In this document: one piece after another, positions 1 through 64,000 of the stretch
How the letters are laid out: every line of letters starts with the position of its first letter
How positions within the stretch are numbered: position 1 is the stretch's first letter
DNA from: Akkermansiaceae bacterium
Lineage (GTDB): Bacteria > Verrucomicrobiota > Verrucomicrobiia > Verrucomicrobiales > Akkermansiaceae
Assembly (NCBI GenBank): GCA_013041925.1
Contig: JABDRB010000003.1
Location: forward strand, 124,001 to 188,000
DNA: 64,000 nucleotides
Direction: 5' to 3'
Made by a program: the position numbers and the translations under genes
The notes under the pieces: generated by a model
Told to the model about the DNA's origin: nothing
The model's input: only the letters and a program-made list of their open reading frames with translations
Databases searched by the model: none

Positions 1-1549
1 AAAGCTTCCGACTCGCACGATGGATGGCGCGCATGTGCTTTTTGAGAATGGGGTGCATTCCTGATGGAATACCAGCGTCCCGTGGCAAAAAACGAGAAGG
101 GAACCACAAGCTGTAATGCAGGCCAGCCTTGATCAGTGCGGTCACGCGGCCGCTAATCGGCACCCGCGAATCAATCACGACGGCACCACGGCGGAGGTGG
201 GGGTCAAGAGCTTCGCGGGCAATAAATAGTCGCATGATTTCGCTCGACCCCTCGAAAACAGTATTAATCCGGCTGTCACGGAACATTCGCTCGACCGGAT
301 CGGGCGACTCGCCACGCGCGCGCAGTGAATCGGCCGTTTCATATCCCCTGCCACTGCGGATTTGCATGGTCTCATCCACACTATGCCAACCCGCTTCGGT
401 GCCCCATAACTTCGCCATTGCCGCCTCAATCCGGATGTCGGCCTTTTTATCAGCATCAACCAGTGCCGAGACATAATAAACCATCGCCTCGGTGGCAAAG
501 GTGTCTGCTGCCATGTCGGCAAGCTTTGCGGCAACCGCTGCGTGATTCCCAATCGGAGCCCCCCATTGTTCACGTTCACGGCACCAGCGCAGCGAGATGT
601 CTAGGCACTCGCGCATCAAACCGATACAAGCGGCCGGAAGTGTGAGCCGACCTGTGTTCAGTGTTGTCAGTGCAACTTTGAGCCCCTTACCTTCGGCATG
701 CACAATGTCCTCAACCGGAATCCTGACACCCTCAAATCTAACAACTCCATTATAAAGAGCCTTAAGGCCCATGAAGTGGCAGCGACGCACGATCTCCACC
801 CCTTCAGCCTGAGTATCAACAAGAAAGGCGGTGGTTGCGTGGGGTTTTTCCTCCGTCGGGGTCTTAGCCATGACAATGATATACTGGGATTTCAGTAAGT
901 TGGTACACCAGAGTTTTTCCCCATTGAGTAGAAAATGGCTTCCGTCGTCACTGCGGGATGCTGTCGTTTGCATCCGAGCGGGGTCCGAGCCCACGCCTAC
1001 CTCGGTAAGAGCAAAGGCTGAAATGCCACCAGCGGCGCAGGGAGGTAAATACTTCTTTTTCTGCGCATCCGTACCAAAAACTAACAACGGCTGAGGAACT
1101 CCGATGGATTGGTGCGCAGAGATCAATGCCGTGAGGTTCCCGCAATGACTTCCCAACACCATGGCCGCGCGACAATAATTGGTCTGAGAAAGCCCGAGCC
1201 CCCCATATTCCTTGGGAATCTTAATCCCAAAGGCTCCGAGGTCGGCCAGACCATCGATGACGGCATCGGGGATCTCCCCGTCGCGGTCAATGGCATCGGG
1301 GTCGGTATGATTTTTTAGATACTCACCAAGTTGATCCACAAAGGCATCTCCCGCCTGAGCGTCCTCTCGGCTCTGGCGCGTAAACGGAGTGACTTTCCCA
1401 AAATCAGGCGCCCCCATAAAGAGAGAGGAGGCAAAGCCGGAAACGGCACGTGTATCGCGCGATTCCTCTGCCATCTCAAGGGCAGCGCGCTGGCCGGCCG
1501 ACATCGCCGAGGTATCGATGGTTGAGGTAGGTTTTTCTGTGGGTTTCAT
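1..1549 (-). CDS. Acyl-CoA dehydrogenase, C-terminus beyond window edge
   Basis: This is a flavin-dependent acyl-CoA dehydrogenase, which catalyses the first oxidation of beta-oxidation. The reading frame is open from an ATG at 1549 to the left edge with no stop, giving about 516 residues of a longer protein. Visible family marks are ALTEVGVGSD and LNGEKLWCTN in the middle beta domain, and RGYETADSLRARGESPDPVERMFRD followed by VFEGSSEIMR in the C-terminal helical domain. The Glu of VFEG sits where the catalytic base lies in the family. The reading frame continues well beyond that motif, as in the long VLCAD/ACAD9-type enzymes with an extra C-terminal domain. It starts 12 b after the stop of the FadJ-like gene and is the last visible gene of the beta-oxidation operon. 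Family is certain; chain-length specificity is inferred. Confidence 0.93.
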   Translation of the reverse strand, partial: MKPTEKPTSTIDTSAMSAGQRAALEMAEESRDTRAVSGFASSLFMGAPDFGKVTPFTRQSREDAQAGDAFVDQLGEYLKNHTDPDAIDRDGEIPDAVIDGLADLGAFGIKIPKEYGGLGLSQTNYCRAAMVLGSHCGNLTALISAHQSIGVPQPLLVFGTDAQKKKYLPPCAAGGISAFALTEVGVGSDPARMQTTASRSDDGSHFLLNGEKLWCTNLLKSQYIIVMAKTPTEEKPHATTAFLVDTQAEGVEIVRRCHFMGLKALYNGVVRFEGVRIPVEDIVHAEGKGLKVALTTLNTGRLTLPAACIGLMRECLDISLRWCREREQWGAPIGNHAAVAAKLADMAADTFATEAMVYYVSALVDADKKADIRIEAAMAKLWGTEAGWHSVDETMQIRSGRGYETADSLRARGESPDPVERMFRDSRINTVFEGSSEIMRLFIAREALDPHLRRGAVVIDSRVPISGRVTALIKAGLHYSLWFPSRFLPRDAGIPSGMHPILKKHMRAIHRASRKL

Positions 1550-1561
1550 ATGTTCAATGGG

Positions 1562-3568
1562 TTAGGTGTAAAATTTTCCAAGACAGATATCATGATCGTC
1601 ACTGTAGCGCAGCGGGCCACCACGGAATGGCGCATATCCCGTGCCCATCACCATGGCAAAATCAATGTCGCTGGCCGTCGCCACGATACCATCCTCGAGG
1701 CAAAGCGCGGCTTCGTCGGTCATGCATTGAGCGAGTCGACCAGCCATATCCACACCACGGGTATCGTCCCGAGCCTCATCCCTCAGGGCCAGCGCGGCTG
1801 GGTTGGGAACGGGTGACTTGTTTTTATTTTTTCCGTATAAGTAAAACCCCTTACCGGATTTTTTGCCCAATAGGTTGGCGTCAATCATCCGGGTGAGAAT
1901 ATCAGGCACAGACATCCTATCAGGAAATGCCCCTGCCAGCGTTTGGGCGACATGAAGAGCCACATCAAGCCCCACTTCATCCATTAGCCGAATAGGCCCC
2001 AAGGGCATGCCAAAATCGAGCATGGCATCATCGATCGCCTGAGCATCAACCCCTTGGGAAAACAGATTCCCGGCTTCAAGCAAGTAGGGAAGCAGGATCC
2101 GGTTGACGAGAAAGCCGGGCGCATCCTTGACGACCACAGGCAGTTTGCCGATTTCTTGGACAAAGGCAACGGCGGCTGCGAGGGTTTCCGGTGAGGTGGT
2201 TTCCGTCCGGACAACCTCAACAAGCTTCATCCGATTTACCGGATTAAAAAAATGCAAGCCGACGAGACGCTCCGGATGGAGGATGGATTCTGCTAGCTCC
2301 CGGATGGGGAGTGCGGAGGTATTGGTGGCGAGAATGGTGTCAGGTCCACATCGGGAGCTGAGATCGGCAAAGATTTTCTTTTTAATCGCCAAATTTTCAG
2401 TGGCCGCCTCAATGATCAAGTCACAATCCCCCAAAGGAATAGGTCCTCCAATGGGCGTAATTCGGTCGAAGCCGCGCGCGGCCTCCGTCTGGGACATCAC
2501 CCGATACTTGACCGATCCTTGATAGAGTTTGTAAACCCGCATCATCCCACGAGCTAAGGCGTCATCGCTCACATCCTGAAGAATGACCTTTTTCTGGCGG
2601 GTACTCAGCCAGTAAGCAATACCCGCCCCCATCACCCCGGCACCGATGGTTGCGACCTTGTTCAAACGTTTTGGTGCTGTCGCAGGTGCAACGTCAGGCT
2701 TCAGTTTTTTCGCGCGCTCATTCAGAAAAAAGAGCTCGATCATACGCTCCGTCTGCGGCAGTTCGGCGAGGTAAAGAAAGGCATTACGCTCGCGTTGAAG
2801 ACTATCCTCGTGACTACCGCTCACTCCGCGACAAACAACATCGAGAGCTTCTAAAGTCGCTGGATAAAGACCACGCGTTTTTGTCATGATGTTAACGCGG
2901 GCTTTCCTCTTGATGACGGCAACACTCAGAGGATTGTGCTCCAAGAATCGGCCTTTCATGTGACGTTTACCACGTTTAAGAAAACGGTATGCGAGTGTAG
3001 GCAAGTCTTCTTCTGGGCAGATGGCGTCGGCGAGACCTTTGTATTTCGCCGCGCTCCCCTGGAGTAATTTGCCCGTAAGGATCAGGCCAAGGGCATGGGC
3101 CAAGCCGATAAGCCGAGGCAACCGGGTGCAACCACCCCAAGCGGGCAAAATCCCCAACAAGGTCTCAGGGAGACCGATGCGGGTGACACGGGCATCGGAC
3201 ACGATACGCCAGTCGCATGCTAGGGCTAGCTCACAACCGCCACCTGCACAGGCACCGTGAATGGCAGCAACACTGGGGATTTTTAACCCCGCAATACGAT
3301 CAAACACTCCTTGCCCGAGTTCGAGCAACTCGGCAAGTTCATGGGACGACGCGCTGGCCAAAGTTTTGATATCAGCCCCGGCAATAAAAATCGAGGGTTT
3401 CGCCGATCTGACCAGCAGTCCCGTCAAGCTGTCGTCATGCTCGATCGCCGTGACATGGCTTTCGAGTTCAGTAAGCACCTGCTTGTCAAAAACATTGGCA
3501 CCCGACCCAACACGGTCAAAGGTGAGGGTCGCGACCGAGGCTTCGATACTGAGGGTAATGTGGTTCAT
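1562..3568 (-). CDS. fadJ: FadJ/FadB-type 3-hydroxyacyl-CoA dehydrogenase/enoyl-CoA hydratase
   Basis: This multifunctional beta-oxidation alpha subunit hydrates 2-enoyl-CoA and then oxidises the 3-hydroxyacyl-CoA with NAD. The 668-residue protein has an N-terminal crotonase domain (about 1-190) with the oxyanion motif FIAGADIK (61-68) and the two expected acids, Glu113 in GGGCELALACD and Glu135 in GLPETLLGILP. An NAD-binding fold follows, with GAGVMGAGIAY (309-319). GLHFFNPVNRMKLVEVVR carries the catalytic His, and dehydrogenase C-terminal domains follow. The frame is open further upstream, but the ATG at 3568 gives a normal crotonase N-terminus and lies 13 b after the thiolase stop. The thiolase next door would be its beta subunit. 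Distinguishing FadJ from FadB by eye is not possible. Confidence 0.94.
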   Translation of the reverse strand: MNHITLSIEASVATLTFDRVGSGANVFDKQVLTELESHVTAIEHDDSLTGLLVRSAKPSIFIAGADIKTLASASSHELAELLELGQGVFDRIAGLKIPSVAAIHGACAGGGCELALACDWRIVSDARVTRIGLPETLLGILPAWGGCTRLPRLIGLAHALGLILTGKLLQGSAAKYKGLADAICPEEDLPTLAYRFLKRGKRHMKGRFLEHNPLSVAVIKRKARVNIMTKTRGLYPATLEALDVVCRGVSGSHEDSLQRERNAFLYLAELPQTERMIELFFLNERAKKLKPDVAPATAPKRLNKVATIGAGVMGAGIAYWLSTRQKKVILQDVSDDALARGMMRVYKLYQGSVKYRVMSQTEAARGFDRITPIGGPIPLGDCDLIIEAATENLAIKKKIFADLSSRCGPDTILATNTSALPIRELAESILHPERLVGLHFFNPVNRMKLVEVVRTETTSPETLAAAVAFVQEIGKLPVVVKDAPGFLVNRILLPYLLEAGNLFSQGVDAQAIDDAMLDFGMPLGPIRLMDEVGLDVALHVAQTLAGAFPDRMSVPDILTRMIDANLLGKKSGKGFYLYGKNKNKSPVPNPAALALRDEARDDTRGVDMAGRLAQCMTDEAALCLEDGIVATASDIDFAMVMGTGYAPFRGGPLRYSDDHDICLGKFYT

Positions 3569-3581
3569 TTTTCTAGATTTT

Positions 3582-4853
3582 TCATGATGTTTCCAACCAG
3601 AGGGCGGCACCCTGCCCCCCACCAATACAGAGGGATGTGAGAGCGCGTTTTTTGCCCGTGTTAGCGAGTTCGTGGAGGGCCGTAAGAACCAGACGCGCAC
3701 CAGTGGCACCGACGGGATGACCGAGCGCGATAGCTCCGCCGTGAGGGTTGAGTTTCCCCATCGGGATCTCTCCGAGAGGTGTGTCGAGTCCGGCTAGTTG
3801 GCAGTAGGACGGATCGCTCAGGGCCTTACAACAAGCAAGCACCTGGGCGGCAAAGGCTTCATTGATTTCAATGGTATCGGCGTCATCTAGGCTGAGCCCA
3901 GTAAGCTGATTGGCACGTGCAATGGCTTGAACTGGGCCAATCCCCATGCTGCGAGGGTCGCAACCCGTGTAGGCGTAGCCTGTAAGCCGACCAAGCGGTT
4001 CCAGCCCGTAACGCGTGGCCAGATCATCGGCTTTTTGTTCCGTGGCAACCAACAACATCACCGCGCCATCAGTAATCTGAGAGGCATTTCCGGCCGTGAC
4101 ACTGCCTGTTTTCCGATTGAATACGGGACGAAGCTTGGCGAGTTTCTCGATCGATGACCCCTCACGGATCCCGTCGTCGGCGCTGATTGACTTCCCACCC
4201 AAGTAGACAGTGGCGATTTCCTCGTCGAAAAAATCGCGGGACGCAGCAGCTTTTTTCTGCGATTTCACGGCATAGGCGTCCTGCTGCTCGCGGGTGATCC
4301 GGTAATCACGGGCCAGCACCTCAGCCGTCTCACCCATGTTCAGGCCGGAATAGGGGTCGGTGAGCCCGAGTTGAAGACCAATGAGAGGAGAGAAATCAGC
4401 GGGACGAAACCCAAGCAGAGCACGAAGCTTCTGACCGACACGGCGCGCCTTCGCTAGATGGACGAATTTTTGAACCGCCGTGGGTCGATAAAGAAGCGGC
4501 ACGTTTGACATGCTATCCACACCACCCACAAGATAAAGGTCCCCCCTACCCGCAGCGATACGCTCCGCCGCCGTCGTGATGGCCTCCATCCCAGACGCGC
4601 AGTTCCGGTTTACAGTCACAGCAGGAACGTTTTTGGGAACCCCCGAGCGCAAGGCAATGACGCGGGCGATGTTGGCGGAATCAACTGGCTGACAGACACA
4701 GCCGATGATCACTTCCGATAACTCCTCCGGATCGATACCCGTCTGAGCCAACAAAACCGTGGCGGCATCACGCCCGAGATCCGCCGCAGCCTGTGAGGCG
4801 AGGCTGGCCCCCATTGATGTGAACGGAGTGCGGATAGCGGCGAGGATTTGCAT
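3582..4853 (-). CDS. fadI: Acetyl-CoA C-acyltransferase (beta-oxidation thiolase)
   Basis: This thiolase cleaves 3-ketoacyl-CoA to acetyl-CoA plus a shortened acyl-CoA. It has 423 residues, a normal length for the FadA/FadI family. The nucleophilic Cys85 is in NRNCASGMEA, the NEAFA motif is in the second half, the catalytic His is in GHPVGATGAR (His at about 379), and the second active-site Cys is in CIGGGQG (about 409). The gene starts 3 b after the ligase stop and ends 13 b before the FadJ-like gene, so the two subunits are presumably made together. The longer length and partner resemble FadI more than FadA, but the symbol is a family-level guess. Confidence 0.94.
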   Translation of the reverse strand: MQILAAIRTPFTSMGASLASQAAADLGRDAATVLLAQTGIDPEELSEVIIGCVCQPVDSANIARVIALRSGVPKNVPAVTVNRNCASGMEAITTAAERIAAGRGDLYLVGGVDSMSNVPLLYRPTAVQKFVHLAKARRVGQKLRALLGFRPADFSPLIGLQLGLTDPYSGLNMGETAEVLARDYRITREQQDAYAVKSQKKAAASRDFFDEEIATVYLGGKSISADDGIREGSSIEKLAKLRPVFNRKTGSVTAGNASQITDGAVMLLVATEQKADDLATRYGLEPLGRLTGYAYTGCDPRSMGIGPVQAIARANQLTGLSLDDADTIEINEAFAAQVLACCKALSDPSYCQLAGLDTPLGEIPMGKLNPHGGAIALGHPVGATGARLVLTALHELANTGKKRALTSLCIGGGQGAALWLETS

Positions 4854-4856
4854 TGT

Positions 4857-6305
4857 TTAGGGGGGGCGGTTGTCGATAATTTTCTGTTCCTTGAGTTCAA
4901 CGCCAACACCATGCATGCGGCGCATACTGTCCCAATCGGTAAACTTCACCGCATTGGGGCTGAGATCCGTAGAGGCTTTGAGCTTCTGGATAATGTTTTT
5001 TTTAAGCGCGGATTGGTCGCCATTGATCGGCACGACGTGAATGATCATTTCATCGAGATCGAGTGGATCATCGTTGACTTTCCTCAACTCTAGCTGCCAC
5101 GCACCAAGCCCCTCGGTATCATCGAGGATGTTTTCCAGGGCATTAAAATCCACAAGTGTCCCCTTGAGCTTGTCGATATTGAGACGGCGAATATCCGTGA
5201 CGCGTGATATTTTTCCGATAAGACGCGGGCAGGTACGACCGCAGACAGGGCATGGCTCTCTGACAAGACCACCGTCAACAAGATCGCCGGTCCGGTAACG
5301 CAGCACGACCGAGCCGCGGCTTTGTAGTGGTGTGAACACGACCTCTCCCGGGTGGCCGTCAGGGACACGCTCGCCGGTTTCGGAATCGATGATTTCGATA
5401 TAGGCAAGATCTGGGTAGATATGGAATCCGCTCGGGCCGATATCCACAGGTGCGGGGCATTCTGCCCAAGCCATCTTTCCCTCGGTAAATCCGTAAGTGG
5501 AGATGATATCGACCTGGCTGGCACCGAGCTCGCCACAGAAGTCGCGGAGTTTACGACGCATTCCTTGAGGGACCTTTTCACCCCCTAAGACAAGCCGTTT
5601 GATATTCGACCATTGTTGCCCCTTTTCTATCGCCTGTTGCAGCAGGTGGTAGAGGAATGTCGGCATGGCAATGATGGCATCGGGGTTGATTTTTGTAATG
5701 ACCCGGACATTGCCGTCAGTTCCCATCACCTTGCCTCCACCTGTGGAAAGGGTGAAGATATCAGCACCGGTACTAGCGTAGTGGGCTTGCCAAAAAGCCA
5801 GATGCGGAGCGAAAGGAAAGGCATTGACCACCTTAAAATCGGGTGCCGCTTTACTGATTTCCATCAACCTTCGCCCTCCTTCCTCGAGATTGGCAAGGTC
5901 TTGTAGAGTGTAGAAAAAAGGAACGGGAGCGGCTGATCGGCCGGTGGTACTGGTCATAAATATAGGCCGCAACTCCTCCTCGAGTAGCCTTTTCGCTCCA
6001 GCCGGTCCGTGACGTAACACCTTGAGAAGCGTGGAGGGTTGCTTTTTAAGATCGGCTTCATTCGGGATGATGACAAAGTCACGCGTTTCCCCAAGGTCAC
6101 TCTTCGAGGTGAAAGGCAGTTTGACTAAATCATCCGTGCTGCGGATGGAATTAGCGTCGATACCCTCTTTTTGAAACAGTCCACGGTAATACTTGGAAAA
6201 TGGAACCAGACGCGTGGCGATAAACTGCCGGAGCAACCTCGATTGCCGATGGTTGATTTCATCTTGGGATGCATTATCCCACCATTTGTTCCGTTTGTAT
6301 TTCAT
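4857..6305 (-). CDS. PaaK-like AMP-forming acyl-CoA ligase
   Basis: This is an ANL-superfamily adenylating enzyme of the phenylacetate-CoA ligase type (482 residues). It presumably activates a carboxylic acid with ATP and CoA. Visible motifs are the phosphate loop MTSTTGRSAAPVPF, STYGFTEGKMAW, and YRTGDLVDGG, followed by a Cys-rich CPVCGRTCPRLIGKISRVTD, which is typical of PaaK-type enzymes that bind zinc there. I chose the ATG at 6305; it overlaps the patatin gene by 32 b, and an upstream in-frame start would overlap more. Standing before thiolase and FadJ genes, it fills the place of FadD, so a fatty or aromatic acid substrate is inferred. It is not a typical long-chain FadD. Confidence 0.85.
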   Translation of the reverse strand: MKYKRNKWWDNASQDEINHRQSRLLRQFIATRLVPFSKYYRGLFQKEGIDANSIRSTDDLVKLPFTSKSDLGETRDFVIIPNEADLKKQPSTLLKVLRHGPAGAKRLLEEELRPIFMTSTTGRSAAPVPFFYTLQDLANLEEGGRRLMEISKAAPDFKVVNAFPFAPHLAFWQAHYASTGADIFTLSTGGGKVMGTDGNVRVITKINPDAIIAMPTFLYHLLQQAIEKGQQWSNIKRLVLGGEKVPQGMRRKLRDFCGELGASQVDIISTYGFTEGKMAWAECPAPVDIGPSGFHIYPDLAYIEIIDSETGERVPDGHPGEVVFTPLQSRGSVVLRYRTGDLVDGGLVREPCPVCGRTCPRLIGKISRVTDIRRLNIDKLKGTLVDFNALENILDDTEGLGAWQLELRKVNDDPLDLDEMIIHVVPINGDQSALKKNIIQKLKASTDLSPNAVKFTDWDSMRRMHGVGVELKEQKIIDNRPP

Positions 6306-7326
6306 CTTTGCATGCGGGCAGTTGGATGCTGCCGATGATTTCGTGAATTCTAGGGAGACTTTGTTCTGCCACCTCACGGCCTAAATCGACAAATTGCCTA
6401 TAGTTTTGATAATCATGCCACTGACTTTGATGACTTGAGTGTGCGTGCAGGACGATGTCCGCACCTTTGCACGAATGCTGGGCCATCCGAATCTGGGCGA
6501 TTCGGATACTGCGTCTCAAGGTATCGATCGTGTTCCCTTGTGCAGCTAGGTTCACCTTGCTGTTTATCCCCTTCTTAAGGTGACCCCACATACCATGTTG
6601 CGGACTGGCATCGAACATCGGGTCACCCTCTGAATCTCCTCGGTCAAGCTCCTCAAAACTGGGCAGTGTGCTGACGGCTATCACCATATCTACATCACAA
6701 TATTTCTCGAGAGCACCTACCGGAACGGGTTCAACAACCCCTCCATCAACGCAACGACGACCGTCAATCATGACAGGCACCACGATACCAGGCATCGCAC
6801 AGCTGGCGTGGACGGCATCCACCACCGACCCCTGTTGAAAAACCACACGCTCGTTACTGTCCAGATCAGCCGCAACAACAATAAGTTCTCGATCGAGCTC
6901 ATCAAACGTCACATCACCAATCGTCTGTCTCAAATGCTCCTTGGCCTTCTCCCCTTTCATCAACCCCTTAAGAAAAGGGAATGCGGGGTCGGCAAGTTTA
7001 CGCAAAACTTTTTTATCATGCATTTCTGCAGCCAATGACTCTAACTCACCACCATGACATCCCGCCGCCCAGAGTGACCCTACGTAGGCACCCATGCTCG
7101 ACCCTGCAATCGCATGAATCGGAATCTTGTTCTCCTCGAGAACTTGAATCACCCCGACGTGGGCTAAACTTTTTGCCCCTCCAGACGATAGAACTAGGCC
7201 GATCCGAGGATGATCCATACGGCGGGGGAATAATTTCACCCAAGCACGGCGCAAGAGACTAACATCACCTACCTGCACCATTTCTTGTGCATCGGGAAGG
7301 CTGCCAGCTTTTTGCGTCGTTTTCAT
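6274..7326 (-). CDS. Patatin-like phospholipase
   Basis: This 350-residue protein is a patatin-family serine lipase/acyl hydrolase related to RssA/YchK. The oxyanion motif is seen in LSSGGAKSLAHVG, the nucleophile elbow is GSSMG, and the catalytic Asp is in DGGVVEPVPV, so the Ser-Asp dyad is intact. There is no signal peptide, which suggests a cytoplasmic or membrane-peripheral enzyme. It heads the beta-oxidation operon and could release fatty acids from lipids for the ligase that follows. The ATG at 7326 is preceded directly by TTG in frame. It also overlaps the stop of a possible three-codon upstream frame, listed separately. The physiological lipid substrate cannot be read from the sequence. 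Confidence 0.9.
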   Translation of the reverse strand: MKTTQKAGSLPDAQEMVQVGDVSLLRRAWVKLFPRRMDHPRIGLVLSSGGAKSLAHVGVIQVLEENKIPIHAIAGSSMGAYVGSLWAAGCHGGELESLAAEMHDKKVLRKLADPAFPFLKGLMKGEKAKEHLRQTIGDVTFDELDRELIVVAADLDSNERVVFQQGSVVDAVHASCAMPGIVVPVMIDGRRCVDGGVVEPVPVGALEKYCDVDMVIAVSTLPSFEELDRGDSEGDPMFDASPQHGMWGHLKKGINSKVNLAAQGNTIDTLRRSIRIAQIRMAQHSCKGADIVLHAHSSHQSQWHDYQNYRQFVDLGREVAEQSLPRIHEIIGSIQLPACKDEIQTEQMVG

Positions 7327-7350
7327 CAATCCATCATGGTTGTATCCTTT
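7326..7350 (-). promoter_or_regulatory. Possible three-codon leader frame with Shine-Dalgarno before the patatin gene
   Basis: On the minus strand AAAGGA (7350-7345) lies 7 b before ATG at 7337. That ATG opens a frame of only Met-Met-Asp whose TGA (7328-7326) shares its A with the patatin ATG in a TGATG junction. The good ribosome-binding site is too far (18 b) from the patatin start to serve it directly, so coupled re-initiation is a possible reading. This may also be chance. Confidence 0.35.
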
Positions 7351-7526
7351 ACTGTGAGACTTTCTATAAGCGTGTTTTATTCATTTAATCATATGAAAAA
7401 TAACCCATTCACGCCTTCTACGCAAGAAGTTCCCGTTCCTCGAGGTTCGAGACAGCCTACAACCTAACACCCAATACAGCATCCCCGCCTACTGAGGAAC
7501 CGATCGGATGGATAACGAACGGAACT

Positions 7527-8810
7527 TCACCCAACCAAATCACCAATCGATCCAAAATCGGGAAGAAACAGGCGTTTATAAAATCGGGCCGCCGAACCGT
7601 CCGTCATTCCAGCTAGAAAGTCGCAGACGAGTCGAGCGCGTTGATCCACATCCGTCGCCTCCTCAATCTCCTTGGCATCGTCCTCGGGTAATAGCTGAAA
7701 ATCCTGACCCGCAATCGTTTCCCCATCAATATAGCGTGTTTTCAACACTCCCCATAGCCGTTCCAACATATAATTCCCCTTATACTCAAGCTGCTTAAGC
7801 TCGGGTGATAAAAACACAACCTCGAAGGCGAGACGCTTAAACACCTCGGATTCAAGACGGGTGTCCTCATCGACATCAACCACGTATCGATAACGCTGGC
7901 TCAGGCCACTCATCGAGTTAACATCTTCACGCAAGCTCGCCGCTTGAATATACTTCCCGATGCGTTTCCCTGCGAATGGCTCCACTCGGTTTCCTCGGAT
8001 CGCTTTAATCAAATCGCCCAGTGGCGTTCCCTCACCCAATGGTTCACCCGACTTTTCAGCCCAGCGCTCGATGCTGGCAATAGAAAGAAATCCCGCCCTC
8101 ACGCTATCGGCAAGATCGTTGAGCGAGTAGGCCGTGTCATCGGCCCAGTCCATCACCTGGCATTCGACCGATTTAAATTGGTCTCTCGATTTCCCAGGTG
8201 TCATTTCGATCGGAAAATCCACCCCGCCCATCGCCCAGTCGAGCAAGTGCGCCTGCTGGTCATAGATAAAATGGTTCTTCGGCGCCTCCCCCTGATTACG
8301 AAGTTCGCTCCAGAGTGTTTTATATTTCAAGATCCCATCGAGAAAGGCGCGTGTCGGATCCATCCCTGTGCGTTTGACGGAAAAAATACGCTCTGTGAGC
8401 AGCCGCAGTGTCTGGGCATTGCCCTCGAAGCCACCATGGTCTCTCATCAAAAAATTCAGACTACGTTCACCGGCATGACCAAAGGGCGGATGCCCAAGGT
8501 CATGAGACAAACAAACGACCTCCACCAACTCTGGATCAATAAAAAAATCATCGTGGAGTAGCTGCGAGTTCTGTTTCAGGTAGTGGCAAATCGACCTCCC
8601 TATCTGAGCGACTTCTAATGAGTGCGTCAGGCGTGTCCGATAAAAATCATACTCACCACTCCAAAAAACCTGCGTCTTACTCTGCAATCGACGAAACGCC
8701 GGCGTGTGTAATACTCGATCCCGATCAACCTGAAACGGTGTGCGAAAATCATCCCCCGCTTCCCAGCCAGAAAGCCGCTCGGTATCAAATGCATTGTAAA
8801 AAGTATTCAT
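7527..8810 (-). CDS. dgt: dGTPase-like HD-domain triphosphohydrolase
   Basis: This is a deoxyguanosinetriphosphate triphosphohydrolase-like protein of 427 residues. Family hallmarks are the N-terminal RDRVLHTPAFRRLQSKTQV, the metal-binding HD series with THSLEV, CLSHDLGHPPFGHAGE and the distal Asp in MDWADDTAYSLND, and GFEGNAQTLR. The expected role is hydrolysis of dNTPs to nucleoside and triphosphate in the cytoplasm. The ATG at 8810 gives the usual N-terminus (MNTFYNAFDTERLSGWE); an in-frame GTG at 8837 is possible. It lies 56 b downstream of the DUF58 gene on the same strand and could be the last gene of that operon. Confidence 0.92.
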   Translation of the reverse strand: MNTFYNAFDTERLSGWEAGDDFRTPFQVDRDRVLHTPAFRRLQSKTQVFWSGEYDFYRTRLTHSLEVAQIGRSICHYLKQNSQLLHDDFFIDPELVEVVCLSHDLGHPPFGHAGERSLNFLMRDHGGFEGNAQTLRLLTERIFSVKRTGMDPTRAFLDGILKYKTLWSELRNQGEAPKNHFIYDQQAHLLDWAMGGVDFPIEMTPGKSRDQFKSVECQVMDWADDTAYSLNDLADSVRAGFLSIASIERWAEKSGEPLGEGTPLGDLIKAIRGNRVEPFAGKRIGKYIQAASLREDVNSMSGLSQRYRYVVDVDEDTRLESEVFKRLAFEVVFLSPELKQLEYKGNYMLERLWGVLKTRYIDGETIAGQDFQLLPEDDAKEIEEATDVDQRARLVCDFLAGMTDGSAARFYKRLFLPDFGSIGDLVG

Positions 8811-8866
8811 CAGCCCAGCTATTCTGGCTGAGTTCACTGAAACATCAACTCAGTATCTCCATTCTT

Positions 8867-10165
8867 CTACACCATCTCCCGGGCACCCAAGTAGGCGTTG
8901 GCCAGAGCCACCGGCAATTCTTTTGCCATGGCGTCGACGGTAAACACACCATGAGCCCTCAACTCGCCCAGCATCCGCGCCCGTTCTTCAAGATAAATCG
9001 CCGTAGCCCCAACCTCAAGAGCATCATCGAGCGTGGCCGATGGTTTCTCCATCCGCTCCACCACGAATTCCTCACGAAGGCTCGCGAGAATGGTCACATG
9101 ACGGCGGCGGATCATCCGTAAGGGGTCCACCAGTTGATGCCCATCCTCTCCACGCACATTACTCAGCATTACTACCAAGGCACGGCGCCGCTGGCGCGTC
9201 ATCAAGCGTTCCGCAGCCTCGGTAAAATCACTCGGCGATGACGTTGTCTGGTAATCGTAAAGGTGATTGAGGATCGTGGTCATCGACTGCACACCTTTAA
9301 CAGGCGCAAGCCATCGATCCGATCCTCCGACGCCCAAAACCCCAACATGATCACCCTGCCTGAGTGCGGTATAGGCGAGCAAAAGGACGGCATTAAGACT
9401 ATGATCAAACTGGGGTACTCCGCCGTCGAGCGCACGCATTCGGCGTCCACAGTCGACGGCCAAAATCACCGTCTGGTCGCGCTGTTCTTGGTATTCCCGA
9501 CTCACCAGAGAGAGCCGTTTTGACGTTGCCTTCCAATCGACCTGGGAAAGCATGTCACCCAGTTGATAGTCGCGCAATTGATGAAACTCGCGGCTTATCC
9601 CCTTGCGGTTTTTTTTCACGATCCCCATCTGATCAGCCCTATTATCCATCGCTAAGAGGGCATAGCGCAGCACCGGTTCATAGTTCGGGTAAACCCGCGT
9701 GGTCTGAGTCTGGCCAGCACGGCATTTTCTCGACCACAGGCCCATGGGCGAATAGACACGCAGATGGGCTGGAGCGAACTCCTTCATGCCGCGTTCAGAA
9801 AGGGTAACGGGGTAATTCACGTTAGCGTAACCCTTAACGGGGATGCTTCCCTGCCATGGCATTTCCTGACTCTCGGCATCACCTGGAATCCCGTCATAAC
9901 AAACGACTTTCAACTTCATGGGCGCCCTATTGCGTAATGTGATCGAAACCATTTGTTCGATTCCCATCGCAAACCTCCCAGGCAAGACTCGCTCGATTTC
10001 AGGTATTTCCAGAAACAGGGTGACCATAAAATCCACCAACAAAAACAACGCCAACACGCATCCGCCCAACAGCCAGTACAGCTCCATCGATGGAACTAAA
10101 CCTGCACCGAAACCGAGCACAGCCCAGCTTGCTGTCACATAGATAACTCTGCCTGTTGGTTGCAA
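8867..10165 (-). CDS. DUF58 domain protein with two N-terminal membrane helices
   Basis: This 432-residue protein has two N-terminal hydrophobic segments (about 8-25 and 29-52), a beta-rich region, and the DUF58 signature around 190-250, with REFHQLRDYQLGDMLSQVDWKA then SREYQEQRDQTVILAVDCGRRM, which resembles the start of a von Willebrand A-like fold. It lies 49 b after the MoxR gene. MoxR-DUF58 pairs are widespread and are thought to act in metal insertion or assembly of envelope complexes; no exact activity is known. The start is TTG at 10165, because an in-frame TAA lies three codons upstream (10174-10172); a GTG at 10138 is the alternative. Confidence 0.88.
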   Translation of the reverse strand: MQPTGRVIYVTASWAVLGFGAGLVPSMELYWLLGGCVLALFLLVDFMVTLFLEIPEIERVLPGRFAMGIEQMVSITLRNRAPMKLKVVCYDGIPGDAESQEMPWQGSIPVKGYANVNYPVTLSERGMKEFAPAHLRVYSPMGLWSRKCRAGQTQTTRVYPNYEPVLRYALLAMDNRADQMGIVKKNRKGISREFHQLRDYQLGDMLSQVDWKATSKRLSLVSREYQEQRDQTVILAVDCGRRMRALDGGVPQFDHSLNAVLLLAYTALRQGDHVGVLGVGGSDRWLAPVKGVQSMTTILNHLYDYQTTSSPSDFTEAAERLMTRQRRRALVVMLSNVRGEDGHQLVDPLRMIRRRHVTILASLREEFVVERMEKPSATLDDALEVGATAIYLEERARMLGELRAHGVFTVDAMAKELPVALANAYLGAREMV

Positions 10166-10214
10166 GTTGACTTAAAAAAGGGTTAAATTCATGGGCGGTG
10201 ATCCATTGCGATCA

Positions 10215-11237
10215 TCACATGCGCGGAGCCTCTACGGCATTGACGATACTCGCGATCGTCTCGTCCACCCTCTGACCACTGATCGCCAGTTCCGGTGCGA
10301 GTTGCACGCGGTGACGCAACACGGGAACGGCCGCAGACTTCAGATCGTCCGGGGTGACAAAATCTCGCCCATTCATCAGCGCGTATGCCTTGCCCACCTG
10401 AATCAAACTGATGGCACCTCGCGTGCCGGCACCGAGGCTGATCCCCTGAGCCTCGCGGGTTGCTCGGCAAATGTTCACCGCATAACGCACCACCTCAGGC
10501 ACGGCGCGGATCTGCGCGCACTCCTGTTGAGCAATGATAATGTCCTGCTGCGCACATACTTGTGAAACCGCACGGGCATCGAGACCTTTGGCTGCAGCCA
10601 CGGAGGTCACCTGCTCAACCACTTGTTCCTCACTCTCCTGATTGGGGTAATCGATGACCACCTTCATGAGAAACCGATCCAGCTGCGCCTCGGGGAGTGG
10701 ATAGGTGCCCTCCTGTTCAATCGGGTTTTGAGTGGCAAGCGTCATAAATGGCAGCTCCAGCTTGATACTTTCGCCATCGATCGTCACCTGCTGTTCCTGC
10801 ATCACCTCCAACAGTGCCGCTTGGGTCTTTGCTGGCGCACGGTTAATTTCATCAGCTAGCAAGAGATTCGTAAAAACTGGCCCCCGACGCATCTGGAACG
10901 TCTGACTTTTCATGTCAAACAGTGTAAACCCCGTCACGTCCGACGGCATCAAATCGGGCGTAAACTGAATCCGACCGAACTGACCACCAAAGGTGTTGGC
11001 CAGCGCGAGCACCAGATGGGTTTTCCCGAGTCCAGGCTTCCCCTCAAGAAGCACATGACCACCCGAAAGCAAGGCCGCAAGCACCTGACTGACAACGTGA
11101 TCTTGCCCAAAAAACACCTTGCCTAGTTCACCACAGATTTGCTGACAAAGCGATCCGGCACGGCCACTTGATAACTCATGGGTCGGAGCGCTACACACCT
11201 CGTCGGCCTGTTCCATCGGTTTTTGATATTCGTTCAT
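10215..11237 (-). CDS. MoxR-family AAA+ ATPase
   Basis: This is a MoxR-type AAA+ ATPase of 340 residues. It shows Walker A GKPGLGKT, the QFTPDLMPSDVTGF segment, Walker B LLLADEINRAPAKTQAALLEVMQE, sensor LATQNPIEQEGTYPLPEAQLDRF, and a C-terminal lid domain with ISLGAGTRGAISL. MoxR proteins act as chaperone-like ATPases, usually with a neighbouring VWA or DUF58 protein, as here. The start ATG overlaps the stop of the DUF4350 gene by 4 b (ATGA), indicating translational coupling. Confidence 0.95.
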   Translation of the reverse strand: MNEYQKPMEQADEVCSAPTHELSSGRAGSLCQQICGELGKVFFGQDHVVSQVLAALLSGGHVLLEGKPGLGKTHLVLALANTFGGQFGRIQFTPDLMPSDVTGFTLFDMKSQTFQMRRGPVFTNLLLADEINRAPAKTQAALLEVMQEQQVTIDGESIKLELPFMTLATQNPIEQEGTYPLPEAQLDRFLMKVVIDYPNQESEEQVVEQVTSVAAAKGLDARAVSQVCAQQDIIIAQQECAQIRAVPEVVRYAVNICRATREAQGISLGAGTRGAISLIQVGKAYALMNGRDFVTPDDLKSAAVPVLRHRVQLAPELAISGQRVDETIASIVNAVEAPRM

Positions 11238-12469
11238 TGTTTTAATGGTTCGTTGATATGTTTGAGGATGATTTGAAGATTCTTAACCACCTTAACCATC
11301 ACGCCTGGTTCCCTGATCTGCTCTCGGGTCATGGCTTCAATGATGGTGTCCACCGGTAATCCAGTGCGCTCAGAAAGTTGATCAAATACCCCTTCATTCC
11401 CGCCCTCTGCGCTGAGTGAGAGTCTGCGACTGATCGCCCCTCGCATCGCCGCCAACATGGAATCATCACGTTGATGGCGCCAGAGAAATCGACCCACCCC
11501 ACGCACCTGATCTGAAAACTCACGCGACCCACCGTCGGGTAAATCTTGAGCAGGCCCAAAGCGTGGCAGGTTTTTCCAAAGCCAGAAAACAACCATGGCG
11601 AGCAGCCCCAAGACCGCCATCCAAAAATACCTCCACACCAAACTGAAAAATCCATCACCCTGACCACGCGAAAAAATAATCGTTCCTGGCCGCGAATGGT
11701 CGACCAGCGTTGTAAGCAATCGCGCGTGATCCGCATAACCAATATATCGATTCCGAAGCGGCCTCGCATCGCTTAGGATCGTCACCCGCCCCCCCCCGTA
11801 GAGCAGGCTGAGGTATCGGTGTTGATTGTCACCTTTTTCCCCGCTTCCATAATCCCCCTCATACGTGACATCAAAGGTGAGACCTCTTGCTGCCCAATGG
11901 TGGATTTCCATCCCTCTTCCTCCCATCGAAAACTCCGTTTCCTCGGACCCCAACAACACACGATCACTCTCGTCCATCGCCTCCCAATCATCGTCACTCA
12001 TGGGCGAAGCTGCCGACTTGTCCCGCGGGATCGACCACTCCACCCAATCCACTCCCATCGTCTCTAAACAATATAACAAACCCGATGACTCAACCTGGGA
12101 TGCTTCCCCTGTCACCACATCCTTCCGGAAATCATTCCCGCGCCCAACTCCCCCCTCGAGCATCATCACAAGGTGTCCACCCTGATCGACCCACTCCATC
12201 AAACGCTTGGCGCGCCCAACACTATTGATCGACGACCGCGGCATCAGTAGGGTCGACGTCTCAGTCTCAAATCCCCCGACTCCATCTTTCACCACAACAT
12301 CCTTGCCCTGTTTTTGCAGCATCCGCTGGGCCGCAAGAAAGGGATTGGAGCGAGCCTCGCCCTTATACCCGACGGTCCGCTTTTTCTTCTCGGTCTCACC
12401 ACACGACACCAAGAGGCAACAAACGATGACGGCGCTCAAGATCCTGCGGAATACGTCACCGTGCTTCAC
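11234..12469 (-). CDS. DUF4350 lipoprotein with one C-terminal membrane helix
   Basis: This 411-residue protein begins with a lipoprotein signal peptide (hydrophobic ILSAVIVCCLLVSC, lipobox ending at the Cys near residue 23). The DUF4350-like domain follows, with SNPFLAAQRMLQKQGKDVVV, a LLMPRSS segment and DQGGHLVMMLEGG. A single membrane helix lies near 280-300 (FWMAVLGLLAMVVFWLWKNL), followed by a basic cytoplasmic tail. The start is GTG at 12469, which overlaps the DUF4129 stop by 4 b and has GGAG about 7 b upstream. DUF4350 proteins regularly accompany MoxR/DUF58/DUF4129 genes. Function is unknown; the topology suggests a periplasmic sensor or assembly part coupled to the ATPase. Confidence 0.82.
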   Translation of the reverse strand: MKHGDVFRRILSAVIVCCLLVSCGETEKKKRTVGYKGEARSNPFLAAQRMLQKQGKDVVVKDGVGGFETETSTLLMPRSSINSVGRAKRLMEWVDQGGHLVMMLEGGVGRGNDFRKDVVTGEASQVESSGLLYCLETMGVDWVEWSIPRDKSAASPMSDDDWEAMDESDRVLLGSEETEFSMGGRGMEIHHWAARGLTFDVTYEGDYGSGEKGDNQHRYLSLLYGGGRVTILSDARPLRNRYIGYADHARLLTTLVDHSRPGTIIFSRGQGDGFFSLVWRYFWMAVLGLLAMVVFWLWKNLPRFGPAQDLPDGGSREFSDQVRGVGRFLWRHQRDDSMLAAMRGAISRRLSLSAEGGNEGVFDQLSERTGLPVDTIIEAMTREQIREPGVMVKVVKNLQIILKHINEPLKQ

Positions 12470-13974
12470 CCTGCACTCCTTTCTATGGAGAGCTGATCAA
12501 ATGGCCAGTTCTCACATAATTGCTGTATCGTGCCGTCATCGGGCTGACGCTTTCCGTAGGCCACCATCACCCACACCCTCGTGAGCTCTGAGAAATAAGC
12601 TTCAAATGGCGTGTCACTCATGAGTTCAACACGGCGTAGACAATCGCCCTCCGTATCCCCCTTCTCGATCGGCAAATGCCTGCGATGGATGAGCGAGGCA
12701 ATCGCTCCACGGTAAAGCAAACTCAGGCAAAGCTGAGAGTCCCCCGCACGCCACGCCTCACGCGCGGCAGAAACGACATCGTCCGGCAGCGATTCTGGAC
12801 TCACATTAAGCCCCATAACCTCGCGGGTTTTGGGTTGATTCGGTAACGAGAGCACACGACCACCCGAGGTGAAAACATGTCTATTTCGATAAACAAGATA
12901 CACCAGGCCGACAATCCCTGCCGCGAGAACCACATAGAAGATCAGGGAGCCGATCACCCCCATGAATCCCGATACGTCTGACCTAGAAAACAAGTCCTCG
13001 AGCCATCGGTTTGATGACTCCACCGGCACATCCACAAGACGGTGATGCACCTTAAAATCCTCATCCGCCAAGACTTCCTGAATCTGTGTTTGACGGAGAT
13101 CCCTCGCATCAGTCTCGCCCCCTGCAGCATAGGAAACCGGTGCCGTCATCATCACTCCTAGGCTCATCGTTATCATGGCCATCAACATCAGCCCTTTACT
13201 ATTACGCAAACCTTCCAAACGTGCGCCCAACCTCTTAAACGCCAACTCAATATCCCAACCTTCTGTCAGGGTCCGACTATTGATATACAACGCAAACCCC
13301 GCACTCACATAAAACGGCTCCATCAAGGTGATCGACAACAATCGGACCACCGCCACCGCCCAATAAAACCCCGCATCAAGCTCTCCCACATCACTGTATT
13401 GGAAAAACTCCGTAACCCCCTGCCACCACCTGCCACTGATGTCCGACGGCACCATCATAAAAACGAGCAAGACCATGCTAAACCCAACCGCCACCTCCAA
13501 CAACAATCCCACCAAGGTTGCCATCGTGGCACCCTCACCACCATTTCTTTCCAAGAGGTTGACTCGCTGCCGGTACGCCACTCCCCTCAATCCTTCCAGC
13601 TCAGATACGGGCAAACTCAAACTACGCGCAGGCGAAAACCGACCAACCACCAAAGCAAACCACAAACGTTTCGACAACAACTTCGGCAACGCGTGCACGA
13701 CATCTTTCATACTAGGCACCTCACCAAAAAGAGCCCGACTCACAATCAGCATCGGCACTCGATCGTAAACAGGCTTCAACCACCACGTGCAAACGATAAA
13801 CCAAACCGGATGATTGCGTAACACAACGGCTAGCAAGACCCATAAAGGAAAAATCGTCAGCGCCCAAGCTTTCATGATCGACCCCATATGCCTGCGAGCG
13901 AGAGCGCACCCGAGGTCGATCGACTCCCATGGCACACGCGGGCGAACTTCTGCCGTCACATCTTCAAGCTTCAC
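12466..13974 (-). CDS. Membrane protein with C-terminal DUF4129
   Basis: This protein of about 502 residues has several membrane helices in its N-terminal half (for example the segments around ALTIFPLWVLLAVVL and LLLEVAVGFSMVLLVFMM), one more after residue 340 (LIFYVVLAAGIVGLVYLVY), and a cytoplasmic DUF4129 domain at the end (EAWRAGDSQLCLSLLYRGAI, LIHRR, SDTPFEAYFSELTRVWVMVAYG). I chose the GTG at 13974 because GAAGGGGGA lies just before it. It overlaps the SpoIIM-like stop by 11 b; a GTG at 14004 would add ten residues. DUF4129 proteins occur beside MoxR/DUF58 genes in many bacteria. The biochemical role is not known. Confidence 0.82.
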   Translation of the reverse strand: MKLEDVTAEVRPRVPWESIDLGCALARRHMGSIMKAWALTIFPLWVLLAVVLRNHPVWFIVCTWWLKPVYDRVPMLIVSRALFGEVPSMKDVVHALPKLLSKRLWFALVVGRFSPARSLSLPVSELEGLRGVAYRQRVNLLERNGGEGATMATLVGLLLEVAVGFSMVLLVFMMVPSDISGRWWQGVTEFFQYSDVGELDAGFYWAVAVVRLLSITLMEPFYVSAGFALYINSRTLTEGWDIELAFKRLGARLEGLRNSKGLMLMAMITMSLGVMMTAPVSYAAGGETDARDLRQTQIQEVLADEDFKVHHRLVDVPVESSNRWLEDLFSRSDVSGFMGVIGSLIFYVVLAAGIVGLVYLVYRNRHVFTSGGRVLSLPNQPKTREVMGLNVSPESLPDDVVSAAREAWRAGDSQLCLSLLYRGAIASLIHRRHLPIEKGDTEGDCLRRVELMSDTPFEAYFSELTRVWVMVAYGKRQPDDGTIQQLCENWPFDQLSIERSAG

Positions 13975-14971
13975 GTTGGTTCCCCCTTCTACCTGCGCCG
14001 ACACCTACTGATCTTCCCGCAAAAATCAGGTAAGCGACGACCAATACCCACATGATGACCCCCGTCGTGTATTTCACCATCGGTGGTAAGTCCCTCGCCG
14101 ACCAAAATCCCTCGATCCCCGCTGCAACAAATGTCATTAATGCGGCTCCAAAAATCAGCGGCAATGATCTCTTTCCCGCATCCATCAATGATCTACGCAT
14201 CGTCTTACGACCTGGGTGCAACAAACCTAAACCGACCCGCAGGCCCGCCATGCCGGCAATCACCATCGCGATCAACTCAAACGACGAGTGCCCAGCCACA
14301 AAGGTGTAAAAGGACTCCTTACTGCACGCGACATGAATATACGCAATCACCGCACCAAAGTAGACACCATTGTAAAACAGAAAAAACAAACTCCCTAAAC
14401 AAGCGAGAATACCACCCGCATAAATACGAAAATCAATCCCGATATTGTTCATGATGTAGTGACAAAACATCATGAAGTTCGATCCATACTCCGAACGCAA
14501 ATGAGCAATTTGACCATCACTTTCCCCATACATCGAATCAAGTGAGCTCATCATCTCAGACCCCAACACAACCTCAACCCAAGAGAAATCAGGCCAGTAA
14601 AAACCTGCCAGCGCTACACCCAGCATCGGCAAAATAAAGGTCAGGGTCGCCACCCAAAAAAGACGCCACTCCGCCCTTACCGCCACAGGAAAATCGACCG
14701 TGACAAATCGTAGCAACTGCTCCCAAGTTCCGCCGGCCCTGCGGTGAATCAGCTTGTGCCCTCTGATCACCAGACCATTCAGTCGCTCATTCATAGCAAC
14801 GCCATACATCCGGTGCCTCGACAGCGCGAGGTCCGTGCAAATCTCTTTGAACATCGCGGGCAACCGCGCAACATCGAGCCGCCCCTCCCCCTTTTTCTCC
14901 AGAGCATTCAGTGCCTGCTCGTATTCCGCCCAGCGCTGCTCGTTCTTTTCTTGAAATTCTTTACCCTGCAT
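13964..14971 (-). CDS. SpoIIM/stage II sporulation M-like membrane protein
   Basis: This 335-residue membrane protein has a soluble N-terminus (about 1-95) followed by several membrane helices with the SpoIIM-type pattern: LFFLFYNGVYFGAVIAYIHVA, then GHSSFELIAMVIAGMAGLRVG. The GH.SFEL..M..AG..GL.. motif is the conserved core of the family. In spore formers SpoIIM belongs to the engulfment complex, but this lineage is not expected to sporulate, so a general envelope role is more likely. The ATG at 14971 has a very strong ribosome-binding site (GGGGGGAG). It is the second gene of the RDD-to-DUF58 cluster. Confidence 0.88.
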   Translation of the reverse strand: MQGKEFQEKNEQRWAEYEQALNALEKKGEGRLDVARLPAMFKEICTDLALSRHRMYGVAMNERLNGLVIRGHKLIHRRAGGTWEQLLRFVTVDFPVAVRAEWRLFWVATLTFILPMLGVALAGFYWPDFSWVEVVLGSEMMSSLDSMYGESDGQIAHLRSEYGSNFMMFCHYIMNNIGIDFRIYAGGILACLGSLFFLFYNGVYFGAVIAYIHVACSKESFYTFVAGHSSFELIAMVIAGMAGLRVGLGLLHPGRKTMRRSLMDAGKRSLPLIFGAALMTFVAAGIEGFWSARDLPPMVKYTTGVIMWVLVVAYLIFAGRSVGVGAGRRGNQREA

Positions 14972-14983
14972 CGTCTCCCCCCC

Positions 14984-15712
14984 TTAATGTTTTTCGCCCA
15001 ACCAATGAGCCATGCCCAATAAACGACTCATCCCCGTCACACCCGTGGCACCGGATAACTCACTGGCATGATCTGCCAACTCAATACGCCGTGCCTCCGA
15101 CCACATCCCCCCACGTTCACGAAACCCAGCCAGCGCAGCTTGCTCCTCGCGCGTCAGCGGGACTCCCGGCGCCCTACTTTCCAAGACGGGAGGCAAGGCC
15201 GCCATCTGCAGATGGGGCAATCGATCATAAACAACCACCGTGTTGGCTAACAAGTCACCCAACCTCTGAAACCTCTGAGTCGCCAGCATGCTCAACAACC
15301 CGAACCCGTAGAAAGGAATCGGCATCCCATCCGCAAACCGCAGCATGTTCCGGATAAACGATTGCCCAAATGATATCGGTGCCCCCGAGGTATCCACCAC
15401 ACGTAACCCCATCACCCGCTTACCAGGAGACGCGCCGTGCTTCCCTGCTTCAAAGAGAATGTAGTAGAAAAACATCAGAAAAAACGTCAGCAGCATGTTC
15501 AGCCCCGTCGCGACATTAAAACCCAAAACAGCCCCCGCCAACATCAACAACAACCCAACCCCCACGCTAACCCCACCTCGGATGAGCAAATCCAACAAAT
15601 ACGCCAACACCCGCACATACGGCCCCGCCATACGCAAATGAATCTCCACCCCCTCAGCAAGCTCAATGCTCTGCAGGGTATCCAGTCGAGGTTCTTGCCG
15701 TCCGTGGAGCAT
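14984..15712 (-). CDS. RDD-family membrane protein
   Basis: This 242-residue protein carries an RDD domain, with the arginine and aspartates in GPYVRVLAYLLDLLIR, two further hydrophobic segments, and ASPGKRVMGLRVVDTSGAPISFGQSFIRNMLR, which is diagnostic. A charged cytoplasmic tail follows after about residue 165. RDD proteins are membrane proteins of mostly unknown function, and some are linked to ion exchange. It heads a tight cluster with SpoIIM, DUF4129, DUF4350, MoxR and DUF58. The same set with DUF58, MoxR and DUF4350 partners is known from Mycobacterium (the Rv3691-Rv3695 region), which suggests a conserved envelope machine. Confidence 0.9.
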   Translation of the reverse strand: MLHGRQEPRLDTLQSIELAEGVEIHLRMAGPYVRVLAYLLDLLIRGGVSVGVGLLLMLAGAVLGFNVATGLNMLLTFFLMFFYYILFEAGKHGASPGKRVMGLRVVDTSGAPISFGQSFIRNMLRFADGMPIPFYGFGLLSMLATQRFQRLGDLLANTVVVYDRLPHLQMAALPPVLESRAPGVPLTREEQAALAGFRERGGMWSEARRIELADHASELSGATGVTGMSRLLGMAHWLGEKH

Positions 15713-15799
15713 GGGTATCGTCAGGTAAACAATCGCAACTGAGCGGGCAACCTTTCCTCATTGTCATCTCAACTGAGAAAATAGGTTCAGCCACCATTA

Positions 15800-16570
15800 T
15801 TAGATCGCCAACTGATCACTCCATTCCTTCGCTTTTTCAGCAAAGGATTTATCCATGTCCTTGTAGGTGATCCCGCGGGAGACATTAACGACATCGGGAG
15901 CGGTGCGATTGCGACCCTCCAAACTCGCGAGATCGCCGCCCTGAGCACCGAGTCCGGGGATAAGCAACGGGCTGTCGGCGATACGATCCAGCACCTCCTC
16001 ACTGGCATTGGTCAAGCCTACGACGTAGCCGACATCGGTTGCACGTCCCTCGTCGGCAGCACGTTTACCCAACTCTTGCACGAGTTCGAACACATAGCGA
16101 CCATCGGCAAGCTTCTGGCGTTGAAAATCCGCGCTACCAGCATTAGACGTCACGGCGAGCAGGTAGACCCCCTTGCCGGCCCAATCGAGAAAAGGTTCGA
16201 TGGAGTCGTAACCGAGAAAAGGGTTGAGCGTCACGGCATCAACATCCCAATTTTCAAAATACGACTTCGCGTAATACCTCTGCGTTTCCCCGATATCAGA
16301 TCGTTTGGCATCAAGGATCACGGGCACCTCATTCGGCATCTCCTCAAGCATCTCCTGAAGCATCTCGATCCCCTGCAGGCCCATCGCTTCGAAGTAGGCC
16401 ATATTGGGTTTAAAAGCGGCGGCGAATGGCGCAGTCTCACCAACAACGCGGCGAAGGAATTCAGGCACGGCATTGACACCCCCTGATAGCTCGGGTCGTG
16501 GGTCGATGCCGACACAGAGTCGCGATCCCACGGTCTGAATGCGTTTGGCTAATTTTTCTGAGTATCTCAT
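15800..16570 (-). CDS. pyrF: Orotidine 5'-phosphate decarboxylase
   Basis: This enzyme makes UMP by decarboxylating OMP, the last step of pyrimidine biosynthesis. At 256 residues it matches the longer type-2 OMP decarboxylases. Visible motifs are SRLCVGIDPRPE, FKPNMAYFEAMG, the catalytic DAKRSDIGETQRYYA (Lys and Asp charged network), VTLNPFLGYDSIEPF, and the phosphate-binding LLIPGLGAQGGD with VNVSRGI near the end. It lies 18 b after the SET-domain gene and may share its transcript. No other pyrimidine gene is in the window. Confidence 0.95.
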   Translation of the reverse strand: MRYSEKLAKRIQTVGSRLCVGIDPRPELSGGVNAVPEFLRRVVGETAPFAAAFKPNMAYFEAMGLQGIEMLQEMLEEMPNEVPVILDAKRSDIGETQRYYAKSYFENWDVDAVTLNPFLGYDSIEPFLDWAGKGVYLLAVTSNAGSADFQRQKLADGRYVFELVQELGKRAADEGRATDVGYVVGLTNASEEVLDRIADSPLLIPGLGAQGGDLASLEGRNRTAPDVVNVSRGITYKDMDKSFAEKAKEWSDQLAI

Positions 16571-16588
16571 GATGGTATGAATCGTTGA

Positions 16589-17161
16589 TTATGCGAAGGC
16601 CTTGCTGTCCTCTTTTTTATCAGCCAACCTCCTGTGTAGTTCTGGCCACTGTTCCTGACTCACGATGTAGCCCACACAGTTTTCGCTGCCACAGCGGCAC
16701 GGGTGATCTTCATAGCTCTCGATGTCAAAGCCATAATCGAAGGTCAGTTCCTCACCTTCTTCAATATCGCGCAGAGAGTAAATATAAATTCTACGGCCAA
16801 TGATCCAAGCTTCGCAGTTGGGTTGGCATGAATGGTTAATGAGCCGTGCCGTGTTCCACGGGACATTTCCGTCGATATCCCACTGCTCATCCAAGGTGAA
16901 AATATAAACAGCCGCGTCACCATACTCCTCGTGGCGCGAATACTGGTCCCAAGCACGATCCTCGCTGACGTTCTTGCTCACCGGCTCCCCGACGTATTCA
17001 ATCACTTCCGACTCCTTCGGGATATCCTGCGTCGCATAAACGCCTCGCCCGTGAATGATGGAGCCTCGGACCTCACAACAGTCACTCTGAGCTCGCTCAT
17101 AGAGTTTTTTCATCTTGCGCACCAGCTTGGCTTCACGCTCAAGTTTTTTATTTTTTGCCAT
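16589..17161 (-). CDS. SET-domain protein lysine methyltransferase
   Basis: This 190-residue protein is a compact SET-domain enzyme, expected to move a methyl group from S-adenosylmethionine to lysine. It has a lysine-rich N-terminus (1-23), then HGRGVYATQDIPKESEVIEYVGE (SET-N), RLINHSCQPNCEAW (the pseudoknot with the cofactor-binding Asn-His), GEELTFDYG with the catalytic Tyr, and a post-SET motif CRCGSENCVGYI. All key residues are present. Chlamydial relatives such as NUE and cpnSET methylate histones or the Hc1/Hc2 histone-like proteins, and this window also encodes an Hc2-like protein at 42489-43046. The ATG at 17161 has GAGAGA just upstream. A histone-like substrate is inference. Confidence 0.92.
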   Translation of the reverse strand: MAKNKKLEREAKLVRKMKKLYERAQSDCCEVRGSIIHGRGVYATQDIPKESEVIEYVGEPVSKNVSEDRAWDQYSRHEEYGDAAVYIFTLDEQWDIDGNVPWNTARLINHSCQPNCEAWIIGRRIYIYSLRDIEEGEELTFDYGFDIESYEDHPCRCGSENCVGYIVSQEQWPELHRRLADKKEDSKAFA

Positions 17162-17196
17162 ATATTCTCTCGGTTATCAGGTAAGACGCCTGCATT

Positions 17197-17841
17197 TCAT
17201 TTAATTTCACGCACCTTGGATGCGGGAAGCCTGAGCTCCCTCGCTGTCGGTGGCAGCGAGGGAAAAAGACTGCGTAAATCATTGATGGTGGGTTTCATCC
17301 CCGTCATAAAATACCAGTCGCGACTGCCTTTTTCAGCGATAGCCACCGCATAGCTATCCTCTTCCAAAACACGCATCTTCCCACCACGCTGCATGTCAGG
17401 GATTTTGACACGTGTCACCGTTGGCACAATGGCCAACCAGTGCTCAACCACCATCTCGCGCCCCGTGGCATCCACCATCGGCTTGCCCGTGCGCGGGTCG
17501 ATTTTTTTCGCCTTCCAGACTGAAAAAAAGGAGGTCGGCCGATCGGCGCGATAGGCCGTCACCGCAAGCCTCATATTGATTTTCTGCTGTGCCGCCGCAG
17601 CAAGCTCGGCATCCAGCTTCTCGATGCCGCCGCAGCGCGTTGCCAACCGGCGCTTCCACCGTGGATACATACGCTCGTGGCCGTATTTAAAATTCCCCTT
17701 CATCATCTCGATCCCGAGCTTCTGGACGGCGGCCTGAGCCGAGTTTTCCACGGCATACTCGACAGCCACTTGAGCATGGACACTGACCAAGAATGGCCCC
17801 AGCAGCGTGCAAAATAGGTATGTAAGTGCCTTGATTTTCAT
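17197..17841 (-). CDS. Small exported protein of unknown function
   Basis: I do not recognise this 214-residue protein. It starts with a clear signal peptide (hydrophobic YLFCTLLGPFLVSVHA, likely cleaved after VHA-Q near residue 24), so it is probably periplasmic. The mature part is mixed alpha/beta, with a helical N-terminal region (VQKLGIEMMKGNFKYGHERMYPRWKRR) and a beta-rich end including SRDWYFMTGM. That layout recalls small NTF2-like or DUF-type exported proteins, but I cannot name one. It lies 35 b upstream of the SET-domain gene on the same strand and divergent from parB. Confidence 0.7.
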   Translation of the reverse strand: MKIKALTYLFCTLLGPFLVSVHAQVAVEYAVENSAQAAVQKLGIEMMKGNFKYGHERMYPRWKRRLATRCGGIEKLDAELAAAAQQKINMRLAVTAYRADRPTSFFSVWKAKKIDPRTGKPMVDATGREMVVEHWLAIVPTVTRVKIPDMQRGGKMRVLEEDSYAVAIAEKGSRDWYFMTGMKPTINDLRSLFPSLPPTARELRLPASKVREIK

Positions 17842-17949
17842 CCTGTGCCCTTATTCATCCCCTTGGCCGACCGAAAAGTCAAGCCGTGCTATCACATCCG
17901 CAGGGTGGGAAGATAAACAGCGTTTTTTGGACATCTTGTAAAATCGGCT

Positions 17950-17979
17950 TTGCCAAACGGGTCAGAATACGCGTATCTT
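17950..17979 (+). promoter_or_regulatory. Candidate promoter of parB (possibly leaderless transcript)
   Basis: TTGCCA (17950-17955) and TATCTT (17974-17979) are separated by 18 b and match a sigma-70 promoter at 5/6 and 4/6 positions. The parB ATG at 17988 is only 8 b after the -10 element, so the mRNA would have almost no leader. No Shine-Dalgarno is visible before this ATG, which fits. Prediction by eye only. Confidence 0.35.
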
Positions 17980-17987
17980 CCCCCCCT

Positions 17988-18866
17988 ATGGCAAAAAAGG
18001 CATTGGGAAAAGGACTTGGCGCACTCATCAAAAAACAGCCCAGCACCCCGGAGAGTTATCCCGAGAGCGGTGCGGACTCGCCGAACGCACAAGTCGCCAT
18101 CGAGAAAATTGTCCCTAGCCCACTCCAACCGCGCACCCACTTTGCCCAAGGCCAGCTTGATGAATTGATGGAATCCATCCGTCAGCATGGGATCATCCAG
18201 CCGCTGATCGTCCGTAAAGTAGACGGCATGCTCGAACTCATTGCCGGTGAACGTCGTTGGAGGGCGTCCAAAGAACTGGGTCTCACCGAGGTGCCCATCC
18301 GAATCCGCGAAGCCACGGACCACGAAGTGCTTGAAATGGCCCTGATCGAGAATATCCAGCGTAAGGATCTCGACCCCATTGAAGAAGCCAAGGGCTACGT
18401 ACGACTCGCCAAGGAGTTTGACCTGAAGCAGGAAACCATCGCCAAACGCGTTGGCAAATCTCGCGCCGCCGTCGCCAATGCCATGCGCCTGACCGAACTC
18501 GACCCCAGTGTTCAAGATCACGTCGCTCACGGCCGCCTCAGCGTAGGTCATGCCAAGGCGATCCTTGGAGTGAAAGACCACGAGAGCCAACGCCTCATTG
18601 CCGATCAGGTCCTCAAAAAATCACTCACCGTCCGCGCAGCAGAGAAACTCGTCAAAGACTTATCCAATCCAAACAAACCGTCCCCCAGCAAAGCCACTAG
18701 CCAGGAAGCTGAGGCGGTCATTAAGCAAATTCAAAGCTCCCTGCGCGAGCGCTTTGCCACCGAGGTCAAAATCAACCACTCACCCAAAAAAGGTAAAATT
18801 GAACTCACTTACTACGGCAACGACGACCTCCAGCGCGTCCTCGACTTATTGGGCATTCAACTTTAA
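17988..18866 (+). CDS. parB: ParB/Spo0J chromosome partition protein
   Basis: This 292-residue ParB family DNA-binding protein loads on parS sites and spreads with CTP to organise the chromosome origin. It has the usual N-terminus (KALGKGLGALIKK), PSPLQPRTHF, the CTP-binding motif LIAGERRWRAS, ENIQRKDLDPIEEAKGY, a helix-turn-helix (LKQETIAKRVGKSRAAVANAMRL), and a C-terminal dimerisation domain ending in a short beta segment. The frame is open 34 codons upstream, but the ATG at 17988 gives the family start. No parA is adjacent, which is unusual, and I found no clear parS sequence by eye. The M28 enzyme gene starts 2 b downstream. Confidence 0.95.
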   Translation: MAKKALGKGLGALIKKQPSTPESYPESGADSPNAQVAIEKIVPSPLQPRTHFAQGQLDELMESIRQHGIIQPLIVRKVDGMLELIAGERRWRASKELGLTEVPIRIREATDHEVLEMALIENIQRKDLDPIEEAKGYVRLAKEFDLKQETIAKRVGKSRAAVANAMRLTELDPSVQDHVAHGRLSVGHAKAILGVKDHESQRLIADQVLKKSLTVRAAEKLVKDLSNPNKPSPSKATSQEAEAVIKQIQSSLRERFATEVKINHSPKKGKIELTYYGNDDLQRVLDLLGIQL

Positions 18867-18868
18867 CC

Positions 18869-19807
18869 GTGAAAACGAAGATTTCGGTCGCCCTCATTCT
18901 CCTTGCTGCTGTGGTAGCTGGGATCTGGTATTGGCAACAAGATGACACCCAGACACACGGCCACGCTGCCTATGCACATACTGAAGCTATCCTCGCCTGC
19001 GGCCCACGCCCAGCGGGATCTGACGGCCTCCAATGTGCCCATTCCTACATCTCGAAAGAGCTCGCGCAGCACGGTTGGAGCACCATGTCCCAGACGTTTG
19101 AACGAGATACGCCCATAGGAAAACGTACCTTCATCAACCTCATCGCCCGCTACCAACCTAGTGATTTATCAAGTTTGGACGAGCTCAAGCAACTGCCTAC
19201 TCGAGGAATCCTGAGTGCGCATCTCGACTCCAAACTCATCCCCGGAATCCCCGACTTCCTCGGAGCCGATGACGCCGCATCCGCATGCGCTTTAATCATC
19301 GAACTCGCCGCCAACCTAGCTCGGAATCACCCCAAGCTCGCGAAACAACTCGAACTTGTTTTTTTTGATGGTGAAGAAGCCTTTAATGAAAACATCGACC
19401 TCTCAATCGGAGATGGACTTTATGGCAGCCGTGCCTACGCCATCACCCTCTATGATCGAAACCCCAAACCCAGCTTCGGCATAGTGCTCGATATGGTGGG
19501 CCACAAAAACCTTCAAATCGCCGTCCCCGCAGATAGCCCGCCAGAACTTTATGCATCGATGATGCGATCCGCCAAGCTCCACGGAGAGGATCAACGATTT
19601 GGCAAGGCATCGACTGGCATCATTGACGACCACTACTACCTCAACAAAGCGGGTGTCCCCACCATCGATATCATCGGCGCAGGCTTCAGCGACTCCCACT
19701 GGTGGCACCAACAAGGTGATGACATGGATCTTATTTCAGCTCAAAGTCTGGATATCTCCTACCACGTCACCATGACGATGCTCGAGGAATTATTGACCAA
19801 GGATTAA
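18869..19807 (+). CDS. M28-family zinc enzyme, glutaminyl-peptide cyclotransferase-like
   Basis: This 312-residue protein has an N-terminal membrane anchor or signal (ISVALILLAAVVAGIWYW) and an M28 zinc fold in the periplasm. Candidate metal and catalytic residues are SAHLDSK, LGADDAASACA (bridging Asp), FFDGEEAF (general base and Glu ligand), VLDMVGHKN (Asp ligand) and SHWWHQQGDDMD (His ligand). This arrangement, in particular the DGEEAF and WH..GDDMD motifs, is like glutaminyl cyclases, which form N-terminal pyroglutamate. An aminopeptidase is the alternative. The start is GTG at 18869, 2 b after the parB stop. Confidence 0.88.
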   Translation: MKTKISVALILLAAVVAGIWYWQQDDTQTHGHAAYAHTEAILACGPRPAGSDGLQCAHSYISKELAQHGWSTMSQTFERDTPIGKRTFINLIARYQPSDLSSLDELKQLPTRGILSAHLDSKLIPGIPDFLGADDAASACALIIELAANLARNHPKLAKQLELVFFDGEEAFNENIDLSIGDGLYGSRAYAITLYDRNPKPSFGIVLDMVGHKNLQIAVPADSPPELYASMMRSAKLHGEDQRFGKASTGIIDDHYYLNKAGVPTIDIIGAGFSDSHWWHQQGDDMDLISAQSLDISYHVTMTMLEELLTKD

Positions 19808-19818
19808 GCCGACTACGA

Positions 19819-20196
19819 TCAGCGGGCGAGAGCATCACGCCAACTGGCATCAAGCTCCACAGCCACACCGGAAGCATCCACCCTGACGGATTTCACACTC
19901 CCACGCGCCACCACCTTCTCGTTATTTTTCATCGAAAAACTCCACAGCACGGAGCTCCGACCTAATGACTCAGGAGCAATGGTCACCACAACCGTGTCAC
20001 CGACCCCCAACGGGTTCAGGTAATCACAGTCGACGTGGACACGCGGCCAACCACCACCGTCCAGCAGTGGGATCCCGAGTTTTTCAAGCAGGTCATGCTC
20101 GGCCTCCTCCGCATAGCAAAGAAGGCGAGAAAAATGCACCACACCTGCTGCATCCGTATCGGCGAAGCTAACTTGGCGCTTGTAGCTGTGTTCCAT
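19819..20196 (-). CDS. YbgC/4-hydroxybenzoyl-CoA thioesterase-like hotdog protein
   Basis: This 125-residue single-domain hotdog thioesterase has the active-site motif FADTDAAGVVHFSRLLCYAEEAEHDLL, in which the first Asp is the catalytic residue of the YbgC/4HBT family. Its start ATG shares one base with the fabF stop (TAATG), so translation is coupled to the fatty-acid synthase gene. In proteobacteria ybgC sits at the head of the tol-pal operon; here ExbB/ExbD-type genes lie upstream in the same direction. The substrate could be an acyl-CoA or acyl-ACP; a menaquinone-pathway DHNA-CoA thioesterase is another possibility, because related proteins do that job. Confidence 0.87.
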   Translation of the reverse strand: MEHSYKRQVSFADTDAAGVVHFSRLLCYAEEAEHDLLEKLGIPLLDGGGWPRVHVDCDYLNPLGVGDTVVVTIAPESLGRSSVLWSFSMKNNEKVVARGSVKSVRVDASGVAVELDASWRDALAR

Positions 20197-21443
20197 TAAT
20201 CTATTTCGCGCACCAACAGGGAGGCATTATGACCGCCGAAGCCAAACGAATTACTCAGCGCACTTTTCACCTCAACTTCACGGGCGACATTGGGTGCGTA
20301 ATCCAGATCACATTCAGGATCTTGATTCTCAAGGTTGATGGTTGGGGCAATCACATTATCTTGGATCGCCATCAGGCAGGCGGCAAGTTCGATGCCACCT
20401 GCAGCACCGAGAAGGTGACCGGTCATCGACTTGGTGGAACTGACAATGAGTCCATCCTTAGCATGATTTCCGAAACTCTTCTTAATCGCCTTCGACTCAC
20501 AAATATCGCCCAGCGGGGTCGATGTTCCGTGCGCATTCACATAGGTCACCTCCTCTGGGTTCATCTTCGCATTTTTAAGTGCGATATCCATACAGCGTGA
20601 TGCTCCATGTCCTTCGGGATGAGGCGATGTCATGTGGTAGGCGTCACCACTGGTGCCATAACCGGCAAGCTCCGCATAGATGGTTGCTCCACGTTTCTTA
20701 GCGTGTTCGTATTCTTCGATCACCACGACACCTGCACCTTCACCCATCACAAAACCATCACGACCCGTATCAAATGGGCGAGATGCTCGCTCAGGCTCAT
20801 CATTCCGTGTGCTCAGCGCCTTCATGTTACTAAAGCCTGATAGCCCCATAGGCAAGATCGAGGCTTCCGCTCCGCCGCAAACAATCGCATCCGCATCCCC
20901 AAATTTGATAATCCTCCATGCCTCACCAATATTATGGTTGGATGTAGCGCAGGCCGTAACGATCGCCATGTTAGGACCACCAAAACCATACTCCATGGAA
21001 ATAATTCCACTGCCGATATTAGAAATCATCATAGGAATCACAAACGGAGAAACCCGAGAAGCACCACGCTTGATAAATTTTTCATGCTCTCTTTCCAGCG
21101 TCCCCAAGCCGCCGATACCACTACCGACCATGACACCCACTCGATCACGATCAATGCCGTCGGCATCGAGGTTAGCATCGTCGATGGCCATCTTGGAAGC
21201 CGCGACGGCAAACTGCGCATAACGATCACAGCGGCGCGCATCCTTCGGGTTTTTAAACCAAGGTGCGGCATCAAACCCCTTCACCTCACCCGCGATTTTA
21301 CAGGGGTAAGGGTCGGAATCAACCAATGTGATCGGCCCAATGCCGCTTTTTCCTGCCTTGAGCCCCTCCCAGGTGCTCTGCAAATCATTCCCAAGGGGGC
21401 TCAGTGCCCCGATACCAGTAATAACAACTCTACGATCATTCAT
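20196..21443 (-). CDS. fabF: Beta-ketoacyl-ACP synthase II
   Basis: This 415-residue condensing enzyme elongates acyl-ACP in fatty-acid synthesis. The Cys-His-His triad is visible in VTACATSNHNIGEA, VNAHGTSTPLGD and KSMTGHLLGAAGG, and the C-terminal FGFGGHNASL loop is present. The start ATG at 21443 has no clear Shine-Dalgarno. The usual neighbour acpP is absent; the gene is instead followed by an overlapping YbgC-like thioesterase gene and preceded by an ExbBD-type cluster. The family call is certain, but FabF and FabB share motifs; length and sequence favour FabF. Confidence 0.95.
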   Translation of the reverse strand: MNDRRVVITGIGALSPLGNDLQSTWEGLKAGKSGIGPITLVDSDPYPCKIAGEVKGFDAAPWFKNPKDARRCDRYAQFAVAASKMAIDDANLDADGIDRDRVGVMVGSGIGGLGTLEREHEKFIKRGASRVSPFVIPMMISNIGSGIISMEYGFGGPNMAIVTACATSNHNIGEAWRIIKFGDADAIVCGGAEASILPMGLSGFSNMKALSTRNDEPERASRPFDTGRDGFVMGEGAGVVVIEEYEHAKKRGATIYAELAGYGTSGDAYHMTSPHPEGHGASRCMDIALKNAKMNPEEVTYVNAHGTSTPLGDICESKAIKKSFGNHAKDGLIVSSTKSMTGHLLGAAGGIELAACLMAIQDNVIAPTINLENQDPECDLDYAPNVAREVEVKSALSNSFGFGGHNASLLVREID

Positions 21444-21490
21444 AAATATAGATTTGGATTTAGCGTCTCATATGGCTGAGATGCGCGCGC

Positions 21491-21518
21491 ATTATCCTAT
21501 AGATCCCCCCGAGTGCAA
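21491..21518 (-). promoter_or_regulatory. Candidate promoter of fabF
   Basis: On the minus strand TTGCAC (21518-21513) and GATAAT (21496-21491) are 16 b apart. The -10 matches the consensus at 5 of 6 positions, the -35 at 3. It would place the transcript start about 40 b before the fabF ATG and split fabF-ybgC from the ExbBD-type genes. Prediction by eye only. Confidence 0.35.
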
Positions 21519-21584
21519 GCCTCGATAAGGTGCTTAGGCGATTATCTGCAAACCCGACGCAAGGAACCTCGAGAGCATGAACAC

Positions 21585-21827
21585 TTATCCGAGTCGGCGC
21601 GATTCCCCGCGATGGTTGGCTCGGCCACAGCCTGGGCACTGAGGGGATCGCTCCCTGCTGCGGTCACGGTAAAGGTGACCGCAGACTCGGCAACACACGA
21701 TTTGCGATTGGGCGGTGCGAATCGCAGCTCTCCGTTTCAGCCCTGCGATGATGCCGTAAAAGCCAATGACCAATATGGGGACGCCAATCACCCAGAGCAT
21801 AAACTCTTCCATCGTTAACTCTATCAT
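21585..21827 (-). CDS. Small membrane protein with zinc ribbon
   Basis: This 80-residue protein has one N-terminal membrane helix (FMLWVIGVPILVIGFYGIIAGL) and a cytoplasmic four-cysteine cluster CCRVCG with CPGCG, which looks like a zinc ribbon. Its ATG overlaps the stop of the TonB/TolA-like gene by 4 b (ATGA), so it is made with the ExbB-ExbD cluster. I do not know a named family. It may be an accessory or regulatory subunit of that energised complex. Confidence 0.75.
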   Translation of the reverse strand: MIELTMEEFMLWVIGVPILVIGFYGIIAGLKRRAAIRTAQSQIVCCRVCGHLYRDRSRERSPQCPGCGRANHRGESRRLG

Positions 21828-22639
21828 TCCCTGCTTGCGTCGATTTGTAGTTCCAATTGTCCCGTCACCCCCCCTGCATGATCAGCAGGCTTAAACCTCT
21901 GAGTGCGCAACCAAGCCGCCAGTTTCTTCTGCCTGCCCGTCGTTTTCACTGCGTCCATCGTCCCCCCCAGAAGAGGCAGACAACCTTGCACGATCCCGGC
22001 AGCATCGAGCTCCAACAAAAACCGAAACGACTGACCAAAAGAATCATCAGCCACCAAATCACTAGGAATGGGCAGTTCATCACCGAGGAGTCGTCCCTTA
22101 ATAGCGCCTCCGGCAAGCACTCTGGCCTGGATAAATAAGCCACCTTGCGCGGCGTCCACCCCAGCAGGGCCACCCGCACTCCAATCGCTCATCACATAAC
22201 CCAACAAACCTTTGTGAGGTTCAACAATCGACGCCAGTGCGCTCGGCGGTTTCTCCTCTGGCATGGGTATCAGCTCGGCTTCGTATTGCCATTGTTCCCC
22301 GATCAATCGCTCCACACTTCCTTCGACCCTCGTCAAGACACCCCGATCAAATGCCGGATCCCACCGGACGGGAAACGGGGAGCGGTCTTCAATCTGCATC
22401 ATCAATTTTTGGCAGTGTGGGTTGTCTTCATTCAGCATGATCACCACGCCTTCCCGTTTGGACAGCAATGGCGGGGTGATGGATTCGATTTTTAGGCCGT
22501 AAACGGAAAAGGCAAAGATCCCAACAGCCAGCATCAGTGCGATTATTTTTCCGGTGTGGTGTTTCCTCGCACCGCGCCATCGAAAAACAAGGCCTGCACC
22601 TTGATCTCTTTGTTGCCTCTTTTTGCGTAAAAAAAACAT
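21824..22639 (-). CDS. Membrane-anchored periplasmic protein with TonB/TolA-like C-terminus
   Basis: This 271-residue protein has a basic cytoplasmic start, one membrane helix (IIALMLAVGIFAFSVYGL, about 32-49) and a long periplasmic part. Its last 70 residues resemble a TonB C-terminal fold: FRFLLELDAAGIVQGCLPLLGG, then LAAWLRTQRFKPADHAGG, then GQLELQI. In TonB the matching pattern is a beta strand, a helix with R.WRF.PA, and a final strand. Together with the ExbB and ExbD genes just upstream, it could be the energy-transducing third subunit. It lacks the Pro-rich linker of TonB and the long helix of TolA. A Shine-Dalgarno CAGGAG precedes the ATG at 22639. The TonB/TolA assignment is inference. 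Confidence 0.7.
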   Translation of the reverse strand: MFFLRKKRQQRDQGAGLVFRWRGARKHHTGKIIALMLAVGIFAFSVYGLKIESITPPLLSKREGVVIMLNEDNPHCQKLMMQIEDRSPFPVRWDPAFDRGVLTRVEGSVERLIGEQWQYEAELIPMPEEKPPSALASIVEPHKGLLGYVMSDWSAGGPAGVDAAQGGLFIQARVLAGGAIKGRLLGDELPIPSDLVADDSFGQSFRFLLELDAAGIVQGCLPLLGGTMDAVKTTGRQKKLAAWLRTQRFKPADHAGGVTGQLELQIDASRE

Positions 22640-22666
22640 CGCTCCTGATTGGACAACCCGATCGCC

Positions 22667-23089
22667 TTACGGCTTCCCCACTGGCCTTCCCAACAGTCCA
22701 CAGTTCAGATTCAGCTTCAGGATCCGATTCATCACCTCCTTTTCCACACCACTTGGCACCGCCACATCAGAACGCAATATCGCCGTCGTGATTAAATCAC
22801 CACCATCCTCGGCACGTATTCTGAGAATTTCTTCCTCCAGCTGATCCATCGGCACCAACTTTTTATTCACCCACATCGGTGTGCCGTCCCCCGCGGCCAA
22901 GGTGATCACAACTGGGTTTTCCATCTGTTCATAACGCCATGGAGACTTGTGCACCTGCACATCAATCCCCGTTTGCCGCACAAACGATGGCCCCAACAAG
23001 GGAAAGACCAAAATGAGTGCGATCAGATCAAGCCCTGGAAGCGTGTGTAAAAAACCAGGCCTCGACGGCAATGTCAGCTCTAGCTTCAT
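22667..23089 (-). CDS. ExbD/TolR-like biopolymer transport protein
   Basis: This 140-residue protein has one membrane helix after a short basic start (GLDLIALILVFPLLGPSFV) that holds the position of the proton-path Asp (LDLIALILVF), and a periplasmic domain of the ExbD/TolR type (PVVITLAAGDGTPMWVNKKLVPMDQLEEEI). ExbD-type subunits form the proton channel with ExbB/TolQ. Its ATG overlaps the ExbB-like stop by 4 b. The C-terminal part is more divergent than usual, so whether it serves a TonB- or Tol-type system is open. Confidence 0.85.
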   Translation of the reverse strand: MKLELTLPSRPGFLHTLPGLDLIALILVFPLLGPSFVRQTGIDVQVHKSPWRYEQMENPVVITLAAGDGTPMWVNKKLVPMDQLEEEILRIRAEDGGDLITTAILRSDVAVPSGVEKEVMNRILKLNLNCGLLGRPVGKP

Positions 23090-23769
23090 TTTTTACCTTT
23101 CTTCTTTTTCCCCTTGGAAATCCCTTCGGCTTCCTCACGAAAAGATACGATCTCGCCCTGATCACGCGCATCACCAATGATATTGACCATCTCAATGCCC
23201 GTGCGCTCGATCCGGTGGACCATCCTTTTGACCCTTCCATAGAAAAATAGATAAAAAAGATAGACCGGCACAGCAATGGCAAGCCCTAGCCCAGTGGTTA
23301 CAAGACTCTCATACACGCCCCCCGACATCTCGGCCGGCGAGGCAAATCCCTTATCCTCACTCACAGCCATGAAAGTTTTCACCAACCCGCTCACCGTGCC
23401 CAACATCCCCACCAGTGGGGCGATCAATGCAATCCCATAGAGAGCTCGTAGATTGCGCTCCATGCGCGGCACCTCCAACTGGCCCGCCTCTTGGGCAACA
23501 TCACGCAAATCACGGCGTGGTAGGTTTTTACGCATTAAGATGGCATGAGCCACACGGGCCGTCGGACCCGGGGCACGCGCAGCCTCGTGCAGAGCCTCGG
23601 CAAAGGCACCTTTACGAACGTGATTCGCAAGCCCCAACAGGAGGTCTCCGACATTGATTCTAATCTTCTGGAAAAAGAAAACCCTCTCCAAAACAATAAG
23701 CATACTGACAAAGGCCAATAAGCCCAGCACCCATACAAACGGCCCTCCTTGTTCTACCAACTGTAACAT
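23086..23769 (-). CDS. ExbB/TolQ-like proton channel protein
   Basis: This 227-residue protein is a MotA/TolQ/ExbB family channel. It has three membrane helices: about 12-32 (FVWVLGLLAFVSMLIVLERV), GIALIAPLVGMLGTVSGLVKTF, and LVTTGLGLAIAVPVYLFYLFF. The middle GLIAPLVGMLGTVSG-type segment and the TTGLGLAIAVP segment are the family signature. It ends in a run of Lys and Gly that overlaps the ExbD-like start. The ATG at 23769 is preferred to an in-frame TTG at 23781. It would use the proton gradient to drive the TonB/TolA-like protein two genes on. Confidence 0.92.
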   Translation of the reverse strand: MLQLVEQGGPFVWVLGLLAFVSMLIVLERVFFFQKIRINVGDLLLGLANHVRKGAFAEALHEAARAPGPTARVAHAILMRKNLPRRDLRDVAQEAGQLEVPRMERNLRALYGIALIAPLVGMLGTVSGLVKTFMAVSEDKGFASPAEMSGGVYESLVTTGLGLAIAVPVYLFYLFFYGRVKRMVHRIERTGIEMVNIIGDARDQGEIVSFREEAEGISKGKKKKGKK

Positions 23770-23833
23770 CGCGCCGGACAATACACCGATCGCCCGCGAA
23801 TTCCAATTTCCAAATGATCAAAAAATGCCCCCG

Positions 23834-24880
23834 CTAAACTCTGGTATCCTCACGCCTCGCGATCCCTTTAAGAAGTCGGCCAAAAATATCAGCCCCTGTA
23901 ACGATTCGCTTTTCCCCGCCAGCCCAGTAGAGAACCACATCGCGGTCCACCAAATGATCATCCATATCCGTGGCTTCCACCACAAACTCACCCAGCACAG
24001 CATCCAGCGTGGTCTGATCATCCTCAACCACCACAGGTCTGTGACAGCAGTCATAGATATCCACCCCGTCACCATCCGCATACACCCGACTCAAGTATTC
24101 CGTGGTATCGATCACCAGCTGGGGCATGCCACGTTCACCCACAATCACCGCCCACAGGCTGGCATGTTTCTTCAGCGAATCCACCAGTGCCCGACCCTCC
24201 TCGGTTCCGGGCTGAGGCAACACAGGAAGATCCAGATTAACGGGAAACGTGTAAATCGTCTCGGGCTCGATCACGCTACCCTCCACCGAGATAAACCGGT
24301 CATCCAGAGCCAAAAAGTTCAGTGCCCCCTGCCCTTCATTGGCACTGATTTCTGAATTCGTTTCATGGATGTGTTTTTCCAGAATGATTTCGATATCGCG
24401 CTCGCGGTAGAACGTCGGACCCTCTGGCCCAATCCATCCATCGAGGATCAAGGCACACGGCTTAGACACAGGAAAAAGTAGAATTTGGTAAAATCGAATC
24501 AAGGGTGAGAGCTTTGCCCCGACACGAAGCGCGTGACGTGAAAAATACGCTTGTGGCATAATCTCACCAAAAAATGTAATCCCCACCGTCGAGAAAACAA
24601 AACCGCCAATCCCCGCAAATACCGATTCACTCAATAGCGCAAGCAATACATTCACACTGACATTCCCCCACAAGATCGTGCAGAGCAGCAGGTTTGAGTC
24701 CTTACGAAGGTTCAAAACTTTCAGCGCCGAACGGCACCCTTTTTCAACCTCCGCCTCAAGCCGCATCCGACCCAATGAGAAAAAGGCCAAATTTGACCCC
24801 GAAAACATCGCCGACTGAGAAAGACAGGCAATGATACCTAGCCATGTGAGCAAATCTGTATTCAAAATGGTTAGGTTCAT
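23834..24880 (-). CDS. CNNM/DUF21-type membrane protein with CBS pair
   Basis: This 348-residue protein has an N-terminal DUF21 (CNNM) transmembrane domain of about 180 residues, with the small-residue motif SQSAMFSGSNLAFFSLGRMRLEAE and GEIMPQAYFSRHALRV, and a cytoplasmic CBS pair after about residue 195. CNNM/CorC proteins move magnesium or sodium ions. Unlike most bacterial CorC/HlyC proteins it ends after the CBS domains and lacks the CorC_HlyC C-terminal domain. Its start ATG overlaps the stop of a small winged-helix regulator by 4 b. Confidence 0.85.
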   Translation of the reverse strand: MNLTILNTDLLTWLGIIACLSQSAMFSGSNLAFFSLGRMRLEAEVEKGCRSALKVLNLRKDSNLLLCTILWGNVSVNVLLALLSESVFAGIGGFVFSTVGITFFGEIMPQAYFSRHALRVGAKLSPLIRFYQILLFPVSKPCALILDGWIGPEGPTFYRERDIEIILEKHIHETNSEISANEGQGALNFLALDDRFISVEGSVIEPETIYTFPVNLDLPVLPQPGTEEGRALVDSLKKHASLWAVIVGERGMPQLVIDTTEYLSRVYADGDGVDIYDCCHRPVVVEDDQTTLDAVLGEFVVEATDMDDHLVDRDVVLYWAGGEKRIVTGADIFGRLLKGIARREDTRV

Positions 24881-25152
24881 CGCAAGGACTTCGTAAGCTT
24901 GCTCAGGGTATACTGGGACTCGAGTCGATGGCGCAAGGGAAAATCCAGATCGATGGTATAATGATTGCGCCGCCCTTTTCTTGACTTATCCAAAACCCCC
25001 TCCGCCTCAAGCTCGGCGAGAATACGCAGCACCGCGCGCTCGGTGATCCCAATTTCCGCCGCTAAATCACGCACCCGCATCTCGGGATCACGAACCAGAC
25101 AGATGATCACGTGTGAGTGATTGGTCAGAAATGTCCAGTTTGTCTTTTTCAT
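24877..25152 (-). CDS. Small winged helix-turn-helix transcriptional regulator
   Basis: This 91-residue protein is a single winged-helix DNA-binding domain of the MarR/ArsR-like type: MRVRDLAAEIGITERAVLRILAELEAEGVLDKSRKGRRNHYTID gives the helix-turn-helix followed by the wing. No ligand or dimerisation domain is seen. It is translationally coupled to the CNNM gene and divergent from an NTF2-like gene, so it may regulate either. Its ligand is unknown. Confidence 0.82.
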   Translation of the reverse strand: MKKTNWTFLTNHSHVIICLVRDPEMRVRDLAAEIGITERAVLRILAELEAEGVLDKSRKGRRNHYTIDLDFPLRHRLESQYTLSKLTKSLR

Positions 25153-25239
25153 AGTGCAGGCAGGGGGGCGTCAATCGGTGTAAAATAATACATGAAATGG
25201 TTTGCATGTAAACAACTTCATGATAATTTCCTGCCGCGC

Positions 25240-25662
25240 ATGAATAACCTTCCGACTCCCCGCACCCAGGCAGCTTGGCGAACCGTCGAGAAATGGACTC
25301 AATATCTTCACCAAGGAGATATCGACTCTATCCTGCTTCTCTTTTGTGAAAATGACAATGCCTTCTGGGGGACCTTTGCCACTCACATGAGGCACACCCG
25401 TGCGGAACTTCGCACTTACTATGACCAGTTTCTTGATGTTGAGGAAATCACGTGTCGGATCTCCGATTACTCAGCGAGGGAAATCACCAACGACATCGTC
25501 AGCTTCACCGGCATCTATGAATTCGACATCATCAAGGAAAAAGGCGACCCGATGACAACCACACTCGCCCGCTTCACCTTTACGATCCGTCACGATAATA
25601 TCGACAACCGCTGGATGTTCGTCGAGCACCACTCGTCGCTAATGCCCGAAAATGGGTTTTAA
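25240..25662 (+). CDS. NTF2/SnoaL-like small protein
   Basis: This 140-residue protein has the pattern of an NTF2/SnoaL (DUF4440-like) fold: a helical start (VEKWTQYLHQGDIDSILLLFCENDNAFWGT), RAELRTYYDQFLDVEE, and four beta strands ending with the Trp of NRWMFVEHHSS. There is no signal peptide. The ATG at 25240 is preferred to one at 25192. Proteins of this fold may bind small molecules or act as isomerases; the function here is unknown. It lies 92 b upstream of thiH on the same strand. Confidence 0.75.
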   Translation: MNNLPTPRTQAAWRTVEKWTQYLHQGDIDSILLLFCENDNAFWGTFATHMRHTRAELRTYYDQFLDVEEITCRISDYSAREITNDIVSFTGIYEFDIIKEKGDPMTTTLARFTFTIRHDNIDNRWMFVEHHSSLMPENGF

Positions 25663-25754
25663 ATCGATCCGACGACACCTTTTAAACGTTTTAGTTTTCG
25701 GTATTTGGAATATTTGAGTTTAATTCTTGAAATTCCGCCCCTACATTGCGCCGC

Positions 25755-26903
25755 GTGAGCTTCGTGGATACATTTAATCAAGGGGAGAAATCGCCCCTGC
25801 TCGGAAAATTCGAGCAACTCATCGCCCCCAAGTCGCGCGCGGAGTTGGAGTCGATGGCCGTGCAGAGCCGGAATACCACCCGGCGTCACTTTGGCAAGAC
25901 CATGCGACTGTTTGCGCCACTCTATGTTTCTAATGAGTGTATCAACAACTGCACCTACTGCGGATTCTCCCGCGACAACCCGATCCTGCGCACCACCTTG
26001 ACCATCGACCAGGTGGTCACCGAGGCCAAGTATCTGCACAGTTTGGGATTTCGGAATATCTTGCTCGTCGCCGGTGAACACCCGAAGTTTGTCTCCGATG
26101 GCTACCTTCAGGCGTGCATTGATGCGATTAAGGGGTTCATCCCGACTATTGGTATCGAGGTTGGCCCGATGGAGGATGATCAATACCGGGAACTCGTGCA
26201 ACACGGGGCCGAGGGGCTTGTCGTCTACCAAGAAACCTACCATCGGGAAACCTACAGCACACTCCACACAGCGGGACCTAAGAAAAACTTCGACTGGCGA
26301 CTGAAGTGCCCGGAACGTGCCTATGCTGGCGGCTTCCGCAGGATTGGCATCGGTGCCTTGTTTGGGCTGGCCGATTGGAAATCCGAGGCTCTCGCGCTCG
26401 CGTCACACCTCGAATACCTCTACAAGCACTGCTGGAAGGCGTCGTTTACCGTCTCCTTCCCGCGTATGCGACCGTATGCGGGAAACTACCAGTATCAGCC
26501 GAACCCCGATTTTTTTCTCAACGACCGCCAGTTCGTCCAGCTCGCCGCGGCATTTCGCATCTGTTTCCCTCACGTAGGGATCGTGGTCAGCACGCGAGAA
26601 CCCGCTGCACTGCGTGACGCGCTGGTCCCTCTCGGGGTGACTCACATGTCCGCCGAATCACAAACCGATCCCGGCGGATACACGGGCGCAGGCACAGACG
26701 ACCTCCACCTCACAGTCAAAGGAAAGCGGGTCGAACTCGACGAGCCACCGACGTGCCGTAACGGCAACCGTGCCACCGAGCAGTTCACCATCGACGACAA
26801 ACGGGCCGTCCAACAAATTGCCACTATGCTCAAATCTAAGGGTTACGAATCCGTCTGGAAAGATTGGGATCATGAAATCTTAAACCGCAAACTCTCAACA
26901 TGA
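25755..26903 (+). CDS. thiH: 2-iminoacetate synthase (radical SAM)
   Basis: This radical SAM enzyme cleaves tyrosine to make dehydroglycine for the thiazole ring of thiamine. It has 382 residues, close to the usual ThiH length. The cluster motif is CINNCTYCGF, preceded by RLFAPLYVSNE. Further family features are LLVAGEHPKFVS, YQETYHRETYSTLHTAGPKKNFDWRL and GIGALFGLADWK, and the biotin/thiamin-synthase-associated region follows. The start is probably GTG at 25755, giving MSFVDTFN; TTG at 25746 is possible. The stop overlaps the thiS start by 4 b. thiG is not adjacent. Confidence 0.94.
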   Translation: MSFVDTFNQGEKSPLLGKFEQLIAPKSRAELESMAVQSRNTTRRHFGKTMRLFAPLYVSNECINNCTYCGFSRDNPILRTTLTIDQVVTEAKYLHSLGFRNILLVAGEHPKFVSDGYLQACIDAIKGFIPTIGIEVGPMEDDQYRELVQHGAEGLVVYQETYHRETYSTLHTAGPKKNFDWRLKCPERAYAGGFRRIGIGALFGLADWKSEALALASHLEYLYKHCWKASFTVSFPRMRPYAGNYQYQPNPDFFLNDRQFVQLAAAFRICFPHVGIVVSTREPAALRDALVPLGVTHMSAESQTDPGGYTGAGTDDLHLTVKGKRVELDEPPTCRNGNRATEQFTIDDKRAVQQIATMLKSKGYESVWKDWDHEILNRKLST

Positions 26904-27100
26904 CGATCCATCTTAATGGGAAAAACCACGAAATCGCGGCACCTGCCCGTGTCGACACCCTACTTGCTGCCATCGGCTTGGGTGATAAACCCGTGGTCGT
27001 GGAGCTCAATCAAACGGCCCTCTTTCCCCGCGAGTATGCCGTGACCACATTAGAAGATGGCGACAAGGTGGAAATCATCACCATCGCGGCAGGCGGATAG
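26900..27100 (+). CDS. thiS: Sulfur carrier protein ThiS
   Basis: This 66-residue ubiquitin-like protein ends in the diagnostic AAGG, whose terminal Gly is adenylated and thiocarboxylated to carry sulfur for thiazole synthesis. The internal VVELNQTALFPREYAVTTLEDGDKVEIITIAAGG follows the ThiS pattern (VAVELNG...). Its ATG overlaps the thiH stop. It is followed by a convergent gene, so the thiazole synthase ThiG and the adenylating enzyme ThiF must be encoded elsewhere. Confidence 0.95.
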   Translation: MTIHLNGKNHEIAAPARVDTLLAAIGLGDKPVVVELNQTALFPREYAVTTLEDGDKVEIITIAAGG

Positions 27101-27117
27101 CTATAACTCAGTGCCTA

Positions 27118-27855
27118 TCACTCCGGCACCTCTTCCTTATCTCCAAGGTGCCTCGGCTGCTTGTTGGTGATGTTAACATCAATCCACATCTTCACGCGTG
27201 CCAGCACTTCGCGGTCTTCGGTTCTTCGCGCAGCATAACCTTCGACGTCACGGGCATTGTATCCAAGCACCTTCATCCCATTCGCCTTGGCAATGTAGGC
27301 AGCTCGTTCATTTTGAAATTTCTGACTGACAAAGGTCACCTCATTTAAACCAAATATTTTTTTGGCTCGGACCACGGAATCGAGCGTGCGAAGGCCCGCG
27401 TAATCACACACAATTTGATCAAACGGCACGCCGGCTTTGACCAGTGCCCTTCTCATGGCAACGGGTTCGTTGTAGTATCTCTCCCGGTTATCGCCGGAGA
27501 CGATGAGGAAATCAACCTTACCCGCATGCCAAAGCTCTGATGCCGCCTGAATCCGGTATTTAAAGTAGAGATTATCACGGGTGCCCAGCTTCTCAGAACA
27601 ACCAAAAACAAGGCCTGCACGCTGCTTGGGCACATCGTTGACGTCATCAAAAAGCACCCCTTTACCTGCACGAGTCGCAGAGAAGTTAGCATACCAGACG
27701 AAGGCAAAAAAACCAACCAGGAGAAGAACTCCGCCTATGATAATCCTCCTCAACCATTGCATGACCATTCGCTTCACTCTTCCATGTTCTTGATGGTTTT
27801 CTGATACCTCCCTGTTTCTGGACGGCTTCTTCCCCTTACGATTTGATTCACTCAT
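27118..27855 (-). CDS. SanA/YdcF-like DUF218 membrane protein
   Basis: This 245-residue protein has a charged cytoplasmic start, one membrane helix (IIIGGVLLLVGFFAFVWYANF, about 37-57) and a DUF218 domain: GLVFGCSEKLGTRDNLYFKYRIQAASELWHAGKVDFLIVSGDN, then EPVAMRRALVKAGVPFDQIVCDYAGLRTLDSVVRAKKIFG, then TFVSQKFQNERAAYIAKANG. This pattern is that of SanA-type proteins, which affect envelope permeability to large antibiotics. The ATG at 27855 follows a GTG in frame. It is 17 b downstream of the lipid kinase gene. Confidence 0.87.
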   Translation of the reverse strand: MSESNRKGKKPSRNREVSENHQEHGRVKRMVMQWLRRIIIGGVLLLVGFFAFVWYANFSATRAGKGVLFDDVNDVPKQRAGLVFGCSEKLGTRDNLYFKYRIQAASELWHAGKVDFLIVSGDNRERYYNEPVAMRRALVKAGVPFDQIVCDYAGLRTLDSVVRAKKIFGLNEVTFVSQKFQNERAAYIAKANGMKVLGYNARDVEGYAARRTEDREVLARVKMWIDVNITNKQPRHLGDKEEVPE

Positions 27856-27872
27856 CACCGTGCAACCTTCGA

Positions 27873-28817
27873 TCAGGCGTCCACATTTCTTCGAGGTATC
27901 TTCACCAAGGTTTTCACCATCGAAGCAAAGATGCCGTCTTTCGGGTTCTGGGGTGCCACGACCCGGAGTTTCCGTTTGGCCGGCAAAAGACTCACATGAC
28001 TAACTCGGCCAATGTATTCTCCATCCGCTTCCATCGGAACCTCACGATCACACTCAATTTGAAAACTACGCGCCTGAAGGTATTTCACCGACGAGTTCCC
28101 CGCATCAATAGCCCCCGTCGCGATCCCCTTAACGGAGTCGCGCACAAGCTTAAATCCCGCTTCCGTAAAAACCAGCATATCGAGCATATCGTCGCTGTTG
28201 TCCGCCTTGCGAAAAAGCTTCACCTGGCCACCATAAAGTGACCCGTTTCCCGCCAAGGCACAGACGCCCTCCTCGACCCGACCATCCTCACAGGTAATAC
28301 GCATCTTCGGTGGCTTTTCACCAAGCACCTTCATGGCCGACATCAGATAAGCCATCGGCCCAAACAGCTTTTTAGTCTCCCATGTCGTTTCTTCAATCAC
28401 CTGGGCATCAAAGCCAATTCCCGCCATTTGCACAAAGGCATGACCATTCGTCTCAAAAAGATCCACCTCTTTGATGTATTCCTTCTCCAGAATACCAAAG
28501 GATTTTTTCAGGCTGTTAAAGGGCAACCCAAGCTCGCGAGCAAACACATTCATCGTGCCAGCCGGCAACACCCCGAGCGCTGTCGTGGTCCCCGCCAAAC
28601 CCTGCACCACCGCATTGATCGTGCCATCCCCACCAGCGGCAATCACCACCGGCTCGCCATCCGCAGCAAGTTTCGCAGCCAACTCCGTGGCATCCTCAGC
28701 ACTCCGACTCGCATACAGCGCAAACCACTGCGCATGCGACATCAGGAAACGCAGCGTCTTCTGAGCACGCTGGCTCCGAGCTCTCGGGTTGAAAATCAAT
28801 GGATATCGCTTAGCCAT
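27873..28817 (-). CDS. Diacylglycerol/lipid kinase family protein
   Basis: This 314-residue protein is a YegS/DgkB-type lipid kinase that phosphorylates diacylglycerol or a related lipid at the membrane. It starts with KRYPLIFNPRA and carries the nucleotide-binding GGDGTINAVVQGLAG, LGVLPAGTMNVFARELG and the C-terminal beta domain with MEADGEYIG. The length fits the family. The ATG at 28817 follows a GTG in frame. It is divergent from the M20 peptidase gene and followed by the SanA-like gene. The lipid substrate cannot be told from sequence. Confidence 0.92.
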   Translation of the reverse strand: MAKRYPLIFNPRARSQRAQKTLRFLMSHAQWFALYASRSAEDATELAAKLAADGEPVVIAAGGDGTINAVVQGLAGTTTALGVLPAGTMNVFARELGLPFNSLKKSFGILEKEYIKEVDLFETNGHAFVQMAGIGFDAQVIEETTWETKKLFGPMAYLMSAMKVLGEKPPKMRITCEDGRVEEGVCALAGNGSLYGGQVKLFRKADNSDDMLDMLVFTEAGFKLVRDSVKGIATGAIDAGNSSVKYLQARSFQIECDREVPMEADGEYIGRVSHVSLLPAKRKLRVVAPQNPKDGIFASMVKTLVKIPRRNVDA

Positions 28818-28949
28818 CACAGGTATCCTGCACCCGTTAGCCGATTTTTAAAACCACGAATCTCATCAATTTGCAGATTTCTTCTGCGCCACTGCAGGGA
28901 CGCCATTTGAAGCTTGCGCCTCCGCAGTCACTTCGGCACAACATCATGC

Positions 28950-30278
28950 ATGACCAAGCAACTCAACGACCTCTTTGATTTCCTGCGTTTCCCCAGTATA
29001 TCCACCGACTCAAATCATGTCAGCGATGTGCGGCATTGCGCCGATTGGTTGATCCAAAAACTGAGTGGCATGGGCTTGGACACCGAGCTGCATGAAACAG
29101 CACGCCACCCGATTGTTATCGCGCGTAATACCCACCAAGCCGATAAAAAAACATGCCTGATCTACGGCCACTACGATGTGCAACCGGTCGATCCTGTCGA
29201 GCTCTGGGACTCGCCCCCCTTTGAGCCTGAGATCCGTGACGGAAAAATTTGGGGACGTGGCGCCACCGATAATAAAGGCCAGATGCTCGCACATATTCTA
29301 GGCGTTGAGGAAACACTCAAAGAAAAGGGAGAACTCCCCGTCAACCTCATCTTCCTTTTTGAAGGTGAAGAGGAAATCGGCAGCCCGAACCTCGTTCCGT
29401 TCTTGGAAAAACACAAAGCCGATCTCGCCTGTGATGTCATTGCCGTTTCCGATACCGGCATGGTGGCCAAGGGCGTTCCGACCATGGGTTACGGGCTACG
29501 TGGCATCACCTGCTGTGAGGTCACGGTCAAAGGCCCATCAGGCGACCTCCACTCGGGACTCTATGGCGGCGCCGTAGCCAACCCCGCTACAGCGGTCGCC
29601 CGACTTGTCGCCTCGCTCCACGATGCCAATGGCCATATTGCCATCGATGGTTTTTATGATGACGTTCGCCCCCTCGAAGACTGGGAACGTAAGATGTGGG
29701 CAAAGGTCCCTGGGGTCAGCGACGATGACACTTTGGCCATCACGGGCTCGCACGCAGCCTTCGGCGAGCCTGGCTTCAGCTCTGCGGAACGCCTCTGGGC
29801 ACGCCCCACGGCAGAAGTCAATGGCATCGGTGGAGGTTATCAGGGTGAAGGGTCCAAGACCGTCATCCCTGCCGAGGCGATGGCCAAGTTTTCCTTCCGT
29901 CTCGTCCCCGATCAAGACCCCGAGGACATCTCCTCCAAGGTGCAAGCCCATCTTGAAAAACACTGCCCAGAAGGCGTCACGCTTGACGTTGAGGTCGGCC
30001 ACCACGGCAAACCCTACATCTGTGACCCCCACTCAGAAAATGGCAAAGCCGGTCAGATCGCACTTGAAAAAGCCTTTGGTAAAGCCCCCGTGCTGATCCG
30101 CGAAGGGGGGTCGATCCCTGTCATTCAAGACATGAAGGAAATCCTTGGCGTCGAGCCACTCATGCTCGGCCTCGCTCTGCCCGATTGTCAAATCCACGCA
30201 CCCAACGAAAACTTCTACGTGGAAAACTTTGAGGCCGGAATCCAACTCAACCGCGCCCTACTTCAAGAGCTCGCATAG
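28950..30278 (+). CDS. M20-family dipeptidase
   Basis: This 442-residue cytoplasmic metallopeptidase of the M20 (CNDP/PepV-like dipeptidase) family has its zinc ligands in YGHYDVQPV and RGATDNKGQ (bridging Asp), FLFEGEEEIGS (catalytic and ligand Glu), VSDTGM and the distal His near CQIHAPNE. A dimerisation lid with KGPSGDLHSGLYGG interrupts the catalytic domain. It probably cleaves dipeptides brought in by the peptide transporters in this window. The frame is open from 28914, but the ATG at 28950 gives the expected start. Confidence 0.93.
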   Translation: MTKQLNDLFDFLRFPSISTDSNHVSDVRHCADWLIQKLSGMGLDTELHETARHPIVIARNTHQADKKTCLIYGHYDVQPVDPVELWDSPPFEPEIRDGKIWGRGATDNKGQMLAHILGVEETLKEKGELPVNLIFLFEGEEEIGSPNLVPFLEKHKADLACDVIAVSDTGMVAKGVPTMGYGLRGITCCEVTVKGPSGDLHSGLYGGAVANPATAVARLVASLHDANGHIAIDGFYDDVRPLEDWERKMWAKVPGVSDDDTLAITGSHAAFGEPGFSSAERLWARPTAEVNGIGGGYQGEGSKTVIPAEAMAKFSFRLVPDQDPEDISSKVQAHLEKHCPEGVTLDVEVGHHGKPYICDPHSENGKAGQIALEKAFGKAPVLIREGGSIPVIQDMKEILGVEPLMLGLALPDCQIHAPNENFYVENFEAGIQLNRALLQELA

Positions 30279-30304
30279 CTTACAATGCGCTTGGTTCTTT
30301 TTCC

Positions 30305-31075
30305 TCACGCCTCGTTGCGCGTAAACACCAAGGTGTTGGCATCGCTGGTATCTGGATCAATCTGATACCCACCCCCCTTGAATTGCTTCAAGCCGGCCGG
30401 TGTCGTCACCTTGTTCTTGACGGCCCACGCCGCCATCATCCCCCGTGCTTTTTTGGCGTAAAATGAGATCACCTTATACTTCCCGTTTTTCCAGTCCTTA
30501 AAAACAGGCGTGATGACCGGCACGGTGAGGTCCCTCGGCTTGATCGCAGCAAAGTATTCGTTCGAGGCCAAGTTGATCACCGCATCATTTGCACCGCGAA
30601 GCTCCTTATTCAAACTTTCAGTTAAAAGACTGCCCCAAAAATGATAGAGGTTCGGGCCACGTTGATTGGCCACCTTTTTCCCCATCTCAAGACGATACGG
30701 AAGCATCAAATCGAGCGGACGTAGCACCCCGTAAAGACCCGAAAGGATACGGATGCTTTTCTGAGCCTCGGCAAAATCTTCCTTCCCCCACTCATCCACG
30801 GCAAGCCCTTGGTAGACTCCACCTTTAAAAGCAAAAATGGCCGACCGGGCATCATCTTTGGTGTAGTCCGGTTTCCAGGTGCGAAATCGTTCTGCATTCA
30901 AATCCGCCAGCTTACTGGAAATGCCCATGAGCTCTTCCAGCTCGGCCGGCGTCATCTTTTTCATGATCCCCGCAAGCTCAGACGAGTGCTCGAGAAACCG
31001 TGGCATCGTCACGCGGGCCGATGGCATCACGGAGTCGTAATCAAGCGTCTTCGCCGGAGAGAGCAGGTAGATCAT
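30305..31075 (-). CDS. yaaA: YaaA-family peroxide stress protein
   Basis: This 256-residue protein belongs to the YaaA (DUF328) family, which in E. coli lowers intracellular free iron under peroxide stress and has a DNA-binding fold. Diagnostic segments are the start MIYLLSPAKTLDYDS, FKGGVYQGL, ILSGLYGVLRPLDLMLPYRLEMG, NLASNEYF, and SFYAKKARGMMAAWAV. It is a single gene between convergent M20 peptidase and a co-directional cyclophilin gene 24 b upstream. Confidence 0.94.
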   Translation of the reverse strand: MIYLLSPAKTLDYDSVMPSARVTMPRFLEHSSELAGIMKKMTPAELEELMGISSKLADLNAERFRTWKPDYTKDDARSAIFAFKGGVYQGLAVDEWGKEDFAEAQKSIRILSGLYGVLRPLDLMLPYRLEMGKKVANQRGPNLYHFWGSLLTESLNKELRGANDAVINLASNEYFAAIKPRDLTVPVITPVFKDWKNGKYKVISFYAKKARGMMAAWAVKNKVTTPAGLKQFKGGGYQIDPDTSDANTLVFTRNEA

Positions 31076-31099
31076 TTCTTTAAATTACAGGTGTCGGGC

Positions 31100-31600
31100 T
31101 TAGCCCGCCTTCCACTCGGCAATCCGATCAGCGTGCGCTGCAAACAACGCATCCGTGCTGTCGTGAATCTCAATCGACTCAATTTTGTCACCCTGAACAA
31201 TGGAATCAACCACGTCTTGCCCATCGGTCACCTCACCAAATACGGTGTGTTTCCCATCAAGATGCGGCGTTGGACCGTGGGTGATGAAAAACTGAGAACC
31301 GTTTGTGTTTGGCCCCGCATTCGCCATCGATAAGATACCGGCTTTGTCGTGTTTCAGCTGCGGTTTACACTCACACTCAAATTTGTAGCCAGGGCCACCC
31401 ATGCCTGTGCCGGTTGGGTCGCCACCTTGGATCATAAAATTGGGAATCACGCGGTGGAATACGAGGTCGTTATAAAATCCACGGCTTGCTAGGCTAAGGT
31501 AACTAGCGCAGGTTACTTGGGCATCCGCCGCAAACATGCGGATTTTGATGGCTCCCTTGCTCGTATTCATTGTAATGTTAATGTCTTGGATATCACTCAT
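31100..31600 (-). CDS. Cyclophilin-type peptidyl-prolyl isomerase
   Basis: This 166-residue protein is a bacterial cyclophilin catalysing cis/trans isomerisation of proline bonds. The catalytic core is seen in [46 protein letters not shown], and the start [15 protein letters not shown]. The frame is open for another 80 codons upstream, but that stretch does not look like protein from this family, so I chose the ATG at 31600. There is no signal peptide, so it acts in the cytoplasm. Confidence 0.94.
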
Positions 31601-31851
31601 GTCGGACGACAAAAAACCACGAATCCCACCAATCTGCACGGATTTTTTTTCAATCCACGCCGAATACTTCACCCAAACAACCTCAGAGTGACGATAATCT
31701 ATCCTGCATGCCACCTCTAGATGGCCCGGCACCGCCTCCCCCTCCTCGCAATCAGGCCCCAAACCAAGGGACAAATATTTATGCGACAGCAAATACTCGC
31801 AATGATCGCGCTTTTGCACTAATATTTGGCAAGTACCCACGTATTACCACT

Positions 31852-33012
31852 ATGCACGGCAAGGATTTCGATATCAGAACCAGCACAGCCCACCGTATCC
31901 GCTTCACGCGTGATGCATTCTCGGTGGACAACCGCATGCTCATCAATCTACTGGCCACCAATGGCCACGCCAAAATTCTCGTCTTCATCGACGCTGGGGT
32001 CGCCAAGGCATTCCCCGATCTTGATTTCCAGATCAACAACTACCTCGAACGCATGCCTGGGTTCGACTCCCGTGGCACCATCATTCAAACCGGTGGTGAA
32101 TTTTGCAAACAGGACGCCAACACCCTGCAGGCAGCATGGGACATCATCGAACAAGCAGGGATCGACCGCCACTCCTACATCGTCTGTATCGGCGGCGGCG
32201 CCTACCTAGATGTAATCGGTTTGGCCGCAGCCACCGCCCACCGCGGCATTCGCTTTGTCCGCTTCCCCACGACGACCCTCGCCCAAGACGACAGCGGCGT
32301 AGGCGTTAAAAATGGTATCAATGCCTACGGCAAAAAAAACTTCCTCGGCACCTTTGCCGTGCCCTATGCCGTGGTCAATGATTTCACCTTCCTGCGCGGC
32401 CAACCCGAAACCGAACGCCGAGCTGGCATCGTTGAAGCCGTCAAGGTCGCTCTGGTCAAAGATGCCGCTTTTTTCCACTGGATCGAGGATAACTGTGATC
32501 AACTTACCGCACTCCACCCCCACACGCTTGAGGAAACCGTGGAGCGCTCTGCCCTCCTGCACGCCTCACACATTGCCTATGGCGGTGACCCCTTCGAAAC
32601 AGGAAATAGCCGACCACTCGACTTCGGCCACTGGTCGGCTCATAAAATGGAGCAACTCACCGACTTCGCCCTCAGCCACGCGGATGCCGTCGGTATTGGT
32701 GTGGCCCTCGATACCGTTTACTCATGGAAAACAGGCCGACTCGACGAATCCTCCGCGATGCGGATCCTCTCCGTCTTAAAAAAGCTCCAGCTTGCGACTT
32801 GGCATACATCGTTCGATATGCGCACGCCCGATGGCACACGCGCTGTGTTTGTCGGCCTTGAGGAATTCCGCGAACACCTCGGAGGCGAACTCACCGTGCT
32901 GCTCTTAAAGGATATAGGAAAGGGAGAAGACGTCCACTCGATGGATACTCACTTACTCAATGAATGTATCGATTGGCTCAAACTCGATGCCGATGTCACC
33001 ATCAACCACTAA
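31852..33012 (+). CDS. 3-dehydroquinate synthase-like protein (EboD-like)
   Basis: This 386-residue protein has the dehydroquinate-synthase fold. NAD and metal motifs are IGGGAYLDVIGLAAATAHRG, RFPTTTLAQDDSGVGVKNGINAYGKKNFLGTF and FGHWSAHKMEQL (metal His). It differs from ordinary AroB in having GAYLD where AroB has GVxGD, and a longer N-terminus. These differences match the EboD-type homologues of the ebo clusters, although no other ebo gene is visible here. The ATG at 31852 is chosen; an open frame from 31708 would add a Pro-rich 48-residue stretch. The stop overlaps the convergent RNase HIII stop by 4 b. The product is unknown. Confidence 0.78.
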   Translation: MHGKDFDIRTSTAHRIRFTRDAFSVDNRMLINLLATNGHAKILVFIDAGVAKAFPDLDFQINNYLERMPGFDSRGTIIQTGGEFCKQDANTLQAAWDIIEQAGIDRHSYIVCIGGGAYLDVIGLAAATAHRGIRFVRFPTTTLAQDDSGVGVKNGINAYGKKNFLGTFAVPYAVVNDFTFLRGQPETERRAGIVEAVKVALVKDAAFFHWIEDNCDQLTALHPHTLEETVERSALLHASHIAYGGDPFETGNSRPLDFGHWSAHKMEQLTDFALSHADAVGIGVALDTVYSWKTGRLDESSAMRILSVLKKLQLATWHTSFDMRTPDGTRAVFVGLEEFREHLGGELTVLLLKDIGKGEDVHSMDTHLLNECIDWLKLDADVTINH

Positions 33013-33914
33013 ACGTCCCCAGCCGTCTTAAAGTGTATTTTGGCCACTTGAGGCAAAATCAACTCCCCGTGCGCGGCGATCAGTTCACGCGCCGCTTCAA
33101 TCACATGGGGGCCAGCACCCAGCGGAATCTCAATACCTGACTTCTCACTCGATGCAGCCACCCACTGCACAAATCGCTCGCGGGCGAGAATCGATGCTGC
33201 CGCCACCGCCACATCACTTTCACCTTTGGTCCGCTGCTCAAGATCAATTTTCACCCCGTGACGCGCGAGTTCATTTTCAAGCACTTCTTTGCGGGCAAAT
33301 TGATCACTCAGCGCGCGCTGACAGCTAGGAACTTTTTCCGCCAAACTCCTGATCACACGGGCGTGCCCCCATGCCAATAGCCGATTTAAATTCTTAAACG
33401 ATGCATACATCTCGTTGTAGCGCTCTGGTCCGATACTCACCACCTCATAGGATACGCCTCTTGTCTCGCGGATTATTTTTGCCAACTTGGCGATCTTAGC
33501 GCAGCTCTTAATCCGTTTGCTATCCATCACACCGGCATCCATTAGCGAGCGGGTCGAGGAAGCATCCGTATAAACACCCGCAATCACCAGAGGACCAAAA
33601 AAGTCCCCCTTGCCACTTTCATCGACACCAAAATGTGGCTCAAACATCTCCGGCTCGTTGAGCTCTTCATAACCCAACCTCGCTTCACCCAACACGAGTG
33701 GTTCCAGTGTAAAACGAACAAAGTCTTCGGTTTCCTTCCCCTGCACCAGCACCTTCGGCCCTTTTTCATAGACCGTGACGTTGAGCTTTCCCTTCTTGGC
33801 CGAAAAATGGGCGTAGGGTTTTTCTTTAAAATCAAATCCCCCCTCTTCCAGCAGCATGCGAATCGTCTCCACATCCACCTCCTTGATCGGCATCGTGTAA
33901 CTCGCCAGACTCAT
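33009..33914 (-). CDS. rnhC: Ribonuclease HIII
   Basis: This 301-residue enzyme cuts the RNA strand of RNA-DNA hybrids. The N-terminal substrate-binding domain (about 1-85, with YAHFSAKKGKLNVTVYEKGPKVLVQGKE) and the catalytic motif FGVDESGKGDFFGPLVIAG are those of type HIII, not HII. Further acids are in MDSKRIK and KGESDVAVAAASILARE. The ATG at 33914 overlaps the stop of the upstream aminotransferase gene by 4 b. Confidence 0.95.
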   Translation of the reverse strand: MSLASYTMPIKEVDVETIRMLLEEGGFDFKEKPYAHFSAKKGKLNVTVYEKGPKVLVQGKETEDFVRFTLEPLVLGEARLGYEELNEPEMFEPHFGVDESGKGDFFGPLVIAGVYTDASSTRSLMDAGVMDSKRIKSCAKIAKLAKIIRETRGVSYEVVSIGPERYNEMYASFKNLNRLLAWGHARVIRSLAEKVPSCQRALSDQFARKEVLENELARHGVKIDLEQRTKGESDVAVAAASILARERFVQWVAASSEKSGIEIPLGAGPHVIEAARELIAAHGELILPQVAKIHFKTAGDV

Positions 33915-34771
33915 CGCCCAAGCTCCTCCCTTATCCGCTCCTGATACCAACCCGCGAGAAGCCGCGTCACCTCACCACCCGCATCGCAATCCGCTCCATG
34001 GAAGCAAGCCGCTTGCACTTCGCGTATCGAACTCGTCAGAAAAACCTCATCGGCCGCCTCCACCTCCGCCATCGTCATGTGGCCCTCTTCCGCTGCGATA
34101 CCGTGCTCGCGGCACAACTCAAGAACAACCGCCCGGGTCACACCGGGTAAACAACCGCTCTCGAGCGATGGCGTTTTCACGCCCCCCTCCTTGACAATAA
34201 AAAGATTCGACATCGCCCCTTCACAGACCGCCCCCGTGGTATTGGTCATCACCGCCTCATCAGCACCAGCCGCAACAGCAGCCCGCAAGGCCCGTAAATG
34301 ATTGCCATACGATGAGGTTTTACATCCCGACAAACCCGACTCCTCATTATGAGAAAATGGCACCGCCACAAGCTTGGCCACGGGAGTGGTAGGACACGCA
34401 GGTATTTCCACAGCAGTGACCATCACATAACCCCGAGCGCATGTTCCAGCCCCCGTTCCCACCAAAGGATTTTCACCACCACTCAAAGATAACCGCACCC
34501 GTGCCCGCCCCGAACCAAAACCATTGGCTCGGATCACTTCATCCACCGCCTTTTTCAAACCCTCCGCCGAAGGCACTGCAATCCCTAACACGGATGATGA
34601 ATACTTTAATCTTCCATAATGCCGCAAAAACCCAAACACCTCACCCTCATAACTAGGCATCGTTTCAAAGACCCCCCACCCCACGGCTAAACCAAGGTCG
34701 AATGGTGACACGCGCACCTCATCCGCAGCGACTAGCTCGCCGTTCATCCAAACTATGGGTGCATCACTCAT
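33911..34771 (-). CDS. Class IV (branched-chain/PabC-like) aminotransferase
   Basis: This 286-residue PLP enzyme is of fold type IV. The PLP-binding Lys is in SGCKTSSYGNHLRALRAA, the phosphate-binding segment in TGAVCEGAMSNLFIV, and GCLPGVTRAVVLELC completes the signature. Members include branched-chain aminotransferase, D-amino acid aminotransferase and aminodeoxychorismate lyase. The 286-residue length and single-gene context fit aminodeoxychorismate lyase or D-amino acid transaminase best, but sequence alone does not decide. It lies 25 b downstream of a class III aminotransferase gene on the same strand. Confidence 0.9.
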   Translation of the reverse strand: MSDAPIVWMNGELVAADEVRVSPFDLGLAVGWGVFETMPSYEGEVFGFLRHYGRLKYSSSVLGIAVPSAEGLKKAVDEVIRANGFGSGRARVRLSLSGGENPLVGTGAGTCARGYVMVTAVEIPACPTTPVAKLVAVPFSHNEESGLSGCKTSSYGNHLRALRAAVAAGADEAVMTNTTGAVCEGAMSNLFIVKEGGVKTPSLESGCLPGVTRAVVLELCREHGIAAEEGHMTMAEVEAADEVFLTSSIREVQAACFHGADCDAGGEVTRLLAGWYQERIREELGR

Positions 34772-34796
34772 GATAGGTTACTAGCACAACGAAAAA

Positions 34797-36101
34797 CTAA
34801 CAGTCAAGAACGCTCCGAAGTTGCATCACTCCATAGGAGATCTCCTCATCGGTCAAAACAAACGGAGGCGTAAAGGCCAGCACGTTACCTTCAGGCCCGT
34901 CAGCCAACATAAAAATACCTCTCCGCATCATTTCACCTAGAACCTTACCCGCCACATCTCCCGCCGCGGTGCCATCAGGATGACGAAGTTCCAGACCGAC
35001 CATAAGACCTCGACCACGCACCTGCCCCGTCAATGAGCCACTCAAATCCTGAAGCATGCCTTGGAGCAAAGCTCTGAGAGATGCTCCCTTCATTAAAACG
35101 GATTCCTGAATTTCTTGCTCCGCATGCTTTTTCAAGGAGGCGACGGCCATGGCACACCCTACCGGATTACCAAGGAAAGTGCTGGTATGCAGTGCTTCGC
35201 CCTCTGACTCAGGCCACGCATCCATCACCTCCGCCTTTCCAACACAGGCGGAGATAGGGTAGCCGCCACTCATCGATTTGCCCACGCAGATGAGATCGGG
35301 AACAATACCCTCCCAGTCACACGCAAACATCTTTCCCGTCCGATTCAAACCCGTGAAAATTTCATCAAACACAAGGAGCACCCCGTGCTGGTCACACCAA
35401 GATCTTAACAAAGCAAGAAATCCGTTCGGCGGCACCACCTTGCCGCCGCGCCCTTGGATCGGCTCAACCAGAAGAACTCCGATTTCCCCACCCTCGATAT
35501 CTGCCAACTGACCTTCCAATACACCCAATCCCTCATCGTCGTCAGGAAAATCAAGCAGGACACGCAAGGGTGCCAACTGCCCCTCAAAAGGTTGACGAAA
35601 TTTCTCAAAACCACCACCGAGCAAGGCACCATAGCCCAGACCGTGATAACCATTTTTAAAACTGGCAATACCCACTTTCCCTGTCGCCATGGACGCCGTC
35701 TTCAAGGCCGCCTCGACCGCTTCAAAACCCGAGTTGCTTAAGATCGTCTTCCCCACCCCCTGCCCCCAGCGTTCAAAGGTCATCTCCGAGAGCATCCGAC
35801 AGAGTTCCACCTTCAACGCCGTCGGATGGACATCCCCCATGCCATGGATCAGGTCCATCGATTGTTCACGCATCACACCCGCAGGCCAACCATGTCCCAA
35901 ACCCGCGACCCCAAAAGCGGCGGTAAGGTCAAGGAAACGATTCCCATCGGCATCCCAAACATTCACCCCGTCCGCACGCTGCCAAAATACCGGCCAGTCG
36001 TCCGCCACATAGGTCACATTGCGGCACTCATACCGCTTCAGTTCGGCAGAAAGGGCGCGTGACTTCGGACCGGGTATCGCAGTGATCAACTGAGGAAGCA
36101 T
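34797..36101 (-). CDS. Class III aspartate/GABA-type aminotransferase
   Basis: This 434-residue PLP enzyme of the class III family (acetylornithine, GABA, ornithine aminotransferase group) shows DADGNRFLDLTAAFGVAGLGHG, NSGFEAVEAALKTA for phosphate binding, LLVEPIQGRGG, LVFDEIFTGLNRTGKMFACD and the PLP Lys in ICVGKSMSGGYPISAC. The substrate is not clear. With the class IV enzyme downstream it may form a small amino-acid unit. It is divergent from mscS. Confidence 0.91.
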   Translation of the reverse strand: MLPQLITAIPGPKSRALSAELKRYECRNVTYVADDWPVFWQRADGVNVWDADGNRFLDLTAAFGVAGLGHGWPAGVMREQSMDLIHGMGDVHPTALKVELCRMLSEMTFERWGQGVGKTILSNSGFEAVEAALKTASMATGKVGIASFKNGYHGLGYGALLGGGFEKFRQPFEGQLAPLRVLLDFPDDDEGLGVLEGQLADIEGGEIGVLLVEPIQGRGGKVVPPNGFLALLRSWCDQHGVLLVFDEIFTGLNRTGKMFACDWEGIVPDLICVGKSMSGGYPISACVGKAEVMDAWPESEGEALHTSTFLGNPVGCAMAVASLKKHAEQEIQESVLMKGASLRALLQGMLQDLSGSLTGQVRGRGLMVGLELRHPDGTAAGDVAGKVLGEMMRRGIFMLADGPEGNVLAFTPPFVLTDEEISYGVMQLRSVLDC

Positions 36102-36198
36102 ACGCCGATCCTACCCTCACAGCACGTCCTGTCGAGTCGCAGGTCATATTCCTTTTGAGATTGCCACCCCGACCCGCAACGCCTATCCCACTGCCGCC

Positions 36199-37023
36199 AT
36201 GAACATCAACCTCTCTGAAATCATTCCACAAATCACCACACTCGTCACAACCCACGGACTAAAACTCATATCCGCAATCGCCACACTGTGGATCGGCTGG
36301 AAAATAGTCAACTTCGTCTGCAAAGGCCTGCAACACTGGTTTCACAAAGCCGATTACGATGAAGCCCTCGAAACCTTCATTTACAGCCTAGCCTCGACCG
36401 GACTGAAGGTGGTCCTGATTATTACCTGCGCGGGCATCGCTGGGTTCCCCACCACGTCCTTGGTTGCCGTGCTCGGTGCTGCCGGCCTCGCCGTCGGACT
36501 TGCCCTCTCAGGAACCCTCCAGAATTTTGCGGGCGGTGTGCTTATCCTCATGCTCAAACCTTTTAAAGTGGGAGATTTCATCGAAAGCCAAGGTCACAGC
36601 GGAAAGGTCAAAAGCATTCAAATCTTCAATACCGTTATTCATACCGGCGATAATAAACGCATCATCCTACCGAATGGACCCGTCGCCACCGACTCACTCA
36701 TCAACTACTCGGCCGAGTCCGAGCGCCGCGTCGATTTCCTCTTCGGTATCGGCTATGACGATGACATCGATCATGCCAAATCCGTCCTCCTTAAGCTTAT
36801 TGAAGCCGATCGCCGCATCCACAACGACCCCGCCCCCTTCATCGCCGTCAAAGAACTCGCCGATAACTCCGTCAACCTCGTCGTCCGCGTCTGGGCCAAC
36901 TCCGCCGACTATTGGGGCATCTATTTTGACATGACTGAAAACGTGAAAAAAACATTCGACCAAGAAGGCATCTCGTTCCCCTACCCACAAACAGACGTCC
37001 ATCTGCACAAGGCTGGAGAGTAA
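36199..37023 (+). CDS. mscS: MscS-type small-conductance mechanosensitive channel
   Basis: This 274-residue protein is close in length to E. coli MscS (286). It has three membrane helices (about 18-40, 62-82, 87-113), the pore helix with AVLGAAGLAVGLALSGTLQNFAGGVLILMLKPFKVGDFIE, and the cytoplasmic beta and alpha-beta vestibule domains (VKSIQIFNTVIHTGDNKRIILPNG). It releases solutes on osmotic downshock. It is followed by a clear terminator and is likely a single-gene unit. Confidence 0.95.
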   Translation: MNINLSEIIPQITTLVTTHGLKLISAIATLWIGWKIVNFVCKGLQHWFHKADYDEALETFIYSLASTGLKVVLIITCAGIAGFPTTSLVAVLGAAGLAVGLALSGTLQNFAGGVLILMLKPFKVGDFIESQGHSGKVKSIQIFNTVIHTGDNKRIILPNGPVATDSLINYSAESERRVDFLFGIGYDDDIDHAKSVLLKLIEADRRIHNDPAPFIAVKELADNSVNLVVRVWANSADYWGIYFDMTENVKKTFDQEGISFPYPQTDVHLHKAGE

Positions 37024-37068
37024 TCATCCCCCCCCAACACACCTGCGACCCTCTGGTCTCTCTTTTTC

Positions 37069-37106
37069 AAAACGCCACCAGCTGTCGCGCCGCGTGGCGT
37101 TTTTTC
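37069..37106 (+). terminator. Rho-independent terminator after mscS
   Basis: AAAACGCCAC (37069-37078) pairs with GTGGCGTTTT (37094-37103), followed by further T residues. The loop between is GC-rich. It fits the end of the mscS transcript and separates it from the HAD gene. Confidence 0.8.
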
Positions 37107-37205
37107 TAGAATGATCACAGGCTTTGTGATGCTGCCGTGGGAAAAACTCAATCTTTTAAAGAGTATGTCTTGATCTCGCTACAAATCACCCCGACGATCG
37201 CGCGC

Positions 37206-37862
37206 GTGATTCGCTCCGTTATTTTTGACCTCGATGGCACCCTGATCCACTCACTCCCTGGACTCGCCGCCTCGCTGAACCGCGTTCTCAAAATGACCCA
37301 GCTCCCAACCCACCCCGAGCAAGTAGTCCGCACCTTCATCGGTAACGGTATCCACAAACTCGTCGAGCGCGCCGTGCCCGCTGGCTACGCAACCGAGGAC
37401 ATTCCAGAGCTCGTCTCCGCGATGAGTGCCGACTACGCCGCAACTTGGAAAGAGGGCACAACCCGCTACCCAGGCACCGCCGAAACGCTCAGTATCCTTG
37501 CCGATCAACAGATCCGCACCGCCGTATTTTCCAATAAACCCGACGTTTTTTGCCGACAAATCACCGACCACCTCTTCCCCGACACTTCGTTTTCCATTGT
37601 TCTCGGACAACGCCAAGGGACCCCTACAAAACCTGATCCAGAGGGTGCACACGTTACCGCCAGAGCCCTTGGCGACAAGCCACAGGAAATCGCCTTTGTT
37701 GGCGACTCCACCATCGATCTCTCGACTGCCCGCAACGCCGCAATGATCCCCGTTGCCGCCACTTGGGGATACCACGATCTAGCAGCATTGGAATCGGAAA
37801 ACCCTAGGCACATCATCCACCGCATCGAGGATCTCATCCCGATCATCAATACTTCACTCTAA
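37206..37862 (+). CDS. Phosphoglycolate phosphatase-like HAD hydrolase
   Basis: This 218-residue protein is a HAD phosphatase of the Gph type. Motif I is VIFDLDGTLIHS with the nucleophile Asp, motif II is the Ser in VFSNKPD, the Lys is in TKPDPEGA, and the acidic motif is FVGDSTIDLSTA. The cap is the four-helix type of the Gph group. The start is GTG at 37206, which gives the usual N-terminus; an in-frame GTG at 37137 would add 23 residues. It stands before the POT transporter gene by 13 b. The expected substrate is 2-phosphoglycolate, but other small phosphates are possible. Confidence 0.87.
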   Translation: MIRSVIFDLDGTLIHSLPGLAASLNRVLKMTQLPTHPEQVVRTFIGNGIHKLVERAVPAGYATEDIPELVSAMSADYAATWKEGTTRYPGTAETLSILADQQIRTAVFSNKPDVFCRQITDHLFPDTSFSIVLGQRQGTPTKPDPEGAHVTARALGDKPQEIAFVGDSTIDLSTARNAAMIPVAATWGYHDLAALESENPRHIIHRIEDLIPIINTSL

Positions 37863-37875
37863 GACAATCTACACC

Positions 37876-39705
37876 ATGCACTATCGTACTTCTCCCTCAA
37901 GCACCACGGGCATGCCATCAGGCATCCCACACATTGTAGGCAACGAAACAGCGGAGCGGTTTTCTTTCTATGGAATGAAAGCCGTCCTCGCGGTCTTTAT
38001 GATCAAGTATCTTCACCTGATGAACGATACCCCTGGCACGGCCATGACCACGGCTGAAGCCACAGAAAAAATTCACACCTGGGTGGGCTGGGTCTACCTC
38101 ACCCCATTTTTTGGTGCTCTCTTGGCCGATATTTTCTTGGGGAAATACCGCACCATCATTATACTTTCGTTGGTTTACTGCGTGGGACACGCAGCGCTGG
38201 CCTTCATGGGAACACAAGGAGATGCCCGCTGGTGGATGACGGCTGGGCTGATGCTCATCGCATTAGGATCAGGAGGCATCAAACCCTGTGTTTCCGCGCA
38301 CGTCGGAGATCAATTTGGTCCAGGGAACTCCCACCTCCTCGCCAAGATTTTCAACTGGTTTTACTTCTCGATCAACCTAGGTGCCATGCTCTCGGCCTTA
38401 CTCACCCCATGGCTCATGGAGTGGTACGGGCCGCACCTAGCTTTTGGCGTCCCAGGAGTCCTAATGGCTCTTGCCACACTTGTATTTTGGATGGGTCGAA
38501 ATCGATTTATCCACGTGCCCGCTGGCGGCATGAGGTTCCTTAAAGACTTGGGGAAAAAAGAAACTTGGAAAACGTTGCTGTTCCTCGCTCCCCTTTACTT
38601 GTTCCTCGCCATCTTCTGGTCCTTGTTTGATCAAACCGGAACCACACTTATTTTCCAGGCTCAGGACATGGACCGCAACTTACTAGGAACTCATTGGCTT
38701 CCGTCCCAACTCCAATCATTGAATTCCCTCTTCGTCCTCGCGTTCATCCCCATCTTCACCTACCTCATCTATCCCGCCATTTCGAAGATATGGAAACTTA
38801 CCCCGCTGCGCAAAATTGGCATCGGACTTTTTGTCATGGTCATCGGCTTCTCCGTAGTTGCTGTTACCCAAACACTCATCGACTCAGGACAAACACCAAA
38901 CATCATCTGGCAAGTGGTCGCCTACGCCCTACTCACCTCATCAGAGGTCATGGTCTCGATCGTTGCCCTTGAATTTGCCTACACCCAAGCACCTCGCAAC
39001 ATGAAATCATTGGTGATGTGCTTTTATCTCGGCTCCGTAGCCGTCGGTAATTTCTTCACCGCCGGTATTAACAACCATATCCAAGTGCCCGCCATCACAC
39101 TCGAAGACCGCCAATCTCACGCAGGATTCGATCAACTTGCCGGCACCTCCGATGACATCACCCTCAAAGAGGGTGAAATCCACTCACCCTGCTATCAACA
39201 ACTCAAAGAAAGCGCGGATGCCATCAAACACATTTACCACATCAAGGGAGAACTACCATCGAACCAAAACGGATCACCCGCTATGGCTGCCGTCACTGAC
39301 CCATGGGGCAATCAGCTTCGATACACACGCCTCAACTCACGAACAGCCCGAATATCCTCAGATGGCCCTGATCAACAATACAAAACCCAATGGGATCTCG
39401 GCGTGACCCTCACCCTGCCCGAACCACCCAAAGAAAAAACAGACTCATGGGCCGACACCTTCCGCCCAGATTCGACATGGCTAGAACGCCGCAAACAAAC
39501 ACTCGGACTAGAAACCAGCAAAAACGTATCAGGTGACGATGACCAACCCCGCATCCAAACCAACTACTATGCCGGAGGAGGGAGTCAGATGGAGGGAGCC
39601 AGCTACTTCTGGTTTTTCACGAAACTGATGCTCGCCACGGCCATCATTTTCATCCCCTACGCCATCTATTACAAAAAAGACAAACCGCAGGATGATACGA
39701 AGTGA
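37876..39705 (+). CDS. POT-family proton/peptide symporter with a pseudopilin-like periplasmic insertion
   Basis: This 609-residue protein is a proton-dependent oligopeptide transporter. Family motifs are GNETAERFSFYGMKAVLAVF in helix 1, FGALLADIFLGKYR after helix 2, and FNWFYFSINLGAM. It has the usual membrane helices up to about residue 398, then an unusual soluble stretch of about 170 residues (403-575) before the last helix (577-599). The insertion carries TDPWGNQLRYTR (474-485) and ISSDGPDQQ (493-501), a pair of motifs typical of GspG-type pseudopilin globular domains. By topology it should be periplasmic. Transport of di- and tripeptides is inferred from the family. Part of a run of genes on the plus strand. 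Confidence 0.9.
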   Translation: MHYRTSPSSTTGMPSGIPHIVGNETAERFSFYGMKAVLAVFMIKYLHLMNDTPGTAMTTAEATEKIHTWVGWVYLTPFFGALLADIFLGKYRTIIILSLVYCVGHAALAFMGTQGDARWWMTAGLMLIALGSGGIKPCVSAHVGDQFGPGNSHLLAKIFNWFYFSINLGAMLSALLTPWLMEWYGPHLAFGVPGVLMALATLVFWMGRNRFIHVPAGGMRFLKDLGKKETWKTLLFLAPLYLFLAIFWSLFDQTGTTLIFQAQDMDRNLLGTHWLPSQLQSLNSLFVLAFIPIFTYLIYPAISKIWKLTPLRKIGIGLFVMVIGFSVVAVTQTLIDSGQTPNIIWQVVAYALLTSSEVMVSIVALEFAYTQAPRNMKSLVMCFYLGSVAVGNFFTAGINNHIQVPAITLEDRQSHAGFDQLAGTSDDITLKEGEIHSPCYQQLKESADAIKHIYHIKGELPSNQNGSPAMAAVTDPWGNQLRYTRLNSRTARISSDGPDQQYKTQWDLGVTLTLPEPPKEKTDSWADTFRPDSTWLERRKQTLGLETSKNVSGDDDQPRIQTNYYAGGGSQMEGASYFWFFTKLMLATAIIFIPYAIYYKKDKPQDDTK

Positions 39706-39755
39706 AACCCAGTCGCATAACAACCCGATTTTGACACCATCACGCGTATTCCATC

Positions 39756-40577
39756 ATGCCCGCCACGTTAACCGATTCACACTGCCACCTTGCCTCACAT
39801 AAGTTCTCAACCGAAGAACTTGATGCCGTCATTACTCGCGCTCATGAACATGGCGTCACACGTATGGTCACCCTCGCCACATGTTTGGATGACTGCCCTA
39901 CCAACCTCAAAATCGCCGATAGCCACCCAGAAGTTTTTGCCTGCGTAGGGATCCACCCGTGTGATGTTCACGAAACTCCCGATGACTACCTGAACTCACT
40001 CGAAGCGTTTGCCCTCCACCCACGCTGCGTCGCCATCGGTGAAACTGGACTCGATTACTACCACCCAGCACCCGACGGCTGGACTGATGACGCCTACCGC
40101 AGCCGACAGCGTGATTTCCTCGATCAACACTTCAACCTAGCCGCCTCGCTGGGGAAAAATATCGTGATCCATACTCGAGACCAATCCGGTGATGCCTCCC
40201 TGCAAGACGCTCTCACTCTTTATCGCAAACACGCCCATCAAGTCCGTGCCGTCTTTCACTGTTTCCCTTTCGACATGGAAGCCGCTCAGCCGATCCTCGA
40301 CCTCGGCGGCCTAGTTTCATTTACAGGGATCGCCACGTTTAAAAACGCTCCTGTCGTCATCGATACCGCCAGCCGCTGCCCAGCGGGTTCTTTTATGGTC
40401 GAAACCGATGCCCCCTATCTCGCGCCCGTCCCCCACCGAGGCCAACGCAACGAACCTGCCTTCACTCACTATACAGCTAAAAGCATCGCCCATGCTCGGG
40501 GTGAAAGCCTCGATGACCTTGCCCAACACACCGAGATGACCGCAGAAACGTTTTACCAATTCCCGACAGCCAGTTAA
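39756..40577 (+). CDS. tatD: TatD-family metal-dependent hydrolase
   Basis: This 273-residue TIM-barrel metalloenzyme of the TatD family has 3'-5' exonuclease activity in known members. Metal ligands are TDSHCHL (His-X-His), IGETGLDYY (Glu), VIHTRD (His), FHCF (His) and ETDAPYLAP (Asp). The slightly extended region around 110-120 is a normal variation. It follows the POT transporter gene by 50 b on the same strand. The exact substrate is not known from sequence. Confidence 0.92.
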   Translation: MPATLTDSHCHLASHKFSTEELDAVITRAHEHGVTRMVTLATCLDDCPTNLKIADSHPEVFACVGIHPCDVHETPDDYLNSLEAFALHPRCVAIGETGLDYYHPAPDGWTDDAYRSRQRDFLDQHFNLAASLGKNIVIHTRDQSGDASLQDALTLYRKHAHQVRAVFHCFPFDMEAAQPILDLGGLVSFTGIATFKNAPVVIDTASRCPAGSFMVETDAPYLAPVPHRGQRNEPAFTHYTAKSIAHARGESLDDLAQHTEMTAETFYQFPTAS

Positions 40578-40656
40578 GCAGCGCCCCCCCGTCCATCGAT
40601 GGGGCTAACCCCATGATGCGTGAACGAGCAACATCAAAAAACCAGCACGCAGAACC

Positions 40657-40673
40657 ATCTTTTCAGAAAAGAT
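40657..40673. repeat. Perfect 17-base palindrome upstream of the LysM lipoprotein gene
   Basis: ATCTTTTC and GAAAAGAT flank a single central A, about 83 b before the LysM lipoprotein start. It could be an operator for a dimeric regulator. There is no T-run, so it is not a terminator. Confidence 0.5.
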
Positions 40674-40755
40674 TGAAAGCATTATTAAAAACCTCCGTTT
40701 TACAATAAGCCATTCACGGCTAAATATTCAGCCTTCCCTCAATCAACGACCCACT

Positions 40756-41211
40756 ATGAAAACAACCACAACCATCACACTTGCCTCCGCCTGCCTCGCA
40801 TCGCTCATCTTCAGTTCATGCGCACTGGACCCCGAGTATAAAGCATACAAAAAACAGAAAGCCGCCGAAGCAGCCAACAACCCCTATGGCGTTCCTGCCG
40901 CAGGAACAAGCAACCCCTACGGCGTCCCTCAAGCGGGTGGCGAAACAGGATCCTACACCCCTTCCTCCGGTGCCGCCCCTTACCAACCGCTTCCTGGCGT
41001 AATCCAGCCAAACGCGCCAGCTTCTCCTGAAATCAACGCAACTCCAAGCACTCCCGCATTAGGCGGCACCAGCCACACCGTGGTATCAGGTGACAGCCTG
41101 TGGGGACTCGCCCGTAAATACAACACCACCATCGAAGCCATCCAAGCGGCAAACGGACTAACAAACACGAACATCCGCACTGGACAGTCACTGGCTATCC
41201 CGGGCCGCTAA
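40756..41211 (+). CDS. LysM-domain lipoprotein
   Basis: This 151-residue lipoprotein begins with a signal peptide ending in the lipobox FSSC (Cys at about 22). A low-complexity linker follows, with a doubled NPYGVP motif (residues about 42-47 and 53-58) and Pro/Gly/Ser-rich sequence. A C-terminal LysM domain (about 106-149, HTVVSGDSLWGLARKYNTTIEAIQAANGL) binds peptidoglycan. It probably anchors to the cell wall from the outer or inner membrane. It has its own strong terminator, so it is a single-gene unit. Confidence 0.92.
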   Translation: MKTTTTITLASACLASLIFSSCALDPEYKAYKKQKAAEAANNPYGVPAAGTSNPYGVPQAGGETGSYTPSSGAAPYQPLPGVIQPNAPASPEINATPSTPALGGTSHTVVSGDSLWGLARKYNTTIEAIQAANGLTNTNIRTGQSLAIPGR

Positions 41212-41242
41212 ACCCCAAATTACTTAGACAAACGAACCCTAG

Positions 41243-41273
41243 CGGGCGGGCTCCAGAGCCCGCCCGATTTTTT
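41243..41273 (+). terminator. Strong rho-independent terminator after the LysM gene
   Basis: An 11-base perfect stem, CGGGCGGGCTC (41243-41253) with GAGCCCGCCCG (41256-41266), has a 2-base loop and is followed by ATTTTTT. It lies 32 b after the LysM stop on the same strand. Confidence 0.92.
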
Positions 41274-41311
41274 GCCTTGGTCTTTGATGCTTACCACCCG
41301 AATCTGTTTCC

Positions 41312-42289
41312 ATGAAACACATCCTCCTCTCACTCCTTCTCACCGCTCTCATAAGCACCCCACTCTCGGCCGATGAAATACAATCATCACCTCTCAAAGA
41401 AGCCGCCATGGAGAAAATATTCTCTAGTATGAATGAGAAAGAATTCCCAGCAGCACTCAAAGATGCACAAGCAGCCGGGATTCACCAACAAGTCCTACTC
41501 GAAGCTCAATTCCTGCACCTTGTCGACCACCGAAACGAAGCCGCCCTCGCAGCTCTCGCCCCCAAACTCCTCAATCAATCGGACAAGTTCGACCCCGACA
41601 TATCCGAAGTCTTCTCCGTCAAAGAAGACTGGCTCGCCATCATCCATTACACTCAGGCACTCGCCGCACTTCAAAAAGGTGATAAAGCCGCCTTCAAGAT
41701 GCACATCACCGAAGCTTTTTGGCTGAGCCCACGTCAAGCTCAGGCATTCGCCCCACACATCGACCGACTGCGCCAGAACGAAGCCATGGCATTCATCACT
41801 CTAAACCCAGAACGCACTCTGCATGCACAGGATGGATCAAAACCCACCACACTTGGCCAACTCATGAAGGGGAAAAAAGCGACCGTCATCCACTTCTGGT
41901 CACCCATGAGTCAGGAATTTCAACTCAATCTTGCCGACTTCACCCTAACAACCCAATCATGCAAAGATCAAAACATCGGCTTCATTTCCGTCCTCGTTGG
42001 CCAATACCCAGGCATCCTCGATGACGCTGAAGCCCTACGCAAAGATGACGCCCGCCAAGCACGATGCACATGGATCACCGATACCAACACCAAGTCCTTA
42101 GCCAATTTACTCCGGATTACAGACATCCCCACCATGGTCATTGTCTCACCCGCAGGCAACATACTTTATAATGGTCACCCCGCAGATGAAACCTTTTGGA
42201 AAACCATTCAAAAAATCGCACCCAACTTTAAACAACCTAACAAAAATCGGAAAACAACCACCCCAAACAAACCAACGATCAACAAATAG
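41312..42289 (+). CDS. Exported thioredoxin-fold protein lacking the redox cysteines
   Basis: This 325-residue protein has a signal peptide (ILLSLLLTALISTPLSA), an N-terminal helical region of about 150 residues, and a C-terminal thioredoxin/TlpA-like domain (LGQLMKGKKATVIHFWSPMSQEFQ, then IGFISVLVGQYP, DIPTMVIVSPAGNILYNG). The active-site position that normally reads WCxxC reads WSPMSQ, so both catalytic Cys are missing. The cis-Pro loop DIPT is present. It cannot be a disulfide oxidoreductase and may be a scaffold or binding protein. The C-terminus is Lys- and Thr-rich. It lies 38 b after the terminator of the LysM gene. Confidence 0.8.
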   Translation: MKHILLSLLLTALISTPLSADEIQSSPLKEAAMEKIFSSMNEKEFPAALKDAQAAGIHQQVLLEAQFLHLVDHRNEAALAALAPKLLNQSDKFDPDISEVFSVKEDWLAIIHYTQALAALQKGDKAAFKMHITEAFWLSPRQAQAFAPHIDRLRQNEAMAFITLNPERTLHAQDGSKPTTLGQLMKGKKATVIHFWSPMSQEFQLNLADFTLTTQSCKDQNIGFISVLVGQYPGILDDAEALRKDDARQARCTWITDTNTKSLANLLRITDIPTMVIVSPAGNILYNGHPADETFWKTIQKIAPNFKQPNKNRKTTTPNKPTINK

Positions 42290-42488
42290 TTTTGAAAAGT
42301 TAAATTCATTCCTTGACCAACTATACCTGTTAGTGCATTCTGTCATTTAACTAGAAATAGTTTGTATGATATATCGCCTGACATCTGTTAATCGAATTGA
42401 AACAAACAACTCTAATTACAAAAAATCCACAAGCTAAAGACAAACCCATCCAAGCACCTAAAACACAAGAACCTAACTAATACACATT

Positions 42489-43046
42489 ATGGCCACCAAA
42501 AAAAAGACCGCAAAAAAGAAAGCCGCTCCACGCAAGGCAAAAAAAGCCGCAGCTAAGCGCGCTCCTAAAAAGACCGTCAAAAAAGTGACCAAAAAGGTCG
42601 CCAAGAAAAAAGCCCCAAAAAAGCCTGCGCCTAAAAAATCGGCGAAGAAGGTAACCAAGAAAAAGGTAACCAAAAAGGCCAAGAAGGTAGCTAAGAAAAA
42701 GGTCGCCAAAAAGGCCAAGAAGGTAGCCAAGAAAAAGGTCGCTAAAAAAGCCAAGAAGGTCGCCAAGAAAAAGGTCGCTAAAAAAGCTAAGAAGGTAGCC
42801 AAGAAAAAGGTCGCTAAAAAGGCCAAGAAGGTAGCCAAGAAGAAGGTCGCTAAAAAGGCCAAGAAGGTCGCCAAGAAGAAGGTCGCTAAAAAGGCCAAGA
42901 AGGTCGCCAAGAAAAAGGTCGCTAAAAAAGCCAAGAAGGTCGCCAAGAAGAAGGTCGCTAAAAAAGCCAAGAAGGTAGCCAAGAAAAAGGTCGCTAAAAA
43001 GGCCAAGAAGGTGGCTAAGAAGAAAACCGCCAAAAAGCGCAAGTAA
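42489..43046 (+). CDS. Lysine-rich histone H1/Hc2-like DNA-binding protein
   Basis: This 185-residue protein is almost only Lys, Ala, Val, Thr and Pro and has no globular domain. It resembles the lysine-rich tail of histone H1 and the chlamydial Hc2 protein, which compact DNA. Residues 1-61 are irregular, with MATKKKTAKKKAAPRKAKK and APKKPAPKK. Residues 62-181 are ten identical copies of the 12-mer KKAKKVAKKKVA (the last has T for V), and the end is KKRK. It is preceded by a 199-b A/T-rich region with no gene and followed by a terminator. The role as a nucleoid protein is inferred. The number of repeats probably varies between strains. Confidence 0.9.
   Translation: MATKKKTAKKKAAPRKAKKAAAKRAPKKTVKKVTKKVAKKKAPKKPAPKKSAKKVTKKKVTKKAKKVAKKKVAKKAKKVAKKKVAKKAKKVAKKKVAKKAKKVAKKKVAKKAKKVAKKKVAKKAKKVAKKKVAKKAKKVAKKKVAKKAKKVAKKKVAKKAKKVAKKKVAKKAKKVAKKKTAKKRK
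42672..43031 (+). repeat. Ten tandem 36-base coding repeats in the histone-like gene
   Basis: Each 36-b unit encodes the same 12 residues. The copies differ at several third positions, for example GTA/GTC and GCC/GCT, so the DNA copies are not identical while the protein copies are. Confidence 0.9.
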
Positions 43047-43071
43047 TCTCGACTGATCCAGCCTTCATCAA

Positions 43072-43103
43072 GGGACGACCTCACCGCAGGTCGTTCCTTT
43101 TTT
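43072..43103 (+). terminator. Rho-independent terminator after the histone-like gene
   Basis: GGGACGACCT (43072-43081) pairs with AGGTCGTTCC (43088-43097), with one G-U pair, and is followed by six T. It ends the histone-like transcript, 25 b after the stop. Confidence 0.85.
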
Positions 43104-43129
43104 CTTTCAAGCAACCCCGACTTATCGGG

Positions 43130-43738
43130 CTATGGTCTGCGGCGGAGTAGCGCCGCGATGCAGGCAATGCTGAGCAAAGCGAGAGAGGACGGCTCGGGGA
43201 CTGCGGTGACAACAAACTCCTTAATCCTGACACCATTGTTTGGATTGGGCGCATGTGGTTCCGTTGCAGTGAGTGTCAGAACCTCCCCTGCCAGCAAGGT
43301 CACCCCTAAATGATGCAGACCACTGGAGGTAAGCTGGATCGCAGCACCCCCGTTAAACGAGGCGTCCAGCGCATCATCAACCCCTAAATCACTAATTGTC
43401 AGGGAGTCAAAGACCACATCGACATCAAAAGAAACCGTTAGTATTTCGACACCAAGTTTCGTATCAATAGCTGCTGATTCGTCCCCCCCTCCAACGCGAT
43501 TGATCCCCAAGCCTTCAAGCGACGCATTAACATCACCCTCATTTGCCTCCAACGTAACCTGAACCCCGCCTAGGGTGTGACTGCCACTCGAAGCTTCAAA
43601 ATCAAGCGCACTCCCATTCCCTAAACAACTAAACACCACTGCCGCATTGACGCTGACGGCGGTGGATAAAATCAACACCATCGATAACCCTATTGTTTTT
43701 TTCATCATTTTAATCGTTCTATTTAAAATCTTCGACAT
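43130..43738 (-). CDS. PEP-CTERM exported protein
   Basis: This 202-residue protein has a signal peptide (IGLSMVLILSTAVSVNAA) and ends in VPEPSSLALLSIACIAALLRRRP, a textbook PEP-CTERM tail: the PEP motif, a membrane segment and a basic cluster. Such proteins are processed by exosortase and placed in the envelope or extracellular matrix. The middle is beta-rich with many Gly, Asp and Leu. I chose the ATG at 43738 because AGAGGA lies just before it; an ATG pair at 43708/43705 is also possible. It lies 115 b downstream of the Verru_Chthon A unit. No exosortase gene is visible here. Confidence 0.9.
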   Translation of the reverse strand: MSKILNRTIKMMKKTIGLSMVLILSTAVSVNAAVVFSCLGNGSALDFEASSGSHTLGGVQVTLEANEGDVNASLEGLGINRVGGGDESAAIDTKLGVEILTVSFDVDVVFDSLTISDLGVDDALDASFNGGAAIQLTSSGLHHLGVTLLAGEVLTLTATEPHAPNPNNGVRIKEFVVTAVPEPSSLALLSIACIAALLRRRP

Positions 43739-43853
43739 GGGTCCTCTGATCAACCTTACATAAACCAAACCCTACCGATAACTAACTGAACACAATAACA
43801 GATAACAAAACAACAACAAAACCAATATAAATGTTAGCCAATCAAACCCACCC

Positions 43854-44708
43854 CTACCTATAAATTTCGCCCGTAATAGGAGCCGCTGGGATAATGGCCC
43901 TAAAAACGCCTACCGAACGCCCTGAATTAGTCCCAGGATTAGCATTATAGAGCGCAAAAATATGGGTATGACCGCGTCCATCGAGCCTGACTGCGGTGTT
44001 ATAGATGATTTTTTGACGCCTCCCATACTGGGCGGCGATCCGATATAGCTCCCCCGCATGGGCTCGTTTGTAGGAAATGGTTTTCATGGGCGCAACAGAA
44101 GCAACCTCCCCCCCAAAGGCATGCAACACCGTGAATCGAGACAGGTTTTTTAAGATAAGTTGTTTTCCAAGCAGGTTTTTTGATGTCAGGGAAATGATGT
44201 TCACCCACGGCGGCTGCATCCAAGGGCGTGGTCCACTTGATGACGCTGTCAGGAAAACCACCCTCCGGCTACCCTCGTCAGCAGCGGGTAGACTGACATA
44301 TTTTTGATACCCCCCGAAATCTGGTAATTTTTGGTAAAGCGTAAGCACTTTTCCCGCAGAGATCCGCTTCAACGCACTCACGCTGTTCAAGGCAACGCTC
44401 CATGATTGCCACTCCGCCACCTCATCACTGGCCGACTTCTCTTGATAATAGAGTGTGGCTGGAGGTATTTTACCGGGCTGAGCTAACATCATGACTGGGC
44501 CATCACCCGAGGGCTGATCCATATATCGTCTTGGGGGTTGAGCTCCGAGCGCAATGATCGTCATTTCTGTGCGCGGCTTCATTCCCTCATTCGCATCACT
44601 ATTTTTAATTTCAGTCTTGGTTACCGCATCGCCCCTCACAGCGATGATCACGGACAGCATCATAACCAACCATGGGCGAGATCGGGTGATGTTTTGCTTA
44701 TATTTCAT
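43854..44708 (-). CDS. Exported protein coupled to the Verru_Chthon A gene
   Basis: I do not recognise this 284-residue protein. It starts with a basic segment and a signal peptide (WLVMMLSVIIAVRGDA), then a beta-rich mature region with YYQEKSASDEVAEWQSWSVALNSVSALKRIS, RRVVFLTASSSGPRPW and IFALYNANPGTNSG. The ATG at 44708 overlaps the stop of the Verru_Chthon A gene by 11 b, so it is very likely made with it and may be its partner in the periplasm. A longer open frame (to 44753) would overlap more and lacks a better start. Confidence 0.7.
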   Translation of the reverse strand: MKYKQNITRSRPWLVMMLSVIIAVRGDAVTKTEIKNSDANEGMKPRTEMTIIALGAQPPRRYMDQPSGDGPVMMLAQPGKIPPATLYYQEKSASDEVAEWQSWSVALNSVSALKRISAGKVLTLYQKLPDFGGYQKYVSLPAADEGSRRVVFLTASSSGPRPWMQPPWVNIISLTSKNLLGKQLILKNLSRFTVLHAFGGEVASVAPMKTISYKRAHAGELYRIAAQYGRRQKIIYNTAVRLDGRGHTHIFALYNANPGTNSGRSVGVFRAIIPAAPITGEIYR

Positions 44709-47700
44709 CGGGACTGAGCCAGCGCTGGGCTTTAATGTTGAATTTCCTTCCAAATCTTCGATTCACCTCACTGAGCTGACCCACCGTATACTCCCCCGTC
44801 GCATGATCGATGCTGAGCGGAACATCCGTGGCGGCATTGGCATCCCTATTTGATCGGCTTCGGACTCCCGCATTCACATACTTCGGAATACGTTCGACAA
44901 CCACCTCCATCCACGCGCGGGCCATCACGGCATCACCATCCTTCGACTCCCCATACGTCCGGATGGTAAAGGTATCGCCCCGCACGGCCAATGAGGGCGC
45001 AAGTGGTTCAAGGATGTCGCCTTGGGTCAAAAACCCAGGCAACCCCCACGCCTTACTGAGCGGCTGAGATGTCGTATAACCGCCCCCTGATTCATAGCGA
45101 TAACTCTCTTTGAAGTCACCGAGGTTATGATCAGATTCACCACCACCATCGACCACTGCCGTAGAGAGGTATTGTGAGAGCATGCCAAACCGTTCATTCA
45201 ACCCCGAAGCCTCAATCGCGGCGTCGATGGCTCCCATGTGAGAGCTTGCATTCTGTGTATCGCTGAGGCGTCTGTTGACAAAATCTGCGATGGAGACAAA
45301 GGGTCCTCTTTTCTTCACCTCCTTGACAATATTCTTAGCCAAGCTCCTTACTTCATCGTTGCTAAGTTGGCGCGATCCGATCCACGCATCAGGATGGTCG
45401 GGCTCGGCGTTACCTGTGCTACCAGCTCTGCGGGGTCTGCGGTAACGGGCGAAGGAAACCACATCATCACCGAGTTCACCCCTTGCCAGGGGTCGATTCT
45501 CCCCCAAGCCCCCCGATAGAAATGCCGTCCACGCCTCCACAGAGGTGGAATTAACATTGAATGCCGCCCTGTTTTTTAGAAACTCAGCATTTTTCCAAAA
45601 CGCAATATTGACGCCGTCACATGCCGACAGCATCTCGACAACGTCCTCCAGATTTTTACCAGCTTCATAATTGAACTGATAACGACGGTTCCACAGTGGC
45701 TTGTCATTGCGGGGGTCCCAGTCAAATGTGCGGGTATCAGCACTCAGCGGCATACCTGAAATAAAGTGATGGTCCCACAAGTTATGGTTCACCTCATAGG
45801 CGATATCGTAGGCAAGCACATCGTCTTGGGATGTCATTGTCACGCCATTCACCATACGTGTTGCTGCGTGGCTCCCCAGCTGTAGCAACCCTTGTGAATC
45901 CGTTTGTTTGGCGTAGGCGCCGTGATGAAAACCCGCTTTTGATCCGCCGATCAAATAATCCCACCGCGTGTCCACAGCAGCGCCAAATGAGTGACCAAGA
46001 GAAACATCATGCGCGGTGCTCACGGACGGCGCATGCATATCCCTCAAGGAATGGCCCACCACATAACTTGGGCTCCATGAATAGGGGCTTAACATCGCAT
46101 GGCGCAAGGTAGCTAATGACAGCAGACCGTATTCTTCTGAAGGTAGATCAAACAAAACCACCTGCGGGCTGAAGGGAAAGGAGACCGCTGCGCCAAAGGG
46201 GTTTTTAACAAACGCATGACCTGAGGCATTAAGCCCTGGTGCGTCATTGATATCCTGAGGAGAATATGGGGAAAACTGAAGCAGCCACGACCCCATACTG
46301 TGCATAAACCAGCGCTCGGCACACTGACTTGCGGGCGACCTCGTTGTGAGTTGGGCTCGCACATTCCAGTTGGCGATCGGGCAAACATTATAGACCATAT
46401 GGTCCGCCCCCCATTTAAACTTTCGCAGTGGCGAGTCGAGTGATTCTTTGGTCGACTCGTCCAACCAGAGCATTTTGGCGCCCACCTGATGGGCGTCGGG
46501 AGCATCTTTGAGGGGGGCCTCTTGAAAGGTTTGTAAGCTTTGAAACCCTGGAGATCGCTGATTGGCTGACCCCCACTGACTCCCTGGGTAGGCGAAGTAA
46601 GAAGTGGGGCTAGCTCCTCCGGCACCATTATTGATCAGTTGCAGGGTGGGATGATCAAAGCTCTCCGTCAGACTGGCAAGCGAATGAGCGACGCCCGCTT
46701 TAAGGACAAAGGGAAAACTCTCTACCTTCCCCGCCGTCCGCATGACCACCTCAGGCTGATAATCAAACACACGAGCTAGATCAATTTCATCAACAAGTGC
46801 ATCACTGAGCTCACTCCACCTGTCACCTCGCGGCACACCTTGGTCGTCAAGACTCGTGTAATTCTGAATTTCGTAGGTTTGCGACCTGTCGTGGTCAAAA
46901 TAAAAATGATCTATGCCTTGAGGAGACGATGAACTCAGAATGTTCGCTGAAACGGCAATCGGCTGATAGGATTGTAACCTCACACCTCCTGATTCGATGT
47001 CTGCTAGCTGACCCTTGGGCGAGAACACATGGCATTCACCCGCAGCGAGCGATGTGGGTTCTAAGGTAAAAGCCAGATAGCGGCATGGTGGAAATGGATT
47101 GACCCGCATCTTATAGACATCACCTCCCACATATCCCCCTTTTTTAATCCATCGGGAAAAAAGGTGGCTGGGGTCGTTTGCGTGGTTCGATTTCAGATCA
47201 TTCACATGATCCTCCTCGACAAAAAAGTGGATTCCATGATCTAAACCATAAAACGGATTAGGCATCAGCACTGTCAATCCCGAGGTTTTCAGCGTCCTAT
47301 TATATGGGTTCCACAGGCAAACACGCGGGATGATATGTGTCCTGATTCTTTGCTCGTGATGTGAAAAATAATAATGCCAGCGGCAATCGGTCATAACCGG
47401 ATGAATTTTGGGGGCCGACTCAGCCCATTCGCCGGCATTAAAACACACACCATCTGATATCCCGTGCGGCCAATGGCTCGCCGGCCGCATCCGCATCCCA
47501 GACTGCGATGCAAAACAAACCTCCGCCTCAGCCAACTGAGTATGCATATGTTGTGCCCAATCCCTCAATGCGCCCAATGATGGCCCCAAAACCCCATGCT
47601 CCGGCCCGGGAATGATAGGAAAAGTCGATGAAAAACTATGGCTCGATACACCCTCGATCATGGCAAAATCAACAGACGCTTGGCGCTTGTGCGACAGCAG

Positions 47701-48654
47701 AAGCGGCGTAAGATCTGTGCGCAATCCGCCTATCAGTGTATTCACAAACAACCCGGGCGAATAGGTCGTGAAGTGATGATAATGCTCGCGAAAGGCAGCA
47801 CGTAGGGGTTCAGGATGCTCCTGCACCAGTGACGCCGTAGCGATACTGAGCATTTTCCCACGGTGATTTAATGCATCCTGAGTCAAGCTAGCGTAAGGAG
47901 CGTCACCATTCGACTGTAAAACTAGCGCTGGGTTTTCACGTGGAGATGCCTCAAATGAGGCGCCGACATGACGGACGTCAAACAAGGGATCGACAGATGC
48001 TTTTTGGTTATTATCGGAGACATACCAAGCACAGGCCCCCATTCCTTGTAGATCGACTTTTTCGACCAACACGCGGTTTTTATGATAATCCTCCAAGGGC
48101 ATGGCATCGCCAAGTGCTCCCCTGCCTACGATCTCGACCACATGATCGCGCTTGGGGTCCAGCGTGGCGCATACATCAAGCTCCGTCGACCTTTGACTCA
48201 CAAGCCATGCACGGTGAAGCTCCTTCCTCCAAGCTCCATGATGAAGCCCAGCCAATGTGTGTCTAAGGTCTTCATACGCACCTGACCTTGAGTAGGGTGA
48301 GTTTCCAGCATCAGACGTCGGAGCCTTACCTATCACAGGCCAATCGACATCGCCCGATTGATACGTTGTCGACCACACACCGAGCCAGTTTCTGTTTTGC
48401 AGGCAGCGAGAAGATGTCGCATCTTCAAGAATCGACGCCCGAGCCGTAACACATCGGTCAGGCCCTGCATGTTTTTGAAGTTGATTGATCGCCAACATGA
48501 GTGCGATCCGTGCGTTGGCTCTGGCTGTGGACTGATGACGTTCACGGGACAAGGCCTTCAGCTCAACAGCACTCAACGTGAGCATCGCCAAGGCCGTCAT
48601 CACAAGTAACGCCATCACCGATACCGTCGCCACCAAAGCAAAACCAGAACGCAT
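44698..48654 (-). CDS. Verru_Chthon cassette protein A-like large exported protein
   Basis: This 1,318-residue protein begins with a pilin-like hydrophobic helix (SGFALVATVSVMALLVMTALAMLTLS) followed by a charged helix (SRERHQSTARANARIALMLAINQLQKHAG). That pattern marks the A protein of the Verru_Chthon cassette, known from Verrucomicrobium and Chthoniobacter genomes. The rest is a long mixed region of unknown structure. It ends with a segment describing ordered secretion-like features (LRSLAKNIVKEVKKRGPFVSIADFVNRRLSD). The ATG at 48654 is preferred to one at 48684. Protein A normally occurs with B, C and D genes carrying pilin-like starts; none is seen here. Function is unknown, perhaps in a pseudopilus-like secretion or surface system. 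Confidence 0.85.
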   Translation of the reverse strand: MRSGFALVATVSVMALLVMTALAMLTLSAVELKALSRERHQSTARANARIALMLAINQLQKHAGPDRCVTARASILEDATSSRCLQNRNWLGVWSTTYQSGDVDWPVIGKAPTSDAGNSPYSRSGAYEDLRHTLAGLHHGAWRKELHRAWLVSQRSTELDVCATLDPKRDHVVEIVGRGALGDAMPLEDYHKNRVLVEKVDLQGMGACAWYVSDNNQKASVDPLFDVRHVGASFEASPRENPALVLQSNGDAPYASLTQDALNHRGKMLSIATASLVQEHPEPLRAAFREHYHHFTTYSPGLFVNTLIGGLRTDLTPLLLSHKRQASVDFAMIEGVSSHSFSSTFPIIPGPEHGVLGPSLGALRDWAQHMHTQLAEAEVCFASQSGMRMRPASHWPHGISDGVCFNAGEWAESAPKIHPVMTDCRWHYYFSHHEQRIRTHIIPRVCLWNPYNRTLKTSGLTVLMPNPFYGLDHGIHFFVEEDHVNDLKSNHANDPSHLFSRWIKKGGYVGGDVYKMRVNPFPPCRYLAFTLEPTSLAAGECHVFSPKGQLADIESGGVRLQSYQPIAVSANILSSSSPQGIDHFYFDHDRSQTYEIQNYTSLDDQGVPRGDRWSELSDALVDEIDLARVFDYQPEVVMRTAGKVESFPFVLKAGVAHSLASLTESFDHPTLQLINNGAGGASPTSYFAYPGSQWGSANQRSPGFQSLQTFQEAPLKDAPDAHQVGAKMLWLDESTKESLDSPLRKFKWGADHMVYNVCPIANWNVRAQLTTRSPASQCAERWFMHSMGSWLLQFSPYSPQDINDAPGLNASGHAFVKNPFGAAVSFPFSPQVVLFDLPSEEYGLLSLATLRHAMLSPYSWSPSYVVGHSLRDMHAPSVSTAHDVSLGHSFGAAVDTRWDYLIGGSKAGFHHGAYAKQTDSQGLLQLGSHAATRMVNGVTMTSQDDVLAYDIAYEVNHNLWDHHFISGMPLSADTRTFDWDPRNDKPLWNRRYQFNYEAGKNLEDVVEMLSACDGVNIAFWKNAEFLKNRAAFNVNSTSVEAWTAFLSGGLGENRPLARGELGDDVVSFARYRRPRRAGSTGNAEPDHPDAWIGSRQLSNDEVRSLAKNIVKEVKKRGPFVSIADFVNRRLSDTQNASSHMGAIDAAIEASGLNERFGMLSQYLSTAVVDGGGESDHNLGDFKESYRYESGGGYTTSQPLSKAWGLPGFLTQGDILEPLAPSLAVRGDTFTIRTYGESKDGDAVMARAWMEVVVERIPKYVNAGVRSRSNRDANAATDVPLSIDHATGEYTVGQLSEVNRRFGRKFNIKAQRWLSPDEI

Positions 48655-48847
48655 TCTATCAACAACCAACAACCCAACAAACATATTACTGATAGAACTA
48701 TCAGAACAAAATACAATTTATCAAGAACCAATTACACTCCGGTCATCCACCCCTCATCCAAACCGCCTTGGTGCCCGTCAATCTCCACACCTCATGGAAT
48801 TCATTTTTCATGATGGTAATTATTAAAAACCCTTGTAAAAAAAGGGC

Positions 48848-49597
48848 ATGACTCATCTGGAAGTAGCAAAGCAGGCGGCATGTCAAGCCGGGGCATTCTT
48901 AAAAGAACACTTCGGACAACCACTCGATGTCGACGAGGCGAAGCACCACGATATCAAACTCGCGCTCGACCGCGAAAGCCAGGACCTCATCACCCGCGTC
49001 CTCTTAGCCGAATTCCCCGATCATGCTCTCTACGGCGAGGAAGGCGTGGCCGGAAATCAAGAAAGCGACTACCAGTGGATTGTCGACCCCATCGATGGAA
49101 CCGTAAATTTTTTCTACGGAATCCCACACTACTGTGTCTCCATCGCACTTCGCCACAAGGAGGAGCTTATCGTTGGTGTCATTTATGACCCGAGCATGGA
49201 GGACCTCTGGGAGGTGGAAAAAGGTGGTCCCGCGTTACTCAATGGTAAGCCGATCCAAGCCAGCTCCCGCACTCAGCTCGAGGAGTCCGTGCTCTTTGTC
49301 GGATGTGGCAAGGACGAGGCGACATTGGCAACCGGACTAGAACGCTTTGGTAGAGCGTCACTGCGCGCACGCAAAATGCGCATGATGGGGAGCGCCGCAC
49401 TGGCGATGGCCTACATTGCCACAGGCCGACTCGATGCCTACGTCGAAGCCCGTATTTCGCTCTGGGACATCGCCGCCGGTCAACTCCTCATCGAGGCCGC
49501 CGGCGGCAAGACCGACCTCGTCGAGATCCCCGGCCAGGCCGACGCATGGTCGATTGTCGCCTCCAATGGCAAAATCCCGATCGAAGAGATTTTATAA
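48848..49597 (+). CDS. Inositol monophosphatase family protein
   Basis: This 249-residue enzyme removes phosphate from inositol phosphate or a related sugar phosphate with magnesium. Metal-binding motifs are YGEEG (Glu), the classic VDPIDGTVNFFYGIPHYCVSIA and the distal ARISLWDIAAGQLLIEAAGG. The length fits the SuhB/IMPase family. It stands alone, divergent from the Verru_Chthon A gene and convergent to the oligopeptide ATPase gene. Its stop lies 6 b from that of the ATPase gene. Confidence 0.93.
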   Translation: MTHLEVAKQAACQAGAFLKEHFGQPLDVDEAKHHDIKLALDRESQDLITRVLLAEFPDHALYGEEGVAGNQESDYQWIVDPIDGTVNFFYGIPHYCVSIALRHKEELIVGVIYDPSMEDLWEVEKGGPALLNGKPIQASSRTQLEESVLFVGCGKDEATLATGLERFGRASLRARKMRMMGSAALAMAYIATGRLDAYVEARISLWDIAAGQLLIEAAGGKTDLVEIPGQADAWSIVASNGKIPIEEIL

Positions 49598-49603
49598 TCC
49601 AAG

Positions 49604-50632
49604 TCAGCTTCTAAGCTCACACTCCTGCAGGCTCATCGCCTGCGCGTAGTCGGCTTCACTCAGGCAACAAGGGTCTGCCGCCACCCAGTGGTCTTTTTCG
49701 ATTTCAACCAGTGACAGATCCATGCCGATGGTTGACTCGTAGAGCGGATGGTTGATGCGGTGCCCAAAGGCACTACCCGCCGGAGGATGGATTGGTGATG
49801 GAATTTCCCCTTCGAGGTGGGCACGATGTTTCGGTGCCGTGGGATCAGGTTCAGGTATCGCTGAGATCAATGCCTTGGTGTAGGCATGTTTCGGGTTTTG
49901 ATAAATCGTATCGGCATCGGCGAGTTCAACAATTTTCCCCAGATACATCACCGCGACACGATCCGAGATATGTTTCACCACCGCCAAATCATGGGCGATA
50001 AAGAGATAGGCGAGGTTTAACTCCTCTTGAAGATCAAGCAGCAGGTTGAGCACCTGGCTTTGCACCGATACATCCAGTGCTGAGACGGGTTCATCGAGCA
50101 CAATCAAATCAGGGTTTAATGCCAACGCGCGGGCAATCCCGATGCGCTGGCGCTGGCCACCGGAAAACTCAAACGAAAACCTCTGGGCGGCCGACTTAGG
50201 CATCCCCACTCGATCAAGAAGCTCCTCCACCATCTCACGCCGAGTCGCCTTGGTTCCCACGCCCTGCACCTCTAATGGCTCTGAAATAATCTGCCCCACG
50301 GATAACCGTGAGTTGAGCGACTCCGCAGGATCTTGAAAAACCATCTGCATATTCCGGCGGATGGGACGCAACTGCGACTGAGACAGGTGGGTGATCGGCT
50401 GACCTTCAAATACCACCGACCCCGCCGTAGGGTTGAGGAGACGGACAATACTCTTACCCAGCGTGGATTTTCCACATCCAGACTCACCGACCAGACCGAG
50501 GGTTTCCCCGCGGCCAATCGTGAGCGACACCCCATCGACGGCTTTCACCGCAGCCACCTGACGCGAGAACACACCGCCTTTCACGGGGAAGTGCATTTTA
50601 AGATCGCGGATATCTAGAATAGGATCGTTCAT
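49604..50632 (-). CDS. oppF: Peptide ABC transporter ATPase, OppF-like
   Basis: This 342-residue ATPase has Walker [11 protein letters not shown]-loop [11 protein letters not shown], signature [15 protein letters not shown] and Walker [16 protein letters not shown]. The C-terminal oligopeptide domain, where OppD/OppF proteins usually carry an iron-sulfur or zinc Cys set, is degenerate here ([18 protein letters not shown]), with Cys only near the end (ADPCCLSEA). It starts 3 b after the OppD-like gene stop and would pair with it. It powers import of peptides by one or both of the permease sets in this locus. Confidence 0.93.
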
Positions 50633-50635
50633 CGG

Positions 50636-51634
50636 CTAATCAGTGGATTCAGATTTGAGTTCAACACACACCGGGCAGGCCTCTACCCAGTGGTCCTTAG
50701 AGATTTCTATCCATGGTGCTCGTTTTTCCAATGTCTCCCCTGTTCGTTCCATGCGCTGGCAGAATCGGCAGCCAGGCACAAAGTCCTTGATGGCGGCCAC
50801 CTGCCCCTCGATGGTGTTGAGCTTTGACTTACGTGGCGTGGAGAGTGTTGGGATGGCATTGAGCAGCCCCTTGGTATAGGCGTGCTGGGGTGATGCATAC
50901 AACTCCTTCACCGGCGCTCGTTCGACGACCCTCCCAGCATACATCACCACCACCTCATCACAGTGACCCGCAATCACACCCAGGTCATGGGTGATCAGAA
51001 TCGTCGACATCCCCATTTCATTTTGGAGATCCTCCATAAGTTCAAGAATCTGTGACTGCACGGTGACGTCGAGCGCCGTTGTCGGCTCATCCGCGATCAG
51101 AAGATCCGGTTTGCAGGCGAGGGCAATAGCAATGACGACGCGCTGCCTCATACCACCTGACAGCTGGTGGGGATAATCCATGATACGACGTTCAGGAGAT
51201 GGGATACCTACCTTATCGAGCAGGTCGATTGACTCCTTCAACGCATCACCTTTACTCAAGCCACGGTGAAGAATCAGGGGCTCACTAATCTGTTTACCAA
51301 TACGATGCACGGGATTGAGCGCCGTCATCGGCTCCTGAAAAATCACGCCGATCTCACCACCGCGCACCTCATGCATCCGTTCGAGACTTGCAGCACGAAG
51401 ATCCTGCCCTTTAAAAATAACTTCTCCTCCGAGGATGTGTCCCATGGGCTTGGGAAGCAGCCTCACGATCGACATCGCGGTCACGCTCTTGCCACAACCT
51501 GACTCACCCACGATACCGACGGTCTTCCCTTTGGGAACACGAAAAGAAACACCATCGACAGCACGCAACCACTCACCATCATCCATGCGGAACGCGGTGA
51601 TCAACTCCTTGACCTCCAATACATTTTCACTCAT
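50636..51634 (-). CDS. oppD: Peptide ABC transporter ATPase, OppD-like
   Basis: This 332-residue ATPase has Walker [11 protein letters not shown]-loop VIFQEPMTALNP, signature LSGGMRQRVVIAIAL and Walker B DLLIADEPTTALDVT. The C-terminal domain keeps the Cys motif (FVPGCRFCQRM with CPVC near the end), as in DppD/OppD-type proteins. Its ATG overlaps the stop of the substrate-binding gene by 8 b. It is the first of the OppD-OppF pair. Confidence 0.94.
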   Translation of the reverse strand: MSENVLEVKELITAFRMDDGEWLRAVDGVSFRVPKGKTVGIVGESGCGKSVTAMSIVRLLPKPMGHILGGEVIFKGQDLRAASLERMHEVRGGEIGVIFQEPMTALNPVHRIGKQISEPLILHRGLSKGDALKESIDLLDKVGIPSPERRIMDYPHQLSGGMRQRVVIAIALACKPDLLIADEPTTALDVTVQSQILELMEDLQNEMGMSTILITHDLGVIAGHCDEVVVMYAGRVVERAPVKELYASPQHAYTKGLLNAIPTLSTPRKSKLNTIEGQVAAIKDFVPGCRFCQRMERTGETLEKRAPWIEISKDHWVEACPVCVELKSESTD

Positions 51635-53789
51635 CGCTCACCCCCTCCCCATCAGTGTTTAAAGGATGCCCCCTTTCGGATTCGCCCTCGGAGCTCGGAA
51701 TCCCATCTTTATAAATATCAATCACCTTCTGAACCTCAGGAAATTTCTCGCCCGAGCGCATGGCCGACTCCGTTTGTTTTTTCATATCTTCATCAATCCA
51801 GAGGACGTAACTCTCAAGGGGTTCGTAAATAATAGGCACGTTGAATGGGGTCTGTTTCGTATCGGGCCATCGCACCCAGCGCCATGCTCCGATCCTTACA
51901 AAGTCACTCACCCACCCTGGCGAAAACAATGCCTCGTCGCGGATTTTCTGCTGCACCGCCCATGCGTTTTTTCTAACTTCAGCCACCGTGCGGGCGTAAC
52001 GCACGCCTTTACAATACCGGTCCATTGCGTCGTCAGCATAGCTGTTGATGTTATTCGTCTGAGGTCGCGGTTCACCCTGCGCGTTATAGGCCGTTTTCGA
52101 GAAAAAGAATTGGTAATACCGTGGAAAGGGAGGCGTTGCACCCCACCCCCATATCACCATGTCGTGCTCCTTGTTCATCACCGTTTTATAAAAAACCGTC
52201 GGTTCCCGACCATCAGCACGCAGCTCCATACCCACTTTTTTTGCCTCCTCCTTGAGAATCGCAACTACCTTGGGGTAGTAGGCGACATTGGCGTAACTCA
52301 TATTCACGGCTAGACGCTCACCCGTCGGTTTCCGTAACACCCCATCCGGTCCCTCTTCCGTATATCCCGCCTCCGCAAACAACGCACGCGCCTTACTGAC
52401 CGAAAACTCCCTCGCCTTGATATCTGGGTTGGTAAACTCTCCATAGCCTTCACTAAACTGCTGCAACCTTGAATAGTCGCCTCGGAAAACCACGTCGATC
52501 ACCTTCTGCCAGTGGAGCGCATGCGCGATGCCTTGCCTAGCCTTAAGGTCCTTAAGAATCGGGCGGTGTGTATTTAAATACGCCCCCCTCGGCACACGCG
52601 GATACTGGGTGTAAAATTTATAACGTTCAATGTATCCGTCGAACACGGGCTTGATCTCGGACTTCTCATACCAGTAATTCGGGCGCGTCAAACCAAATAC
52701 ATCCAACTGACCAGCACGGAACAACTCGAAGGCTTTGGATTCATCTCGGATCGTGGTATAAACCAGCTTATCTGGATTAAAGCGGTGCCGGTAATACTTC
52801 TTATCCTTAGCCCACCAGTCTTTGGCACGGGTCAGCGTGACTGATACACCTTTCACAATATCTTTGTCGTTCACGTAATACGCACCGGTATGCGGTGCCA
52901 CCTTCCATTGGTAACGGTCCACATAGTCCGCCCCATAATCGACGTAAAAATGCGGCGCCGCTGGCGAGATACTCGCGTGTATCGGCATCAACGGTTTCGA
53001 CTCCGGTAAGCTAATCGAGAGATACCTGTCGCCATAGCTGACCATCTGCGCAAATTGCTCTCTGAAATACTGCTTTTGATACGGGGCAGACACATGGTCA
53101 GAGACACGCACATAGACCGCGATCATAAAATCCTCTGCCGAAATAGCATACCCATCGTTATATCGGGCATCCGGGTCGATTTCAAAATAAACGCTGCGAC
53201 CGTCAGCACTCACCGCCCAGCGCCGAGCTACCGCGGGAATCACCTGCGAGGTTGTTGGGTGAAGCCCCACAAGCCCAAGCTCCAACTCGTCATAAATCCG
53301 GCTCCGAAAACTATTATTGGACTCCTTGCCAAATGGCCTGACCGTCGCAGGAAACTGGGAAATAAAATAACGAAACACCCCACCTTTTATTGCCCTAGGG
53401 TCACCGATCTCGGGTTGGTCCATACCATCTTCCCAACGCAAACCGTCCGGCATCTCCTCTGGTTTTTTAAACGCAAAATAATCACCCAGCGACTGGCGGT
53501 ATTCAATCCGCGCCAGCTCACGTTTTGTCTCTTCCAGCGTGCTTACCAGATGATGCCGTGACTCATCATCCGCCGTTGCCATCTCCTCTTGGAGACCAAC
53601 CACCTGCTTATGCACCCGTGCATGTTCACCCGCCAGCCAACTTTTGATATATGCGTTATACTTGGGCACAAACGCCTTGAACCCTAAACGGCGCTCAACC
53701 ACCTCCGACTCGTCACCACACGAGTGCAGACCGAGAAGCATCACAGGTAAAGCCAGCAGGCGCAGAAGGTGGTAAACTCGAGCGAACAT
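51627..53789 (-). CDS. Family 5 solute-binding lipoprotein, YejA/OppA-like
   Basis: This 720-residue lipoprotein has a signal peptide with lipobox (LLGLHSC, Cys near 24), a coiled, charged segment (about 40-105), and the long family 5 binding-protein domain with AIKGGVFRYFISQFPATVRPFGKESNN and VYFEIDPDARYNDGYAISAEDFM. The start resembles YejA, the large binding protein for microcin C and antimicrobial peptides. Its ATG shares one base with the upstream OppC-like stop (TAATG). It is longer than usual (about 600) because of the N-terminal helical stretch. Confidence 0.88.
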   Translation of the reverse strand: MFARVYHLLRLLALPVMLLGLHSCGDESEVVERRLGFKAFVPKYNAYIKSWLAGEHARVHKQVVGLQEEMATADDESRHHLVSTLEETKRELARIEYRQSLGDYFAFKKPEEMPDGLRWEDGMDQPEIGDPRAIKGGVFRYFISQFPATVRPFGKESNNSFRSRIYDELELGLVGLHPTTSQVIPAVARRWAVSADGRSVYFEIDPDARYNDGYAISAEDFMIAVYVRVSDHVSAPYQKQYFREQFAQMVSYGDRYLSISLPESKPLMPIHASISPAAPHFYVDYGADYVDRYQWKVAPHTGAYYVNDKDIVKGVSVTLTRAKDWWAKDKKYYRHRFNPDKLVYTTIRDESKAFELFRAGQLDVFGLTRPNYWYEKSEIKPVFDGYIERYKFYTQYPRVPRGAYLNTHRPILKDLKARQGIAHALHWQKVIDVVFRGDYSRLQQFSEGYGEFTNPDIKAREFSVSKARALFAEAGYTEEGPDGVLRKPTGERLAVNMSYANVAYYPKVVAILKEEAKKVGMELRADGREPTVFYKTVMNKEHDMVIWGWGATPPFPRYYQFFFSKTAYNAQGEPRPQTNNINSYADDAMDRYCKGVRYARTVAEVRKNAWAVQQKIRDEALFSPGWVSDFVRIGAWRWVRWPDTKQTPFNVPIIYEPLESYVLWIDEDMKKQTESAMRSGEKFPEVQKVIDIYKDGIPSSEGESERGHPLNTDGEGVSDE

Positions 53790-55411
53790 TATTTGTAATA
53801 GGTAAATTTTTTCGGGTCAAATGCCTCACGCACAGCCTCTCCGATGAAGGTGACAAGGATAAGCAGGGAGACGAGGCAAAGGAACGAAGAACTGACCAAC
53901 CAAGGGGCGGACAAATTCCCCAGACCGTCCTTCAGCAGGGTCCCCCAGGTTGCATATTTGGGCGGCAAACCAAATCCGAGATAGTCGAGCGAGGTCAAAC
54001 CCATCACCAAACCAGAGACCGAAAAGGGCACCAAGGTCACAAGGATGGCCACCGCATTGGGCAAGATATGTTTAAAGATAATACGAGGCGTCGAGCAACC
54101 GATGATACGGCTTGCCGCCACGTAATCCCTCGCCTTTTCCTTCAGCGCCGCCGTGCGCATCAAGTAGGTCATCCCCATCCAGCTAAACAGAATTAAAATC
54201 AACAAAATCACCCCCAAACCCGACTTTTCCTTGATCGGCACAGGCACGGAAGCGCTGACAATGATAATAACAAACAGGAAAGGGATATTGGAAAACACCT
54301 CGATCATCCTCTGGACAAACAGATCAAACACCCCCCCAAAGAAACCCATTAACAAACCGATCGTGATCCCGATCAGATAGATCGACGGTATATAAAACAA
54401 CGCCGCCTTAAAGTTCACCTGCAAGCCACCGTAAAGATATGCCAGCACATCATATCCCTGCGGCGTCGTCCCCAGTAGGTGCCCCATCTTAAAACTCGGG
54501 GGTGCTGGAGCATAATAGACAACGCTCAACTCAGTGCTGCCCTGACTTAAGAAGGCCTCCATCTCACCCTCACCATTCCAACTCTCTGAAACCAGCGACC
54601 CCTGACTGAACTGCGCCCCGTAAACGCGGTTATTCTCACGATCCCATCCGTCCGCGGCGCCGTCCTTAAGCCCTTCACGGTAACGGTAACGCAGGTGCAT
54701 TCTACCGGGGTCGTCGAGGTCATAAATCTTCGCCGCCAATCCCGAGTAAGGCCGATCTGAACCAGGGAAACATAACAACCCATCGTCCCTCTTGTCTAGT
54801 TCCTGAGTAGGAACGGTCACCGTATCCTGCGTCGGCGCATAAGGCACAACTGGCATCAACACCCAGTTGCTCGGGTTCTCATTCTGAAACTTCTGTTTCA
54901 ATCGCCGGTAGTTAGGCGCCGCTTCGGCGGCATCGCCCGATAAACCGAAATGCTTCCCCTTGAATATCACCCCACCAGCCTCACTAGGCTCGTAAAACCG
55001 CTGCAATGCCGGTGAATATATTTTCCCGTCATACTTCACGAGAACAGCTTCATTTCCGACCAGCAAATGATCCAGCGACGCGATCAACGCGAGAAAACCA
55101 ATCATGACAAACGCGCGGTGCCCACGTTTGATCGAGCAAAACCGATCGATCCGCCGTTGAGTAATCGGTGTGAATTGAAATCCTTGGGGGAATTTCATCA
55201 GCAACATCACACCACACACCAATGAAAACATCACCGCCAGCCAACCGAACCACAAAAACGGATGATCTCCCGCCCCCCAGTTCAACCATTGCAATTCCCG
55301 GCTGACATCAAACGCCCAACGCAGCGTCGGCAACTTGAGAGAAAACCATTCCCCCAACGATGATATCACCGCACCTGCCACCATTAACCAGCCAATTTTG
55401 CGAAATATCAT
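53789..55411 (-). CDS. Peptide ABC transporter permease, OppC/YejE-like with large insertion
   Basis: This 540-residue permease has three N-terminal membrane helices, then a large periplasmic region (about 115-300), then the usual BPD_transp_1 domain: LLGTTPQGYDVLAYLYGGLQV, an EAA loop (TAALKEKARDYVAASRIIGCSTPRIIFKHILPNA) and a C-terminal TM set. The big insertion makes it like YejE. It is the second gene of the set, 2 b after the OppB-like gene stop. Confidence 0.88.
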   Translation of the reverse strand: MIFRKIGWLMVAGAVISSLGEWFSLKLPTLRWAFDVSRELQWLNWGAGDHPFLWFGWLAVMFSLVCGVMLLMKFPQGFQFTPITQRRIDRFCSIKRGHRAFVMIGFLALIASLDHLLVGNEAVLVKYDGKIYSPALQRFYEPSEAGGVIFKGKHFGLSGDAAEAAPNYRRLKQKFQNENPSNWVLMPVVPYAPTQDTVTVPTQELDKRDDGLLCFPGSDRPYSGLAAKIYDLDDPGRMHLRYRYREGLKDGAADGWDRENNRVYGAQFSQGSLVSESWNGEGEMEAFLSQGSTELSVVYYAPAPPSFKMGHLLGTTPQGYDVLAYLYGGLQVNFKAALFYIPSIYLIGITIGLLMGFFGGVFDLFVQRMIEVFSNIPFLFVIIIVSASVPVPIKEKSGLGVILLILILFSWMGMTYLMRTAALKEKARDYVAASRIIGCSTPRIIFKHILPNAVAILVTLVPFSVSGLVMGLTSLDYLGFGLPPKYATWGTLLKDGLGNLSAPWLVSSSFLCLVSLLILVTFIGEAVREAFDPKKFTYYK

Positions 55412-55413
55412 GT

Positions 55414-56754
55414 CTAGTGGAATTTAATACGGGGGTCGATCATGGCTACGATGATATCTGAGAGAATATTGCCCACGATCATGAGAAAGGCTGCGATCGT
55501 GAGGGTTCCCATGATCACCGACTGGTCTCTGTTCTGAATCGCTTGGAATTGAAGCAAACCGAATCCTTGAATATCAAAAACCGTTTCCACCAACATACTT
55601 CCACCTACAAACATAGTAATCAATCCACCCAAGCTCGTGGCAATCGGGATAAACGAATTTCTAAAGGCGTGTTTAAACACAGCACTTCGAAAACTCACCC
55701 CCTTGGAAACTGCCGTCCTCACATAATCGGCCGCCAGATTGTCCATCAGGTTGTTTTTCATCATCATCGTCGTGTAGGCAAATCCTCCCACGATATAACA
55801 ACTCAGCGGCAGCACCGTGTGGTGTGCCAAATCAAGCATCTTCTGCCAAATCGTCATCCCTTCAATATCTGGACTCATCAAACCAAACAACGGAAACCAT
55901 CCCACTCGGGCACCCAGATAGACCAACAGAATCGCACCCAGAGCAAAACCCGGAATCGAATACCCGACAAAGACCATCACCGAGCTGGCATTATCCAAAA
56001 ATGTCCGGTGCTTGATCGCCTTCACAATCCCCAACGGAATACATACCGTGTAAATAATGATGGTCGAGAGTAGACCAAAATAAACCGCAATAGGAACACG
56101 CTGGAGAATCATGTCCGACACCTTATCCTGAAACGTCGATGACCTCCCCATATCCCCCTGCAGCATCCCTGAAAATTTTGTTTTATAAACCACCGCGCGA
56201 TAGGGATTAGACGGAGCTTTACTCACATCGCGTTGATTCCTCCGTGCCCACCGATCCGCCCGATCCTGCGGTGAATCAACCCTGACACTCCAACCCTCCG
56301 ATGAAACCCTCTCCCCCGTATCTAAGAAAACAGCGGCATCGAGGTCGTTCTTGTTGACCTTGACCTGACGGCCAGACCCCTTGAGCACCACCAAAGTTTC
56401 ATTTTCCGCATCTTGGATCACCTCGGCGCCAATGACATCCTCACCACCTTTCTCGATATCAGCCTTACTGATCAAACGTTCCCGAGGGAGCATGCCCAAC
56501 CACTGAATATAAGCCATCAAAATCGGCTTATCGTATCCATATTCCTCCTCCAACTCCTCCAGTTGCTCATCACTGAGACCACCCTGGCTTTCATCACCTG
56601 ACGCCCTCGAGTTCTCATCACTCTGAGACGCACGCTGCATGGCTCGCTCCATCGGACTCCCAGGCATAAATCTTGTCAGGGCAAACACGATCATGGTCAC
56701 CCCTAGCAAGGTGACCGGGACAAGCATAAACCTTCTGATGAAATAAGCCTTCAT
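55414..56754 (-). CDS. Peptide ABC transporter permease, OppB/YejB-like with large insertion
   Basis: This 446-residue permease has the usual first helix (FMLVPVTLLGVTMIVFALTRFMPGSP), then an insertion of about 130 residues in the first periplasmic loop, rich in charged residues, and a normal C-terminal part with GMLQGDMGRSS, an EAA loop (NLMDNLAADYVRTAVSKGVSFRSAVFKHAFRNS) and helices to the end. The ATG at 56754 is preferred to a longer frame. It is the first gene of the minus-strand transporter, 157 b from the divergent binding-protein gene. Confidence 0.88.
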   Translation of the reverse strand: MKAYFIRRFMLVPVTLLGVTMIVFALTRFMPGSPMERAMQRASQSDENSRASGDESQGGLSDEQLEELEEEYGYDKPILMAYIQWLGMLPRERLISKADIEKGGEDVIGAEVIQDAENETLVVLKGSGRQVKVNKNDLDAAVFLDTGERVSSEGWSVRVDSPQDRADRWARRNQRDVSKAPSNPYRAVVYKTKFSGMLQGDMGRSSTFQDKVSDMILQRVPIAVYFGLLSTIIIYTVCIPLGIVKAIKHRTFLDNASSVMVFVGYSIPGFALGAILLVYLGARVGWFPLFGLMSPDIEGMTIWQKMLDLAHHTVLPLSCYIVGGFAYTTMMMKNNLMDNLAADYVRTAVSKGVSFRSAVFKHAFRNSFIPIATSLGGLITMFVGGSMLVETVFDIQGFGLLQFQAIQNRDQSVIMGTLTIAAFLMIVGNILSDIIVAMIDPRIKFH

Positions 56755-56911
56755 AAGGAAACAACGAACTCTCCAGCATTCTAGAGAGCGCAGGGGTGTT
56801 TTATGATACAGAAACCAACGACGCAAGTCTCCCGTTTACAAATTGATGACAGATCAATTTCCACGCAAAAAAAAGCTCCACATTCTCCATAAAACAGCCA
56901 ACTTTCCCTGC

Positions 56912-58534
56912 ATGTGCAAGGCACTTCTTATCTCGATCGTCATCCCCACCTTCGCCATCGTCTTGTCTGCGTGTAAAGGTGACTCACCCATTGATCGCTA
57001 TACCCAAAAAAAAATCCTCGTCCTCGGCAACAGCGCAGAGCCTCAGGGACTCGACCCACAGATCGTCACCGGCGTGCCTGAAAACAACATCATCCGCTCA
57101 ATCTTCGAAGGCCTCTGTGTCGAACATCCATCCAAAGAGGGCGTCCATATGCCGGGAGCAGCCGCAAGCTGGGACTCCAGTGACGACTTTACCGAATGGA
57201 CATTCCACCTCCAGCCCAACGGCCAATGGTCAGACGGCACCCCGCTCACCGCCGACGACTTCCTGTTCTCCTTCCAGCGTATGCTCCACCCGAACTTTGG
57301 TGCCGAGTATGCCAGCATGCTCTACTATATCGAAGGAGCCGAAGCCTACAACAAGGGTCAAGCGGAAGACTTCTCCCATGTCGGCGTATCGGCCCCCGAC
57401 CCCTATACTCTCAACATCCGGCTCAAGGCACCCACCCCCTTTCTTCCGGAACTCACCAAGCACTACAGCTGGTTCCCCGTCCCCAAACACATCATCCTCA
57501 AACACGGCACTATCGACCAGAGAAACACCCCCTGGACCGAACCCGAACACATCGCATCCAATGGTGCTTTCACCCTGAAAACTTGGAGGTTCAACGACTA
57601 CATCGCTGTCGAAAAAAACCCCCGCTACTGGGATCACGCCACCGTCAAACTCAACGGCATCCGCTTCCTCCCCATCTCCAACCAATACACCGAGGCCCGT
57701 ATGTTTTTTAACCAGCAACTCCATACGACCTACTCACTGGCCCCGGAAATGATTGAATACGCATCCAATCAATACCAACCCTACCTCCGCCAAGAAACTT
57801 ACCTCGGCACCAGCTTTATCCGATTCAACGTCACCGACCCCAAACTCATGGATCTGAAGGTCCGCCAAGCGCTCGCGCTCTCCATCGACTCTCAGGCCAT
57901 CATCGATCACGTTCTTAAAGGAGGGCAAACCCCCGCATACGGAATCGTCCCCCCAACCGCTGACTACCACACACCCAAAGTCGTTACCTTCGACCCCGAG
58001 CGCGCCCGCAAACTCCTCGCAGAAGCCGGATACGGAAACAGCAAAAAACTCCGCCTCACCCTGCTCTCAACGGATAAGGAGGTCTCCAAGCGCATCAGCG
58101 AAGCTTACCAAGACATGTGGAAAAAACATCTCGGCGCGGAGGTCTCCATCGAACAACGCGAATGGAAAACCTACCTCGCTCGGATGGCCGAGCTGGACTA
58201 CCAACTCGTCATCAGCGGTTGGATCGGCGACTACCCCGACCCGACCACCTTTCTCGAAATGTGGAAAAAAGGCGATGGCAATAACCGGACCGGGTGGTCC
58301 AACGAGGCATACGAAGCCTTATTGGCACAAGCCGAGCAAATCAAAGACCCCGCTCAACGCCTCCGCACTCTGGAAAAGGCCGAGGCCCTCTTTCTCTCAG
58401 AAATGCCGATTATCCCGATCTACTGGTATACCAGCAACTACCTCCTCCACACCTCCGTCAAAGGTTGGCACCCGCTGCTTCTCAACAACCACCCCTACAA
58501 ATTTGTAGACCTTGTCCAGCCCACCCAACCCTAA
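56912..58534 (+). CDS. oppA: Family 5 oligopeptide-binding lipoprotein, OppA-like
   Basis: This 540-residue lipoprotein has a signal peptide with lipobox (TFAIVLSAC), then the family 5 binding-protein signature: LVLGNSAEPQGLDPQIVTGVPENNIIRSIFEGLC, WTFHLQPNGQWSDGTPLTADDFLFSFQRML, and GWIGDYPDPTTFLEMWKKGDGNN, typical of OppA/DppA. I start at the ATG at 56912 for the signal peptide; an upstream ATG at 56846 is possible. It lies 12 b before the OppB-like gene on the same strand. Confidence 0.93.
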   Translation: MCKALLISIVIPTFAIVLSACKGDSPIDRYTQKKILVLGNSAEPQGLDPQIVTGVPENNIIRSIFEGLCVEHPSKEGVHMPGAAASWDSSDDFTEWTFHLQPNGQWSDGTPLTADDFLFSFQRMLHPNFGAEYASMLYYIEGAEAYNKGQAEDFSHVGVSAPDPYTLNIRLKAPTPFLPELTKHYSWFPVPKHIILKHGTIDQRNTPWTEPEHIASNGAFTLKTWRFNDYIAVEKNPRYWDHATVKLNGIRFLPISNQYTEARMFFNQQLHTTYSLAPEMIEYASNQYQPYLRQETYLGTSFIRFNVTDPKLMDLKVRQALALSIDSQAIIDHVLKGGQTPAYGIVPPTADYHTPKVVTFDPERARKLLAEAGYGNSKKLRLTLLSTDKEVSKRISEAYQDMWKKHLGAEVSIEQREWKTYLARMAELDYQLVISGWIGDYPDPTTFLEMWKKGDGNNRTGWSNEAYEALLAQAEQIKDPAQRLRTLEKAEALFLSEMPIIPIYWYTSNYLLHTSVKGWHPLLLNNHPYKFVDLVQPTQP

Positions 58535-58546
58535 ACCTTTCGTCGT

Positions 58547-59458
58547 ATGCTCCACACCATCATCAGCCGTTTACTTCAGGGCATCGCCGTCGTTTTCTGC
58601 CTCCTGCTTATCACCTTTGTCCTTGTCAGGCTCATGCCAGGCGACCCGTTCTCAGGAGAAAAAGCCCACTCCGCGCATATCATCCAAAAAAACAAGGAGC
58701 GCTTCCACCTCGACCAATCCTACGTCAGGCAGTTCTCGGTTTACCTCGGCTTCCTCGCACGGGGCGAAATGGGTGACTCCCCCGTCAAAGAACAACCGGT
58801 CACCAAAATCATCAAACACTCATTCCCTGCCTCCCTCATCCTCGGCATCGCCGGTATCTCCATCGCCATCCTCATCGGCATCCCCGCCGGCATCCTCTCC
58901 GCTCTCAAGAAAAACTCCTACATCGACTACGGCACCATGGTCGTCGCCATGGCGGGCATCAGCATCCCCTCATTTGTCATCGCCCCACTCCTCGCCGGGC
59001 AAGTCGCCACCCGTATACCCTTCTTAAAAATCGCCGGCTGGGGCGACCCCTTCGATTGGATCCTCCCCGCCATCACCCTCGGGCTAGGCACCGCTGCCTA
59101 CCTGGCACGCATCACCCGAGGCGGCATGCTCGAGGTGCTCAATCAAGACTACATCCGCACCGCCCATGCCAAAGGGGTCCGTCCCCTCATCGTCGTCACC
59201 AAACACGCCATCCGCGGCGGCATCATACCCGCCATCGCCTACGTCGGACCCGCATTCGCCGCACTCATCACGGGCTCGTTCATCATCGAAACCATTTTCC
59301 AAATCCCCGGCATGGGACAACACTTTGTCAACGCCACCAAGGACCGAGATTACTTCCTCCTTCAAGGCGTCGTCATCCTCTTTGGCACCCTGATCGTCTT
59401 TGCCAACCTCGCTGCCGATATCGCCCTCGTCATGCTTAACCCACGCCTCCGCAACTAA
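58547..59458 (+). CDS. oppB: Oligopeptide ABC transporter permease, OppB
   Basis: This 303-residue permease has the normal OppB length (306 in E. coli). It has the first helix LLQGIAVVFCLLLITFVLVRLMPGDPFSGE, the EAA loop LNQDYIRTAHAKGVRPLIVVTKHAIRGGIIP, and helices to the end. No insertion is seen, unlike the minus-strand OppB-like protein. It is followed by oppC after 9 b. Confidence 0.94.
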   Translation: MLHTIISRLLQGIAVVFCLLLITFVLVRLMPGDPFSGEKAHSAHIIQKNKERFHLDQSYVRQFSVYLGFLARGEMGDSPVKEQPVTKIIKHSFPASLILGIAGISIAILIGIPAGILSALKKNSYIDYGTMVVAMAGISIPSFVIAPLLAGQVATRIPFLKIAGWGDPFDWILPAITLGLGTAAYLARITRGGMLEVLNQDYIRTAHAKGVRPLIVVTKHAIRGGIIPAIAYVGPAFAALITGSFIIETIFQIPGMGQHFVNATKDRDYFLLQGVVILFGTLIVFANLAADIALVMLNPRLRN

Positions 59459-59467
59459 AAATTCACC

Positions 59468-60424
59468 ATGAGTAAAAACGCTCAAAACAACGCCGCCCTC
59501 AAAGGCCATTCACTCTGGTCAGATGCGTGGATACGATTGAAAAAAAATCACATGGCCATGATCAGCCTCGTTGTCCTCTTGATCATTGGCACCCTCTGTT
59601 TTATCATCCCCGCCTTCTCTTTCATCCCTGACCCGAATACCCAAAACCTCAACAACACCTTTCAGGATCCCAGCGGAAACCACCTCCTCGGCACCGATCA
59701 ATCGGGCCGCGACCTGCTCGCTCGCCTCCTCTACGGCGGCCAAATCTCACTGCTCGTCGGCCTTGTGGCTACCACCGTCTCCGTCATCATCGGCCTCAGC
59801 TACGGCGCCATTGCCGGCTACGCAGGGGGGAAAACCGACAGCATCATGATGCGCATCGTTGATATCCTCTACGGGCTCCCCTTTCTTGTGCTCGTCATCC
59901 TCTTTTCGCTCCTCATCTCAGAACACGCTAAAGACCTCACCGAGAGCCTGATCAACCGCTGGCCCGACCACGAGGTCGTTATCAAAAAACTCATCAACCT
60001 CGTCCCCCTCTTTGTCGCCATCGGTGCGCTCGGCTGGCTCACCATGGCACGGGTCGCACGCGCCCAAGTCATCTCGCTTAAAAAACAAGAATTTGTCGAG
60101 GCCGCCGTCTCGCTCGGCCTCAGCCACCCCAAGATCCTGCTGCGCCACATCATCCCCAACATGCTCGGCCCCATCATCGTTTACGCCACCCTCACCGTGC
60201 CCGGCTTCGTGCTCACCGAGGCCACCCTCTCATTCCTCGGTCTCGGTGTCGAATCACCCAATAGCTCATGGGGCATCCTACTCAGTGAAGGAGCCAACTA
60301 CATGGAAACCTACCCGCGCCTCCTGATCATCCCCTCGATCACCTTCTCCCTCACCCTCTTTGCCCTCAATTTCCTTGGCGACGGCCTCCGCGACGCCCTC
60401 GACCCCAAAGCAGCCAAGGATTAG
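59468..60424 (+). CDS. oppC: Oligopeptide ABC transporter permease, OppC
   Basis: This 318-residue permease has the normal OppC length. It has one N-terminal helix, HLLGTDQSGRDLLARLLYGGQISLLVG, the EAA loop SLKKQEFVEAAVSLGLSHPKILLRHIIPN, and GVESPNSSWGILLSEG near the end. No ATPase gene follows it; the nearest oppD-oppF pair is at the far end of the minus-strand set, which suggests a shared ATPase. Confidence 0.94.
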   Translation: MSKNAQNNAALKGHSLWSDAWIRLKKNHMAMISLVVLLIIGTLCFIIPAFSFIPDPNTQNLNNTFQDPSGNHLLGTDQSGRDLLARLLYGGQISLLVGLVATTVSVIIGLSYGAIAGYAGGKTDSIMMRIVDILYGLPFLVLVILFSLLISEHAKDLTESLINRWPDHEVVIKKLINLVPLFVAIGALGWLTMARVARAQVISLKKQEFVEAAVSLGLSHPKILLRHIIPNMLGPIIVYATLTVPGFVLTEATLSFLGLGVESPNSSWGILLSEGANYMETYPRLLIIPSITFSLTLFALNFLGDGLRDALDPKAAKD

Positions 60425-60478
60425 GCGCCACCTCACAAACGTCACGTGTGACACGCGTAAAATCAATTGCGCGTCCCA

Positions 60479-61483
60479 TCAAAAATGCGAACTCTGGATC
60501 ACCCGCAATGATCCATCCTCATGTTGCTCAATCAAGTAAGCTTCGTAGCCTTGTAGGGATTCGATTAAATCGAGTGCTCGCGAAGTTCCCATCACCAAGC
60601 AAGCCGTCGCCAAGGCATCCGATGTAGCACAACGCTTACCCACGATGGTCACGCTGCGTAGTCTGTGCTTCACAGGGCGGCCCGTGCTTGGATTAATGAT
60701 GTGAGGATAGAATTCACCCCCAATTTGGGTGAAATTCAGATAGTCTCCACTGGTCGCCATCGCCCCAGATTGGAGAACGACTTTCTCTTGAATCACGCTG
60801 AGATCATTGCCGGGTTTCAGGATACCAATGGTCCACGCTTCTTTGCCTGGTGGATGACCCATGACTCGCAACTCTCCCCCGATCTCGATCATGTAGTGTT
60901 TCACCCCCTGCGCCTGCAACCAGTCTGCAACGTCGTCCACGGCATGTCCCTTGGCTATCGCACTGCAGTTGATCGTCAGCATCGGATTCAACTTCCTCAC
61001 GTGGCCCGACGCGGAGTCGATCTCCAATTGATCCATCCCCACGTGAGTCATCACCTCTGCAATCTGAACGTCAGATGGAATACCCGACACCTTGCTACTC
61101 CCGAACCCCCATAGCTCAACCAAGGGTGAAACCGTGACATCGAAGGCACCCTGCGTCTGACGATAAACCCTCTGCGATTTTTCTAAAACATGAATCACCG
61201 TGGGGGGGGCATCACGCCAATCCGTATCCTGTTGCCGATTGAACTGTGTGACCCAGCTGAAATGATTCCAGTTGCTAAGTTCCGCTTCATAGCGAGCCAA
61301 GATGTCCTGCAGCCCTTTTCGGATTGTATCCTCATCGATTTCTCCCCCCGACCACTTCAACTGAAACCTCGTCCCCATCGTTTCCCCACGCATCTCCTGC
61401 AGTGGCTTCTCACGTGAGCTACAAGCGAAGAGAGCCAGCGGCAGCACAACAACAAAAAGAACTTTCAAATGCGGGGCGATCAT
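60479..61483 (-). CDS. apbE: FAD:protein FMN transferase ApbE (lipoprotein)
   Basis: This 334-residue protein has a lipoprotein signal (LFVVVLPLALFAC, lipobox Cys near 21) and the ApbE fold, which attaches FMN covalently to target proteins. Visible segments are MRGETMGTRFQLKWSG, DVTVSPLVELWGFG, INCSAIAKGHAVDDVADWL, IEIGGELRVMG, and the magnesium site SGDYLNF with CATSDALATACLVMG. Its ATG shares one base with the stop of the membrane gene upstream (TGATG), so the two are coupled. The target protein is not clear, but the same operon may supply it. Confidence 0.93.
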   Translation of the reverse strand: MIAPHLKVLFVVVLPLALFACSSREKPLQEMRGETMGTRFQLKWSGGEIDEDTIRKGLQDILARYEAELSNWNHFSWVTQFNRQQDTDWRDAPPTVIHVLEKSQRVYRQTQGAFDVTVSPLVELWGFGSSKVSGIPSDVQIAEVMTHVGMDQLEIDSASGHVRKLNPMLTINCSAIAKGHAVDDVADWLQAQGVKHYMIEIGGELRVMGHPPGKEAWTIGILKPGNDLSVIQEKVVLQSGAMATSGDYLNFTQIGGEFYPHIINPSTGRPVKHRLRSVTIVGKRCATSDALATACLVMGTSRALDLIESLQGYEAYLIEQHEDGSLRVIQSSHF

Positions 61484-62388
61484 CACAGGTTCGAACGGCT
61501 AATCACTAACAAAGCGCTATCTATCAATTTCAGACACGTGGTCAATGTGCCATCTGGGTAATACGCGTCCCAAGCATCCTCTTCCGGGTTGAATTTTGAA
61601 TACCCGACAACATCCAACACTTGATAGTAGTTTGGGTAAGCGTTATCGATTTCCACCCGATAAATAATTGATGGTTGATCGGCATAGTGCTGATTGAAAT
61701 CCCCCACCTGATTGATCTCAATCAACAAATAAAACGGCTCGGTATTTCGTTCAGGAAGGATGTAATCTCGCGGGTCAAAGGAGGCATTTGGCGTTGCCGA
61801 GCTGATGACATCCACATTTTCTGGCTCCTTTTGTTCCGCTTCTTCTTTAGCCGCCTCGTATTCCCTGACCTTCCAATCCCAATAGGGCAATAGCTTTGAT
61901 GACGCCGTGCGATGCAGCGTTTTAATGTGATAAGACGACTTATTTTCAAGCCAGATCGCCATTTCAGGTGGAGATGCTTCATGGTATCCCACGCCAAACT
62001 CAACCTGCAGTTTCAATTTGTAGTTCTCTGCGGGGGCGTAGCGATAAACCGCCCCCTCCTCATCCATTTCAAACATCTCTAATGCGGCACCCATGTTTTC
62101 GCTGGTCGATAACACCGCGCGGATGGGTGCTGGCTGCCAAATAAATAAGGCACTGAGCAAGGCGATCAATGAGACCGACCCCAGCACCCGCTTCCATGCC
62201 GCGCTTTGACGAAGCCTTTGGGAATTGTGACCAAGGTGCAGGACAATGAGTCCAAGAAACACAAAGCCCATCAGCGCATGCAAACCCGTTGTCTTGATCG
62301 AGAATGGCAGGAAAAATGCCATAACCCCAGAAACCACCATAACCCCAAAGGCCAACAGCATCATGAGATTCACGGTCTTGCGGTCCAT
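61483..62388 (-). CDS. Membrane protein with DUF4405-like helices and DUF2271-like periplasmic domain
   Basis: This 301-residue protein has three membrane helices (about 8-30, 36-54, 68-86) with conserved histidines in LHALMGF and LHLGHN, like DUF4405 proteins. The rest is a periplasmic domain (about 115-301) with a DUF2271-like pattern: PPEMAIWLENKSSYHIKTL, LLPYWDWKVREY, VDVISSATPNASF, and PFYLLIEINQVGDFN. DUF2271 is known beside apbE and PepSY genes. Its stop overlaps the apbE start by 1 b, and it starts 21 b after the FAD oxidoreductase gene. The assignment is by eye. Confidence 0.75.
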   Translation of the reverse strand: MDRKTVNLMMLLAFGVMVVSGVMAFFLPFSIKTTGLHALMGFVFLGLIVLHLGHNSQRLRQSAAWKRVLGSVSLIALLSALFIWQPAPIRAVLSTSENMGAALEMFEMDEEGAVYRYAPAENYKLKLQVEFGVGYHEASPPEMAIWLENKSSYHIKTLHRTASSKLLPYWDWKVREYEAAKEEAEQKEPENVDVISSATPNASFDPRDYILPERNTEPFYLLIEINQVGDFNQHYADQPSIIYRVEIDNAYPNYYQVLDVVGYSKFNPEEDAWDAYYPDGTLTTCLKLIDSALLVISRSNL

Positions 62389-62409
62389 ATCTGAGAGGTC
62401 ATTTATCCT

Positions 62410-63660
62410 TCAAACTTCAGGCACAATGGCCCTTTGGTTTTTGAGTTCACCGCGCACTGCCGCTATCGGCACGTTCGAGGGTGTGGTGCCACCAGCAATC
62501 GCTAAGGTCGCCGTAACCGCCGCCGCTTGAGCCATCGCCATGCAGGGGGCCTGCACGCGCAGTCCCGAATTAGCCAGTCGGTCACTGCTGATCGATCGTC
62601 CGGCCACCATGACATTGCGACTGCCTTTGGGGATCAGTGCGCCCAAGGGAATGGTCGGCACGACCCCCGGCTTCAACGGCTTGGGCTTCACCCCAGTCTT
62701 GCTATGCAAATCAACGGGGTAAAAGGCATAGGCAACAGCATCATCAAATACCTTGCCGGAGGTGTAGTCGTTGACCGTAATGAAGGTTTCACCCACAATG
62801 CGGTAGCTCTCGCGAAAGCCCGTTTCCGGTTGTAGATGCATCAGGCGCTTGCCTCTCTTTCTGACTTTTTTGAGAATTGATTTTCTTCCTGTTAAATTGG
62901 CCTCGGTCACCGTGCGAGAATTCGTCGAGTCCGCACCGTGCACATAAAGCCGGTGCAGCTGATCCGATGCCGGTATATGCTCCTCCCCCAATTGGAAGAG
63001 GTAGGATCCCGGCTGACGCTCTTCTTCCCGCAGGCGTTTGTATCCCATCATGCCCACGACCTCGGCTCCACCGGTGCAGTCGATGATTTGTTTGCAAACT
63101 ACTTTCCGGCGAGTCCCAAAACCCACGCAGTCGACTTCCCAACCATTTTCAGTCTCTCTGACCGCTTCAGGGAATTCATGATAGGCAATTTTCACGCCCG
63201 CTTGTTCACATTTTTCCTCCGCAAGGATCGAGTAGAGGAATTGATTGATATGCACTTGGTTCATCCAATGCCCACGAGGCACTTTACTAAAATCAGGAAA
63301 TTCGCCGCCATCAAGTTCGACACACTCTTTCACCAACTCCCACCCGACTCCATCGATGATTTGTTTCCCCCAAGCATCAAATAACCCCGGAAAGGCCACG
63401 CCACCAGATGTCATCGCCCCACCCAACTGACTGAATCGCTCAACCAACAGCGTCTCCGTGCCTAATCGGCCCGACTGAATCGCCGCGACCGCGCCTGCCG
63501 TGCCGCCGCCTACCACCAGCACATCCACCTCGGATGTCACATCCACTGGTTTTACTGGTTGCGCGCTCTCGCTATCTGCGGAAACGGCAACATGGGAGGT
63601 CGCGGCAGCGGTCAGACCAACGGCTGAATATTTGAGAAAATTTCTACGATTTTGTTTCAT
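62410..63660 (-). CDS. Tat-exported FAD-dependent oxidoreductase
   Basis: This 416-residue protein starts with a Tat signal (NRRNFLKYSAVGLTAAATSHVAVSA) and has an FAD-binding fold: VDVLVVGGGTAGAVAAIQSGRLG, then LLVERFSQLGGAMTSGGVAFPG. Near the end it has RNVMVAGRSISSDRLANSGLRVQ, typical of the FAD-dependent oxidoreductases (pfam12831 type) that are abundant in Verrucomicrobia and Planctomycetes. It is expected in the periplasm. It is the first of three coupled genes with the DUF4405/2271-like protein and apbE. The substrate is unknown. Confidence 0.88.
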   Translation of the reverse strand: MKQNRRNFLKYSAVGLTAAATSHVAVSADSESAQPVKPVDVTSEVDVLVVGGGTAGAVAAIQSGRLGTETLLVERFSQLGGAMTSGGVAFPGLFDAWGKQIIDGVGWELVKECVELDGGEFPDFSKVPRGHWMNQVHINQFLYSILAEEKCEQAGVKIAYHEFPEAVRETENGWEVDCVGFGTRRKVVCKQIIDCTGGAEVVGMMGYKRLREEERQPGSYLFQLGEEHIPASDQLHRLYVHGADSTNSRTVTEANLTGRKSILKKVRKRGKRLMHLQPETGFRESYRIVGETFITVNDYTSGKVFDDAVAYAFYPVDLHSKTGVKPKPLKPGVVPTIPLGALIPKGSRNVMVAGRSISSDRLANSGLRVQAPCMAMAQAAAVTATLAIAGGTTPSNVPIAAVRGELKNQRAIVPEV

Positions 63661-63701
63661 GACGATAGAACAGTGACCGTGAGGCCCTTGCTTCCAGGTT
63701 T

Positions 63702-63727
63702 CAATAAACCCGAACAATAAACCCGAA
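63702..63727. repeat. Two tandem 13-base repeats
   Basis: CAATAAACCCGAA is present twice head to tail between the FAD oxidoreductase start and the exonuclease end, upstream of the oxidoreductase gene on the minus strand. It is a small duplication, possibly with no function. Confidence 0.7.
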
Positions 63728-63810
63728 CGGCTTCAACGATGACGACATCTTTCCACGATGGCCCACCGTGCCAAGGAGATTCTTAATGATAGATCGGAAA
63801 AGTAGGCTGT

Positions 63811-64000
63811 CTACTCGAGGTGACCCTCTGTTTGCAGTGCTTCCATGATTTTTATTGCGGCGTAGGCATCGTTGGCCGCGTAATGCAATTGCCGTGCAGA
63901 CAGCCTAGGCAGCGCCCAGTTGCTTGTAGTCGTTGATTTTGATTTCTTGAAACACTGCTTGAGCAGCACTCCCATCGCTCCTCGCACGCCAATCTGGCCT
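63811..64000 (-). CDS. RNase D-like 3'-5' exonuclease, N-terminus beyond window edge
   Basis: This is the C-terminal 62 residues of a DEDD 3'-5' exonuclease; the start lies beyond the right edge. The visible end, LLKQCFKKSKSTTTSNWALPRLSARQLHYAANDAYAA, holds the last catalytic motif, with the YAANDAYAA Tyr and Asp, and the conserved WALPRLSARQL segment. The short distance to the stop means that no HRDC domain follows, so it is more like the WRN-type exonuclease domain proteins than full RNase D. The TAG stop is at 63813-63811. Confidence 0.9.
   Translation of the reverse strand, partial: GQIGVRGAMGVLLKQCFKKSKSTTTSNWALPRLSARQLHYAANDAYAAIKIMEALQTEGHLE

Follow-up and report, generated by a model that had tools for sequence, protein, structure and literature searches.

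Transporter Core and Insertion Boundaries

The window analyzed here, a continuous stretch of 64,000 nucleotides, carries on its forward strand (37876–39705) an open reading frame that, from the ORF list and its translation, encodes 609 residues and that Pfam, the predicted structure, and structural matches identify as a POT (PTR2) proton-coupled peptide symporter with 12 membrane helices. Genes for an MscS-like channel and a HAD hydrolase precede it, and a TatD gene (39756–40577, E 3.5e-69) follows. The match to PTR2 has an E of 3.9e-80 and a score of 270.1 bits against a curated cut-off of 27. A full-length AlphaFold2 model, built from a 70-row alignment (A4), has a pLDDT of 92.9 and a pTM of 0.92; it contains 12 long membrane helices by DSSP and has the 12-helix MFS fold of the solved POTs. 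The best structural match to this model is human PepT2 (7pmy, Z 43.9, 2.0 Å over 411 residues), in a near tie with PepTXc (6ei3, Z 42.9) and PepTSo (4uvm, Z 42.6), and the last two are also the nearest relatives in the PDB by sequence (PepTSo, 2xut/4uvm, E 3e-133; PepTXc, E 2.5e-119). Glu24, Glu27, Arg28, and Phe29, together with Gly133, Gly134, Ile135, and Lys136, are invariant in 70 of the 70 rows of A4, and Pro137 is present in at least 90%; we take these to be the ExxERF motif of TM1 and the GGIKP motif of POTs. Proton-coupled uptake of di- and tripeptides is the function predicted from these sequence features.

The core differs from that of PepTSo between TM6 and TM7, where the family of the window protein has a gap of ~8 residues (profile positions 218 to 227) as compared with ~80 in PepTSo (chain 210 to 292). 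The HA/HB helix hairpin is absent from this part of the window protein (38491–38559, residues 206–228), and the model has no helix pair there. Two POTs from other families of the phylum (L205 and L206) have extra hydrophobic stretches, judged by eye, at about TM6–TM8, and apparently more than 12 membrane helices; from the size of the gap their additional TM7–TM8 length had been considered as another domain, a candidate that was rejected because the sequence suggests extra hydrophobic helices.

In the model, TM11 (residues 374–402; 38995–39081) and TM12 (residues 575–598; 39598–39669), the last two membrane helices, are separated by an insertion of 172 residues (403–574; 39082–39597; all on the forward strand), delimited by the model and by alignment to transporters that do not carry it. 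The initial annotation had placed ~170 residues (403–575) at this position in lieu of a normally short loop, and both points hold: the motifs that it quoted are present, and the corresponding loop has 12–15 residues in 15 aligned non-carrier POTs of the same phylum (L020–L034) and 12–17 residues in non-carriers of both phyla considered below, as against ~130–245 residues for the inserts. POTs, like other MFS transporters, have both termini in the cytoplasm, and in the 12-helix model the TM11–TM12 loop is therefore periplasmic, as had also been proposed.

The insertion was characterized in an alignment of 74 rows (A3), consisting of the window insert and 73 inserts from 80 loci. These loci are the best 80 of 515 relatives of an insert-bearing query and are hence biased to carriers; rows that contain stops (L066, L100, L135, and L144) or Ns (L088, L124, and also L144) or that reach a contig end (L108) were left out of A3, and A4 additionally omits L075, L097, L106, and L109, which are near copies or truncated at the start. 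The models, structural matches, and hhalign delimit a GspG-like α/β core (39193–39414) that comprises helices 440–457 and 463–471 and strands 482–485, 490–495, and 508–513. Within it lies the DPWGN motif (residues 475–479; 39298–39312), whose positions are occupied by Asp in 70/74, Pro in 43/74, Trp in 60/74, Gly in 70/74, and Asn in 42/74 rows. Beyond the core, a WLERR segment (39478–39492) begins a helix at 535–542, and a closing strand (561–567) with the pair Gly567-Gly568 (39556–39579) leads into TM12; Trp535, Gly567, and Gly568 are each invariant across the 74 rows. The DPWGN, SxGPD, and GxD...DD columns are common to the window insert and the 73 inserts from other genomes, drawn as they are from the best 80 of 515 relatives, and the resemblance to GspG is therefore not that of one protein by chance.

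Predicted Fold and Relationship to GspG

An AlphaFold model of the insert alone has a pLDDT of 86.8 and a pTM of 0.76, so that structure prediction returns a folded domain. A Foldseek search with it gave nothing significant, the top match being a pilin with an E of 0.24. With VIA-align, rows 1–21 of the 50 listed are all pilins or pseudopilins, led by PulG (1t92, Z 7.3, 3.2 Å, 86 residues) and EpsG (4lw9, Z 7.3, 2.5 Å, 77 residues), and the first unrelated structure has a Z of 3.8. As to a pair of Ig-like lobes, the observation is that pilins head these 50 listed rows, and a fold outside the list may match as well. It should be noted that every Z obtained for this model is below 8, a level that is no proof by itself, and that the crystal structures of GspG homologues (Z 7.0–7.3) and the type IV pilins 4d40 and 1qve (both 7.0) score alike, so that the structural match to the predicted model does not discriminate between GspG and type IV pilins.

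The sequence evidence points to GspG specifically. Scanned by itself, the window insert has no relevant match in Pfam (E up to 10) or NCBIfam, and against the T2SSG family (PF08334) it scores 12.4 bits, under the curated cut-off of 21. Across A3, in which the inserts come from the best 80 of 515 relatives, T2SSG is matched by 43 of the 74 (Pfam, E up to 10; best 3.7e-6) and is not matched in the other 31, and the next family is matched by 4/74; an initial set of 14 inserts had given T2SSG in 8 (best 3.3e-4). A profile of those 14 recovered no pilin from the PDB, only unrelated chains matched by chance (best E 0.18), whereas the 74-row profile is led by GspG chains (2kep, E 0.021; 3g20, 0.042; 29jd, 0.23), with 3gn9, 1t92, and 5wda lower among its ten rows and SAGA-associated factor 73 accounting for the other four. 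Comparison of the A3 profile with one of 31 verrucomicrobial GspG sequences (A5) aligns 34 columns (hhalign, 96.4%, E 1.4e-9, score 60.0); the maximum score with shuffled columns was 22.1 in the 128 of 130 controls that could be scored, two giving no result. Since this sequence evidence and the structural ranking agree, the call of a GspG-like fold in the periplasmic TM11–TM12 loop is well supported, and we regard it as very probably correct. The pseudopilin-like fold of the initial annotation is thus upheld by family profiles and predicted structure together, and its GspG-type signature stands at the level of the family; neither the window insert alone, which is under the Pfam cut-off, nor the structural match, in which type IV pilins tie with GspG, carries that assignment.

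The N terminus of a pilin, consisting of the prepilin signal and the membrane-spanning helix α1-N, is absent, and the insert starts after TM11 in the middle of the polypeptide; it is therefore described here as GspG-like and not as a pseudopilin. There is also an internal likeness, in that the first of the two calcium loops described below aligns with the second over 24 columns (hhalign, 76.5%, E 2.2e-5). In a Phycisphaerales POT (L143, 7213–7869), an earlier stretch of the insert matches positions 59–100 of the model with an E of 0.007, and this insert appears to comprise a pair of GspG-like units, one after the other, which may hint that the two calcium loops arose in tandem.

Predicted Calcium Sites

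In the pseudopilin of structure 3G20, calcium is reported to be bound by the main chain of Pro114 and Val119 and the side chains of Asp117, Thr122, and Asp125 (PMC3396595). In the predicted second site of the window insert (SDGPDQQYKTQWD, residues 495–507; 39358–39396, forward strand), assigned by alignment to these ligands, Asp499, Thr504, and Asp507 are opposite Asp117, Thr122, and Asp125 of GspG. The three columns are highly conserved in A3 (best 80 of 515 relatives), with Asp in 72, Thr in 68 (Ser in 4 more), and Asp in 72 of the 74 inserts, whereas the position of the non-ligand Asp124 of GspG is Trp in 66/74. Calcium had been named in the initial annotation as a possible ligand, and this pattern fits it well: site 2 is likely to bind the ion.

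The predicted first site precedes the helix and has no counterpart in GspG. In the window insert it reads GFDQLAGTSDD (residues 417–427; 39124–39156, forward strand) and resembles the PERCAL motif, defined as G-x-D-G-x-x-[GN]-[TN]-x-D-D and known from bacterial animal-type peroxidases (PMC3396595). Its PERCAL positions are Asp in 69/74, Thr in 58/74, and Asp in 68/74 at each of the last two, and the exact motif occurs in 32 of the 74 inserts as compared with 0 of 14,800 shuffled inserts. A looser GxD..DD pattern is found in 69/74 inserts and in 1.2% of shuffles; in L128, L132, and L137 it is the second site, not the first, that matches. The window sequence is one letter off the exact motif, with Gln for Gly at the fourth position. 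Binding of calcium by the insert itself is inferred from this conservation.

Distribution and Selection

The insertion proved to be a trait of a large clade in Verrucomicrobiota and Planctomycetota and not an oddity of one protein. Of 387 genomes from the phylum of the window, a POT was matched at E 1e-20 in 67, and matches that reach into the insert are confined to the window's own family, excluding one genus (g2); in that family the insert is matched, with an E of 1e-9 or better, in 75 of the 97 genomes. Planctomycetota, to which the Rhodopirellula genome G459 belongs, has matches at E 1e-30 in 29 of 246 genomes, 13 of them via the insert, and at these 13 loci TM11 and TM12 are 216–245 residues apart. 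One record (L123) comes from a metagenome-assembled genome labelled "Bacillota" that falls in the Planctomycetota set, and its label is therefore probably mistaken. A locus labelled "Neomarinimicrobiota" (L135) contains stops and is the sole match among 61 genomes of that phylum.

A tree of the transporter core was made with the insert columns removed (121 rows, thinned to 72 at <80% identity; 445 columns). It separates 44 carriers from 28 non-carriers by a single change (support 100/99; 100% of 200 bootstrap trees), so that the sampled carriers form one clade. The insert was probably gained once, in the ancestor of that clade, and then long retained; losses may be missed because the sampling is biased to carriers, and the insert may have passed between the two phyla by descent or by transfer. 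In close pairs, dN/dS is 0.06–0.30 for the insert (13 usable of 14 pairs) and 0.02–0.10 for the core (14 pairs). The insert is under purifying selection and is less constrained than the core. At one further locus (L019; G243:C111:233301-235111) the insert-bearing POT is split over two frames of 395 and 243 residues, by sequencing error or as a pseudogene.

Gene Neighborhood

Neighboring genes were surveyed with 84 of 104 ORFs selected at 26 of the best 80 loci (of 515 relatives), some of which are probably spurious. Among the matches listed, which cover 25 of 91 families, TatD occurs in 6 ORFs, FabH in 4, and a secretin in 2. Both secretins belong to Phycisphaerales loci (L138:9270-13631 and L143:9271-12096), where each is the second ORF past the POT gene on the opposite strand. 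Peptidases are represented by two ORFs chosen by eye, of type M24 at L077 and M16 at L089; each is seen at a single locus, and there is therefore no neighborhood pattern. No common neighbor at the 26 loci names a partner for the insert.

Not far from the POT gene, the window itself contains another system for the uptake of peptides, an oligopeptide-type ABC importer cluster of five ORFs (49604–56826, reverse strand), three of which were scanned and match SBP_bac_5, ABC_tran with oligo_HPY, and BPD_transp_1. A protein of 1328 residues (44698–48684, reverse strand) has by eye a prepilin-like hydrophobic N terminus and matches no Pfam family at E 1e-5, and a lysine/alanine repeat protein of 185 residues (AKKVAKKKVAKK; 42489–43046, forward strand) is histone H1-like by appearance.

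Discussion

We give a probability of roughly one-half to the view that the window protein is a POT in which a GspG-type globular loop domain, stabilized by calcium, acts as an accessory beside the transport path. The periplasmic loop between TM11 and TM12 would have acquired a GspG-type pseudopilin globular domain, minus the membrane helix, and this domain would fold independently, stabilized by one calcium site and probably by a second, while the 12-helix core would transport by the usual POT mechanism. Located on the outer face beside the periplasmic mouth, the insert may serve as a docking or local-concentration device; by analogy with the mammalian transporters discussed below, we put this docking role forward tentatively.

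The conservation of the insert also bears on another account, in which it is a structural cap without a partner, its calcium sites stiffening the outer face at TM11 and TM12. The calcium ligands are among the best conserved columns, Trp535 and the Gly567-Gly568 pair are invariant in the 74 rows of A3, and the insert has diverged more rapidly than the core, observations that favor a cap. However, ~130–245 residues is much for a brace, and 12–17 residues suffice for this loop in the non-carrier POTs of these phyla; we consider this account a lesser but real possibility.

Because the domain is GspG-like, it could alternatively couple the POT to the type II secretion system (T2SS) by binding the pseudopilus or the periplasmic platform, so that uptake takes place near the products of secreted proteases. 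The insert-bearing POT and GspG occur together in 66 of the 97 genomes of the family, so that GspG is present in 66 of the 75 genomes with such a POT, 9 genomes have the POT without GspG and 9 have GspG without the POT, and neither is found in the 10 sampled genomes of genus g2; the opposite-strand secretins at both examined Phycisphaerales loci also speak for such coupling. With g2 left out, however, the 87 remaining genomes show no significant association (Fisher p 0.36). Moreover, 9 genomes with an insert-bearing POT have no GspG at E 1e-12 (four of them are 92–96% complete; these genomes are drafts, and gaps are therefore possible), secretins make up 2 of the 84 ORFs scanned at 26 loci, and the insert has no N-terminal helix of the kind needed in pilus assembly. 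Gene neighbors and co-occurrence thus provide no clear link of the insert to secretion, the secretion partner suggested in the initial annotation gains no clear support from them, and coupling to the T2SS is improbable; the accessory domain appears to work independently of it.

A role as a gate or sensor, in which binding of calcium or peptide in the periplasm alters the rate of transport, is less probable again. The C-terminal bundle of MFS transporters moves during the alternating-access cycle, and in the model the insert is joined directly to TM11 and TM12, which belong to that bundle. Against this, PepT1 and PepT2 that have been deprived of their extracellular domain are described in PMC4597091 as retaining transport with no appreciable loss. 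Least probable of all is a convergent likeness, an α/β hairpin with DPWG and PERCAL-like loops that does not derive from GspG: the sequence link covers 34 columns, the predicted fold resembles pilins as a group, and PERCAL loops are reported from unrelated proteins as well (PMC3396595), but DPWGN, the Tyr, and SxGPD are present together, with concordant order and spacing, and the fold is concordant as well.

For the calcium-stabilized accessory domain, the closest parallel is with mammalian PepT1 and PepT2 (SLC15A1/A2). These have the POT fold and an additional folded domain that faces outward, as does the window protein, and like it they have no HA/HB hairpin according to a statement on the mammalian proteins in PMC4331665. 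Their domain, inserted between TM9 and TM10, is made up of two Ig-like lobes and binds trypsin in vitro (PMC4597091, PMC4331665), whereas that of the window protein is GspG-like and lies between TM11 and TM12; in a passage of PMC4597091 its authors note that a physiological requirement for trypsin was not demonstrated. The accessory role proposed here would be analogous to that of the PepT1/PepT2 domain. PepTSo and PepTXc, in contrast, have no domain between TM11 and TM12, and PepTSo has the ~80-residue HA/HB region. With GspG (PulG, EpsG, XcpT; the major pseudopilin of the T2SS) the insert shares the predicted α/β core, DPWG, the SxGxD loop, and the Asp/Thr/Asp ligands, and it differs in having no prepilin N terminus or α1-N helix, in having mostly Trp in place of Asp124, and in having an additional PERCAL-type loop before the helix, the whole being embedded in a transporter. 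No pilin-like domain in a POT was found in the open-licence literature searched, which is weak evidence of absence; the initial annotation had called the combination, as far as known, undescribed, and to that extent it stands, although a folded extra domain in a POT as such has a precedent in PepT1 and PepT2 (PMC4597091).

Other planctomycete POTs have extra sequence between TM9 and TM10. One of 662 residues (L199; G529:C163) has ~200 additional residues with Big_9 bacterial Ig domains (E 3.8e-15). The mammalian PepT1/PepT2 domain occupies this loop too and belongs to a like general fold class, possibly by convergence. Another of 632 residues (L198; G642:C17) has a different insert of ~160 residues with no confident Pfam match.

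A 2015 review (PMC4331665) includes statements that the large extracellular domain of PepT1 and PepT2 is missing in bacterial, fungal, and plant homologues, that all POT structures then known, which were bacterial, have the HA/HB hairpin, and that the hairpin is specific to prokaryotic members. The carrier clade is an exception to this picture, being composed of bacterial POTs with a large and distinct outer domain and without HA/HB. The accessory reading can be extended to propose that the logic of PepT1 and PepT2 arose independently in Verrucomicrobiota and Planctomycetota, where a co-opted pseudopilin domain would recruit, in a calcium-dependent manner, a periplasmic or secreted peptidase or a pseudopilus. 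We regard this extension as unlikely; if a peptidase were so recruited, peptides would be made at the site of their uptake. More generally, the insertion suggests that a transporter can reuse the pilin fold as a domain in one of its loops, and the carrier clade, with one apparent gain, two phyla, and a single-gene trait, is a clean system in which to address the function of outer domains in peptide symporters.
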